NCBI GenBank assembly: GCA_028554795.2
Contig: CM068838.1
Location: forward strand, 124,627,928-124,691,927
Length of the DNA stretch: 64,000 nucleotides
From: Sinohyriopsis cumingii
Lineage: Eukaryota; Mollusca; Bivalvia; Unionida; Unionidae
Direction: 5' to 3'
The notes under the pieces are model-generated. The model was given only the letters and a program-made list of their open reading frames with translations, had not been told where the DNA came from and did no database searches. Made by a program: the position numbers and the translations under genes. Below, piece after piece: positions 1-64,000 of the stretch (position 1 is the stretch's first letter; each line of letters opens with the position of its first letter).

Positions 1-2
1 CT

Positions 3-461
3 ATGACGATCCACTCGTCTCAGGGATTAACTATTTCTGACACACGAGTCTGGATTGTAGACGATCGCATCGAGTGGTCAAATTTAGTTTATTTGGCGGT
101 ATCGAGGGTCAGAAATATATCTCAATTACGTAGAATTATAATTCCTGAAATCGTTGATAAATTTAACATCATCGATGATGCTATAATAAGAAAAAAATTA
201 ATCGGATACAAACAATCTGACAAAAAAAATAAACGTGACTTTGATCTTGATGTTGAATTTATTATTAAGTTAAAACAGCAGCAGAACAATCATTGCGCAT
301 GTTGTAATTGTATAATGTTATGGCGGTATTCGAGTAATGATTCAAGACAATTTACCGTAGATAGAAAAGATAATAGTCGCGGTCACACACCAGAAAATAC
401 CATGTTAACCTGTCTTGAGTGTAATCGACGTCGGGGTGCTGGCACCTTGGGTGCTAGTTAA
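3..461 (+). CDS. SF1 helicase C-terminal fragment with HNH-like zinc tail (partial)
   Basis: The window edge cuts off the N-terminus; 152 residues remain. Residues 1-10 (MTIHSSQGLT) match helicase motif V of the Pif1/RecD-like SF1 family, and 'YLAVSRVRN' near residues 31-39 matches motif VI, whose Arg contacts the nucleotide. After a linker, residues ~97-147 carry C-x2-C, a 'VDRKDN..GHTPENTMLTC' stretch and C-x2-C-N-R-R-R, the layout of HNH-type zinc endonuclease domains of large DNA viruses; the first catalytic His of the classical motif is replaced by Arg. It lies beside an integrase and packaging ATPase, so it belongs to the virus-like element and probably acts in its replication. The ATG at position 3 is only the first in frame and the protein must continue upstream. 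Confidence 0.7.
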   Translation: MTIHSSQGLTISDTRVWIVDDRIEWSNLVYLAVSRVRNISQLRRIIIPEIVDKFNIIDDAIIRKKLIGYKQSDKKNKRDFDLDVEFIIKLKQQQNNHCACCNCIMLWRYSSNDSRQFTVDRKDNSRGHTPENTMLTCLECNRRRGAGTLGAS

Positions 462-471
462 GTGATCGAAA

Positions 472-1458
472 TCACCGAAGTGATCGCGGCGGTAGTTGTG
501 TATCCGCGGGAATTATTTGTAGTTGTTCACGTGTAAATCCACGTTGAGGAGCGGCCGAATCTAATCTGTAGATTGCAGGTCTGGAAACGCCTACATTTCT
601 TCCAGTGGATCTTGTCACGGTAGATATTTTGTGTGTGGTAACACTCCAAATAGGATCAGTTGCTCTCGCTTTACCACCTTCAAGTTCACCAGGCTCATAT
701 AAATATCTGACTGTGACATCACCTAATATTTTTTGTTTTCCAGTATCTTTCCGTTGTGTTGGTATATTTTTTTTTGTGACCGCGCTAATGGGTTTCATGT
801 TGGTTGTTCGTGTGATTTCATTATTTAATGCAGCTATCACGCCTGGTAATCTTGCAACCCATTCGCGAGATCTTTTATCCTGAATAAATTCCCTCGCGTA
901 TTGATATCCAAATAACCGCTCAGCAAGTGTTCGATTAAATCGCTCAACAATTGCTTGATCACGGTGAATTGCAGTATGACCTCGTCGTATTTTGGTATTA
1001 TGTTGTTTCATCAACGATGATACTGGACCAAGAAATTCCTTACCAGGATCAACCTGTAGTAGCTGCGGCCATCGTAGACCACCTTGTGGTCCGAGTCCTC
1101 GTTGATAAATTCGTTCAAACGCATCGGCTACTTCAGATGATGTTTTCGCCGATAGCGGCTCTGCTTCTTTATATCTACTTGCAACATCAACTACGGTTAG
1201 CGCGTATTTGTACGTTTTTCCACGCACAGTATCATGCGGTAAAAACAGAATATCAGCTTGATGAACTTCATTAGGAACACTGACATCGAAATACGCGTAC
1301 TGAATTTGTTTAGGACGTGGTAGATAAATTTGCCATATTGCTTGTTTAGATAACCACGTTTTAGCAGTAGAATGTTTAACCGCCGCTGCATCAGCGAGTT
1401 TACCAATTGCTGCTTTGCCTCTCCAGTATCCTCTCGGCGAATAATAAATTGATTCCAT
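472..1458 (-). CDS. Polinton/adintovirus-type DDE integrase (RVE family)
   Basis: The protein has 328 residues and is intact. It would catalyse strand transfer of the element ends into host DNA. The catalytic triad is readable: D69 in 'HQADILF', D137 in 'QVDPGKEF' and E172 in 'DQAIVERFNR', giving the classical D-x(34)-E spacing of retroviral-type integrases. The N-terminal ~60 residues resemble the HTH-like head of Maverick integrases ('YYSPRGYWRG...WLSKQAIW'). The C-terminal ~80 residues form a small beta domain, and 'RGFTREQLQ' near the end corresponds to the G-x-F-Y-x-x-E-L-Q signature of this family. The ATG (1458) lies two bases from the stop codon of the upstream PLA2-like gene on the same strand, so the two are probably co-transcribed. 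Plus-strand ORFs inside it are shadows. Confidence 0.9.
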   Translation of the reverse strand: MESIYYSPRGYWRGKAAIGKLADAAAVKHSTAKTWLSKQAIWQIYLPRPKQIQYAYFDVSVPNEVHQADILFLPHDTVRGKTYKYALTVVDVASRYKEAEPLSAKTSSEVADAFERIYQRGLGPQGGLRWPQLLQVDPGKEFLGPVSSLMKQHNTKIRRGHTAIHRDQAIVERFNRTLAERLFGYQYAREFIQDKRSREWVARLPGVIAALNNEITRTTNMKPISAVTKKNIPTQRKDTGKQKILGDVTVRYLYEPGELEGGKARATDPIWSVTTHKISTVTRSTGRNVGVSRPAIYRLDSAAPQRGFTREQLQIIPADTQLPPRSLR

Positions 1459-1460
1459 TA

Positions 1461-1961
1461 TTAATTACCAGCCCCAATCGCTAATTTACCTTTCATCGAG
1501 GATCTTACTAACCAATTAGCTAATGATTCTCTAATATTTTTATTTTTTATAGAATTTAATGAATGAATTAATTTTACATCTGCAATATGCCTATCTTGTA
1601 GATTTTTACTTTTATAAGCTACATCATGAGCATGACAAGCTCGATCAATAGCGTTTATTGGTTCCTCGCCTGGTTTTGGTTGATCTTGATCATCGAGCCT
1701 GATATCAAGTCTGGTACCAGGACCGCAATAATTATATCCTGGTAGATGTTTTTCTCCGCTGTATTTAGCCCATGGAGCACCTGGAAACTTTGACATCAAA
1801 TTAGCAATATCACCACCGCGCTTATTAGGTAAAAACGAAAATTTCTTTCTACCGCATATAGAACATTTTCCACCGTATGCTATTTTTTTATTTTTTGTTG
1901 TAACCGTGGCTAAATCAGTAGTTGGAGTTTTAACTCTACAGCGTAAACAATATAAATTCAT
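1461..1961 (-). CDS. zinc-ribbon plus phospholipase A2 domain protein
   Basis: The protein has 166 residues and is intact. Residues 1-45 hold C5-x2-C8 and C33-x2-C36, a two-knuckle zinc ribbon like the DUF5679 domain found in several large DNA viruses. Residues ~75-120 carry a PLA2 core: a Ca2+-loop-like YCGPGT (78-83) and the catalytic pair H112-D113 in 'DRACHAHDVAY', with the downstream Tyr116. This is the compact type seen in parvovirus VP1 and reported in some adintoviruses, where it modifies membranes during entry; that role is inferred from the family. The C-terminal third is basic and helical. Its start codon is only 12 bp from that of the divergent ATPase gene. The zinc-ribbon/PLA2 combination is unusual. 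Confidence 0.8.
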   Translation of the reverse strand: MNLYCLRCRVKTPTTDLATVTTKNKKIAYGGKCSICGRKKFSFLPNKRGGDIANLMSKFPGAPWAKYSGEKHLPGYNYCGPGTRLDIRLDDQDQPKPGEEPINAIDRACHAHDVAYKSKNLQDRHIADVKLIHSLNSIKNKNIRESLANWLVRSSMKGKLAIGAGN

Positions 1962-1973
1962 GTTATAATATAT
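1962..1973. promoter_or_regulatory. 12-bp divergent intergenic region with TATA-like core
   Basis: Only GTTATAATATAT separates the ATG of the minus-strand PLA2 gene (1961) from the ATG of the plus-strand ATPase gene (1974). The core is TATA-like on both strands. The promoters of both genes must therefore lie inside each other's coding sequence, or 5' UTRs are almost absent, or one start is further downstream (for the ATPase, an alternative Met follows at ~codon 27). Confidence 0.4.
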
Positions 1974-2639
1974 ATGGATATAATTGATTTCTCAGCAACT
2001 CGGCAACGAGAGCCAGTTAAGCATCATCCTGCGCTACCGAACTCCATCAGAATGATTATCATAGGACCATCTGGATCGGGTAAGACGCAATTATTACTTA
2101 ATCTGATAATGAGATGGTTGAAATGGGATAAGTTGTATTTAGTAGCACCATCCGTTGATGATCAACGATGTTATGATGTACTTAAAGATTTCAATGAAAA
2201 CGCGCGATTACTGGATGAGGATAATGATGTTATAGAGTTTATAACCGATATTGATGAAGCACCATCCGTAGATTCCATAGATGGATTTATTAATAATTTA
2301 GTTGTATACGACGATGTGATGCTAGATAAACAATCAAATCCAGCCAGAATATTTTCCCGAGGGAGACACAAAAATACAGACGTGATCTATGTTACTCAAC
2401 GATATACACAAATTCCGAAGGTGATCAGAGACAACTGCAACATTTTAGTTGTGTTTAATGGCGTAGACACACACACGTTGCGAAATATTCATCAAACTTG
2501 GTGTGGTGGTGACATGGATATAATTAAATTCAAAACTTTCTTCTCACGAGCGCAAGCTACCCCGCATGGATTTATAACAATAAATTTACATGATCCAAGA
2601 ACAAGATATCGTGTGGGTATTGATAAAATATTTGGGTAA
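1974..2639 (+). CDS. FtsK/HerA-type DNA-packaging ATPase
   Basis: The protein has 221 residues and is intact. It is the A32-like packaging ATPase of Polintons, adintoviruses and NCLDVs, which pumps genome DNA into the capsid. Walker A is GPSGSGKT (residues 31-38). Walker B is the hydrophobic run ending in YDD at about residues 110-115 ('NLVVYDDVM'). The sensor/Arg region 'DVIYVTQRY' follows near residue 140, as in the family. AATAAA signals occur 48-63 nt after the stop codon (2687, 2698, 2702). This ATPase is clearly different in sequence from the second, broken copy at 62.4-63.15 kb. Confidence 0.9.
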   Translation: MDIIDFSATRQREPVKHHPALPNSIRMIIIGPSGSGKTQLLLNLIMRWLKWDKLYLVAPSVDDQRCYDVLKDFNENARLLDEDNDVIEFITDIDEAPSVDSIDGFINNLVVYDDVMLDKQSNPARIFSRGRHKNTDVIYVTQRYTQIPKVIRDNCNILVVFNGVDTHTLRNIHQTWCGGDMDIIKFKTFFSRAQATPHGFITINLHDPRTRYRVGIDKIFG

Positions 2640-2645
2640 CAGGGG

Positions 2646-2898
2646 GAGCAGCAGAGAGGGTACCTACCAACGTTGGTCGTCAAACAAATAAACAAGAAAT
2701 AAATAAACACGTAGAGTACTTTATTTTTTCAGATACTATTTCGAACTGAGGTTTTATTAGCACAATCGGTCATTGCAAAAATAAACATCTCAAGGAAAAG
2801 TTCATTTGTAAAATCTGGACCTTTCTACGAGATGATTTATTTGTTTGTTTTATTTGTTTTGTCGGAATTCTATGGTCTGTTCACCCTCTCTGCTGCTC
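2646..2898. repeat. ~250-bp imperfect palindrome at the edge of the first virus-like element
   Basis: A perfect 16-base inverted repeat (GAGCAGCAGAGAGGGT at 2646-2661, complement at 2883-2898) is continued inward by weaker inverted similarity. The A-rich run at 2680-2711 pairs with the T-rich run at 2834-2865, and CGTAGA (~2710) pairs with TCTACG (~2825). About 110 bp remain as a loop. It begins seven bases after the ATPase stop, so it is probably part of the terminal region of the element or a 3' regulatory hairpin. Confidence 0.6.
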
Positions 2899-4804
<1,906 letters not shown>

Positions 4805-5440
4805 ATGACTCGAACACTTGAAGACTCGGGAAAAGGTGATGTTATCCCCAATCATAATTATGAACCAACACAACAAGAGGGAAGTGCCTTGATGACTGAA
4901 AATAAAATAAAACAGCATAATGGAGCAGCACACACATGTTACCGTTTTGTGGATGAGACAAAAGGATCACGATCAAGAAATGCTTTTTCGGACTCTAGTA
5001 TTGCAAACAAATGGTACTGTTGCCACTCAACGAGCTGTGGGATTATGGCCCAGGCAATAATCGCTGGAGGAAGCATCGCAGGAAAAAACAAACTATCTTC
5101 AAGTGGTTTTGAATCAGTACAGACGTATGGACGCCATGATTGTGCTGGAAAATCGAAGTGCATTAATATCTCCATTTCAATCTCAATTGTGGTGAACATT
5201 GGGCTTATGGTAGCGGTAGCTCTTCTGGCCACAAAAATTGGAAAGACAGGAGTGATCGACACAAAAATGTGTCCCTTACTACAGTTACCGAAAGATTTTA
5301 TAAAAGACTCAATTTGCTTACCCTGCAACTATTTAGGGTTTAATGTGAAGGTCGAAGACACGTTGTTTGACGTTATCTCGTCTTGTGGTTATACGTTTTG
5401 CTGTGTTAAAAACGGTGCTCTCCAGAAATTTATCCTTCTT
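4805..5440 (+). CDS. TNF-superfamily ligand gene A, exon 1 (tail, membrane segment, Cys-rich stalk)
   Basis: First coding exon, 212 codons, ending at a GTAAGT donor in phase 0. The whole model is 4805-5440, 7057-7084, 10097-10210 and 11822-12204. All phases match and it encodes 386 residues. The product is a type II membrane protein: a ~115-residue polar cytoplasmic tail, one hydrophobic segment at ~119-143 ('ISIVVNIGLMVAVALLA'), then an extracellular stalk with C-x2-C-x-YLG (171-178) and SSCGY-x2-CC (192-200). TNF-family ligands trimerise and signal to TNF receptors in immunity and apoptosis. The stalk module is shared with the paralogue at 36 kb. The ATG at 4805 is the first in a frame that opens shortly upstream. 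Confidence 0.85.
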
Positions 5441-6176
5441 GTAAGTTTCCGTGGTCTATTTGACTGCATGTCTCTGTCTCTTCCGCGCGCGCATAAATGA
5501 AATCCTTTTCCGAATACAAATTCATATATTACAAATATTACACGTTTATAATGTTTTGCTGCCTTCTAATTTAGACCTTTAATTTTAAAGCATTCTTTAT
5601 TCATGACCCTCAAAAGTCTGGCAAATTTGAACATTATTAATGGGTCCATACGACTGGTTAAAGAGATACTCTCATCTAACCTCCCAACTGCAGACACTTA
5701 CTTTTTACATAGCACAAACACTGAGGACTCTTGGCGTGAACAGATGTGTCGCACAGGATGATATTGTTGTCTAAATACTCTTTTTTCGTTTATCATCGAG
5801 TTACAGAAAAAATAAAATTACATTGTTTTCAGATATACGTTAGAGTCTTCTTCTAGGAAGACAAAATCATAAGATTATGCCACATAATAACAATAAAAAG
5901 TTCACTATCATATTTATTACGCCAACATTTAATTCGTTAAGCAAAGTCCTGTGAGATAAAAACAGAAAACATATGTACATTGTTCAGTGTAAGTTCGCTT
6001 TATGCGGGGATTTACCATAAATTGCCCGAACATGAAAGTCCCTCAGAGCTGTATTTTCATCGTATTATAATTTGAAGATGCCTCTGTCTTTTGTCTGTTT
6101 TTATAATTTTGTACATTCATGTCATAACAGCGTAAGCTGATAGAGTCGTTCAAATAAGTTATAAGGTAAGAATGTC

Positions 6177-6281
6177 ACACTATGCCAGTAATTTAGGACT
6201 CTATCAACGTTACACTATGCCAGTAATTTAAGACTCTATCAACGGTACACTATGTCAGTAATTTAAGACTCTATCAAATGC
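6177..6281. repeat. three 35-bp tandem repeats
   Basis: Three near-identical copies of a 35-bp unit beginning ACACTATGCCAGTAATTTA, inside intron 1 of the TNF ligand gene. Confidence 0.8.
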
Positions 6282-6424
6282 ACAATGGGTTAATTTAATC
6301 AGTTTTGATAGATAGATATATCTTTGTGTCTAATTATTCATCAATTCTTCAAATTCCCCTTATAGTTTTGATGCGATATGGTGTGTAGCTAAGAACTGAG
6401 CACCATAGTTTACAGGATTCATGT

Positions 6425-6760
6425 GTGTGTGTGTGTGTGTATGTGCGATTTGGATTTTTAACGTAGCTTTAACACTTTTTCAGTCATATCGCTACGATGT
6501 CTGCAGTGTGGCAGGTTATAGTGATGTCTAAAACTGGGGCATCATGCCGCAGACATGTAGCATGATGTCCCTCCCAGTCACATTATCCTGACACCAGACA
6601 GACCAGTCCTAACACTAACCTCTTAATGCTGATCGCCAAGCGAAGTAGCTGTAAGTACCATATTTGAAAGTCTTTGGTATGACTCGGCCGGGGATCGAAC
6701 CCACGATCTCCCGCATCCAAGACGGACGCTCTAACCACTAGGCCACCGGAGCGGTCACAT
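6425..6760 (-). mobile_element. tRNA-derived SINE, copy 1
   Basis: Read on the minus strand, it starts with a tRNA-like head (A-box-like TGGCCTAGTGGTTAGAGC, B-box GGTTCGATCCC). A conserved ~180-bp body follows (GTTAGGACTGG..., GTCAGGATAATGTGACTGG...), then a 3' end GTTAAAAATCCAAAT and an (AC)n tail. The target-site duplication GATTCATGT flanks it (6416-6424 and 6761-6769). It lies in intron 1 of the TNF ligand gene, opposite to transcription. Confidence 0.85.
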
Positions 6761-7056
6761 GATTCATGTAGTGAAGGTTGAAAATTGAAAACACAATGCA
6801 TGAAGCTCAATGCTGATAATCACAAACAGTTACATAAAAGAGAAACGTAAGAAATACATAACAGAACTATATTTTAAAACATATTTACAAATCACAGAAG
6901 AAGTCGCATCAGTATATACGTAGCCCCTGTGTGGCGCTATAAACAAATAATTTCTAGTTATCTGCATCACATGATGCGATTTAACCAATCCAGATGCTTG
7001 TTACAAAGGCGTAGTAAATATCTGTAGTTACACGAATACTTTGTTTCTTTTTACAG

Positions 7057-7084
7057 ATGTTACAAGAGGAACATGGAAGCAAAG
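7057..7084 (+). CDS. TNF ligand gene A, exon 2 (28-nt microexon)
   Basis: A pyrimidine tract and TTTTTACAG acceptor precede it and a GTAATT donor follows. It reads MLQEEHGSK plus one base of a Gly codon. The 28-nt length converts the phase-0 end of exon 1 into the phase-1 start required by exon 3, which is the main support for this short exon. Confidence 0.75.
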
Positions 7085-7249
7085 GTAATTTTCAATCTCA
7101 GTAATACCTGCCTAAATATTTCACGTCTAAGCTTTACTCTCTCAAGACTCGAAAATCAAAGAAGAGATACTTTTACAAGTTATGTACTTTAAAAGGATTT
7201 CCTCATTCTACATTCTTAGTGGCATTTGTTTACTCTGCATATCCTAGTG

Positions 7250-7446
7250 CAGGGGTGCACAACCCCAGACCCGCGGGCCGGGTCTGGCCCGCGAACGTGT
7301 TTTGTCCAGCCCACAGGGCAAATTAAAACAAGACAGAGATCTGGCCCGAGGACAGTAATTATATTAAAGAAAGTAGTGTTTGCGGCCCTCGAGTGGTCTT
7401 AGAAAATGCAATTTGGCCCTTGGCCGAAAAAGGTTGTGCACCCCTG
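7250..7446. mobile_element. hAT-type MITE, 197 bp
   Basis: It has perfect 15-bp terminal inverted repeats (CAGGGGTGCACAACC) and a perfect 8-bp target-site duplication TCCTAGTG (7242-7249 and 7447-7454), the hallmarks of hAT elements. The inside is GC-rich with no coding capacity. It sits in intron 2 of the TNF ligand gene. Confidence 0.95.
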
Positions 7447-8086
7447 TCCTAGTGCAATGGCTGACTTTGATTTTAGTAGGTAGAGTTACACTGGGGTAAT
7501 CAACTAATCGTTGATATTATAAATGGATTAATCTATTGTCGATTGGAGGCTAATGGCCATTGGTGCCATATTCAAGTTCAGTTCCAGTCTTGAGATGTTA
7601 TGCTACCGTTGTGTTGCACTAATTAGCGTGTAGAATGATTAAGTAACAACATTCTGTTAACAGTATGAACTCAGTTTGAAATGAATTTAAAATGTCAGCA
7701 CAGATGCAAAATAGCGTGGTGGTAGAAATACTGGTGGCTAGTAAGTAGAGGAACATTTTGCACGAGAATTTTGAACAACCAGTGAGATCTGTTAAACACA
7801 TACGATGATAAAAAAAATTTTCAAGACATTTTAATGAAAGCTGAGTTACTCTTTCTGCAATAATTTTTTATATGTAGTATTTAATACGCCAGGCAGCATT
7901 GGTAATGTCGCAAGACAGGTAGTTGTAAAGGCTGTAATGTCTAGAGTGATATTAATTTATTTGTAATGTATACTATGCAGAAAAGTGTCTAAAGAGTAAA
8001 GATAACAGACTGTACGGTACTATTGCAGTAACTGATGGCCATTACAGTAGATATTATGGTATTACTGTTGAGTAATTGATGGTCAT

Positions 8087-8407
8087 GTGTGTGTGTGTGA
8101 TTTAGATTTTTAACGTAGCTTTAAAAAATTTCCAGTCATATCGCTACGATGTCTGCAGTGTGGCAGTTTAAAGTGATGTCTAGCACTGGGACATCATGCC
8201 GCAGACATGTTGCATGATGTCTCACCCAGTCACATTATCCTGACACTAGTCCGACCAGTCCTAACTCTAACCTCTTAATGCTGAGCGCCTAGCGAGGTAG
8301 CTGTTAAAACCATTTTTAGAAGTCTTTGGTATGACTCAGCTAGGGTTCGAACCCACAACCTCCCTCACCGGGGCGGACGCTTTAACCTTAAGGCCACCGG
8401 AGCGGTC
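8087..8407 (-). mobile_element. tRNA-derived SINE, copy 2
   Basis: Same family as the copy at 6425. Its 13-bp target-site duplication AATTGATGGTCAT (8074-8086 and 8408-8420) is perfect, which fixes both ends. The (AC)n tail is short and the B-box (GGTTCGAACCC) is intact. Confidence 0.9.
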
Positions 8408-8520
8408 AATTGATGGTCATTACAGTAGATATTATGGTATTGTTGTAGAATAATTGATGGTCATCACATTAATATTATGGTATTATTGCAGAGTCATTGA
8501 CAGTTCTTACAATTTGTGCA

Positions 8521-8686
8521 CGGCTAGCGTGGGTAAGTGGGAAAGCCTGCCAGTAGCTTCTCGTGGGTAGGTGGTTCTTCCCTGGGCTTTCCAGGGTTCT
8601 TCCTCCACCAGTTATACTGGCCGCCATGTATAGCCTATCTTGTGCTGAAAAATGGTGTTAAACCCTACAACAACAACAACAACAAT
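8521..8686 (+). mobile_element. short retroelement with (CAA)n tail
   Basis: A 166-bp insertion flanked by the 10-bp duplication AATTTGTGCA (8511-8520 and 8687-8696). It ends in GTTAAACCC followed by (CAA)n. It has no tRNA head, so it is either a 5'-truncated LINE end or a SINE lacking its promoter. GC-richer body motifs such as TGGGTAAGTGGGAAAGCC are of the type common in marine invertebrate SINE/LINE tails. Confidence 0.8.
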
Positions 8687-9096
8687 AATTTGTGCAAGAA
8701 CTCAAGATAGTGTGCATAATAAACAATAGTGAGAGTAGTGATATGTTCTTCTTTTAACGTTTGAAAACACATTGTGACAAAATTGAACAACAATAGGAAT
8801 TACAAACTATGTATATTGGGATATTAAAAAAATCAACACAAACGCCAATAATTCTGTGCAACTAGTTTCGTATTTACTGTATGCTTCTTCAGGCAAAACA
8901 TGTTTTGAAAGAAACGGATGACATCTTTATATTTTAAAATAACAATCACGTCATTTACGTAACGTCATAAGTGATATGTATCATCATAACAATTGTATAT
9001 ATATGACAGAATCGAAAAGATACATGAGTCTTTAATGAAACCTGAATACGTAAAATAAAAAATAGACAAACGTTCATACATTTTTTGTATCAAAAT

Positions 9097-9184
9097 GTAT
9101 TGAAATATTAGAGGAGAACTGATCATCTCTATAACTTTTATTTGAAAGCGATGATTGTTCATTCTCTTACAAAACTTCAACACT
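9097..9184 (-). mobile_element. Penelope-like GIY-YIG fragment, inverted partner
   Basis: The reverse complement of this stretch matches the adjacent plus-strand fragment at 9185-9285 over ~88 bp with few mismatches (shared blocks such as AATCATCGCTTTCA). The two form an imperfect palindrome of ~190 bp. Confidence 0.7.
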
Positions 9185-9445
9185 TCAACAAGTTTTGCAA
9201 GATAATAAATAATCATCGCTTTCATATAAAAAATTAGAGAGATCCTCAGTTCTTCTTTAATATTTCAGCATATTTTAATACTAATATTCACTCTCTACTA
9301 GATTTTGATTTCATCCCAATAGATATTGTGCGTGGAGACATGAATCGACTCATAAAAGAAAATTATTGGATTCATAAGTTAGATACTTTGTATCCTAGTG
9401 GCCTTAATAGCAATTCACTATTATACAACTGTATAAAATGTTAAT
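9185..9445 (+). mobile_element. degenerate Penelope-like (GIY-YIG) retroelement fragment
   Basis: It aligns by eye with 37360-37680, where the same stretch still reads as a GIY-YIG-like frame ('HVGQTLQQVSKRMNDHC'). Shared landmarks are TTGGATTCA.AAGTTAGATACTTTGTA and CAATAGATA.TGTG. This copy has lost its frame. Confidence 0.6.
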
Positions 9446-9568
9446 TAAAAATTGATATGCTGCATATCCTTTATAAAACTATAATTGTATGTCTGACTGT
9501 TTTTCTCTATTTTTTATTATTGTACTAAACTATGTATATTAAACATATGTAATATGTATACATGTATA

Positions 9569-9885
9569 CAGGGGCGGATTAAGGCTCACTGGTGCCCTGA
9601 GCACTGACAAATCTTGGTGCCCCTCTCCTTTCCACGCTGACCGACAGAGGTCAGAGTGCACTGCGCCAGCAGTGCTCCTTGTGGTACACCTGGGAAGATA
9701 ACCCTAGGGTGCACCATGATCAAGAAACAGAACATTATGATCAATTTGCACTAGTTTTATCAATTTTTTTTTACAAATCTTCATTCTTTTTTTTCTTTTC
9801 ACCCTTTTCTCAACTTTGTGGTGCTCCCTTTGGCCCTGGTGCCCTAAGCACGTGCTTAGTCTGCTTAATGGTTAATACGCCCCTG
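9569..9885. mobile_element. hAT-type MITE, 317 bp
   Basis: Its ends are CAGGGGCGGATTAA and the complement of CAGGGGCGTATTAA. It is flanked by CATGTATA (9561-9568) and CATATATA (9886-9893), an 8-bp duplication with one mismatch. It lies in intron 2 of the TNF ligand gene. Confidence 0.85.
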
Positions 9886-10096
9886 CATATATACTGCAAA
9901 TGCTCATCTATCCTCTCACTGATTTTAATGTTACTTGATTGAAGACAGAAAGAAGGTTCGAATACAAATATCTTAACAAGCAAAACTGTATCAAGTTGAA
10001 GGCTTTCTTCATTGTAATTATTAGTGTCGTCAATGTTGTTATTATTATTATTATTTAGTAGTAGTAGTAGTAGTAGTAATTGTAGTATTTTTTCAG

Positions 10097-10210
10097 GTAC
10101 AACAGAGAGTCTAGCTTCAGAAAACTACGGTGGTGTCAATATGACACTAAGCACCTGGCGTTCCAGGAACACTGCAGCTCACCTATATGCAGATGTGACG
10201 TCATTGCCAG
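10097..10210 (+). CDS. TNF ligand gene A, exon 3 (start of TNF homology domain)
   Basis: 114 nt, phase 1 to phase 1, between a TTTTTTCAG acceptor and a GTAAGA donor. It encodes a linker with an N-M-T glycosylation sequon (residue ~236) and then 'NTAAHLYADV' (~246-255), the first beta strand of the TNF homology domain (A-A-H-L type). (TTA)n and (TAG)n microsatellites precede the acceptor. Confidence 0.85.
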
Positions 10211-11781
10211 GTAAGAAGGGCGGTATACCTTTTTAACAACAGAGAAGGTAGATTTGGTACTGTTTGATGTTCAATATCCCAATATCGTTGATATAGTGCA
10301 ATATATAAAAAGTATCAGTAATACTAGCTACAAATAATACTGTTTAACAGTGTAATGCTGTCTCATCTGTTATTATTATATGCTCATTTTTGCCCCGTTA
10401 ACTTTACATTGTCAGAATCGTTCAATATTCCCCGATACTGAACGCGCGAGACAATACACATATAGCATTCACGTGAATAAAGGAACTACTTTCTATTGTA
10501 AACAAACAATGGACGCAGACGCCAGAACTTTTGATTTGTAAACAAATCATGTACACTCGCGTCAGAGGCTCTTTATGTTGTGGTTGTTTAAATTTGTTTC
10601 TGAATGAACTAAAACATGTTTCGTGGACTGCAAAAAAACCCAGCTGTTTTGGCACATTCCGCATTCATACAATGTTACGGATTTAGGCTAGCTACATTAT
10701 ATAAAAGACTGAAGATAAGGTCCTTACAAATAACATACAAGTGACAAGGCATATACTGTCTTCTTTAGCTGGTGATAAGAATGGCAAAATAAAATATACT
10801 TACAGTTTTACATCCTGAATTTCCTCAAAATGTATTTTCTTAATTCTGTAAATCCGAATTACATGAGCCGTATCAGAGGTTTTCAATCTGGATTACACAT
10901 TTCGAAATTGTGCTGTAATTTCTCATCCTCCTCACTGCACTCAAAATGAAATAAGCATTAAATTCCATAGCGTCTTTTTGATAATTGCAATTGAAAGACT
11001 TCATATTTTTCCCACATTATGATTTCAAACATTCAATGACAGAAACAGAAACACATTTGCAGACGTAAACACGCTTCTCCCGCGCCACTTCAATCCGATG
11101 TATTTCATGTATAATTTGCACAGATGAATCCAGTCCAAAATCACAAACTTTCGTCAAATCGAAACAAAATACCAAAATATATTCATTCCAGATCAAATGG
11201 AAAAGTTGTTGCAATGCGCATTCATTCACAATATGACTGCAAATTTCAATTTTAAGTAGACACGCCATTTTCTTTCGAAAGTTATGTCGAGCGCGCGACT
11301 AAGTTCAAATTTATCTGGGCGGAGTTATGTGCGCATTAATAATGATGTCATTGTGTAATGACAAATCTGCGCTTGTGTATTTAGTTTGGAATACGGCATT
11401 CATTCATTTACGTTGTTTCTTGTAGTGTATTTAGTTTATATAATTAAACCTTAGGTAGAATTAAAAAAATGAGCATATAAAAAAAAGGTTACTGCATTTG
11501 TATGGGAAAATATGAACTCGTTTTGTCGGAAGGATATACTGCACTCCCAAGGTCGTGCAGTATTCCATCCCAAAACTCGTTCATATTTTCCCATACAAAT
11601 GCAGTAACCTATAACTACAATGTTATGACGGGATTCCTGAAGAAGTAATAGTCAAAATGTTTCGTTTCTTCCGTGATTTTTTTCAGTTGTGTGTACTTTT
11701 CTATTGTTTATAACCCTTCCTCCTCCTTTTGTCTTTATCTCTTTTCATGCCATCTTCTTTTTTTTCTTCTTCTTCTTTTTT

Positions 11782-11818
<37 letters not shown>

Positions 11819-11821
11819 CAG
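10211..11821. other. intron 3 of TNF ligand gene A
   Basis: No genes. It contains a pair of 15-bp inverted repeats TATATGCTCATTTTT (about 10376-10390 and 11466-11480), the fold-back at 11486-11610 and an (ATT)n tract just before the acceptor (11785-11818). Confidence 0.6.
11486..11610. repeat. fold-back palindrome
   Basis: Perfect 32-bp arms (11486-11517 and 11579-11610, beginning AGGTTACTGCATTTGTATGG). Further inverted matches continue inward (CTGCAC...GTGCAG). It could form a long hairpin in DNA or in the pre-mRNA. Confidence 0.9.
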
Positions 11822-12204
11822 AGAAGCTGACCTGGCAGACTGATGCTGGATATGGCTCGGCCTTCACGCAAGGTATAACCTTGACACCAGAGTCCAGATT
11901 ACAGGTGCCACACGCCGGATTTTATTTTGTCTATTCTGTAGTGACGTTTAAATGCCAGTTGGGATCGGCGTCGCGTGTCCATATGATTACCCGGCAACAC
12001 AGAGGTCGTCCGAATGCGGGTGTTCAGCCGCTCTTGTTGAGTAAGACAAGTGAGTGCAGACCTGGCGGAATCTATACCAGCTTCCTAGCAGGCGTGCAGA
12101 GCTTGAAAAGCAACGATGAATTGTCCGTGAACCTGACAGATGTTTCATTGACTAGTGTGTACAAGGCAACACTCTCAAATTATTTTGGAGTTTATTTAAT
12201 ATAA
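11822..12204 (+). CDS. TNF ligand gene A, exon 4 (TNF homology domain, stop)
   Basis: 383 nt, starting after an (ATT)n-CCAG acceptor in phase 1 and ending at TAA. It encodes the core of the TNF homology domain: 'LTWQT' strand, 'RLQVPHAGFYFVYSVVTF' (the L-x-V-P-x-x-G-x-Y-x-V-Y-S family signature), a Cys pair (VTFKC and SECRP) likely forming the domain disulphide, and a terminal 'NYFGVYLI' strand. Length and last-exon position are typical of the family. It shares most motif residues with the exon at 38664. Confidence 0.92.
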
Positions 12205-12553
12205 CTTACGCTGGCATATTTCTTCTTTAAAGCTGAACGGACTTAACACAGTCATACTTATTTAAATAATTAGTGAGGGAATTATGAGTTTAAATTCATT
12301 CATCATGTTCATTTAATAATACAAATGGGTAGGGGGCTGGCAGGTATTCCAGCACATTGATTCTTCGTTATAGAGTCGTTTCATGTTCGCGAACCATACA
12401 TTAATGCATGGAGTTCAAGCGTTGCTTTGTTCGGGCACGCATATACAGTTTCCAAGAAATGTTTGTGTATTTTTAGTGTCGGATTTTTATAATTAACCAT
12501 GGGGCTATTGATGAAATTAAGTATATGCGTCACCATTACTATGTATTTTTTAA

Positions 12554-12623
12554 TAAATGTATGTATGTGTGTATGCATGCATGTATGTATGTATGTATGT
12601 GTGTATGTATGTATGTATGTATG
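12554..12623. repeat. (TATG)n tetranucleotide microsatellite
   Basis: Imperfect run of TATG/TGTG/CATG units, about 70 bp. Confidence 0.95.
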
Positions 12624-14234
12624 TTGAAACATTCATTTCTGTATATAGTTCCCGTAAGATATTCAGGGCAATAACAATCAGGATAATGAGAATGTTAAGA
12701 TAACTGATTATTATCTATGAGAGATTTAATTTGGACATGTCATACACATATTCCATTTTTATAGTCTCCCTGGGCTAACTCTCGTTTCGCTTGGATCTTC
12801 CACAGGAAAGAACAGTTTGATGGTGTAGCCATACTTTTAATGTCACACAGGTACAGAATAGATTTCAGAACTTATGATTAAAGATAAAAATGAACCGAGA
12901 AAATTGTTCGTGAAAATAGAAATGGATAACTCTTGCAAAACGCCAAAACCGTTTTTATACATACGTTTCATACATTGTTATGAACAATGGTCTTCATACA
13001 AACAAAAGATCGTTAAATCTTAAATAAATAAACCATGCGTTTGTATTGGAAGTCAAAGTCAACTTTCAGAAAATGTCTTAACATGGTCATTATGTTTTCA
13101 AAATTGTCTATTATTTTCCTTTGCGGATAGGTGATTCATTATTTTTTATTGATGACGTTATAATGTATTCGACGGTCTTAGTGTGTATGCTTGTGTGTTT
13201 TACATGCCAAGATCATTTAGAAATAATATAATCAAATGGTCACATCGTAAACAAAGAAGCAATCAGACCATGAAGAAACAGTTTGATTTATTTCTAAACA
13301 GTATTATTTTGTTGCCATCCATAAAGCTTGCTACTCAGTGGATTAAGTTGTTTAAATACAACAGTACTTTAAAACTTTGAAATTGATTGGATTTGTTTTC
13401 TTGGACACTACTCGTGGTTATAGATACAAATTTGTGGTCTATCTTTTGAAGTAATTTGTTTGTTTGTTTGTTTGTTTAATTTTGTTTTGCTTTTTGGTTT
13501 CTGGGGGTTGGGGTTGGAGTTTTTTGTAACGCGATATTAAAGTCTGCAAATGCAGTACACTTGGCATATTTTATCAGTAACGCTAAGACACGGGAATCCC
13601 AATCGTATGACGAGACTTACATTTATTTTATTGATTAGGGCGGGAGATAGGGGGTGAGTCTGCATGAAAAGACGTTATACCAGTCTTAGATAAAGCAATA
13701 TATAATTTACTTCCTGGAATTTCTGTAGACTAGATGATTACACTGGAACTTACCCTCATATATATTATGCAAACGTAACGCCCATGAGCCTGTTTTTGTC
13801 TATGTCTGTGTGCGTAAAATTGTAAAATGTTGTTAATACCTCTTTAAACTTAACTTGATCAACGCCAGTCACTTTAACTCAAGCTCGTTAGGAATAAAGT
13901 ATCTACGTTTCAGATTCTAAAATTGTTAAGTATACATGTATATAATATTGTTTGTATTGTGATGAAACAATTTGATAATCTGCAAAATAAATTTGGCAGC
14001 TAATAGGAATATCGCTTCTTATGCCTCCGTTTTGATACATTTCAAAAAATTATTTTCCAAGAATGGAAATTCTTTCAATCTCATTTATTTATTGTACTGA
14101 GTAACGGTTTTATAGTTTGTTTGATGTCACATGTTTATTGAGCTTTTGTTTTGCATGCATTTCGATTGCCATTAAATCTTTCATACGTCTGTCATTAAAA
14201 TTATTTGATGTTTTATTCTGATTTTACTGATGCA

Positions 14235-14410
14235 TGACGGAAGTTTTAGATACACATATATTGACTAGGATAAACGTACGGACGTTGTACATACTGATAT
14301 ATTTACAATGATAACGGGACGGACGTTTTACATACTGATATATTTTACAAGGATAACGGGACGGAGGTTTTAGTTACTCATATATTTACAAGGATAAATG
14401 GACGGACATA
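14235..14410. repeat. ~42-bp tandem repeats, about four units
   Basis: Units start with GATAACGGGACGGACGTTTT and continue to a TGATATATTTACAA.. end. The outer units are diverged. Confidence 0.75.
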
Positions 14411-15911
14411 TGAAACATTATATGAAGTATTAGGATCAAACGATCTAACCCATGATCTCACATGCACTATACTTCTTAATTCCTTTCCAGGCTGCTTCTG
14501 TCTTGTTAATATTGAATTTCAGGTCTGAGATCCTTGTAAATTAAGCTAATGCATCAATCGAAATTGGGAGATTCGAATGACCAATAAAAAATAAAAGCAG
14601 AATAATCTGCAAATTTAATATCTTTTTTATTCTTATTGCTTTTCTCTTACTACTGAAAACGTAATCAATATCAATAAAATAGAAGATTTACGTAGAAGCT
14701 GAAATACAAGAAAACCAATGAAATAAAATTTGCAAAAGGTAGACACATATTAGCATTATCGAGAATGGGGATTTTATCTGATCTCAAACTAATTTTGGTC
14801 CAGGCTTCTATAAACGTCCTTTTCTCCCGCTTGGACAATAACTGAATGATATTTATTGAGGTAAATAGTTTTCAGTGATGTTTTGAGACTGTCATTGGTG
14901 GCACCAGCGTATGGTTTCACATGTACATCACGTGAAAGTCCACTGGTGTTGATTCCTTTCAGAAGAGATGATCCTGTTTTTGTTCGTGGGGGAGGAGCAT
15001 GACTTTGATTTTGATCTGTCTGAGGCTGTTCGTAACTCTTTTGTTTAGTGTGTATTGGTTTGTCGGTTTACCCCTGTCTGTCGAACTAGTGACTGTCTCG
15101 TAATCGACTTTTGGGTATTAGCTTGAACTGATTCGATAACATTTTGTATATTTCTTTATAATACCCTAAAGATCCGTTAGATTTTAGCGAACTGGTGTTA
15201 ACACAAAAATGAAGTTCAACAAGTGAGAGCAAATTTGTAATAAAGATAAAACAGTTTTAATTTTAATAATCGGTCCCTCTGCATGAAAAATACGTAAATG
15301 GGATTGCCCGTACTTCTAATATATTTGGCAGCCAATAAACGATTGCGTTTTTCACACAATACTCATAGGAGGTGAGTAATTCGTGACTGTTAATCTGATT
15401 AGAAACAGAAAAAGAATGGCCAGATTATTCGTGTCAGGTGACGCTCGTCATACTATAAATATCTAAAGGCAAACACGACTTTATATACATCTGCAAAGCT
15501 TTGACACTATACTGCATCACAGGGGAATGGCAATCTGTGAACATCAGATCTGTTTAAACATAGGGGAAATAAGGCCAGGTTTTTCGCATCAAATGAAGCT
15601 AATATAAATATTGCAATGGCCGGCTTTATATACATCCGCAAATAGAATACTCACTGTTTAACAATATAGAACTTGGATCTAGAAAAGATACAATTCGATA
15701 CATGACATACCGTTTGCTTGCACTTTAAAATGTCAGATCTGTTTCGAATGTATGTATAGTATGTACACTTTATCTCTGATATACCACGAGATGTATACCT
15801 TTTTTTCATTTAAAGGAAACGAAGCTTGCGGAGTTTTCTTTTAAAGAAAAAATTATACAGTGAGTTCACCCTATGATTGATAATCCATATCACCCTACGA
15901 TCGCTCCAGTA

Positions 15912-16077
15912 CAGTGGCGTGACGGGAGGGGGCGGACTACACCGGGTGACACCATCAGATGGGGTGATGCCAAAATGACTGTCAATAAAAGTTTGAATTT
16001 TTGTGCAGGAAGGAGATCCATGGGGGTGACAACATTAGTTACTGTACTGGGTGACACCAACCCAAGTGACGCCACTG
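15912..16077. mobile_element. hAT-type MITE, 166 bp
   Basis: Ends CAGTGGCGT...ACGCCACTG. A perfect 8-bp duplication CTCCAGTA flanks it (15904-15911 and 16078-16085). The inside is GC-rich and non-coding; the 107-codon frame crossing it is accidental. Confidence 0.95.
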
Positions 16078-16285
16078 CTCCAGTACACCGTACGAGAACT
16101 CGAATTCACTTTATAATCAATCCATCTGCCCCATTTTTAACGATTTGGCGTTCCATTTTTTTCAGCAATCCCCTTAAGTATCTTGCTACCATTTAAGGTA
16201 TACAGTGAAGGTGGTAGATACCTCATTGGAAAATTCCGCACTGTAGGAGTGTTTCATTATCTTGTATTTCCAATGTCTTTTTGAG

Positions 16286-16287
<2 letters not shown>

Positions 16288-16316
<29 letters not shown>

Positions 16317-16360
16317 GTCAGAAATGACACAGACTTGAGAGAGAGAGAGAGAGAGAGAGA
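16288..16360. repeat. (TC)n ... (GA)n inverted microsatellite pair
   Basis: A (TC)n run (16288-16314) and a (GA)n run (16336-16360) are separated by ~21 bp, so the two tracts are complementary and can form a hairpin. Confidence 0.9.
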
Positions 16361-18381
16361 CCAATGCACAAACAGACACTAAAGACAATAAAGCAATCGG
16401 TCTTTTTCTACCAAACTTGTACAAATTATATAACCATGTGATGATTTCTTCAGTGTATTCCTTGTAACTCGAGAAGAAGAGAACAGGTTTACAGGCAAAT
16501 TCATGTGGGACGTTAAATATTTTATTATAATTTAAAATGTTCATTTGGACTTTATCTGTATTCCAATTTCAGTAATTTTTTAAATCTTGAAATTGGAACA
16601 TTTTCTACACTTCAGAACATGATTTTACAGTGTTTAATACCTTTTGTGAAGAAAAGAAAACCCAGAAAAACTTATAGTTTAATGAAGAATTTTGCAAAAC
16701 GTTTTCAACATGGTCAAATTTTACACGGGCAGAGCCGTCAGCGTTCATTTTCTTCGACCTATATAACCCAACATGTTTGGACATCGTATGGTCATGAAAC
16801 ATACGTGTACAGGTGTCGCATATGGCAAATATGAACTCGATACTACAGCCTTCAAACAATATTTAGACACATTTATACACATACTTACGTTTTAGGACAG
16901 GCCAGTTTATGTTCTTCAATAGTCCTAACCCTTGAAACGGAGCAATTACGAAGCTCAAAATATAAATGATATTCCAAGAGAACGATTTAATTTATAACTT
17001 TTAAATTAGAAGCAAAATATCTAAAGATATTACAAATTGAACGACGTATTATACCTTCTAAAATGTTTGTCAAGATTTGTAGTTTATCTCTGCTACATGC
17101 TAGCGATGGGGATGCATGGCCTACCGCAGTCTATCGCTGTCATCGACTTGTAAGTCTATCTACTTTCACACATACAAATTTTGTTTACGACTTAACCAAA
17201 CGAACGTAGAATTGAAGAGGAAAGAACAGACTCAAAAGTTATTTTTGGGGTTTTTATATCAGGTTTGGGAGGGGGTATGTCGTTTATTCTTTGTAGTGAT
17301 TATAAATGCATATTTATGAGTGACCCATCCCTGATTCTGAAATTTGCAGGATACACGGTTGCCCTCCAAACTAATGGTTCCCGTCTTCTGCTTCGATGCG
17401 GTCCTGAGCGTGTAGCATAATTTTATCATCTTATTAAGGCCGAAGTGATCACGTCAGCATTGCACATGCTGAAAAAAATTGTGTTTGAAAGAATTATTTT
17501 TCGTGGAATGTCGTACATAATATACTATATAGAACTAAAAATGAGAAATGGTTTACTGTGTACAAATGTTTGCCGGAGCAATGAGTAAGGCTTTAAACAC
17601 TCAGACTGTTCTCTCGTACAACGTAAATAGTTTTCCGTACAAATCCAACACTGTTTAACGCTTACTTCATTTTACTAGAGCAAAAACAGAAACAACTGGG
17701 TCAACCTACATTCCGAGCCAAAGTCAAGTATTTGTGAAAAAAACATATGTTGCTCTATTGCTAACAGTAGGAATCAAATTAAATTTGTTCTTTAAAGGAT
17801 GCAACATCTTGTTGCACACACATCAGCTGAGTATTCACGAGTGAAATCTGTCCATGTACTTAAATTCGACTCATTGCAGAAGCTCAAATATACGGTCTAA
17901 ATATAGCCTTATCTACAGTCACGTTATTAACCACATGATATGTGTAATACAGAAAATCGGGGAAAATATTATCATGTTTCAACGTTTGTTTCAGAAACAA
18001 ACTTCATATATACTCTAAAATGCTCATTTTTTTTACATGCATGTGACTTGTTTTATGAAACTTCCTGGTGATAAGTATAGTAAACAACATATAATTGTAG
18101 GAAGTTTCACTAAACGCTGATGACTAAGTTGTGTGACATAAAACGAGATGTTACAATGCTCTTAATCTTCAGTAAATTCGACTAGCGTTTGGATATCAAG
18201 GCAGGATCAAATCATTTAGAATTGTGTTAGACAGTAACATCTGATTCTAAGTGAGACAAAGGTTTCCGTCTAAATTAGTGACATAATATGCCGACAGCAT
18301 TTTTTTCAATTATGCCTTTCTTGATGACAAGCTATTTAAAGCGAATGTAGTACTGCCTTTAGTATAACATTACAGTCAATG

Positions 18382-18382
<1 letters not shown>

Positions 18383-18422
<40 letters not shown>
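18383..18422. repeat. (CA)n microsatellite
   Basis: About 20 CA units. Unlike the others it is not next to a recognisable SINE body. Confidence 0.95.
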
Positions 18423-18425
<3 letters not shown>

Positions 18426-20039
18426 TACCGTAATACTAATATGGCTTCGGATTGACTATAGCAACTTAGACATTCGAATAAAAACAATACAATACCTTTA
18501 ATACTTTTCTAAGGATTCGAAAAGGCGCTCGTGCGCTAAAATATATTTCTTTTTACCATGAATTTATAGCAAATAAGCTGATGACATGGTCGGTTTGCGA
18601 AACTGTTGTTTTTCACTTCAGTCAAATTTGAACTATAACACACACGTATCCTCGCTTAACGGGAGTTTAGCAGCAGCAACAAATATACAAAAAGATCCTC
18701 GAATTATTTGTAAACATGGGAACGTGTCATCATGGTCATTGGTCCAGGTCTTTTTCAGTCAATTGCCGTGAGAATACATTATTTCTGAAACATGATACAT
18801 TAACCGGGGTGGTGCGCCATGGGGGTGGGGCAGCACTGTTACAATGTTACCAGCTGCTACATGGTAGCAATCGTTAATGAACAGCTGTCGTTCCCTTGAG
18901 GGACGGACATGTTTTAACTATTTTAGTCCACCCAGGGTTGATTGAATGCCAGCTTCAACTGGCAAGATGCTAACCTACCATGAACGTGCTAATAGAAAGT
19001 CTCGTACCGTTGGCTGCTTTTCCACCATGGAAAATGCCATAAGGACCTAACTTATGAGGAATAGTAGATATGGACAATCTTGGTTTTCTATATCACACAG
19101 CTTATTTTTAGCAAACAGCTGTTGCAATCTCTGAGGTCTCACTGGATAGTTTCGTATTTTGACTCCTCTCTGATTTTTAAGGTAGGAGGCATGAACCTAA
19201 TTATCATAAGCCTAGCATTTACAAATTCAAACATAAGCTAAATCTGTAATGTTTTTTAGATTAACTTTGAGTTAGGCTTGAAAATGAGTTGGTTGTTTGG
19301 TGACTGCCTGTCACAGTTAGACTAGCACTGGAGATCAAATGCGTAACTTGGGCTTCAAATGAACAGCCGACTTGGCCTGCGTATTTACGTATGTCTGCTA
19401 CAGAGTTAAATATCTAAAAATCGAGATGGTTGAGGGGTGATGAAAAATATGCTGATTTGTTATAGTACTAGTGAACTTTATTCATGCATAAGGCATATAC
19501 TGATTCTTTTAGCTGCCAAGTCACAGGAAAATATTAAAAATTGCTCTTTGCTGTCAAAAATGAATGTAAAAAAGAGCGGTTGGTGTCAATGTTGGTTCAG
19601 TATAAAAGCCACCAGTTGAATAAGGAATTAACCTGACAGCCGCAGTCAAAATCTCACATGCATGCTTTCAACAAAAATCATTTTTTTTTTTTTTTTTTTG
19701 TATCTTCAGTGTAAAATTATTAAAATTTTTCTGCAATAAGTCATTGTCGGATGAAAATTCACCCGATAAACTGTTCAGTGATACCTGAAAGGAAAAGAAT
19801 GTCTGGAAGCTGCGGGATCCACAGGCAGAATTAAAATCAATATACAGCATTAGTGCCATCAGCTGTTCAGATGCTCTAAATGGGGATTCAAAGAAAATTA
19901 TCCTTCGAGTAAGCACCACACCCGTCTCATAAGATTACATTCTCGTTGCCTTCTCAAGGTACCAAATCATTCTTGCTCGTGTCTGTTTCATTCCTGTTTT
20001 TCAAAAGTTAATTTTTCTACCTCGTTACATAATTACTTC

Positions 20040-20363
20040 GACAGCTCCAGAGGCTTAGTGGTTTCAGCGTCCGCCTTGGATGCGGGAGGTCGCGGATTCG
20101 AACCCTGGCCGAGTAATATCAAACATTTATCAAAATAGTGCTTACAGCTGACTTGCTTGGCGCTCAGCTTTAAGAGGTTTGTGCTAGGACTGGTCGACCT
20201 GGTCTCAGGATAATGATGGGACATGATGCTACATGTCTGCGGCATGAAGCCCCAGTAATAGACATCACTAAATACTGTCGCACTGCATACATCGTAGCGA
20301 TATGACTGAACAATTGTTAAAGCTACGTTAAAAATCCAAATCACACACACACACACACACACA
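20040..20363 (+). mobile_element. tRNA-derived SINE, copy 3
   Basis: Same family. The head has B-box GATTCGAACCC, the body includes GTGCTAGGACTGG and GTCTGCGGCATGAAGCCCCAG, and it ends GTTAAAAATCCAAATC followed by (AC)n. No clear target duplication is visible. Confidence 0.85.
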
Positions 20364-21109
20364 ATTTTCTTTTTACTATGGAGCAGCAATATGATAAACT
20401 TAGCTATTCATTGCTTTTTTGCCCCCTGATGTTCTACCAAAATGTTTAGCTGTTATACGTTTTTTTTTATAGGCTACCATAATCTTTTATTTTATACACG
20501 TTTCACAGAATTTAGCATCTTTATATATTACACTCTATCCTGTTGTACTTTGTGTTTACGTTTTTTTTGGGGAAGATTTTTTTTGTACGATTCTTTATTT
20601 TACACTTTCCGAATTCGGCTTCTAGTTGTCAATATATTACCACTATTGTGCTGATATGACGTTAACGATATTATATATATTTATCTACCAGGAAGTTCTA
20701 CTTATGAGCTCATTTCATAATAATAACCACATTTGGCAAAATTACAAAATTTCGTTTATAACAGAAACGTTATGAGGTGGATGCATATAAAGTATGCTCT
20801 GGTCAGCTGATATTGTACTCGATACGGAAGCGACTTATTTATAATCGGTTGTTTGAAAGAAGTTTTACCTCATATTGTTTGTATGTCTATTTTTATCATA
20901 TCTATTTTTAGTTGAGTTGTGTAAGTTAATATGCTCTAATGACAATTCTGTTTACTAGCTGAGTTCTAGACGGAAGTTATGAGATAACATATTTCACTAG
21001 CAAAAATAGCATAAAGTCGCACCAAGGGCTATATCAAAAGAAAATATATCAGCAATTTAATATTAAACATATTAATGAACATTAAAAATAGATTTATCAA
21101 ACCAGCGGA

Positions 21110-21111
<2 letters not shown>

Positions 21112-21153
<42 letters not shown>

Positions 21154-21453
21154 TTTGGATTTTTAACGTAGGTTTAAAACATTTCAGACATATTGCTACG
21201 ATGTCTGCAGAATGGCAGTTTTAGTGGTGTCTAGCACTTGGGCATCATGCCGTAGACATATAGCATCCCACCCAGTCACATTATCCTGACACCAGGCCGA
21301 CCAGTCCTAACACTATCCTCTTAATGCTGACTGCCTAGCGAGTCAGCTGTGAGTACTATTTTTATAATTCTTTGGTATGACTCGGTCGAGGTTCGAACCA
21401 GCGACTTCCCGATCAGAGGCGGATTCTCTAACCACTAAGGCCACCGGAGTGGT
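21112..21453 (-). mobile_element. tRNA-derived SINE, copy 4
   Basis: Same family, minus strand, with a 40-bp (AC)n tail (GT on the plus strand, 21112-21151). The 13-bp duplication AAACCAGYGGATA flanks it with one mismatch (21099-21111 and 21454-21466). Confidence 0.92.
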
Positions 21454-21466
21454 AAACCAGTGGATA

Positions 21467-22888
21467 CAGATAAATTAATGATTAAATTGGCTCTTGGATG
21501 TTCAATATGCCTCAACATGTTTTACAGCTTGATAATACCATGAAAATATCGATATCTGTTTTAAAATGTAATTCAACTCAAGTGTATGTATTGTTACGAG
21601 TCTATGCTTTTGAAATAAGTAACAGAGAAGGGCGAAGACAACAAGCTTTGGAAAATTATACAAATAATTTATTTCCCTAAAATACTAAGTGAAAAAAGAA
21701 AAGAAACTTTCGGTATTGTGAATAAGTCCAAAAATAATCCAAGAATTAAAAAACACAAGTCCTATCAATGAAAAATTCTAAATTTATCAGTGTTCAAATC
21801 CCGATGGAATCAAGATGGAAGGCGATGACGTATGTAATTGTCAGCGTTGTACTGATGTGTCAACAGTCTCTTGTTGAATCACAGAAAATATTATTCCAGG
21901 TTTTTTTAATTCTGTATAATTTCCAAGGAATGTGTTTGTCCAAGAATTATTAGAGCACTTTTGTATTTCCAGGGAAAAGAATCATTTGAATTTCAGTAAT
22001 TTAAAGAAAATATTTTTTAAAAAACTCAGCTCAATCTGGACACAACATAAAACAACTTGACGTCTCAAGTGTTAAGGCACAACTGCTACAATTCTTATCA
22101 TAACATCAGCTATAAAACTAACTACAACGCAAAACAGATTCCCGGATGTATGTATGTATGTACAGTCAGGTCAGGCTACGCTGAGCAGATATGCTCATTC
22201 CCGGCTGTGAAAGCATATGATAAGAACTATGTGGACAGCGCAGAGCATCGGCTCAGGTGCAGTAAAAACTGATTGCACTCCACTGCATCCGAACTAGTCT
22301 CCAAGTATCTCGGCATTGTCGTCCCACTGGATTCAGAATGGTCGGGGGGAGAGAGGGAGGGTGACTTTGCGCAACTATCCCTCGCTTCAATCCAACTCAT
22401 GCGCTAGTCATGATATCATTCCGCTCCGTCAACCAGACACCTTAAAGTCTTAGGCAATGGGCAATCGGCAAAGCTGTAGGTGTGAATGCGCTGGTAGCCG
22501 TTACTGCAGACCTGCACATAGGCGACTCAGGTCATAAGGTTGCTTTTCATATTAGATAATCCATGCACTTTTTAGGATCACATTGCTAACATCCGTAGCT
22601 CGAGAAAGAGTTTAAAAATGCAGACTTAAATATTGTCTGCTTCACCTTTATCTTAGTTAGCAAACCTAAGTGGTAAAAATCTAAGAAAACAAACGTGAAC
22701 CTATTCACCACCGGTGCATGGAACGTGCGTACACCAATGAATAGAACACCAGAAGATAGGGAACAAGTTAAGAATATTTAAGAAGTTTCATCATGATGAC
22801 GGAAATTATCTTTGATAGCCGACATTTTCTCGATAAAATGACATACTATCTCATTTAATTGACAAATATCGCTGACAAATCGTGCAGA

Positions 22889-22984
<96 letters not shown>

Positions 22985-25900
22985 CCCTATGTTATGATTC
23001 TCACTTAATTGTATTTGTGGATGGATGCTTGTCTGTGTGTCTACGTGTGTGTCGGAATGGGTGGGGTGGGGGACTGTGCTTTACATTTGAACTGATTGGC
23101 TGTAAATGCATAAAATGTCATTAAAATTTTTGAGTGGTGTCAAATTATTCGATTCAATTTGAAATGTGGTCAGCTAAAAATGTAATGTAAATAAATGTGT
23201 ACAAAGTGCATGCGGGCCAAGTAATGTATAGGTGTAAAGCATATGAAACTGGAAGGTAGTAGTCTGGTTCGAAGCTCGGTAAAACATTGCATAAAATAAT
23301 TTTAATAGTGTATACTGGATAATTCAGCATAGAAAATTGACGGAGAACATGAACAAACTTGGTTAATTTACAAAATAAACTATTGTTTATATATGCACAA
23401 TAAGTCATAACGTATAGATGGACAAACAACGAGAGGGAACGCAATAAACGATGTATATGTACATAACAAACAATTAGCACGGACACAAAATATTGGAACC
23501 TATACACAATGAGAAAAATTAAACATATTTTTAACTATTTCTGTTGAAATATGTCAAGATGAACTCATCAATACTTGATACGCAAATACCAAAATAACTG
23601 ACTCGAAAGTATAAATAGCTTAACAATGACTTACCATTAAAATGAATTAAAATGAATCAATATACAAAATTTGAACATAATTATAACGAAAATATATCAA
23701 ATAATCATTTAACAAACATTTCAGTGAGTTTACGATGGTAACTGTTAAGATTTGTATTGTTACATGCACACGGGTATTTACTTGACCGAGCGGTTGTCAA
23801 ACCCTGGCGCGATTCTCGCTAGAAGTCATAAGTTTCCCCGACTTTCCAAAGACTTCCATACAACCTCAGTTGTAAATCAGAAAGCCCGACGTGTCCATTC
23901 TATACCTAAATTTTCCTCTAATTAATGCAAGACGACAGATAAACCAAACTGCCAACTATCTATCAACCGTACATCTGCGTGTTTTGGCTTCATTATGTTT
24001 CCGTACCACCAACCGTTCAGGCCTTAGAACATATATGAGTACTCCCTAACAATGGGAACTATTTTAACTCCGCCACCTTAGGCCAGTCAATGATGCTTTC
24101 CAGGCACATTTCGCCGATATAACTGCACCATATTCGCCCACATGGCGACATAAACGGTGTCTGTCAAGTCCCTTTTTATTTATGCCCTTGTGTAATTTAC
24201 CGGTTTAATACCGTAAGTACTGTCCTTGCAGTCACGCTAACAATGTATACCACTAGATTTTAATATGTACTATTTTACGACAGGGACATTCATTCGGTTT
24301 TGGTCGGAATTCACTACTAGTGAACCGAGACATCATGGAAACACACTAACACTTCACTCTGTGACGTTTGCTCCTATTCATTAGCTCATTAGTTCGGGCC
24401 AGGAATATTTCCATGGCGCCGAATTCCAATAATCAAACAAGTAATCACACAAATCTAAGAATTGCTTAAAACGGGGCACTACAACCAAGTGCACATACTC
24501 TAAATTTACTACAGTATGATCTTTTCAATAATATTAAACCATATTTATATATCACCCCTAGGAGCTTTGGCAATTTGGTTCAGTGAAGGTCGATGTTGAC
24601 TTACTGGTTGCTCTTTTAAAGAGGACTACATTGCAGGCAGAACACGTTGAGCATAGAAATGTGTACAAAGAACTAAAACTTTTCTAACTACATTTAACAG
24701 ATGATACATGAATAATGCCATAGAACGTTTATTAGACATTTTGCGTAATGAGTTTGCAGGTGAAGCTAGCTAAATTAAAGGATGAATTCTTTAGCCTTAT
24801 TGAATATTTCCATTGCACATCGATATGTATCAATCCTTCAGATGAAACTAACACATAGATCTGCCTGAAATTCGTACATAGCTTTGACTGAATAGATTAT
24901 GAGCAAGAAAGCAAGTGTTATCGTAAGAATGTATGCCATGGAATCTGTCTGGGTATCATAAAGACATATTATCAAACTACAGTACAAATATATACAGATA
25001 ATATCAGTCCTTGGTTTAAATAATGTACAGTCAAGATAGAAGATATCAAAACGTTTTGGAAATTAATTACATTTATTAGTAAATGTGTTTGAAATCTATC
25101 AGGGGTGATTGTGAGACAAGCTACATCAATCAGACAGAGTAATTGAAATTGAGATGCAAATACATGTTGACAAATACATTATATATCAGTCTGTTGGTCC
25201 TAATTACTATAACGGTAGAATATATTATGATTTAATAAACAGTTTGACGAAATTGATCTAATGATAGATAAAAGGGTGTCATGGATGGAAACACATTCTT
25301 TACAAATTTCAAGAATGTTTCTATTCAACAGCAACACTCAAAACATAAAGGGACTGTTAGGATTTTAATAACGCGATAATTCTAATATCTGAAATGAGTT
25401 CGGGTGTAAGCGTTTTTCGAAAAGGGGAAAAAATACAAAAATATTTCATCATTTGCAAGACTCTCATGTTATATATGATTTATCAACAACCGATATTCCG
25501 CAGGTGAGATTTATTCCAAAGACGTGCATAGCACACTTGTGCCTTCCTATCCGGCAAAATCTTGAAATTAACAATAATATCTTCCTTCAGAACAGTACCA
25601 CTTCTCCAGAGAAGGCGTAAAAACAATCGGTTACGATTGCAAGACAAAATCATGCGGAAGTAAGAGACAACAATGCAAGCCCTATGGTGGACACGGAGAA
25701 GACGCAACACAAGCTAAGTTAGCCAACATCTGACACATGTGTGAAAAAGAAATACCTAAAAGTGAAAAAAGAGATAACTTTAAATTTCGAAAATACATAC
25801 CATTATTTACAGCCCCTTGTTAATCGGGACACTTAAAGACAAAACATCAAAAAAGGCTTTTATCTGTATGAATACATGGATAGCTTTGAAACGTGTGTTG

Positions 25901-27815
25901 ACGCAGCTATTCCGGCAATATATAAGTTTCCTTGTCTCTGAATGATTCCGCCATATTAAATGATGACTGTCAGTATGGTTATGTTGTCACGTGATATTTT
26001 ATCGTTCAGACCCTTGAGACGTTCATAGCTTTTGTGCCACGAATGATACGTGGATGCTGTGCCACACTTTTGGGAAATCCGGGAATCGTTGAGTTAAAAT
26101 TACATATTATACCCGGCTCACTTGTATAATGAATTATGACTAACTTATGATGCGAGGATGAGATACATGTGGTAGCATGTTACGTTTTTACAAACTATAC
26201 TGTCGTTGTGATGACTGCGCGTTGAAAATGCGGTGGAAGTAGCATAATACCTTATCTATATGCTGAAGATATCTAATAATCCTACTATACAAGGATGGCG
26301 ATCCAAAGTCTTATTATCCCGGACACTATGTGACCGGTGCACGTGTAACGACGATCGCGAGTACGAAATGTCAATATCATAAGGTGCGGAAAAAATCATG
26401 GTCGTTTATTATGTACATTAATCCCAGCAACCTCTATGGCGGGACCTAAGTCAATTAACACCCGTAAAAGCAATTAGATGGACAATTGAGGAAGAAATTA
26501 AGTGAATAGAATAATGTATGTTTGAAATACCTGACAACTATTATACTGGTCATATTTTAGAAGCAACTTTGGAGATTCCATTATAGTTATATGACACTTT
26601 CGATGACTATCAATTAATTACAGGTAAATGAAGTCATAGAGAAAATAATTTTACAGTTCTAGAAAAAACTGATCATTGATTACATTATTGCGAACCTTCC
26701 AAACAAGAGTAAGTAACTTCATAGAATTTTAAGTTTCATGTACAATTAGGCATAAAACTGAGACAAATACATACAGATGTCATTATGGTATAGCAACCGT
26801 GGTTTATAGCTTATATTGAGCAAATACTAACTTGAGACTAATTGCAACAAATAAATTATATGCACATAACAAAACACATTTTAAATGTCTGAAAGGCTTT
26901 GCCAACGGAACTATTATTGACAATGACGTAGTATTGGTTTGTTTGAAAAACAAACAAAATAATCGTATTAACTTAACCTATTTATGCCGGTCTAGAACGT
27001 TTAGTGTTCTCAATTGATTGATTTATGGCAATAAATTGGAAAATAAATATGATGATAAAATGAGACTATTAGTGACTGAGACCGATTCATAGTGTATCCT
27101 CGTTGAAACAGAATCCTTTACAGTGAACACGAAGAATATCATCAAGTTCTAAGACACTTCTGACTATTCAGAGGATATCACACACATTAGTACAAAAGTT
27201 TCTGAAACTTTCATTGATGAGTTCAGCTGCGTTCCAGTTAATGATGTGTGGATTAAAGTCGACACCTTATTTATTAATGACTCATAAAGACAAATAGTAA
27301 GGTTATATAAGAACAAGAATATGTGCAATCATATATAATTTAACACTATAATTGTACCACTACAAAGACAAGGAAGCTTATTAACGAAAACATCTGCTTA
27401 GATGATGTAATCACGCGATGTACAGCATAGAAATGATATCAAGTAGCATCGTCCACGTATGAAGAAAAACGTGTTAATGATAGACAACGTACCTTGCCGA
27501 CGTTTAACCACTCTGTACTCAGAAATTATAGATACAATTAAATTCTGATCATTTTGTTTTCTTGTTTGGCTTAGCTACAATCTCTTTGCACATCGTCGGT
27601 GATGAGATTAAATTCCATGAAAATAGTTTCTATAGCTTTCCTTTCTTGCAATACATTACTATTACAGCATAAAGTATCTTTAAAATACTTAATTACACAG
27701 TTTCCAGTTTCTCATATTGATATTTTACACTGCATGCCACTAAACATCTCGTTTGACTAGGTTAGTATAGTTCTTTTTTTACATTGTAAAGATTGACGCT
27801 GGAATCATCCATATG
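21467..27815. other. gene-poor region
   Basis: No gene recognised. It contains a GC-richer patch at 22130-22560, a (TA)n tract at 22890-22982 and long AT-rich unique sequence. At about 22700-22760 a short plus-strand frame reads 'GAWNVRTP', faintly like the N-terminus of LINE endonucleases, too short to call. Confidence 0.5.
22890..22982. repeat. (TA)n microsatellite
   Basis: Uninterrupted TA run of about 92 bp. Confidence 0.98.
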
Positions 27816-29404
27816 TGTGTATTGTCAAGACTGCCACGGTCATCATCCCTATTTTACATTGCCAGTCATCATCCCTATTTTACATTGTCTAGACTGCCAC
27901 GGTCATCATCGATATTTTACATTGTCTAGACTGCCAGTCATCATCCCTATTTTACATTGTCTAGAATTCCAGACATCATCCCTATTTTATATTGTCTAGA
28001 CTGCCAGTCATCATCTCTATTTTACATTGTCCAGACTGCCATTGTCTAGAATTCCAGACATCATCCCTATTTTACATTGTCTAGACTGCCACGGTCATCA
28101 TCCCTATTTTACATTGTCTAAACTGCCACAGTCATCATATCTAGTTTACATTGCCTAGACTGCCACGGTCATCATCCCTATTTCACATTGTCTAGACTGC
28201 CACGGTCATCATCGATATTTTACATTGTCTCGACTGCCAGTCATCATCCCTATTTTACATTGTCTAGACTGCCAGTCATCATCCCTCTTTTACATTGTCT
28301 AGACTGCCAGTCATCATCCCTATTTTACATTGTCGCGACTGCCAGTCATCATCCCTATTTTACACTGTCTAGACTGCCACGGTCATCATCGATATTTTAC
28401 ATTGTCTAGACTGCCAGTCATCATCCCTACTTTACATTGTCTAGACTGCCAGTCATCATCCCTATTTCACATTGTCTAGACTGCCAGTCATCATCCCTAT
28501 GTTACATTGTCTTGACTGCCAGTCATCATCCCTATTTTACATTGTCTAGACTGCCACGGTCATCATCGATATTTTACATTGTCTCGACTGCCAGTCATCA
28601 TCTCTATTTTACATTGTCTAGACTGCCAGTCATCATCCCTCTTTTACATTGTCTAGACTGCCAGTCATCATCCCTATTTTACATTGTCGCGACTGCCAGT
28701 CATCATCCCTATTTTACACTGTCTAGACTGCCACGGTCATCATCGATATTTTACATTGTCTAGACTGCCAGTCATCATCCCTACTTTACATTGTCTAGAC
28801 TGCCAGTCATCATCCCTATTTTACATTGTCTAGACTGCCAGTCATCATCCCTATTTTACATTGTCTATACTGCCACGGTCATCATCCCTATTTTACATTG
28901 TCGCGACTACCAGTCATCATCCCTATTTTACATTGTCTAGACTGCCAGTCATCATCCCTATTTTACATTGTCTAGACTGCCAGTCATCATCCCTATGTTA
29001 CATTGTCTAGACTGCCAGTCAACATCCCTATTTTACATGGTCTAGACTGCCAGTCATCATCCCTATTTTACATTGTCTAGACTGCCACGGTCATCATCGA
29101 TATTTTACATTGTCGCGACTGCCAGTCATCATCCCTATTTTACACTGTCTGGACTGCCAATCATCATCCCTATTTTACATTGTCTAGACTGCCAGTCATC
29201 ATCGATATTTTACATTGTCTAGACTGCGTCATCATCCCTATTTTACATTGTCTAGACTGCCACGGTCATCATCGATATTTTACATTGTCTCGACTGCCAG
29301 TCATCATCCCTATTTTACATTGTCTAGACTGCCAGTCATCATCCCTTTTTTTACATTGTCTAGACTGCCACGGTCATCATCGATATTGTACAGTCATCAT
29401 CCAG
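27816..29404. repeat. 1.6-kb minisatellite, 35/37-bp units
   Basis: About 45 head-to-tail units. The main unit is 35 bp and starts CTAGACTGCCAGTCATCATC, ending TTTTACATTGT. A second type has ACGG in place of AG after CTGCC and CGAT in place of CCCT, making it 37 bp. Further variants begin CGCGACTGCC or CTCGACTGCC. A ten-unit block recurs with a 354-bp period (28.20-28.41 kb versus 28.55-28.76 kb), so there is higher-order structure. Because 35 is not a multiple of 3, the 'proteins' read through it cycle between frames and are artefacts. Confidence 0.97.
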
Positions 29405-32400
29405 AAACAAAGAATTTGTACCTTTATAGACATTAAAAAGGAGCCCTAACCACTTATCTAATTTATTTTTCTGATATATAACTAACATATTCGCATCACC
29501 AAGCAACCAATTCCTAACTTGAACACAATAGATGGATAGATGACAAATATGTAATAGGAAAAGTCTGTGTATACAGTCTGTATCAACTGTATTCCAAACA
29601 TGGCCTTTCCACAATTTGTGACTCCACAGATTGTCACGTTTCAACCGTTGTTGCCTAAAAAAGAAGTGATTTTGTCGGATTGTTTTTAATTTGTACGTGG
29701 ATATCAATCACAAAATTTAAATGCATTTTGTGCTCATCTACAACTTTTGTTCTCTTGATTTAAAATGGAATACCTTGCTAAAAGTCAGCTAACATAAGAC
29801 CACTTCCAAACGATCTATTGCCGCGTGTAATTCTCATATCAAGTCAGTTGCAGTGATCATTATTGTAACATTGTAAACGCACGGTAATAAACCATATCTG
29901 AAATTATATAATCAATACCATGGTTTCAACCGCTGAATTATAAAACGTTTTTGGATCACCTTTGCACCTTTTTTGCATAATATTAAAACATCATTAAACC
30001 GATCCTGTATCAGCATTATAACAAGTCGTTCAACAACTTATTTCGAATTTGGTTTAGTATATCTTATCACTCAAATCTGTAATAAATATACCGCAAGCTG
30101 ACTGTATTGCTCTTTCATTAGCAGCAATTTATCTTTTTGTTCAAAATTTCTAATTGTGATCATTCTTTATCTGCGTCTATTTTGGTCTCAGCAATTAGTT
30201 CCGTTTTAATTGACTAACGCATTATGGGTATCGCGTGTACCGTGATAAGCTAGCTTTTGAAAGCAACGTAGTATGTTATTGTCTTGCCTATCTGAACATG
30301 CAAATCACGAATCTTATTTGAGGCCTTGAACAAACAACATACCCGAAAGGTGGATCTTCGAAAAGAAGACTGTATTTGTCGAAGTTGGAACCAATCTGCT
30401 TGGCTAGCTTGCCCGAAAGAGAAGCAACTTAGTGGAGTGAACGTTTCTTCAAAGAAGTAGCATTAATATGCATGTAACTGATTAATCCTTTACGGTTCCT
30501 AAGAAATAAAATTAGCATCTCCTCCAAAGAGTCAAATCTCTATAAATAATTGCTCAGTTTTTCCCTTTTACTTCGTCAGTCCTAGATCATCGTGTGTAAT
30601 TTGAAAATACATATAGCCAATCGCATAAGCTTATTTTGAAAGTAGTAACATCAGCAGCATAATCCCTGGTCTCTACATAATTTACATGCTCTGCCTTCTT
30701 TTCTGTCTTTTGCAAGTTCCCGGTTACGTTCCAAGACTACTTATTAACCTTGGTATACCAACAACAATAAATGTATGACTACCGATAGCCGAATTTGAAC
30801 AGAGTTTAAACGATTCAGTAAATTCCTTGAAATTTGCATTTTATCCAACGATAGCACCCATTTGCATAACAATGGTAACATAAATCCATATCGTCACCAA
30901 GAACAGCATAGTCCAATCTCATTTTCGAATATGTTATGTAGATTTAAAAACTATTCCACAATGTTTTCGACGGGGTTGTAATCTTGCTGTCCTAAAATTA
31001 ATAACTCTGTTATCTTTCTCATATGGTCCGATACTGTTGCAACATCCTGTACTATAGATGTTCTGTTTTGTTCTTGTGGCTGTACATCTAATATGCTATT
31101 CACACGAAACCATTTATAATTTTAATTTATCCTTGCAAAATAGACACAAGTTGGTGCATGTTTTTTTTTGTGCTATTATTCATTTGATGGCATCTTAACC
31201 TTAAAGAAATGAAAACCTTGTCACCAACATAATTGTCTCCAGATATATTATGTTTTCGTCGTCTGTTAAATCGAACCATTTGTTAGAATAAAAAGAGATC
31301 GTTCTGTGAAACTAACTAGTCTTCTGTACTTATTTTTCAAGTCATGAGGAGGAGCAGTTTCAAAACCGTTGGAGACTATGTTAAATTGTTTGAAGCTAAT
31401 ATTGTTATGGGCTGGGTTTATTTTATCTTCACCATGTAATTGATTAACACCCATGCAAGAGGTTTCTGACTTTGGAAGTAAATAGGAACCGCGTCAATCA
31501 AATTTAACAAGGTCAGATAAAGTTTGCCCTGTTAAATGCCAATATGATAAACTGCAACTTTCTAATGTCACTCATATTGCACAGAATAATTGATTCATCG
31601 TGAATCATACACATTTAGTCACAGCTAAAGGACATACTGTCTATGAAATGCATATTGAATCACAACCCCTGGACCTCTATATACGGTATAAAGTGAGTGA
31701 CATCATAAATAATGGATGTCGGTTCTAAATTTATAATATTTAAAATTAAACAAAAGAACGGGAATTAGTGACGGAGATGCATTGAAGTTCAGCGTGGCGT
31801 TGATTGCTTCTTATTGATACTAAATCAGTCTAGAAACAAAAGATCTTTGGAATCCTCGAAATTTGACTCTAGCTCCAAGAACGCCTACTTTCGTTTCAAT
31901 AGGTAGGTTTTGAACTAGCTCGTATTCGGTGGACACTAGTTTTATTAACCATCATGCATAACCACGACAAAAGTTGGGGGAATCTTAGCGATATTGCACT
32001 GGGATACATTACAGTACGTAATCGGATGATTTTCCTAGGTAAGTATTGCGACTTTCCTTTTAGTTTTTTTCTTGGATGAAAATGTATGACAATTTAATAT
32101 TGCAGTCAGTCTAGTTTCCGAGAAGTAAATTACTTGCAGGGAATAATCTGCTCTATTTAACTTCGTTACAATGTATCTGCAGTGTGCACGACATTAGTCG
32201 GGTTTCCAAGTTTCATTTACATTTGCAGCCGTTGCGATTGAAAAGTAGATAAGACATATACATCCCGTTTTCATATCCTTCAAGAAGAACTTAATAAATG
32301 CTTATACAAATCGAGAAAATGTGTAAATCGTATTTGGGTTGCACCATAGTGTAAATCCTGATATACTTTCTTCAGTGTCCTTGTAAACATTGGATAATTC

Positions 32401-32808
32401 CTAATTAAACTGAAACTAACTTTTCAAAATATTAAAATTCTTTAATCAGTGGAAACACCGCAGGACAAAAAGAGAAAGTAGAAAAGCCAGAGAGTGACGT
32501 GTCTTTAATTATGCAGCCTACAAACACGACATATTTATTTGATCATTAATCTGTTATACAAGCATTTCGTGGCTCCTGTGTAAACAATTAGTTATTTCGA
32601 CTTTTTGCCATGAGTTGTATTAACTGAATCAGTCGTACGCATGAGAGAGACGATCACCAAATTAAGAACAAGTCGTGAAACCGAGGCTTTATAGGAAATC
32701 AAATACACAGAGATCCAAATTTGTATCGTAATATCCGAACATCGCAATAAGAGATGACGTGTCTTTACATATGAACTTGCGAGGGGCAATGCTCTTTTGA
32801 TCGCAATG

Positions 32809-32812
<4 letters not shown>
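29405..32812. other. gene-poor region
   Basis: AT-rich unique sequence with no recognisable gene, mobile element or long tandem repeat. Confidence 0.5.

Positions 32813-32885
<73 letters not shown>
32813..32885. repeat. (TA)n microsatellite
   Basis: Uninterrupted TA run of about 73 bp, read as alternating Tyr-Ile in a spurious minus-strand frame. Confidence 0.98.
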
Positions 32886-32886
<1 letters not shown>

Positions 32887-33039
32887 GTGTTTAGCCTCTG
32901 TGTCAGGGGAATGAACTAGTTTTATATTAAGCAGGGATAATTTGAGGTCGTCAGGCCCCAACGTATTCATAAGTCATATCAAACGACTTCTGTTCCCTAG
33001 ATTCGAAGCATAATATGAACGTGGTTTTATGCTTATTGC

Positions 33040-33220
33040 AAACACCCCGCCCACTCCCCGTTTTACGCTTTCCACCGATCTGTAACTCTGTGTGAACGAA
33101 AAGTTCAGTTCACTACGTCTATAAATATCGACACATGGAGGTCAAAGAAGAATCACAGTAGTTCCAGTCTGGGTGTGCGATACGGACATCACATCACATC
33201 AAGCCTATAAGGTTAAATGG
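33040..33220 (+). promoter_or_regulatory. candidate promoter and non-coding first exon of TNF ligand gene B
   Basis: A GC-rich CCCCGCCCACTCCCCG block (33046-33061) is followed by TATAAATAT (33120-33128). About 30 bp later a transcribed-looking stretch ends at 33220 before a GTACGT donor. The next coding exon in the same orientation is at 35979, so this could be the 5' UTR exon. A kappaB-like GGGGACTTTT lies at about 33297. Confidence 0.35.
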
Positions 33221-33552
33221 GTACGTAATAAATCATTTTGTCATTGAAATGTATCAGCGAGAGAGAACTGATATCACAAACATTGGCGATATCACTTTGG
33301 GGACTTTTTACTTTTCCAATTTAGGAAATTTGTCTGCTCTTATGTATCTTTTTTAAATTTTATTTAAAATATTAGGCTTATTCCAGTTTTCTACTTCATG
33401 TGCTCCCCCCCCCCTCCAGATGAAACTCCGCATAAAAAGTAGGCTTCAGGTACTAACTTAAGCAAATTAGTTTTCCATATGAACCATGCCAATTGTTGGT
33501 GACAAAAGTCACATGACCTGTTTCTAATCTACTTTTAGTGATACTAACCCAG

Positions 33553-33648
33553 TCTCGCATTCCTATTACACTCTATGATAAACGTCTCGCATTCCTATTA
33601 CACTCTGTGATAAACGTCTCGCATTCCTATTACACTCTACGATAAACG
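33553..33648. repeat. three 32-bp tandem repeats
   Basis: Three near-perfect copies of a unit starting TCTCGCATTCCTATTACACT. Confidence 0.9.
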
Positions 33649-35978
33649 GTACAAGATTTGAGAGTGAAGAACAAACAATAATGCCTATAAAAACTTAGTA
33701 ACAAAACTCTTTTAAGTAGCGATTTTTCATCACAAACATAAAAATAGTTAAAACAAAGGAATATCGGGAATAGTTGAGTTGATTCAATACCAAAATTAAG
33801 AAACAACCGAAATTTGTGTCATCATTTGTTACCGAACTAGACTGCAAGCTTGCCAATCCTGCACAATTCATGTTTAAATGAAAACATAAAGGACCCAAAT
33901 TCTTATATGTAAACTCAAGATCATTAAAATATTTCGTTTAAAGATGTTACGCTCTGAAATTTATCGGAAACGACCTCTCTGTGACGTTGCTACAGTACCC
34001 CACCCCAACAATGCTAACGGCATCAATCTGCGTAAGAAACGTGTTAAGGAGACTATAAATCTCTTCATTTTCGTATCAAGAGCCATTAATCTGAAGGAAA
34101 AAAATATCACGATTTTGAAGCAAGTTATGGTATATTTAAAACATTTCATCACTCGTGAAATGGAAGCATGTTGCATAGTCACTACTGACTCTTGTACTCA
34201 TGATAATACTATTGTGTTATTTCAGTCGTGAAATATGTCCTTATATCTACTCAAAACATGTTCATATCTTTCTGGTATGCAATATCGTATCACACCAAGT
34301 TTAACTGCATGTACCGAATCGGCGTGAATTGTAATAACTGATGGGTCGTTGCATGCGATTTTGTATACAGCGGAGTTCATTCATTTCTTGAGTACTTTTC
34401 CGAGGTTAGAGTAAATGGCGAGGAATCAAATGTAACGGTTGCTATATTTACAATAGAAGTTAGATTGATGTATGTTGAATAATTATTGATACTCTAGAAC
34501 AAACCTTTATGTAGCACAGTGTGGATAAAACTTTCTGACGGGAAACTTCGAAAGAAATATGACTATGTACACATGTAACAGAAGATCGGATCTAACTCGC
34601 CTGTGTGATCCATTGCAACTTAATATCATAGATACCCTGTGCTTTTTACATTTCAAAGTTAATTCCACTCACTTTCATCCTAGAATCAGTAAAGAGGCTT
34701 TCTCAGCTAATGCACAGTGAGGAAAACATAATTAGATTGGTTGTCCTAGAGTTTTGTACGATATCGTGTTTATAATGAATTACAAGCTTGACGGACGAAC
34801 ACAAGAATCGGAGAACAAAACATTTGGGGCAAAAGTCATCGTTCTCAAAAGAAAAAGATTGACGAAAACTTCAGGCGTGATAAATCTATCGAGGACGATA
34901 TATCCATTGATATTAAATTCTTTGTTATATATGTGAATGCTCTCGGTGTAATCAAAACGTTCGAAAAAGTTTTAGGCAACTATTTTAGTTCAATTTTTCT
35001 CAAGTCTGTTGTCTGAATCATAGAATTTGAACATCAATTTCACGTAAATTACAGTTTCCCACTTATAATTTAACAACCATAACCTCACTGGGGCAATGGA
35101 TATTAATTACAAGTGAACGAAGATCCAACCTGAAACACATGCGTGCGTCAATGCTATTGAATATATTAACCTGAGTGCTTTCGATTCTCATTTAATCTTT
35201 GTCAAGGCATATTACAAATCAGAAAAAAAAAGACAAAACAACAAATGCAAAAGAAAACGTTCAATTTACCAAACTTTACATCTTTATGGATCTAACAGAG
35301 GTATTAATTTTGAAACTAAAAATATCGTGCCTTATTGCTTTGAACTTTGATAATAAAATGACAAGAACGCGATTACGTTCTTACATAAAGTGATGTGTCC
35401 GTAGATTAAATCATGGATAACTGATTGTCTTCTTAATTAAAAATAACCATAACAATAACACCAAAAAAAAACCACAAAGAGGTAGGAACGATATGTAGGC
35501 AATTGAATAATGAACTAATTGGAATGAAAAATACTCTGCATCATCTGGAATAAGTAACGATCGTGTTGGAAACGGTTCAGTGCAAGAACTGTTGCAGATA
35601 CTATGAAGTCAATAATAAAACACAAATGTAATGCATTCGTGGATGTACCCAAAGAGGAAAACTTGATAATTAAAAGAAAATCAACTCAATTAGGAGACAA
35701 GTATAATCGGATGCCCGCAAATTTGCACTTCAATCCTTTGACGACAAAAACAGAGTCAATACAGCATCCATTTATTACTTCTCTTATAGCACACATATAA
35801 ATATGGACATACGTTCCAAATCTAGGTTGCACACTGAAAATAAACATTTATGTACTCACAGGGTGCTGACTACAGTTAATCTGAATGAATACATATACTG
35901 AGCAAAACTAACGGGAGGTCACGCAGTAAGAACATCACCAGTCATTCGGACATACCACGATTTAAAGAGGACCGTACT
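33649..35978. other. AT-rich stretch before TNF ligand gene B
   Basis: No gene or repeat recognised; it is probably the first intron if the promoter candidate at 33040-33220 is right. Confidence 0.4.
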
Positions 35979-36527
35979 ATGCTGCTACAAAGAAAGGAGC
36001 ACGAAGACCAACAGCCTGGCTGTAGTTGTCACTGTCAAGTAGACGAAACCAAAATGTGTGGTTCCGAAGATAAATCTTTGGATTCTTTTATCTGTATTAA
36101 CGATAAGTGTTATTGCCAACCCAGTCTAGAGCCGAATGGAAAATACAGCCTCGCAGGGGAATGTAACTCGGTAAAAACCGAAGCAAGTTCTCAAGACGTT
36201 ATCACAGGAAAGAGGTGCAAACTTCTTACAAAGGTTGTACGACAGAATAGCATTCATATCTGCCTGGCAGTTTCATTTGTGGGAAACATTGTGCTCATAG
36301 GAGCCGTTGTACTTCTAGCCACCAAAATTGGAATGAATACTGAGAAAGGAGAAAATTGTGAATTGCAGCAGTTACCAAAAGAGATTTTCGAGAACTTAGT
36401 GTGCGTACCTTGTGACTATTTAGGGTCAAAGGTGACTGTGGAAGAAACCTTGTTTGATGTTGTTTCATCATGTGGATATCAAGTTTGCTGCGTGAAAAAT
36501 GATGCCCTTCAGAAGTTTGTTTTGCTC
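35979..36527 (+). CDS. TNF-superfamily ligand gene B, exon 1 (tail, membrane segment, Cys-rich stalk)
   Basis: 183 codons ending at a GTGAGT donor in phase 0, exactly as in gene A. The tail is Cys-rich (CSCHC near residues 15-19, plus MCG, CIN and CYC). One hydrophobic segment follows at ~ residues 88-110 ('ICLAVSFVGNIVLIGAVVLLA'), then the stalk with LQQLPK, C-x2-C-x-YLG and FDVVSSCGY-x2-CCVKN-x-ALQKF. From 'LLATKIG' onward it aligns with gene A without gaps in the cysteine block. A (TC)n/(TCTG)n tract begins six bases after the donor, so the listed open frame beyond 36527 is intronic. Confidence 0.82.
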
Positions 36528-36532
36528 GTGAG

Positions 36533-36550
36533 TCTCTCTCTCTCTCTCCC

Positions 36551-36594
<44 letters not shown>

Positions 36595-36595
36595 G
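36533..36595. repeat. (TC)n/(TCTG)n microsatellite
   Basis: A pyrimidine-rich tract directly after the exon 1 donor of gene B. Confidence 0.95.
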
Positions 36596-37089
36596 TATTA
36601 TGGATTCAAATTAAGGCTTTTCAGAAAGAGATCTATCACGCTATGCAATGAATACGAGCTTATAGAATATATTTATGCTTTGCTTCCATCCTCGCACAAA
36701 CAATATTTAGCTATAGCTCTTGCATTTAATTAAACCAGTACATCCAGTAATCAACACTGTCCAGAAGTAACTAATATGTTTTGTAAAAAATACACAAGTT
36801 CCTATACTTTGAGGTGAAATATACATGCCATTGTGATAAAATTTTGGTTTGGGAAAGTGATAAGTTGCTGTGTTGGTATTTTATATATACAAAAAGCCAA
36901 TAATATTGTGAGACATCCATATGTCTCTCGGTTTTTCGTTCACTCTGCCCATCATTTACTTTCTTTTTCAAATCCCAAATTCAATAGAAATGAAATAAAT
37001 TTTATTGCATGCTTAGTCATATTTCTAAGGGAAGATTATTTTTGACATGCCACATTCCCCACCTCTAGTCACAAGAAAAACTATATCCC

Positions 37090-37120
<31 letters not shown>

Positions 37121-38626
37121 ATTATTAAATGTGTTAAACTATCAATGTGTCATTTTCAGTTTTCGGTGGTTTGACTGCCTGGGAATAATTTTCGTTCATC
37201 CAAAGAGTTTTTTGATAATACCGGTTTAAGATTCGGTGCTCTCAATGTGCAAACATACTTCTTTCAGTAGCGTTAATACAAAAGATGTATTTTCTCTACA
37301 TGATAACACTAACTACCTATCAACTGATGTGATTTATTTGATTACCTGTAAAAAAAATGTAACATGCAACATGTTGGACAAACACTTCAACAAGTTTCTA
37401 AGAGAATGAATGATCATTGCTTTCATAGAAAAGGTAATAGAGATCCTCATTTTTCCTCTAATAATTCAACACACTTTAACACCAATAATCACTCTCGTCT
37501 TGATTTTTCTTTCATGTCAATAGATAGTGTGCATGGTGACATGGTGACTCATAAAAAGAAACTTATTGGATTCAGAAGTTAGATACTTTGTACCATAATG
37601 ACTTTAATGCCAATGTACTATTTCAAATGGTATTTTTTAAAAATTAAATTTTTAATTGATATAAGTACTGTGAGCATATATAGAGCATATATATATTTTC
37701 CTTGGCGTTTCGTACTGATTTCGTTCCAGCTTATTCCAAATAGTTCATCGACGTCACTTCTAAGGAATATTAAATCATGTACCAACATTACTGTTTTACC
37801 TATTTTCTTCTTAATGTTTGTCCCGTTTCAGACTCTACCATCTATCTGTTGATTTAAACTGTCTACAAGTTTATGGCAATGACTGTGATGTCCCCTCTCA
37901 ATCTGGAGTCTGATACAGCGAATGTCATATACTGCGAACAAGCAATGTATGACTCAATTATAGAATCGAAACGCAAGCTGTTGACCGAGATTCATTCAGT
38001 CACTGAGTGTCCAAAATAGCCAGTGTTTACAATAACTATATTAGATGACTTGTCTTTCAGGAACGCGCTTTAACTCATATTTCTTGTGTTGAAAGATAAA
38101 AAATAGAACATGATCGGATTCTTTTGTAGATAGAGCTAAAATTTAGACGCCTCCTAAGCTGCAGAAATATAAGTTTAAATTGTCCTTTATACATGTCAGA
38201 AGTCAGCCTGCCATTGGCGTGAGCTTATGATTATGACAGATATCGCTTGATCACGGTAAATATATGTCACTGTACTTCCGTCACACTTTTAATTTATGTG
38301 TTGATCTTGTCACTCACCCTCTGGGAATCATCTAACTCTTGTCCTCGCATATGTGATCTATTTAGATCATTTTTTGTGCAATTCTACCAGAGAGCTTCTC
38401 GGGAAGGACAAACATACCAATAGACGTACATAATGCCGGACTAGACAAACTCAAACAATGGAACATAAAAAGAATTTACCTCGTACTTTCTTCAACTCAA
38501 AGGAAAATACTGCATACGCAAATATAAATGTCAATGCACACTGAATATTCCTCGTTAATTCTGAACTCATCGTTAATTCTGAACTCATCGTCATTGAGTG
38601 CTTAATTTACGATGACAATAATGACG

Positions 38627-38659
<33 letters not shown>

Positions 38660-38663
38660 TAAG
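36596..38663. other. introns of TNF ligand gene B, middle exons not found
   Basis: By analogy with gene A, a ~28-nt and a ~114-nt exon should lie here, because exon 1 ends in phase 0 and exon 4 starts in phase 1. No counterpart of the 'AAHLYADV' strand is readable. The stretch holds a (GT)n run (37091-37120) and the Penelope-like fragment. Confidence 0.5.
37325..37690 (+). mobile_element. Penelope-like retroelement fragment (GIY-YIG region)
   Basis: The frame from about 37337 reads 'YLITCKK...CNMQHVGQT...RMNDHC', the pattern of the GIY-YIG endonuclease domain of Penelope-like elements (Y-x-G-Q-T and R-x-N-x-H positions). It ends 'DMVTHKKKLIGFRS'. One insertion-type break follows CKK. It is related to the decayed copy at 9185-9445. 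Confidence 0.6.
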
Positions 38664-39046
38664 AAAATCTTACCTGGCAGACCAATGTAGGGTTTGGTTC
38701 AGCCTTCATGAATGGAATAACAATGACCCCCGAGTCCAGACTACAGGTGCCTCGGGCCGGATTTTACTACATTTATTCTGCAGTTACCTTTGCATGCCGA
38801 CCTGAATCTACGCCGATCATCCATATGATAAACCGACAACACAGAGGTCGTCCAAATGCAGGTGTTCAACAGCTACTGTTAAGAAAGAGTAATGAGTGCA
38901 GACCTAATGGTTTTTACACCAGCTTCCTCGCTGGCATGTTGAAATTGACAAGCAATGATGAGATATCCATCAGTTTTGTAGACAATTTGCTCTTCAGTGT
39001 TTATACATCATCACTTAGCAACTATTTTGGCTTATTTGTAATGTAG
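38664..39046 (+). CDS. TNF ligand gene B, last exon (TNF homology domain, stop)
   Basis: 383 nt, identical in length and phase to exon 4 of gene A, after an (ATT)n-TTTAAG acceptor. It encodes 'NLTWQT', 'RLQVPRAGFYYIYSAVTF', the Cys pair (TFAC and NECRP), 'HRGRPNAGVQ' and the terminal 'NYFGLFVM'. It is intact to TAG. The ATG at 38708 is internal and not the start of translation. Confidence 0.9.
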
Positions 39047-42000
39047 TATTTTTATCAAGGGTACTTGAGAGATAGTCTCTTATAACCAGATTCTGACGTG
39101 GCTACTTCAGTTCTTCGCCATACCAGTAACAATGGAATGAAGCTTTTCTAAAACTTTTAAAATGATTTCATTAGCTGATGAGCTGAGGTTATGTCTTACG
39201 TCACAATGATGATATGATGACCTTCATATTTCCCTTACACGTGGTAGTTTTCTGTGACTGATTGATAAATCTTCCAGTATTGATATGGGCGTTAAATTAT
39301 ATCCTTGTAAAGTTTCAGTATTACTTTGGTTTGAATGAGTTCACAAAATATGTCTAGAAAAAATCTGAGAGGGGGAGTTACGTTTTTTAGTTTCACTTCT
39401 TTCCGTAACAAAGATCAGTACAACATTTTAGTAGATCCTTCAATGGCGACTCTAACACGGACATTCCCGATGTTCAACCGAGGAGAAGCATTATTAGCTA
39501 ACAAACTCCAATACTATAGATTGTTTTTAACAAAAAGTTGCTTTAAAATATTTGTGCCAACACTTCGCATTTTATCATAATGTCATTATTTTCTCCTGTC
39601 TTGTCGCTTTCTTTTAGTTACATATAAATCTTGCGTAACGAAGAACGATAAAATGGGTCATTACGGCAGAAATATTAACCATATATTTAATTAAGTCGAC
39701 ACAGAAAGCATAATTAAAAGCAAAATTTTAATTTAGAATTTGTCACCGTAAATGTGCCTGATTACAAACAGTCCAATCAGTTTTCCAATATACGCACCCT
39801 ACCCACTACATCCAGCTCTCTGGGAAGTTCGATTTTATTACTACTAAGGCAGTAGTGTATTACTTTTTACTTGTAGATCCATTGAATTTGATCATATGAA
39901 TGAATTTTATGCTGATTCTTAGTTTTTAAGCTATTGAGTTTAAGAACCAGATTAAGACTTTTCCCTAGAGAGGAGAGAGGCTCTGTAGACAATATACTAA
40001 TAATGCTTTTATATATGACATACATTTTCCGTCTAAATATTCTTCATAGCTGTTGAAGTCTGGACAGAGACAACATATATTCCTCAATTGTATTGCAATA
40101 AATAATGAACCATGAACTATTAGAGTGTACATATGGTTTTTGAAACGTTTTGTTATCTGAGGTAGATTAGTTTAGTACTGACATGTTAGTTTCATGAATG
40201 TCCTTGGCTTGACAAGTATGCATGCGCTTGTACTGGAATATAGTCAAAGTTTTTATAATAATTTGATATACATCATCTATTTTTGTATCAGTTATCATCA
40301 TACGAGAGTTAATATAAACACAATGAAACGTGCCTGCCTGAATGTTAAAGTTATTACTTTTGAAGCAATCATCAAATAACAACAGCAATGTGTTATGTTC
40401 CGACTTGTCTTGATCAGTGTTTCTGGCACGTGACAGAAGCACCACTGTCTTGAAATTGCATAAAAATCAGCTTAATTACCACAATCATTGATCAAAATGG
40501 TTTGAGCTGCAATATTATGAGATAAAACTATAACTTTACACAATACACTTTCTCTTTAATATTTGTTTTACCAAAACAACATTTTTGGAAAATGGTGTAT
40601 AGTTTTATTTGAATAATAGGGATTAACCAGTTGGATAATTGTTGACTAAATGTACAAAGAAGGACAACATAGCTATACTTTGTCTACAAGCATTGCCTCT
40701 GGAATAACATATGTTTTCAAGCGGTCACATCTATAGTAAAACATCATATGTTTGGTCATAAATCGACAGCAACACTAGTATCTTGATCAGGTGTTTTGGT
40801 GACTTCCTTTTGCCTTGTGTTGCAATTGACATTGTGTCCGCCTCTAAACAAGGCTTACTTTATGATTTATGATATTCTTGATTTATATTACATATCATAC
40901 TCATAGTGAACCCCAACCCCAACAACTTTAATTGCATTCCCTCTGGTATAAAAACACTTTTTATGAATTTGAAGGGATGACCTGGATGACGTGGTCCTTT
41001 CTTTTGCCTCTGTTCAACAGATCTTTGAACCCACACTGAAACAAAACTCAAGACAATACACCCTCATTGGGCCACCACAAGTTAGACAACAATTTTTATC
41101 GAATATCGTCAGTCATATCAACAATACTGCTCATAGTTTTTAATTGTGAAGCAATTTGATATTGTTCTGGGCACGATTTAAATGGGATTGAAACTGGAAA
41201 TTATATGAATTGGAATTTTTTTCACTTACTTAAATTTGAACATGTGTGGTTTTGCTTTCCCTGAGTATAGTTATTCTTCAAACTTGCCATATTCATGGCT
41301 ATATAAACTTCCTGACATTATGTTTACATGCAGATTTATTCAGATGTTACATTTGGTGACATCACTGGAAAAAAAAATGTTTAAATTACACTGTAATAAG
41401 GTCTGCCGAGGTAATAGGACGTGCCACTTTACGTATACTAAGATATAATAATGTCGACTTTTTTCGTCTGGTCTAATTGTTTTTAGACTGAATTATCCTT
41501 AGAAATAAGCTTCGGAAATTCCGAATTTCCTTGTGTTTAAGACGTCGGCTTCCCACATTAGTACTAGGCCTGTGAAATTGTGGCGTGTTGTGATATATTC
41601 TGAATCGGTGCCCTTTCAGTCGAACAAAGCGTCAAAATTTCAACATGTTCATCTGTTAAACATTTAAACCAAGATAATCAAAAATGTTTCCGTCCCTTCC
41701 ACATTCAGATCAGCTTGAGCCACACTTTTACGCCTTGTGTCAAGATCGGGTCTTTATCTTCACTTGTTTTTGTTTTTTGTTTTTCTCTTTTCTCCAACGA
41801 AGTTGGAAAATTACAGTTCTAGTTTCTGTTCGAAATCAATAGATCTTTTCTCATGTCAGGGTAACTATCAATTGCTTTTTTCACCTTGTTGAAAAGCCAT
41901 TTATGTCAAAATAACTTTCATGCAACTTAACATCGTTAATCCGCTGTTCCATAGTTTTTATGAATAGCTTTCTGCTGAATCATGAAGCCTGTTAAAACTG

Positions 42001-42387
42001 AAAATATAATTTGCGATAAACTACTTCGATTTTTGAATTGATAAGTCGCATGTTAACGGTTAACTGGTACATACTCGAGTAAAAGCGACAGCAATTGCAA
42101 AATATTATTTTTGTAAACAGAGTAAAACCTCGGATATGTCGCAGGTAAAACCCATGAAGTATATGCTTTTCTAACACTAGAAAGTACAGTAAATGTTTGC
42201 TATGTGCGAAACGATACTTTTTTGCATTTGAAGCACATATAACATCTATGCTATTATGCAGGTTGTGCATGTAAAGGAAGAATGACAGATCTTTAATTGT
42301 CTGTCTGTGTTTTTTTTTAATGTTCCAATGCCATATATCTTACAGTTGTATCAATTATGCATGCTTGAGGATTCATTTGCGTTTAGA
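39047..42387. other. gene-poor region downstream of TNF ligand gene B
   Basis: It includes the presumed 3' UTR. No gene, repeat array or mobile element recognised; frames up to 92 codons have no domain signature. Confidence 0.5.
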
Positions 42388-42640
42388 GACCGCTCCGGTG
42401 GCCTAGTGGTTAGAGCGTCTGCCTCGGATGCGTGAGGTCGTGGGTTCGATCCCCGGCCGAGTCATATCAAAGACTTACAAAAATGGTACTAACAGCTGCC
42501 TCGCTTGGCGCTCAGTACTAAGAGGTTGGTGTTAGGACTGGTCGGCCTGGTGTCAGGATAATGTGACTGGGTGGGAACATCATGCTACATGTTTGCGGCA
42601 TGATGCCCCAGTGCTAGACATCACTATAAACTGCTTCAAA
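42388..42640 (+). mobile_element. tRNA-derived SINE, copy 5 (3'-truncated)
   Basis: Well-preserved tRNA-like head (GACCGCTCCGGTGGCCTAGT..., B-box GGTTCGATCCC) and body up to CATCACTATAAACTGC. It lacks the GTTAAAAATCCAAAT end and the (AC)n tail. Confidence 0.88.
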
Positions 42641-43716
42641 GAAATGATGATTTCCCTATTCTGAGTAAGATAAATCCCGATCACAAAAGTCTGTAGGGGC
42701 TACCACCAAGAACACGGATGAAGAAAATTTGAAAGGCTGTTTATATTCGTGCTGATATTTAAACAACAACAGCGATGACCACAACAACAAACAACCCGCT
42801 GTTTAAAACAAAATGTTCATACAAACTCAGACAGATGTATTATGTCTCCAGTTCTCACAAACAAAATCGAATTGTATTCGTTGAAAAATCAACGTAATGC
42901 TTTCAATATCTGAATTGCAATGTTACAACCATCCACTGAACAGATGGTTAATGCTACTGTTGCTATTCGATTAGTGTAAAATGACTTCGTTTTGATTTTG
43001 TAGGACACTGGATAGATAGCAATTTTCTATATATTTAGAATTGCGTAATTGTGAATAAATATGGACATTTCTGTCTTTTTTATCGCCTTCTCCTTTATTA
43101 ATGTTAACTTGATATATTTTCTAGAAGAAAGATTGTTAAGACAGAAAGTAGCAATTGGTTCAACATCAAACGTCTACATCTTGGCAATGAAAGGGTCTTA
43201 ATGTCTCCACGAGAAAGCAGCGGACAATCTTTTTAAAAGCTTGATTTGGAAACATAAATTATATATGAATATCGATATGCCCAAGAAGTACAGTTGTACT
43301 AACACGTAAGTTGAGTTCAGCTGCAAACTCAGCTCAGCAGTTGCATAATGTGCCGGAAGAGGTGGATCCGTGCAGATTGTTGAGAATAATAGAAGCAACA
43401 CAGACCCTGATCTGCTGGCAAATAATGCGACAAGGGTCTCTGTAGTTTGCAGTTGGAATTGTCTTACAATACATGCGGTAAATTACTGCATATGATATTC
43501 TTAAATATCACTAGGCATTAGAACAGCTTTAAAATAATTTGTTTGTGCTTTGTGCTGATTGTTGCAGAAAGGAGACATTTGTGTCCTTTTCGCCAATCGG
43601 CAGACACTCATTTTTTTAATATGAAAACTGATAATACCATGTGCACGGCTTGTAAGTTAACGTAAGTATCCCTCCAATGCACGACTGTTCTGGATGCGTG
43701 AAATATTATTTATTCG

Positions 43717-44032
43717 GACCTCTCCGGTGGCCTTTTGGTTAGCGCGTCTGCATCGTATGCGGGAGGTCGCGGGTTCGAACCCCGGCCGAGTCATACCAAA
43801 GACTTATAAAATGGTACTAACAGCTGCATCGCTAGGCGCTCAGCAATAAGAGGTTAGTGTTAGGACTGGTCGGCCTGGTGTCAGGATAATGTGCTGGGTG
43901 GGACATGATGCTACATGTCTGCGGCATGATGCTTCAGTGCTAGACATCACTATAAACTGCCACACTGCAGACATCGTAGCGATATGACTGAAATAGTGTT
44001 ACAGCTACGTTAATAACCTAAATAATACACAC
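43717..44032 (+). mobile_element. tRNA-derived SINE, copy 6 (full length)
   Basis: Complete family member flanked by a perfect 12-bp duplication ATTATTTATTCG (43705-43716 and 44033-44044). The B-box is GGTTCGAACCC. The tail is short and decayed (AATAATACACAC). Confidence 0.93.
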
Positions 44033-44829
44033 ATTATTTATTCGAGGTATTACTACCTATGATTTATCTTAACGTGGATTTTGTTAACTGCTTCATTAGG
44101 CGGGCAATATGTTTTAGTCTGTACAAATTAAATTGCAGAGAGACCTATTCAGTTGAGCCGACATATGGTCCTTACTGGTCGCTAGAAGTTACGGTGGGTG
44201 AGTTTCAATCTAACTGCTAACCTGGAATCAATTCTATGGTCGAACGGGTGTTTAGACATTGGGGTTCATGTTTATTATATATAATGTAAGCCTCAACTGC
44301 CTAGCTATTGAAATTGTGCTGCTACATTACAATCTTACTGCTACATTACAATCTTACTGCTACATTAAATGAAAAATCGCCAAACGAAATGGACAGGATG
44401 AATACCAGATATCGACGATTTAGAGACCCATCCTTGCGGAAGCATCTTGATTGGGTAAAGATAACATAATATACATGATGGTAGAATCTGATGATTACAC
44501 TTTGAAGTGTTTATGACGTGGAACCATTTCATATATATATTTCCATGAGCTTGTTGAAACAAAACTACGCACAAAAGCAAGAACATCAAAATGCAGGAGA
44601 CAAGTAAAGAAATAATAATTGCAGAACGTCGAAAGAAATACTATGTCAATATAAAAGGAGCCAGATATGGATATCAAATGTGTCATAGTCTACGATCGCG
44701 TGGATTTAAATTAATGATATCCAGAATAATTTTGAGCTATTGATTGAAGCGAATAATTACTAGACTTAATTCGAGTTGTTGATTTAAGCTGATGATTACT
44801 ATGTTCGTAATTTTGATGTCAGCGGATGG

Positions 44830-45040
44830 TCACCAGGCCAAATTAGTACCATTTATTTAAGCGAATGATCATTAGGATAAATTAGTGTCATTTATTTAAG
44901 CGAATGATCATTAGGCCAAATTAGTGCCATTTATTTAAGCGAATGATCACTAGGCCCAATTAGTGCCATTTATTTAAGCGAATGATCACTAGGCCCAAAT
45001 TATGCCATTTATTTAAGTGAATAATCAATTGGCCAAGTTC
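44830..45040. repeat. 39-bp tandem repeats, about five units
   Basis: Units start GAATGATCATTAGGCCAAAT and end CATTTATTTAAGC; outer copies are diverged. Confidence 0.9.
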
Positions 45041-47000
45041 GTGATATTGGAATCCTAATACTACAATAAATGGCACGAAAATATATGTTTGGAATCTCAA
45101 ATTAAAACACAAAATCGTTCAGTATTTGTCATTATTGTAAGCGACAAAGGAATAATAGATAGACAGCTGTATCAAGTATCATGAAAACGTCGTGGTTTCA
45201 AAAGAAAACGAGTTTATAGAATGTGGAAAAGCAGCGTAAAATCATACATGTCATGCCATTTTTCTATTGATAGTGACAGGAGAAAAAGTATATCTCAAAC
45301 CATCACTGTTAATAAAATACAGTTTTACGTATGACAACGTGATAAGGCGATTACAATATACAAGCAACGCTTAACTGGGTGAAATAAAACATTGTAGAAG
45401 AAATGAAAAGTTTAAAGGTAAAATGTATTTGGTCGACTTTCCCTATACTTTTATTAAGTAGAGAAACAACTACAAGATTAAAGACAAGATCTAGAAGAAC
45501 ATAACATGAAATGAGAATCAAATGGACGTTTATGCAGTCTTTACAGCACTGAGACCTTTCTCACATTTCTTTCAAAATTTGTAATGTAGCTATTCACACA
45601 ACCGCTCAATCGTCAATATATTTTTCCTAACATAATGTTAAATATGTCCATAAAAACCTTCAATCACAAGAATTACTAAAATAAAAAGTAGCGTACTAAC
45701 GGGGAAGGTGGACGCCAGAGGTCATGGGGCGCCAAAACCCCTTTGGGCTATCATCGTCGCACCGGGACCATTTCCCTTAATACTTCACTGAAAACAAATA
45801 ATACTCGACTCTGTCGACGAATCGGATTTTTGGTTAGCAGTCTCTAACGTCTCTATGTATTACACCTACGGCTCAGTTTTGTCTGGTAACAATACGTCCA
45901 CAATTAAGTGGTATGCCCTGATGTTGGACATATCGATGGGTACGGGGCAATTGTAGTATGTATTCGATAGACGTATTAGATGGTTGTCTTATCTAGTAAC
46001 CGATTATATTTTGTGTCAGCCATCTATTCAAACCGTTTAAATTGTTTCCAAAGATGCGCGGTATACGATATTTACATCGTTATTTGTCTCTTTCTACATG
46101 ACCTAGCCAATACCAATCAGCAATATGAAGCTTGAGATGGACAGTGTCTCACCGTATTATCGTTTACTTTTACAGCTCTTCCATTTTTTCTGCTTTCAAA
46201 ATGCACTTCTATATCTCCGTGTTGTTTAATAATATATTTAATGCTTCCTCTGATATTATTCGTTAATATAATCTAGCCAAGCGCTCTTGAACAAAATGTG
46301 TTCAAGTTGCTAAATATACCATAAGCTGAAGAGTTTAACTGGGATGCTTTTTGGCGTACTTTCATCAACCTCCCTCTGTTTCATACGTTTGAACTCTTTC
46401 ATGTTGCATCTGTCACATTCTATAAAAGTATTATGTTTTAAAACCTCGAAATTTACGTGCTCTTTGATTGCTATGTATTGTTTCTCAGTCGTTTCCTTTA
46501 TTAGAACGATCCCTTCAGTATTGTAGCATTTTGTAATCTTTATGTATTGTACTTGCAAGATTTCAATAGCACAATGGAAGTGGCTTAGAGTGTACAACGT
46601 ATTCAACATTGCAGTATTCAAGAAACATCTTTTACAAATGCTCAGCGGTCTGATTTCCAAATTACAAGTGTTCTTTGAAAAAAGACCATAGTAGTTTAAG
46701 TTATTAGATGGGTCAGACGTTGCCATACTTATCAGCTTTCAGTAAAACACTACGTCATCCGGTAATAAATTTGACAGTCCATGCAACAAATCACAATATT
46801 TAACTGGAAATACTAGCGCATATTTAATCAGATCAGTTCATCTACTACTTTTAGTTCGTAATATAAAATAATTTTATTTGTTTGGGTGAAGGTCGTTTTT
46901 GACCTATTGTGAAAAAGAAAAACAAGAAAATCCGAGCCTTATATTAGCAAAGTATCTTCTATTGCATGGAAAGGTATTCCATTTTACAAATAAATAGAGG

Positions 47001-47115
47001 ATATTTGCTTGAAACGAGTGAATAACGGATATATATAATCGAGTGGATGAAAATACTACAGTTTTTCACCCACGAGATGAAATGTATCCGTTATTCACTC
47101 GTTTCAAGCAAATAT
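47001..47115. repeat. fold-back palindrome
   Basis: Perfect 31-bp arms (47001-47031 and 47085-47115, starting ATATTTGCTTGAAACGAGTG). The inverted match continues inside (GTGG.TGAAAA and TTTTCA.CCAC). No target duplication is evident. Confidence 0.92.
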
Positions 47116-47406
47116 TCCTTTTATTTTATGCTCACATACGTTGGCTACTTAAAGTTTGTGACACAGTGAATTAGCAGATTTCTTACGGTAATGTCATCTT
47201 TTTAACGTACATGTTCTGCTGTGCTATGTGTACCTGCGCACAAAATTAGTTCCACATCACATTGATACAAATTAAATATTTCCAGAATAACAAACTACAA
47301 GTTTCAAGGATAACAGACAGGGATTATTGATAAGAAAACGACCACACGTAATTCATCAATGTATAATGTATAATGTATAAGTATGTTCTGACCCAAAAAG
47401 TAGTTC

Positions 47407-47439
47407 CTGTAGTGAAAAAATATTATTTTTTCACTACAG
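47407..47439. repeat. near-perfect 33-bp palindrome
   Basis: Two 16-bp arms CTGTAGTGAAAAAATA with a single-base centre. Too tight to be a normal RNA loop, but it can cruciform or form a duplex RNA end. Confidence 0.9.
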
Positions 47440-48639
47440 TGAAATATCGATATTATTTTAATTAGAAAATCAAGTAATTCACTGCTTAGCATAAATAATA
47501 TGGTTTATTTCTATGTTTTGAAATAAGGTAAGTAAAATCATAAAAAATGGGACAAAATGCTGGTTGCACAATTTGAATGTAAACTTTTACATATTTAATA
47601 GTTTAAACCGCCTTGTTGTCTTATATACGATGCACAAGAGTCCGATAGATTTAAATACTAGTATTAACTAAATGATTCAAACGAACTATGTTAGGGAGTG
47701 GGGCGATGTGTATATGTATGTATATGCCAGTGAACTAGTAGCGTTTCCAGTTTCAAAAGAGAATTTTATTCACTGTTTGAAACGAGGTGCCTTCTGATAG
47801 TAAATGTCCTTTTTTTACCGAGTGCTCGATTTACCTATGATTTCCAAGACAAACATGCCTTTTATGCGTTGCGTTCAAGGACAACGTTATTCAATACAGC
47901 TGAGTTGATATTTGTAAAATGGCGAGAATAGGTTGAATTATATTTCGTTTCTTTGTACCAGATATTTTAATTTAAGGCTGATTTTTATTTATTTATTTAG
48001 AAAGAAAGAAGCTGAGTGTTTGCATACATGCTCGTAATCTCTTACAACTATGACTCACCGCTGTATACCATGACGTGTACTGATAGCGGTGTCCTTTAAT
48101 ACACAATTGATTGGGCTTTTTCTTAGAAGATGCCCATTAACACACCATACCAACCGCGTCGGTGTTAGCAGGTACGAACTCGTATTAAAAGATCATGTTG
48201 ATACTCAGTTTCCTCGAAATGTATTTCGATTGACGTAATGGGAAATCCTAATTTTCAGTGCAACCTTGTTGTCATCCATGCAGAATAGGTACATAAGTTA
48301 CGACTGCATATCCATTTGCGCATGGACTAAGTTTTTGGGGTATTTGCATGTAGCAAGTGCCACAGAGTATAGAAAATCATAGAGCTAATAGGCATTACAT
48401 TTTGGCGCTTAATAATGGGTTTTTAAGGAGTTAAATCGTCATACCAGTGTCCAAGTTATAATGCGCCAGTAGAAGTTATTACTAATAGTGTAATTTAATA
48501 CGTCTTCACAACTTTGTGTGCGTGAGGGAAGCAGTAAAAGACATACATCAATAAATTCCAATTTTTTAACTCCAAGATGAATACTAGTGTAAATGTTATT
48601 TAACCAGTCAGACTGAATATATTCTTTCACAAATTTTAA

Positions 48640-48765
48640 CTTGCTAGACCAGTCAGACTTTTCAGGTATCATTTCAAGTATTAAAAATGACACTAGACCA
48701 GTCAGATTTTTCAGGGTATCATTTCAAGTATTAAAAATGCCACTAGACCAGTCAGATTAATACGG
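48640..48765. repeat. ~57-bp tandem repeats
   Basis: Two full and one partial copy of a unit containing CTAGACCAGTCAGA and GGTATCATTTCAAGTATTAAA. Confidence 0.8.
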
Positions 48766-48799
48766 TGGTTGGACAGTGTCACGAAATATTTTTTGTTTA

Positions 48800-48975
48800 A
48801 TACAATAACTTGTATAAACAAGATGATATAATGTTTAATCGAAACAATATCTTGCTTAAACAAAATAATATTTCGTTTAAAGAAGATATATCCTTTAATC
48901 GAAATAATATATTTTTTAAAATGAATTTTATCTATTTAAACAAGATTATATTTTTTATAAAGCAAGATATTAAAC
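48800..48975. repeat. degenerate AACAAGATAATAT-type repeats
   Basis: Repeated short units around TTTAAACAAGATAATAT and its variants (AATCGAAATAATAT). The consensus is close to palindromic. The same unit recurs at 52795-52842. Confidence 0.6.
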
Positions 48976-49495
48976 CTATCAGGTTATGTATTAATGGATG
49001 TATCGGCAGGCTTTAGAGACAAATTGTTTGGACATAAGTCTTTGATACTAATAGTTAGTCTCGCGTTATCGGTGGATATTATTTGCAGGCAATTTAGTCA
49101 ATGTAAGGCTGCCTATTGAACAGCAGACATAGATTACGTAAATGGACGTGTGGTTTCTATGCCAGTAGTTGAGGAAGATAGTTTTATCTATTGAACAAGT
49201 CATAGGATAGAATCTTGATGGAGCATTTTTAGGCGACAGTGTTCTTAATTCAGGATTAGTTTGTTTTAACAATCCAAGAGAATGGACTTGTTGGTTCAAG
49301 AATACAATCACCTAGTATAGTTCAATAGATTTCTGGCTAGATAGAATGATATATTTAAAGTTAAGCAGAAATACAGACGGACATGAATGCATAACTGCTT
49401 GAAAACGTAATACTTGCATTCGAATTAGCGCTTATACATACATTCATAGATAAACACGTTCGTTCTCAGGTAGCACACACACACACACACACACG

Positions 49496-49549
<54 letters not shown>

Positions 49550-50540
49550 TACATACATACTTGGCTAGACGTATGGGTTGGTGCCTGAGATTTTTTCTTA
49601 GAAAAGGAAGTGTAATGCAGCATTAAAATTATATCAAATGCAGGATAAAAAATATTTGTTTTACAAATTATCAGCTGTTTTTTGTCCGCACTTTCGTGGA
49701 AATTTTGTGACGGGTCGTGACCGTCCGTCACTGTTTTCCTTGTAATCAAATTTTCATCTACATCGATGAGGGAGAGTGATTATATTTGATACGACGTTTG
49801 TGAAAGATGGGTAGATGATGGCGGAGGTGTTTGATCCTGGATATCCTCTCTCTGGGAGACGGGGGTTGGATTCATCCCAGGAACCTGTACTCCATCTTCA
49901 TCTATTGATTGAGGATAATCATACTTGATACAATGTTTCGGACGATCAGTAGATGAAAAAAATATCTTGGATCCGGAACTCAGCAGAGGCAGTTGTGATC
50001 GGGGTGGCGGAATCGATTGGGTGGGGTGGGGATAGAAAATTGTTGATATTTGATCTACGTTACTATTTTTTGTTACATAAAGGCAGAGAGGTCATTGGTT
50101 TTACCACAATCTGACTTTAAATGAAATCTTATGTGGAAATTGACACGATTATTGTGTTTAGATAGGGTATTCAGTATTACCCGTTTCCTGATGTCATGCC
50201 GTCTTTGGTAAAATGTTACTTCCGATAAAATTCTTAACTTGAACATAAGAAAATAAATGGAAACTGGTTCTGGTCATATGTACACTGCGTTTATTTTAAA
50301 TCACGGAGTGATACACTCCTGTTCAGTTTAAAAGACTAACAATTCTCTTCCAAACATGGTTGTTATACACCAATGAACCTTAATAGTTATTGGGAAAGGC
50401 TCGATTATCATCGGCATCTTCCAGTTGCTCATGCTTGGCAAGGATAATGTCTTTCAGTGTTCATTTATGTAAACGATTTATGTAAGCGCAAAGTGTTTTA
50501 ATCGAATCACTGATTACATCATCATTAAAATTGTTTTATG
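48976..50540. other. gene-poor region
   Basis: No gene recognised. It contains a (CA)n tract at 49473-49560 (with a short GTGCGC interruption and an ACAT tail) and some GC-richer unique sequence at 49840-50040. Confidence 0.5.
49473..49560. repeat. (CA)n microsatellite with (CATA)n end
   Basis: CA units interrupted by GTGCGCG near 49495-49501, then CATA repeats. Confidence 0.95.
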
Positions 50541-50545
50541 TCAAT

Positions 50546-50950
50546 TTTTCTGATATTTAGAGGTGTATCAAACACTAAACAGGCGTAGGCCTAAATCAGC
50601 TCCTAAAAATGTTATGGACACGACTAATAATAAAGCCATAGCGTTCCCATCGGCGTCCGCAGGAATTGTTCCAGATGGAGGGGGTAAAGCCGAAATCAAA
50701 GAGACTAGTCTTCAAAGTGGTTCCAGTAGAGTAAAGGGGAGGCAAGCTCCTATGGTCGGATTTGGGTGGTTTAATATTTTGTGGTTTTTGTTTAAACCTT
50801 ATTGCATGCTTGCAGCTGCACAATGGATTTTAAAAACTCCGAGGGGTGGAGGGTTGGGGGCTGGGGGCTTGGGCAACTGCCTCAATCCCCCTGCAGACGC
50901 CCATAAAGTATACTTTGCCACAAGCTTGGAACATTGTGTTTCATGCTAAC
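50546..50950 (+). other. possible exon or retrocopy fragment of unknown protein
   Basis: An acceptor-like CTGATATTTAG precedes an open frame of ~130 codons with polar composition (from 'NRRRPKSAPKN'), a hydrophobic patch ('FNILWFLFKPYCMLAAA') and a Gly-rich end. An A-rich tract with AATAAA follows at ~51091-51130. No partner exon or family is recognised. It could be a last exon, a retrocopy or chance. Confidence 0.2.
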
Positions 50951-51680
50951 CATTTTACAACAATATGTCCCATTCGTAACTTCCAACTTAGATCATACCT
51001 CGAACGCATATCGATAGCTGACATTCGGAATATTCAGGCTGTTTACGAAACAATGATCGACTGAGAAGTTACAAATGATTGATTTATTGTTAAAAAATAA
51101 AATTAAAAAAAAAAATAAAATAAAAAAAATTCTGTCAATCATATAGTCAATCTAAATTTAGATATAGCCCAAGTGATTACCGAGGCACCTCTACAGTTAA
51201 CTTCCCTTGAACTTGTCCTGAATATTCCAAAGTGACTCACGGGAAGCAATGAATAATATGTCCACTGAACCCCAATTAATCGAACTGAAACCATGATAAC
51301 AGTTTAATGTGTTAATCTAATACATTTTTAGGAATGTGTTACTCATCAGAGGAATAAAGAATGCATTCTGAATAAAAGTCTTCTACTATATACGCAATTA
51401 ACTTCAAAAAAGTTACGATGGGTACACACAACATTGTACCAAATAAGCTCACTGTCACTCAATTGATTTAGATGGGGTTTAAGCTTCAAGTAAAACAGTG
51501 ACAGATAGATGTGTGTATACATTATCATGATATTCCACTCTAACCAAAGAAATATGGATATAAATAAAACCTAGCTGAATATTATTTAGACAAGAAATTA
51601 TTTATTTTATTTTATTACATGCTACAAAATATTTCATTTTCAAGGAAAAATCTAAAGAGCACTAATGATAAAAGCAAGTA

Positions 51681-52076
51681 GGTAGGTAGGTATCAGGGAC
51701 TTCCGCAGAATTATTTCTATGGGGATGTGCAAGCATGTAGTAATCAACCATTAGGCTTTATGGATGTAGGCCAAAAAATGTTTAGAGGTAGAGGGTGTGC
51801 CCCCCTCGTTGTCTCTCTGTGCGGGGGCCCATGGTATGAATGTATGTATGTATGTAGGTAGGTAGGTAGGTAGGTAGGTAGGTAGGTAGTGAGGTAGGTA
51901 GGTAGGTAGTTAGGTAGGTAGGTAGATATCAGGGACTCCCGCAAAATTATTTATATGGGGATGTGCAAGCATGTAGTAATCAACCATTAGGCTTTATGGA
52001 TGTAGGCCAAAAAAATGTTTAGAGGTAGTGGGTATGCCCCCCTCATTGTCTCTCTGTGCGGAGGTTCATGGTATGT
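51681..52076. repeat. direct duplication of a ~155-bp unit with tetranucleotide arrays
   Basis: The stretch from TATCAGGGACT to CATGGTATG occurs at about 51691-51838 and again at about 51927-52076 with few changes. TAGG/TATG arrays (51836-51925) lie between the copies and TATG arrays (52072-52127) after them. Confidence 0.9.
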
Positions 52077-52325
52077 ATGTATGTATGTATGTATGTATGT
52101 ATGTATGTATGTATGTATGCATGCATGCATGTGTGTGCGTGTCTGTGTAATTATGGGTTCACGTTAGTCAGTTTTTTTGTATACCTGATATATGTATGTA
52201 TGTATGTATGTATTTGTGTGTGTGTGTGCGTGCGTGCGTGAGTGTATGTATGTATGTATGTGTTTGTGTGTGTGCGTGCGTGCGTGCGTGCGTGGGTGAG
52301 TGTACGTATGTATGTATGTATGTAT
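52072..52325. repeat. (TATG)n, (TG)n and (TGCG)n compound microsatellite
   Basis: Compound array with a ~65-bp unique interruption at 52130-52190. Confidence 0.95.
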
Positions 52326-52844
52326 GTCTAAATTTCTGCTTAACTCTAAGCATATCTGAATAGCTATCTAGCCATCTAGGGAACCATAGCAGGTGAACTC
52401 ATTCTTGAACTGCTTAACACATTTTCAAGTTTCATAAAAAAGAATCGTGGTAAATTTCCGACCAAAAGATCTCTACTGAAACGTCCATCCTTTTATATTT
52501 TCAAGAAGAATGAAAACCAGAAATGAGAAAGCTATATTTTTTCCATTAGAACTCTATTCATTAATTGCATTGACTTATCCTTGAGATAAAACTATCCTCT
52601 CCAACTTGAAACACTTGTATAGCAGCCACCTGCCTTTAACTACATACGTCTCACCGTATCGTCAGTGGGCAACAGTTGCCTTGATTTAATTGTTTAACAA
52701 TTTGAGACCAGCTACTAGTATCAAAGACTTGTAACCAAATAATCTCTCCGTAAAACCCATCGATGCCGTCATTAAAACATGACCTAACATAGTTCATATT
52801 TTGTTCAAACACGATATTATTTCGTTTAAACAAGATAATAAACT

Positions 52845-52920
52845 CGACCCCACGCGGAGAGATATGTATTGACAGTGATCTCTAGAGGTGAGTGCCTTAG
52901 ACCACTCGACCATACGGGAC
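52845..52920 (-). mobile_element. tRNA-Leu/Ser-like SINE head or tRNA pseudogene
   Basis: On the minus strand TGGTCGAGTGGTCTAAGGC is an A-box of the Leu/Ser type, and GGGGTCGAGTTT about 45 bp later is a degenerate B-box. The 3' side runs into AACAAGATAATA-type repeats instead of an acceptor stem, so it is not a functional tRNA. Confidence 0.45.
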
Positions 52921-53169
52921 CACCTAACTTCAACGGTGTGATTGAAGTAATTCTGATGTGACTTAACAAACCGTTGGCGAAAACCCTCTTCATGAAGGTG
53001 GAGAGGTGCTCCCATAACCTAAGGGATAGCTGTTCCAAGGGACTGACAGCCCAAAAAGCGCAGACGTTTATGGTCAAAAGTTAAACGTTAAAGACACTTG
53101 CCCATATAAACTTGTTTGAGATTAATTGAAAAACAAATGTAAATGAATACAGACTTTGTGGCAGTAGCA

Positions 53170-53372
53170 ATCAAGATTTATATTGACTTGAGATTGCAGA
53201 TAGAAAGGTTGGGCTGTAGATATCAAGATTTATATGAATTGGAGATTACAGATAGAAAGGTCGGGCTGTAGAAATCAAGACTTATATGAATTGGAGATTA
53301 CAGATAGAAAGGTTGGGCTGTAGTAATAAAGATTTTTATGAACTGGAGGATTGTGAATAAAAGGTTGGGTTG
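53170..53372. repeat. 51-bp tandem repeats, about four units
   Basis: Units start ATCAAGATTTATATGAATTG and include GATAGAAAGGT.GGGCTGTAG; the last unit is diverged. Confidence 0.9.
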
Positions 53373-55513
53373 AACAAAAACTAGTATAGTAGCATGCGAT
53401 GCAATTATGAACGAATGCATGTGTTTGCCAAAGAGCTTGTGTAGCATCAGCACTTTAACCTTTCAAGCTTATACTGCCTAATAATAATTAGAAAGGAAAA
53501 AGATTGTGATATCTTACTGATCCCTTATAATAACTCAACAATAACTGCAGACTAAGTTATTCCTTTCAAAGATATTGCATACATTCCTTAAAAGGAATAT
53601 TCATGATACAGTAGAAATTACCTTGAAAGGTGACGCAACTGCTACGAAATTGCTGCATTTATCATTCTAAAAATATACTACTATTTTATATGTTACATGT
53701 ATTTGTTTGTATTCTAACTGGACAATATGTGCAGTGTTATGACGGAGGGTACATTTTATCGACGAGACTCCAGAACGCCAACACAGTCAACAATGTATTC
53801 AGCATTGAATGGTTTATTGGCATAAACTTTGGCACACATACGGATTCCAAGAACACAATCAAGAGGAGATGATATTTACCAAACTCCAAATGTTTGTGTA
53901 ATCAGCTGAAATCTTGACTTTAAATTCCAACAGTGTTTCTGGCGAAGTGGAAACTTTCTAGATTTGTGTGGTTTTGCACTAACTTTGAGTTGTTGCTGGA
54001 CGTTGTAATGACTACAAGACTGTGAGATGACTGAAATAGACGTTTTAGCTATGCAACGCCACTCCCGTCTCCAGGGCAGTTTCATTGTATTTTAGATCGG
54101 GTAGTCAACCTAAAGTCCCCAAATGGTACCCAGTTATGTACTATAGTCAATTTAAATTCATATACATGGACAAATCAGTAAACTAGGCACCGATACATCT
54201 AACCTAATATCACCGTGACATAGCAGATGTGCCCCAAGACCTAATTATAATCAGGTACCAATTTAGAAGTAATAAACCCGAAACTCTTGATTGCGGACCT
54301 ATTCATTACTGAGGCAAAAATATAAGGACCCATTCTTGTACTGAAATTTAATGAAAAGATACCCACTGATGTCCCCATAGATTTAAAAAAAATGCACCCT
54401 ATGAGAAGGCACGTCCCCAGATACCAGGAAAGGCGAGGTCCGCAATGTGTTGCAAAACTAAGTTTTCCACGTATTATAACAATATATTACACTGTTTATT
54501 ATGCCGTACTTATCCGAGAAATGTCCTTCCAATAAAACCATTGGCTGTACATAAATATGTGGTACAACGAGCTGAAAAACTTCTTGACTTCTAATGTGAT
54601 GCTAGCCCAAATTTTAGATCCATGTTCTAGAAGTAACAGGTGAATGGTGATTTAATTCTAGACTGACAAAGTAATACGAGTAAAGAATCAATCGAATTAT
54701 CGATGGTTAAAGAATAGATGGGCTTTACTGTATTATGCTTTGGCATTTGAACTACATAGATCTAGATCTGCAGTCGCATGTGCCACAACTAATTTTGATC
54801 TACGCAGTTTTATTACGATTAATACATACACCAAAGTTACCCTGATCTGCAGGCGTATTATGCGATTGTGCGACGACATATCAGGGTCTATGTTGTTTGC
54901 AGTTGGACCCATATTATTGGTGAGCATATACGTGTGTTATGTTCAAAGGCTTCTTTTGCATTAGGAAACTGAAGCATTTTAATCTCTCCAGGCAAAGATG
55001 TATTAAACGATCTGTCAGAAATCATTATTGTAGTAAATGGGTGAAATATACCGAATTTGGCGTGGAGATATTAACTGCAAAATCACTATTCAATCCACCC
55101 TTTTGATGTATAATTCACATCTATCTTGGTACATGATGTTATTACACTTCTTCCTCTGTTGGGTCTACAAATGTACTTACAATTAGTGTCTGCAAAGATA
55201 TCAATCAGAGAGGACAGTCCCATTCTCTTGTCTGAGAGGCTGTATTTATTGGATTTAAACAAGAAAAATGTGAAAGCAACACTTTGCAAGCGAGAAAATG
55301 TCTGCTGATAAGACTCTACCAAAGGGAAGCAAAGATGGTGAATGTGTGTCCTTGTCTTTATTATTTTCAGAGTACCATCAAGGAAGCACTTTCTACTATC
55401 AGTCTCCTCAATTTAACGTGTACATAATTGGAAGAAAGGTTATTATGTTGCATAGTAGGAAGGTATAACATACGTTTTATCACACTATCTATGAATTAAA
55501 AGTTTCTTTTCAG
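53373..55513. other. gene-poor region with weak exon-like sites
   Basis: No gene recognised. Perfect 11-bp inverted repeats ATTGCGGACCT/AGGTCCGCAAT lie ~158 bp apart (about 54290 and 54447). An acceptor-like TTATTTTCAG near 55370 opens a short frame. Confidence 0.4.
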
Positions 55514-55600
55514 GAACCACGTATGTTTCATCAGAGACTGTAGATTACGTAACCCAATCTACCATAGTTTCGTTGAACTTTGACATTACAGAGAAAGAAG
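55514..55600 (+). CDS. candidate 87-nt internal exon, unknown gene
   Basis: Good TTCTTTTCAG acceptor and GTAACT donor. Of the three frames only the phase-1 frame is open, and it leaves in phase 1 too ('TTYVSSETVDYVTQ...'). The same phase pattern is used by exon 3 of TNF ligand gene A, but no TNF-domain residues are present and no partner exons were found. Confidence 0.3.
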
Positions 55601-56086
55601 GTAACTCGTAATGTAAGAGCGAACCTGTCACAAACGTGTGTGGGTGTGTAACCTTAATAATGTTATCAGACTGGTTCACTGTGCAACCAATAGCAGTGTA
55701 ATATATTTTTTTACTTTGTGACCGATTTACGTTGTTACCAGGCTTTTTCCTGGTAAGTCGCGTCTGATACGTTGTCCTTGAAATGTATATTTATTGACTC
55801 ATTGGGGAATTCCAATCTTTAATGAAAGCATGAGGTCATTTATAGAGAATGAGCGCATTTATGTATTAAGGAACTATGACTAGTGTGACTGACTCAGGTA
55901 ATAAGTCATTCCTAATTACTTGCATAAGTACAGGGTACGTATGTCCCAGCACAAATAGCGGCTTACATATTAAACATGTGGAATTGCGCTTGATACAAAG
56001 ATCACAAAGAATACAGTATGTGTTTTTGAGCGTTGCAGAAGAATTCGAGTATGTATGAATGTATGTAAGTGAGATAGCGAACAACT

Positions 56087-56088
<2 letters not shown>

Positions 56089-56127
<39 letters not shown>
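56089..56127. repeat. (GATA)n microsatellite
   Basis: Perfect tetranucleotide run of ~39 bp. Confidence 0.97.
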
Positions 56128-56274
56128 TTTGATGATATTCATTACTTCATAAAGAATGATATATATTGGAAGTCATATATTAGGAGTACTCATTTTAGAA
56201 TTACAATACATTTGTATTATTTCAATGAGTCATAAAATTAAACGCAACACATTTGAGTGGGAAGAATACGAGTA

Positions 56275-56520
56275 GTATAGTGGGGTACTATAGCGTCAAG
56301 GGGACTTTAATGTTAAACTAGGGGGGTTGTACCCTGGCGTCAAGGGGAATTTAACATGGGGAAATTTAACATGGATGGGACTGTAGAGCGTCAATGGGAA
56401 TTTAACATGGGAAATTTTAACATGGATGGGACTGTCTAGCGTCAAGGGAAAATTAACATGGGAATATATCGTGGGACTGTCTAGCGTCAAGGGAAAATTA
56501 ACATGAGAATATATCGTGGA
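56275..56520. repeat. 45-52-bp tandem repeats beside the second virus-like element
   Basis: About five units with the core TAGCGTCAAGGGGAATTTAA. The last two units are 45 bp and nearly identical; earlier ones are longer and contain a duplicated TTTAACATGG. The array stops ~50 bp before the first conserved motif of the second element, so it may be part of its terminal repeat. Confidence 0.8.
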
Positions 56521-56570
56521 TTATAAACACTTATACAACATGAAGAAAACCATTTTGAGGCAAGAAAGCA

Positions 56571-56616
56571 ATTTCTTTTCGAGGCCTATGAGGGACCCTG
56601 AAAAGGGCCTTTGGGT
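56571..56616 (-). terminator. histone-type mRNA 3' end (stem-loop plus downstream element), minus strand
   Basis: In the minus-strand transcript: flank CCCAAA, stem GGCCCT, loop TTTC, stem AGGGTC (one G-T wobble), flank CCTCA, then CTCGAAAAGAAAT about 11 nt on. This matches the metazoan replication-dependent histone 3' end (CAAA, six-base stem, UUUC loop, ACCCA flank, purine-rich U7-binding element). The stem starts 27 nt after the stop codon of the minus-strand gene at 56636-56869. Confidence 0.8.
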
Positions 56617-56635
56617 TTATGTTAACATCATTTCG

Positions 56636-56869
56636 TTAACACAGAGGGCATGGCATTGGTCTTCTTCTATTCCTCAAACTTTGTCTGACTTCTGGTCCGT
56701 AGATCATAACTCTCTTTAAACAGCCTTGTCTCTCCACATAAATTCTTCTTTTCCAAACGCTTGTATCCGTCATCTTGACAATGGTCCAAAATGATCTGAC
56801 ATACATGGGTAAGTCCGTTAGGAACAGCACTGACGATACGAGAATAAAGGTTTCTACGTCTGTCCACAT
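56636..56869 (-). CDS. small protein of unknown function, divergent gene with histone-type 3' end
   Basis: A 77-codon frame begins with ATG at 56869, 53 nt downstream of TATAAATA (56922-56929). A second frame over the same DNA (56667-56867) is also open and looks equally protein-like ('LTHVCQIILDHC') but has no ATG, so a frameshift in a once longer gene is possible. No family is recognised and it is not histone-like. Support comes from its promoter spacing and from the histone-type 3' end after its stop. Confidence 0.4.
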   Translation of the reverse strand: MWTDVETFILVSSVLFLTDLPMYVRSFWTIVKMTDTSVWKRRIYVERQGCLKRVMIYGPEVRQSLRNRRRPMPCPLC

Positions 56870-56921
56870 GTTTGTGACGAGAACAGGTGATCGAATGCAG
56901 CGAACTGCGGTTATTTATAGG

Positions 56922-57050
56922 GGAAGAGAGGATCGAAATGGATTGAGTTGGTTGACCAATCCAAACACGCGTTACAAAATTCAGTCACCACACGGAGTCA
57001 TTCGTCCAATCCGAAGAGAGCAGTCTGTGACGTCACATCCCCTATATAGA
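56922..57050. promoter_or_regulatory. divergent promoter region (two TATA boxes, CCAAT, CRE)
   Basis: TATAAATA on the minus strand (56922-56929) and TATATAGA on the plus strand (57043-57050) face away from each other. Between them are CCAAT at 56956-56960 and 57006-57010 and a perfect TGACGTCA at 57028-57035. ATG codons lie 53 and 56 nt from the respective TATA boxes. The layout resembles a divergent histone-gene promoter. Confidence 0.65.
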
Positions 57051-57098
57051 GGCGCTAGCGTCTGTGCGCACTCAGTTCACGCAACACCGTTTTCAATC

Positions 57099-57697
57099 AT
57101 GACGGAAACTAAGAAGACAATGAATTGGGGTGCACCGGTCGTGGAGACGATAAGCGATAAAATAGCAGTGACTACCCAAGTGAACACTGACCTACTTCCA
57201 GAAGAGGCTACTTTTAATTGGGATTTTGTAGATTTTCTTACCTCGCAAGAATTTGTTCCGGTACCAGTACCTTTGCCAGTACATTCTCCTTCTTTACCAC
57301 TCGCTGATCATTTCAAACAGAGACAGAAAGAAGAATTGGAGAAATTTATGCTGCAGCAAAAGAAGCAGAACAAGCTTTTCCTCTTCAACAACAGCAAGAA
57401 GAAGAGGCAAGAAGGAAACGACAGGAAGAAGAAGCAGCGAAGAAACAAGGTAGTGAAAGTCAAACGGTCACGGTACTATTAGACATTTTAACAGAGTTAA
57501 GAAGTCTGAAACAAATGTATCAGACTTCTTTATTACGACCGAAGAGAATAAGACCTTCCCGAGCTAAACAACCCACTCCTGTGACTACGCCTGTCGTACC
57601 ACCCTTAGTGATTTCTACCAAAACATCATCGACAGGAGGCAAACCAGAAGTAGGCCTTGGCCATGGCAAAGGCTTAAGGCAGTTAAAGTTGATTTAA
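57099..57697 (+). pseudogene. coiled-coil protein of the second virus-like element, frameshifted
   Basis: The ATG at 57099 opens a frame with an acidic/hydrophobic N-terminus ('TKKTMNWGAPVVET...') and a Pro/Val-rich patch ('VPVPVPLPV'). At about 57340-57355 the Glu/Lys/Gln-rich coiled-coil frame shifts. Downstream, the frame ending at 57697 is the protein-like one (Glu/Arg-rich heptads, then 'LLDILTELRSLKQMYQT', then a basic Pro/Thr-rich tail), while the initial frame runs on to 57482. One indel therefore separates the two halves, and the intact length would be ~200 residues. Function unknown; coiled coil and basic tail would fit a virion or DNA-associated protein. Confidence 0.55.
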
Positions 57698-57703
57698 AGA
57701 AAC

Positions 57704-57752
57704 AAATACCCAAAGGCCCTTTACAGGGTTACCCACTTCTCTCGAAAAGAGA
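57704..57752 (+). terminator. histone-type mRNA 3' end (stem-loop plus downstream element), plus strand
   Basis: Flank ACCCAAA, stem GGCCCT (57715-57720), loop TTAC, stem AGGGTT (two G-T wobbles), flank ACCCA (57731-57735), then CTCGAAAAGAGAT (57741-57753). The stem starts 17 nt after the stop codon of the 57099-57697 gene. It is an inverted copy of the motif at 56571-56616, with the same spacing between stem-loop and purine element. Confidence 0.8.
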
Positions 57753-57971
57753 TAGTATTTCAATTGCCAACATCATTTAAAACTCAAAAAGCCTTTTTTA
57801 CCCCTATTGTATGTGTGAGTGTATGAGTGCATGAGTGTAGGTTCTTATTCTAAAAATCAAAACTAAGAGACACTTACGTTTTATGCCAGGTCTATTATGA
57901 TTCAATGAGAGTGAAATGAATAGTGAAAGGCAAGACACACCCTTTATCTATATACGCTGGTCTGTCATGGA

Positions 57972-57978
57972 TATAAAG
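57972..57978 (+). promoter_or_regulatory. TATA box of the PolB gene
   Basis: TATAAAG 54 nt before the ATG at 58026, the same spacing as for the other genes of this element. Confidence 0.6.
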
Positions 57979-58025
57979 TGCCGCATGGTTTTTAACATGT
58001 AGTCATTTGACTTTTTGCAGTCAAG

Positions 58026-61000
58026 ATGAAACGATCGCATCATTTCGTGAAGAAAGGAGAAGAAAGAAAGAGGCAGAAACGTGATGTATCGCCTCGTACA
58101 ATAGCTGAAGTCTTGGCACAAATTCATGCCAGTGATTTTGAAGATGACATGAGTGAAACAGAATCCAGACCCAGAGAGTCTTCACCTAACCAAAGTTCAC
58201 CAGTTCACATTCGAGAGACGGAAAAGTGCTCCTCTAGAAAATTTAGAACCACAGCTTACACCTACACGGTGAAGTTTAAAGATTTCATGTCCGACGTACC
58301 GTTAGAGAAAGCAGAAGGGTTCATCACCGAGGTGTGGGATTCTTTGTTAACCACACTGAAACGACAATGTCAAGCCAAAGAAGACGATCGCTTGAGACTT
58401 TCCATACATCACGGCAATTTAAAGTCCCATGTTTGGATCGAGTTTAGCAGCCCAGCAGAACTGACACCTTCCAAAGTCATCGACAAGATTCAACACGTGC
58501 AACAATCCAACGATCAGTTTCACATCACCGATGGTAAAGCGACACTGTCCATGACCCACGTCTCTCTTCCCCAAGGGACTGGACGCAAAAAGGTTTTATT
58601 GGTGGACGACCTTCGTAGTATTAAGTGTAGCCTCGTCCGAATTAACAATCCTCAAGACCACATGTGTTTAGCCAGGGCTATCGTGGTGGGACGAACCTAT
58701 GTCAACAAGAACGACACGGCGGAATGGAAAAGAGCCTGGAAAACTATTCAACAATCGGACCGAGCCAAACAACGAAATGAAGCAGAACTCCTGCTACAAA
58801 AAGCTGGCCTGTCCAAAGACACACCCTGTGGCATTCCTGAAATGCAAAAAAAAAAACAACAAGATGTCCTAGCACCACGCTACACCTTGAAAGTGCTCCC
58901 TCAAGAAGTGCGCGGGCCTCTGTTGTTTCGCGGGAAAGACTTTAAGGATGGAAAATACATTCACGTCTATTATCACGACGAGCATTTCGATGTCATTACC
59001 AGTATCACCGCATTCCTCGGATACGGTTATTACTGTGAGAAATGTGACTATGGCTATAACAATCGAGAGCAACACAAACATTGTGGTTAGAAATGCTCAG
59101 GATGTTTGGCCTCTCAACCTTATCTGGACGAAGCACAAGAATGAGTGCATTCTCCTGCTTGTCAGCGCACTTTTGACAGCCCTGCCTGTTACCAACAACA
59201 TCTAAAGACACAAGGTTCACAGCAGAAAAGTACTTGTCAACTGCTGATATTGTGTCCTACGTGTGGACAAGGCATACGTACCAATAATGCCAAGGCACAC
59301 GTATGTTCAGTAAAGAAAAAATGTCACATTTGTCACCAAATCGTGGACTTGGAACACCACTGTTACATTCAAAAATACCAACCCCAACAAGAGGAAGAAG
59401 ATGACCACCAAAAGAAAGAGAATTTAATCTTTTTCGATTTCGAATGCATGACAGTCACATTCCTAATTTCTGCGTGGCTCACTGAGCCTATCTTTAATCA
59501 TTGCCCTCACTGCAGTAAGATTACTGGAGGACGTGAAACAATATTTCGGGGAACAAACACTCTAGCCGAATTCGCTCAATGGATCTTAGACCCCATCGAC
59601 GAGACGTGGAGCCAAGAGGACATCAAACGTTACGAAGATTGTCATCGCCATGCCACGGTGATGGCTCACAATTTCTCGGGATACGATGGACAGTTTCTTT
59701 TGAGGTACTATACGGAACAAGGCACCGAACGTCCTAAAGTCACTTTGAACGGAGCCAAAATCATTTCCATGCAAGTGGGACAAGTACTGTTTAAAGATTC
59801 GATGAGCTATTTGGCGATGCCTTTGATTCGAATGCCTGAAACGTTTGGAATGACAGAAATGGCTGAAGGTTACTTTTCACACTTTTTCAATACCTAAGCA
59901 AATCAACATTCCGTTCTACCCCATTTGCCTGAGGCTAAAGACTACGACCACGATAACATGCGAAGCGAACAACGAGAAGCTTTCAACGTTTGGTACCAAG
60001 CCCGTGCCTCTGACCCTTTCGGCGTTGCTTTGGAAAATTTCGAGAACTGTTCATGGAACACGGAGGGGTCGATCCTTTGAAAGAAGCTTGCACCATTGCC
60101 AAAGCATGCTCATTAGTGTACCGCCAACGATTCATGCCTGAAAACACCCTGGCTGTCATCAGTCCTCAAACGACCAACTTTGTCAAACGTCAATACTCGG
60201 TCAAAGCCCTACGCTGGTTACATTACTTGTGCGACAAGGAAGACAAACGGATTCAGCATGCCCGCAACGGAGGGGCGAAAAGACCATCGGAACGTATTCA
60301 GTAGATGGCTGGGACATAGAAAACCCCAAGATCGTGTACGAGTTTAACGGTTGCTTATTTCACGGATGTCCGGTCTGTTACCCTGAACGTGACACTAAAA
60401 AGTTTTTACAACGAACCATGGAAGACTTGTACCAGGACACTTGTCAGCGGCGCTTGAAGTTAGAACAGCAAGGAATCCAAGTGGTGGAAATGTGGGAACA
60501 CGAATACGATCACCGTTTGAAAACTGATCCCGAATTTAAACGCCTCGTGGAAATTTACCAGTTCATGAACCCCCTGAACCCGAGGGATAGTTTGTACGGA
60601 GGAAGGACCAATGCCACCTGTTTGCTATACCAAGTCGACGAAGAGAAAGGAGAAGAAATCAAATACTTGGACGTGTGTTCGCTGTATCCTTACGTGTGCA
60701 AATATTGTCGCTTTCCTGTAGGGTACCCGCAATTGTTCACGGAACACATCGACCTGAAAAACATTCGACAATACGAAGGCTTGATCAAGTGCAAAGTTTT
60801 GCCTCCCACTGACTTGTAAAATCTGTGTTACCTCACCATTGCCAAGGAAAACTGATGTTTCCCTTGTGCCGTACTTGTGCCGAAACGTGCAATCAAGATC
60901 AGCCTTGTCAGCACACTCAGGAACAACGTGCCATGACGGGAACGTGGGTCAGCGTGGAATTGTTCAAGGCTCTGGACATAGGATACAAACTGTTAGAAGT

Positions 61001-61984
61001 GTACGAAATTTACCACTTTCCCAAGACACAACAATACCACAAGGGTGACCCCAGTCAGAAAGGCATTTTCGCAGACTACGTGGATGCCTTTTTGAAACTG
61101 ACACAAGAAGCCAGTGGCTATACTTCCTGGTGTCACACTCCCGAAGATGAAAAGACATTCAAAGAGAAATACTGGGAACAAGAAGGCATCACTTTAGACC
61201 ACATCGAGAAAAACGAAGGCAATCGTTCGTTTGCCAAATTGCTTGTGGGGCAAAATGGCACAACGACCGTGTTTACCCAAGACAGAGTATTTGACAGAAC
61301 CTTCCCGTTACTTCCAGATGATTCACGACAAAACCAAATACATGAAACATATGGACGGCTTTCGTAAGGATTTAATCTTAGCCAATTACGAAGAAGATCT
61401 GGACTTTGTACAAGCCGACGAATTTGGAAATGTCATCATTGCGGCTTACGTGACAGACCATGCTCGCTTAAAATTGTACGAAGCTTTATAACTGTTAAGG
61501 GATCGCGTCCTGTACTTTGACACGAACGGTTGCATATACATCGATCGCCCGGGTCAGCAACACCCTGACATCGAAGGAGACCGTATAGGAGCCTGGACAG
61601 ACGAGCACCCCGACGACAAGATTCAAAGTTTTGCTAGTGGCAGTCCTAAAAATTACGGCTACGAATACCGGGACCCACAAGGAGAAGTGCACACCGAGTG
61701 CAAAGTGAAAGGATTGACTCTAAATTATCGTACCAGTCGAGTGGTGAACTTTGGGGTATTGAAAGAAGCCATGCAATCTGGAGAGAATGGAAACTTTAAA
61801 GTGACCACTCACCAACCGAACAAGATTGTACGTTTACCCACTCACCAAATTGTTAGTCGACCCTTGAATAAAGTCTATCAAATTGTGTACCAGAAGCGAG
61901 TGAGGCCTTCGAATCACTTCACTTTGCCGTACGGTCACAGCGATATTGGTCAGCATATAAAAAGGGACAATATCCAAGACCAAT
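58026..61984 (+). pseudogene. protein-primed-type DNA polymerase B of Polinton/adintovirus type, broken
   Basis: About 1,320 codons long originally. The basic N-terminal region and a domain with 'LCLARAIVVG' and 'TAFLGYGYYCEKC' (58026-59090) lead into Cys/His zinc knuckles (59090-59400). The exonuclease follows with Exo I 'FDFECM' (~59440) and Exo II 'HNFSGYDG' (~59670); an Exo III Y-C-x2-D-V motif is not visible. Polymerase motif A 'DVCSLYP' is at ~60670, motif B near 61240 is split by a frame change, and motif C at ~61512-61530 reads YFDTNG where the family has Y-x-DTDS. In-frame stops lie at 59088, 59142, 59895, 60817 and 61489, and frame changes near 60040, 60240, 60820 and 61245. The element cannot replicate from this copy. 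Confidence 0.9.
61956..61964 (+). promoter_or_regulatory. TATA box upstream of small ORF 62020
   Basis: TATAAAAAG, 64 nt before the ATG at 62020, overlapping the end of the PolB reading frame. Confidence 0.5.
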
Positions 61985-62019
61985 AGTTCATTGTGAGTAC
62001 CAAGACCAAGCAAACAAGA

Positions 62020-62158
62020 TGAATTCTTTCAGAGAAGCACAAAAGAAGTTCAGAGGACTGTCATGGACATTCCTGAAATACCAGTTCGGGAGGATACTTG
62101 TGTGACATTACCCCATGTAGAACCTGTCAGAACATTACAACCTGTCCCTAGGACATCT
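62020..62158 (+). pseudogene. small unknown ORF of the second element, apparently frameshifted
   Basis: The ATG at 62020 opens a 28-codon basic peptide ('NSFREAQKKFRG'). An overlapping frame from 62072 runs 33 codons (Pro/Val-rich, 'IPEIPVRED') to a stop at about 62159. Two frames meeting in 140 bp behind a good TATA box suggest one small gene with a frameshift. No family recognised. Confidence 0.35.
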
Positions 62159-62310
62159 TAGTTACCAAACACATGTTGTACAGAGACTTGTTTCTATTCC
62201 ACTTTGATCGTTTTAATGTGCATTTTATCGTTGTACTTAAGCCTTTGGGTTTTCTATATTTTAGTCTTTCGTGGTTTATTTTTGAAACATCAAAAAGTGT
62301 CCTGAAAAAG

Positions 62311-62318
62311 TATATAAA
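62311..62318 (+). promoter_or_regulatory. TATA box upstream of the second ATPase
   Basis: TATATAAA, about 55 nt before the region where ATPase-type coding similarity begins; the expected ATG is not present. Confidence 0.5.
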
Positions 62319-62359
62319 CTCTTGTCTTGTCTGTTTTCGTGTCACAAGTGACATTCCTG

Positions 62360-63150
62360 GCACTACGGCTACCTCTGCTGTCTCTGCTCTTTCTTCCTCC
62401 ACTCTCAAAGTCATCGACGAACACTTAGATCGTGCCAGTTGGGAGGCTTTGTATCTTCGCCATCCCTTTAACATGCTCATTGCAAAACCTAGCGGTTCAG
62501 GCAAAACGGAATTTGTTAAACGTTTGATCGAACATAAACATCATTTGATCGATCGTCCACCTCAATGAATCGTGTGGCGTTACAAAGAGTGGCAATCGGC
62601 ATAGAGCCTCTTGCGAGAAAGTCAAGGCGATTCCATCGTGTTTGTGGAAGGCATTCCTAGCGAACACGACAGAATCGTGTCTGACCCCAGTCAAACCCAT
62701 CTGGTCATTTTCGACGACATGTTAGGAGAAGACGAAGAAGAAATTAAACTGTGGTTTACGCTCAAATGGCATCATCGTAATGCCAGTCTCATTTACATCA
62801 CTCAAAATTTGTTTCAACAAAGGAAATCCCATCGTACCATCAGTCTCAATGCTCATTACGTTGTCTTCTTTAAAAGTCATAGAGATAAATCGCAAGCGCA
62901 AGTCTTAGCCAAACAGTTAGGAACGCCTTGGCTAACTCAGGCGTACGACGATACCACTCTAACTCAACACACCTATTTACTTGTCGATTTGAAACCCACT
63001 ATCCCGATTATTTGCGATTTCGTACCCATTTGTTTCACCACTTGTGTCAAGACGGAGGGCCTGTCCTGTACATGTCTCCGTCCTCGACTTCACCACAAAA
63101 AATATCTATTAAAACCTCAGACACTTTTAGTCTCTCTCATACAGTGTCAA
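62360..63150 (+). pseudogene. second FtsK/HerA-type packaging ATPase, broken
   Basis: Walker A reads KPSGSGKT (~62490), where the first Gly of the usual G-P-x-G-S-G-K-T is replaced. Walker B is 'LVIFDDML' (~62705) and the downstream 'ASLIYITQNLF' block (~62790) matches the sensor region. Two in-frame stops (TGA 62566, TAG 62602) interrupt it between Walker A and B, and a frame change near 62995 moves the C-terminal ~50 codons to another frame that ends just before 63155. No start ATG is visible. It is only distantly similar to the intact ATPase at 1974-2639. Confidence 0.85.
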
Positions 63151-63151
63151 C

Positions 63152-63520
63152 ATGACGTCCCTTCAGTCTCATCTTCCCGTCAAATTGATTCGTGCCTTGT
63201 GTGACATCAGTCGCGAAAAAAATCTAAAAATACGTGCTCTTGTCTTAGAAGCCAGTCTCAAAGAAGTCTTACGTGGTTTACGGTGACAGCACGCCAATTA
63301 CTGCAAGGTATCATTCAGATTCCTCATCAAACCAAACGCTTTTTTGATAGAAACAAAGTAGCCTTGGCCCAACTGACCGATCCCCGCATCGACACTCAAA
63401 CCAAAAAGCAAATCATTTTGAAACCTGGAGGGAACAGTACTCTAGGAGGTGTCATCATTCGCTCCCTCTTAAGATGGGATCCTAATGCTCCCAAAGTTCT
63501 CCCCAAGAAAAAAGTCACTA
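63152..63520 (+). pseudogene. small basic pX-like virion protein, frameshifted
   Basis: The ATG at 63152 starts a 44-codon helical peptide ('LPVKLIRALCDISREK') ending at TGA 63284. The next frame (from ~63283) continues with 'LLQGI', 'DRNKVALAQLTD', 'TKKQIILKPGG' and a Gly-rich turn. This is the layout of the short basic protein next to the ATPase in Polintons and adintoviruses, which has K-K-x-(I/L)-L-x-Q-K-G-G and is compared with adenovirus pX. A single frame change at ~63283 explains the break. The lysine-rich tail (PKKK, KKAKR) follows to ~63590. Confidence 0.55.
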
Positions 63521-63596
63521 CCAAAAAAGCCAAACGAAGTCCCAAGAAGAAAAAGAGCATTGGTGTCAAGACCAGGTCACAACCCAGAAAAAGAAA

Positions 63597-64000
63597 AGCC
63601 CACAGAAAACAGTTTCTACCCGCAAGAGAGGCACTTCGGCCAGGACGCAATCTTACATTCGCAAACCACGACCTGCAACGACGTTGACTGCATATCCGGT
63701 AGCCTCAGGTTCATCCACTTCTCCGTTGCTGACGATGCCTGCCCAACCCCATTTAACACCCGTTCGTCCACAGTTGATGACACCATGGAAACCCGTGTCT
63801 CCAAGAACGTCTCCTCCAACGGTGACACCCTCGCCCTCTTTAGCTGCAGTGGCAGCTGCTCACAAAATACCTTCTCCCAAAATCAAAGTCCTAGAGAGAT
63901 CGGGCATCTTACAGAGTTTGCTGGATTTGTCCCAGCAAGAACTGGCTCGATTTAGTCCGTTGCGAACCCCTTCACAACGTGTGATGCCAGTCATCAAGTT
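63597..64000 (+). CDS. Pro/Ser/Thr-rich protein, open to the window end
   Basis: The frame beginning at 63597 (codon AGC) is open to base 64000. It encodes a basic, Pro/Ser/Thr-rich segment, then 'SLAAVAAAHK' and a helical 'LLDLSQQELARFSPL'. Two other frames are open over part of the same DNA, but this one has the most protein-like composition. Its start is unclear and it may be the continuation of the basic protein before it through a frameshift. Function unknown; its position next to packaging and virion genes suggests a structural protein. Confidence 0.4.

Follow-up and report, generated by a model that had tools for sequence, protein, structure and literature searches.

The described sequences closest to those reported here are the 3' ends of replication-dependent histone mRNAs (Rfam RF00032, Histone3). 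Cleavage by the U7 pathway needs a stem-loop and a purine element (HDE) together, at a fixed spacing, and the AAAGAG core of the HDE pairs with CUCUUU of U7, this being the mouse sequence and not that of the host considered here (excerpts of PMC7026596). On the viral side, adintoviruses carry PolB with an N-terminal OTU-like domain, a retrovirus-type integrase with a C-terminal chromodomain, a hexon that BLASTp recognizes against reference adintoviruses, a protease and small terminal genes (excerpts of PMC11071296); histone-type ends go unmentioned in those excerpts and in those of PMC11071308. The nearest precedent is a count in the portion of PMC12220804 available, which gives six Rfam matches to the histone 3'UTR stem-loop in a collection of polinton-like viruses and virophages and none in cryptophyte elements. 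It is a bare count, given there with no gene, HDE, spacing, host comparison or interpretation. Another animal DNA virus group with a histone connection is that of the xeno-class adomaviruses, whose Histoid gene encodes a protein with remote histone similarity (PMC11071296, in part); the connection there is a protein, whereas here it consists of RNA ends on genes for non-histone proteins. The open-licence PMC literature yielded no paper joining Polintons and histone mRNA, and among the matches listed no title dealt with histone-type viral mRNA ends.

Here, we analyse a window of 64,000 nucleotides from the bivalve Sinohyriopsis cumingii (contig CM068838.1, positions 124,627,928 to 124,691,927), which is best read as holding a decayed copy of an adintovirus-like, Polinton-related element. 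Two of its genes end in a module that shares stem, loop, flank, spacing and a purine HDE with an AAAGAG-type core with the 3' ends of replication-dependent histone mRNAs; it differs from them in standing on non-histone genes of a virus-like element and in that its processing is predicted. These ends set the element apart from the adintoviruses as described in the excerpts of PMC11071296. We consider it likely that an adintovirus-like virus used the SLBP/U7 pathway of its host for its terminal accessory genes, which suggests that it tied part of its gene expression to the DNA-copying phase of the host.

Histone-type 3' ends in the window

The features of the locus are as follows.

56270..56520, no strand: terminal repeat region of the element, its units resembling GTCAAGGGGAATTTAACATGG (by eye; blastn)
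56572..56583, minus strand: HDE-like purine element of the minus gene, CTCGAAAAGAAA (direct reading; AAAAG 14 nt behind the stem)
56594..56609, minus strand: histone-type stem-loop of the minus gene (direct reading; RF00032, 23.0 bits)
56636..56869, minus strand: minus gene, a non-histone ORF of 77 aa, MWTDVETF...PMPCPLC (ORF; same protein in other copies)
56910..57048, no strand: putative divergent promoter (direct reading)
57099..57697, plus strand: plus gene, a conserved non-histone protein (frame shifts in the window copy between ~57308 and 57482)
57715..57730, plus strand: histone-type stem-loop of the plus gene (direct reading; RF00032, 16.4 bits)
57741..57752, plus strand: HDE-like purine element of the plus gene, CTCGAAAAGAGA, with AAAGAG core (direct reading; excerpts of PMC7026596)
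58026..59090, plus strand: N-terminal part of the PolB protein, adjoining the pair (15 relatives; P0015 among them carries PF03175)
59145..61367, plus strand: PolB pieces, disrupted by stops and frameshifts (three pieces match PF03175: 0.005, 1.3e-10, 0.044)

Read on the minus strand, the stop codon of the minus gene (56638-56636) is followed by 26 nt and then by the stem. The module consists of CCCAAA, the stem-loop GGCCCT-TTTC-AGGGTC (56609-56594), CCTCA and then CTCGAAAAGAAA. On the plus strand, the stop codon ends at 57697 and the stem follows after 17 nt, with CCCAAA, the stem-loop GGCCCT-TTAC-AGGGTT, ACCCA and CTCGAAAAGAGA. Thus, both sites show the signature given in the preliminary description, in which CCCAAA precedes a six-base stem with TTTC or TTAC as its loop, followed by CCTCA or ACCCA as the flank and by CTCGAAAAGA(A/G)A. 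Its distance of 11-15 nt from stem to purines needs correction, as CTCGAAAAG begins after 10 nt in both copies; AAAAG begins 14 nt behind the stem, again in both.

These letters are rare in the window. GGYYYTTHHHARRRYY occurs twice in the 64 kb, exactly at the two module sites (the average over shuffles is 0.25, with two reached in 3 of 100), and AAAGGCCCTTTNCAGGGT with up to three mismatches matches these two sites only (0.09 expected; none of 100 shuffles reaches two). When 1.3 kb was scanned against 4227 Rfam families, the minus copy was top-ranked as RF00032 with 23.0 bits (E 0.0012), and the plus copy reached 16.4 bits (E 0.36). Neither score attains the curated cut-off of 34, and both stems contain G-U pairs. 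A scan of the whole window at E <=10 lists the minus copy (E 0.06) and not the plus copy; the only Rfam match above cut-off in the window is a tRNA (6680-6752, minus strand, 34.7 bits). The two modules are decayed copies of the histone-type 3' end, comprising a stem-loop and a U7-type purine element. The window by itself is suggestive, short of decisive; the related places in the same genome decide.

Genes of the left end

The gene frames proposed earlier proved correct, since both the minus ORF and the plus gene are conserved in related copies. Of the 42 copies with a minus-side stem-loop, 17 (13 in clade 1 and 4 in clade 2, as defined below) have the minus protein intact as an ORF of 76-78 aa, separated from the stem by 21-26 nt; in the remainder, it is shortened or out of frame. 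An alternative minus frame (56670-56981) was rejected: it is without relatives, and the frame kept in the copies is 56636-56869. Codon-usage scoring of the frames was ambiguous and preferred the wrong minus frame. Because the frame changes inside the window copy, the plus gene was searched piecewise. The C-terminal piece matches 15 relatives (E 1.2e-40 to 4.8e-27), 12 of 193-218 aa and three shorter; the relatives of the plus protein have an NWD-VDFLSSQEFVP stretch, a helix-like stretch (LLDILAELRSLKQMYQ) and a basic RPKRKRPSRAK stretch. No Pfam family reaches the cut-off for the window ORFs of either gene, and there is no histone among them; nor does Pfam find a histone family in the 15 relatives of the plus protein. 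Over this range of sequences, the statement that neither frame encodes a histone holds.

The putative divergent promoter comprises a TATA box for the minus gene (56910-56919), two CCAAT boxes (56956-56960 and 57006-57010), TGACGTCA (57028-57035) and, serving the plus gene, TATATA (57043-57048). In the corresponding stretch of 42 copies, upstream of the plus gene, a plus-strand TATA, a minus-strand TATA and two CCAAT boxes are each found in 32, and TGACGTCA in 24. This arrangement may resemble the divergent promoters of histone genes.

The pair had been placed directly before the PolB gene, and indeed the next gene (58026..59090) is the N-terminal part of PolB. For 58026-59087, Pfam lists no OTU family at E <=1. 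To the right of PolB lies an ATPase-like piece with a weak Pox_A32 match (E 0.011), and the window copy, which is a decayed provirus, ends before the position of the integrase. The module is absent behind the PolB and ATPase genes, as judged from this decayed window copy only. Other copies have letters related to the terminal sequence at both of their ends, following the stem-loop (blastn of window positions 56200-56568 against genome loci).

Two variants of the left end were observed. Three copies (L034, L035 and L054) have about 600 bp extra between the plus-gene stem-loop and PolB, absent from the window copy. The extra stretch bears an ORF on the minus strand, with zinc-knuckle repeats of the CCHC type along with charged ones. 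One copy (L027) has the gene pair flipped, with the minus gene and its stem-loop facing PolB, perhaps by inversion between the two modules.

The module across the genome

The source genome measures 2.9 Gb and holds at least 150 copies of the plus protein. A genome-wide search for Histone3 started from 589,472 first-look candidates; 75 places were scored, all of these 75 above the cut-off (69 at 42.6-45.6 bits and six at 34.5-36.5 bits). The check by covariance model therefore turned out in two ways: 75 places in the genome exceed the RF00032 cut-off, and both window copies fall below it. Of the 75, 55 were inspected, and element genes are present at every one of them, those of the left pair at 38 and those of the right end at 17; a search of the 55 for histone motifs, run without a positive control, found none. 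The listed histone clusters are on other contigs than any of the 75, and none of the 75 is close to the listed C14 and C2 histone genes, the list for this comparison being 150 of 662 candidates; Histone3 matches thus carry a warning for annotation. The listed host histones sit elsewhere than the element, in tandem clusters; such clusters, like the TNF-domain ORFs of the window, are in keeping with an animal genome.

The 75 places were chosen by the motif itself. A second set of 30 copies was chosen by the plus protein alone, and its C-terminal end is complete in all 30. A stem-loop (at least 11 of 16 matches) stands behind the stop in 28 of them, its stem starting 25-51 nt from the projected stop, and AAAAG follows 13-15 nt behind the stem in 25 of these 28. 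When these stretches were letter-shuffled 6000 times, the stem-loop criterion was reached in 42 cases and stem-loop plus AAAAG in none. The plus stem-loop has been lost in two copies, L067 and L073. On the minus side, searched from 150 nt on, a stem-loop (at least 14 of 17) is found in 24 of the 30; in L071 it lies nearer than 150 nt, with 34.1 bits. The motif therefore recurs behind the same genes in related elements, as the preliminary description had anticipated. In 20 of the 30 loci, only seven Rfam matches exceed the cut-off, and just one of these seven belongs to the plus gene, the other six being on the minus side; many copies thus score below it.

Conservation of the module

For comparison between clades, clade 1 comprises 16 loci, all found via the motif (13 by that of the minus gene and three by that of the plus gene), and clade 2 comprises 28, with L067 and L073 (stem-loop lost) and L037 and L051 (no C-terminal end) excluded. 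Between them, identity is 0.868 in the stem-loop, 0.85 in the flank and 0.918 in the HDE, with 0.741 in the 6-nt spacer. The spacer from stop to stem is at 0.376, against 0.418 when shuffled, and so shows no likeness beyond chance. Behind the HDE, identity is 0.726 over 24 nt and 0.644 over the next 36 nt; this partial retention of the first ~24 nt has no explanation in the U7 pathway. The module, in sense orientation behind the stops, has thus been kept between the clades while the adjoining spacer was lost. Within clade 2, the module (0.86-0.95) is barely better kept than its surroundings (0.84-0.90).

Of 105 modules picked by loop, flank and HDE, ignoring the stem, 80 can form all six pairs. 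At the outer pair, 76 have G-C, 13 have A-U and 16 have another combination; A-U is the form of the right-end genes (for example, in piece L086 at 7536 and 8388) and may go back to a single event. In 100 of the 105, AAAAG begins 14 nt behind the stem, in a scan that allowed about 8-18 nt. The module is accordingly laid out as a stem of six pairs (GGYYYU/ARRRCC type) closed by a loop of 4 nt, then a flank resembling ACCCA, with AAAAG at the 14-nt distance.

Right end of the element

Two pieces of 9.9 kb, L085 and L086, carry the integrase, capsid-like genes and protease, followed by small charged genes. The integrase of L086 matches rve (3.8e-14) and has a C-terminal chromodomain (Chromo, 1.7e-4, but at 21.9 bits below the cut-off of 25.1). 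The protease is of the adenovirus type by a weak match (E 0.022), and the capsid-like genes are named by position and by eye, with no Pfam capsid match in the right-end pieces.

In L086, the motif stands 29 and 36 nt behind the first two small ORFs. The third small ORF reads through the stem-loop in L086 (stop at 9440) and stops 18 nt before it in L085, whose first small gene is without a recognizable module. The right-end Histone3 matches score 44.1, 43.8, 31.4, 31.0 and 29.3 bits, three of the five being below the cut-off. The two pieces contain no other Histone3 match, and none stands behind the integrase, capsid-like or protease genes. Pfam finds no histone family in the small genes. Taken together with the left pair, the right-end genes bring the number of gene types with the module to at least five. 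Hence, the scope of two genes first proposed was right for the pair, both members of which carry the module, and too small for the element, since small genes at the other end carry it too.

Other observations concern the small genes themselves. Kinship among their proteins was considered and dropped, as there are only weak, low-complexity matches, and we make no such claim. The two versions of the last gene, MASN..LDKM.. and MDVEY.., look unrelated and yet share the histone-type ending (L025, L029, L030, L044, L048 and L049 compared with L085 and L086). By eye, a promoter-like stretch (GGGGATGTTTTCC..TCACGT.CGCGC) is repeated in L086 upstream of 7144, 8016 and 8793, that is, of each small gene.

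Host histone ends and processing signals

The module matches the ends of one H3 and one H2B gene of the host, the two genes compared. The H3 gene of the tandem repeat (..RRIRGERA) ends in AAACGGCCCTTTTTAGGGCC..CTAGAAAAGAG and scores 35.9 bits with RF00032; the H2B gene of the repeat (..AVTKYTSSK) ends in AAACGGCCCTTTTCAGGGCC..CTAGAAAAGAT and scores 38.2 bits. In both, AAAAG follows the stem by 14 nt, the same gap as in the two window copies. Because the HDE letters and the spacing are the same, the module may well come from a host histone gene. The candidate U7-pairing letters of the element HDE are CTCGAAAAGAGAT. Neither U7 nor SLBP of the host turned up when searched for; the controls were equally silent, so this negative carries no weight in either direction.

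Within 150 nt of the stop in 46 copies, ATTAAA is found in 21 and AATAAA in eight, so that poly(A) ends are possible, and dual ends likewise. On this basis, the mRNAs could be mostly polyadenylated, the module acting only in some cell states or for mRNA stability. We regard this as improbable: ATTAAA occurs in none of the 16 clade 1 copies, and a stem-loop and HDE at fixed spacing are what U7 cleavage requires (excerpts of PMC7026596). An AATAAA lies 221 nt behind the protease gene of L086, and no other stands within 250 nt of any stop listed for that piece; this would suit polyadenylation on the capsid side.

Other explanations

The module might instead act as DNA, as an inverted near-terminal sequence for replication, packaging, integration or flipping, with its likeness to histone ends due to descent or accident. 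Modules do lie near both termini and adjoin the terminal repeat, the gene pair of L027 is flipped with the minus gene facing PolB, and the ~24 nt behind the HDE are partly kept. However, the left pair and the small genes have their modules behind stops and in sense orientation, some modules are internal (those of L086 at 7536 and 8388) and the distance from stem to AAAAG is that of host histones, which makes a DNA role less likely; the spacer from stop to stem, moreover, is not kept. Overall, we judge such a role to be quite unlikely.

A captured or decayed histone gene pair, the coding part of which was lost or overwritten, would account for the divergent arrangement, the TATA and CCAAT boxes and the histone-type ends. 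Nevertheless, both proteins are conserved in other copies without a histone match, and the module-bearing genes of the right end are non-histone by Pfam as well, which leaves this explanation highly unlikely.

Chance hairpins or terminator-like sequences, for which one might cite the same stem in a phage contig (L001) as a terminator-like hairpin and the 23 stretches in IMG/VR that matched a looser pattern, are refuted by the shuffle test (0 of 6000 with stem-loop and correctly spaced AAAAG) and by the retention of the module between clades. L001, from the IMG/VR pattern search, is a phage and no relative of the element, and the 23 stretches are by eye unlike histone-type ends. IMG/VR gave no relative of the element by PolB piece, by alignments or by sequence patterns.

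A proposed histone-type regulon

We return to the reading in which the module serves in RNA. The element probably amounts to a viral regulon built from the histone 3'-end code, in which a host module was taken, spread to at least five non-histone genes at both ends of the genome, and would give mRNAs without poly(A) that are restricted to S phase. At the left end, one divergent promoter would serve the two small non-histone genes, and the right end would contribute small tandem genes. Host SLBP would bind the stem, U7 snRNP would pair with the purine element and CPSF73 would cut between the two, following the pathway in the excerpts of PMC7026596. The expected outcome is a set of mRNAs without poly(A), produced and stable in S phase. 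Terminal accessory proteins would then be made during cellular DNA replication, and the capsid side would be expressed via poly(A). A host histone gene is the probable source of the module, which would then have passed from gene to gene within the element.

If this is true, histone-type ends would be known for the first time from a set of animal mRNAs that encode proteins other than histones. A virus family with the histone code on non-histone genes would break the existing rule and would show a new way for a DNA virus to read the cell cycle. It would also give a natural test of the action of the module when moved to other genes.

Other features of the window

Positions 1-2639 hold the end of a second, different Polinton-like element, with an integrase (rve), a Pox_A32-type ATPase and a protein with phospholipase A2-like and DUF5679 domains. 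Finally, two TNF-family ORFs, each after a similar ORF with no Pfam match, lie among 4805-5500, 11689-12204, 35979-36614 and 38708-39046; these pairs look like a duplicated host gene.
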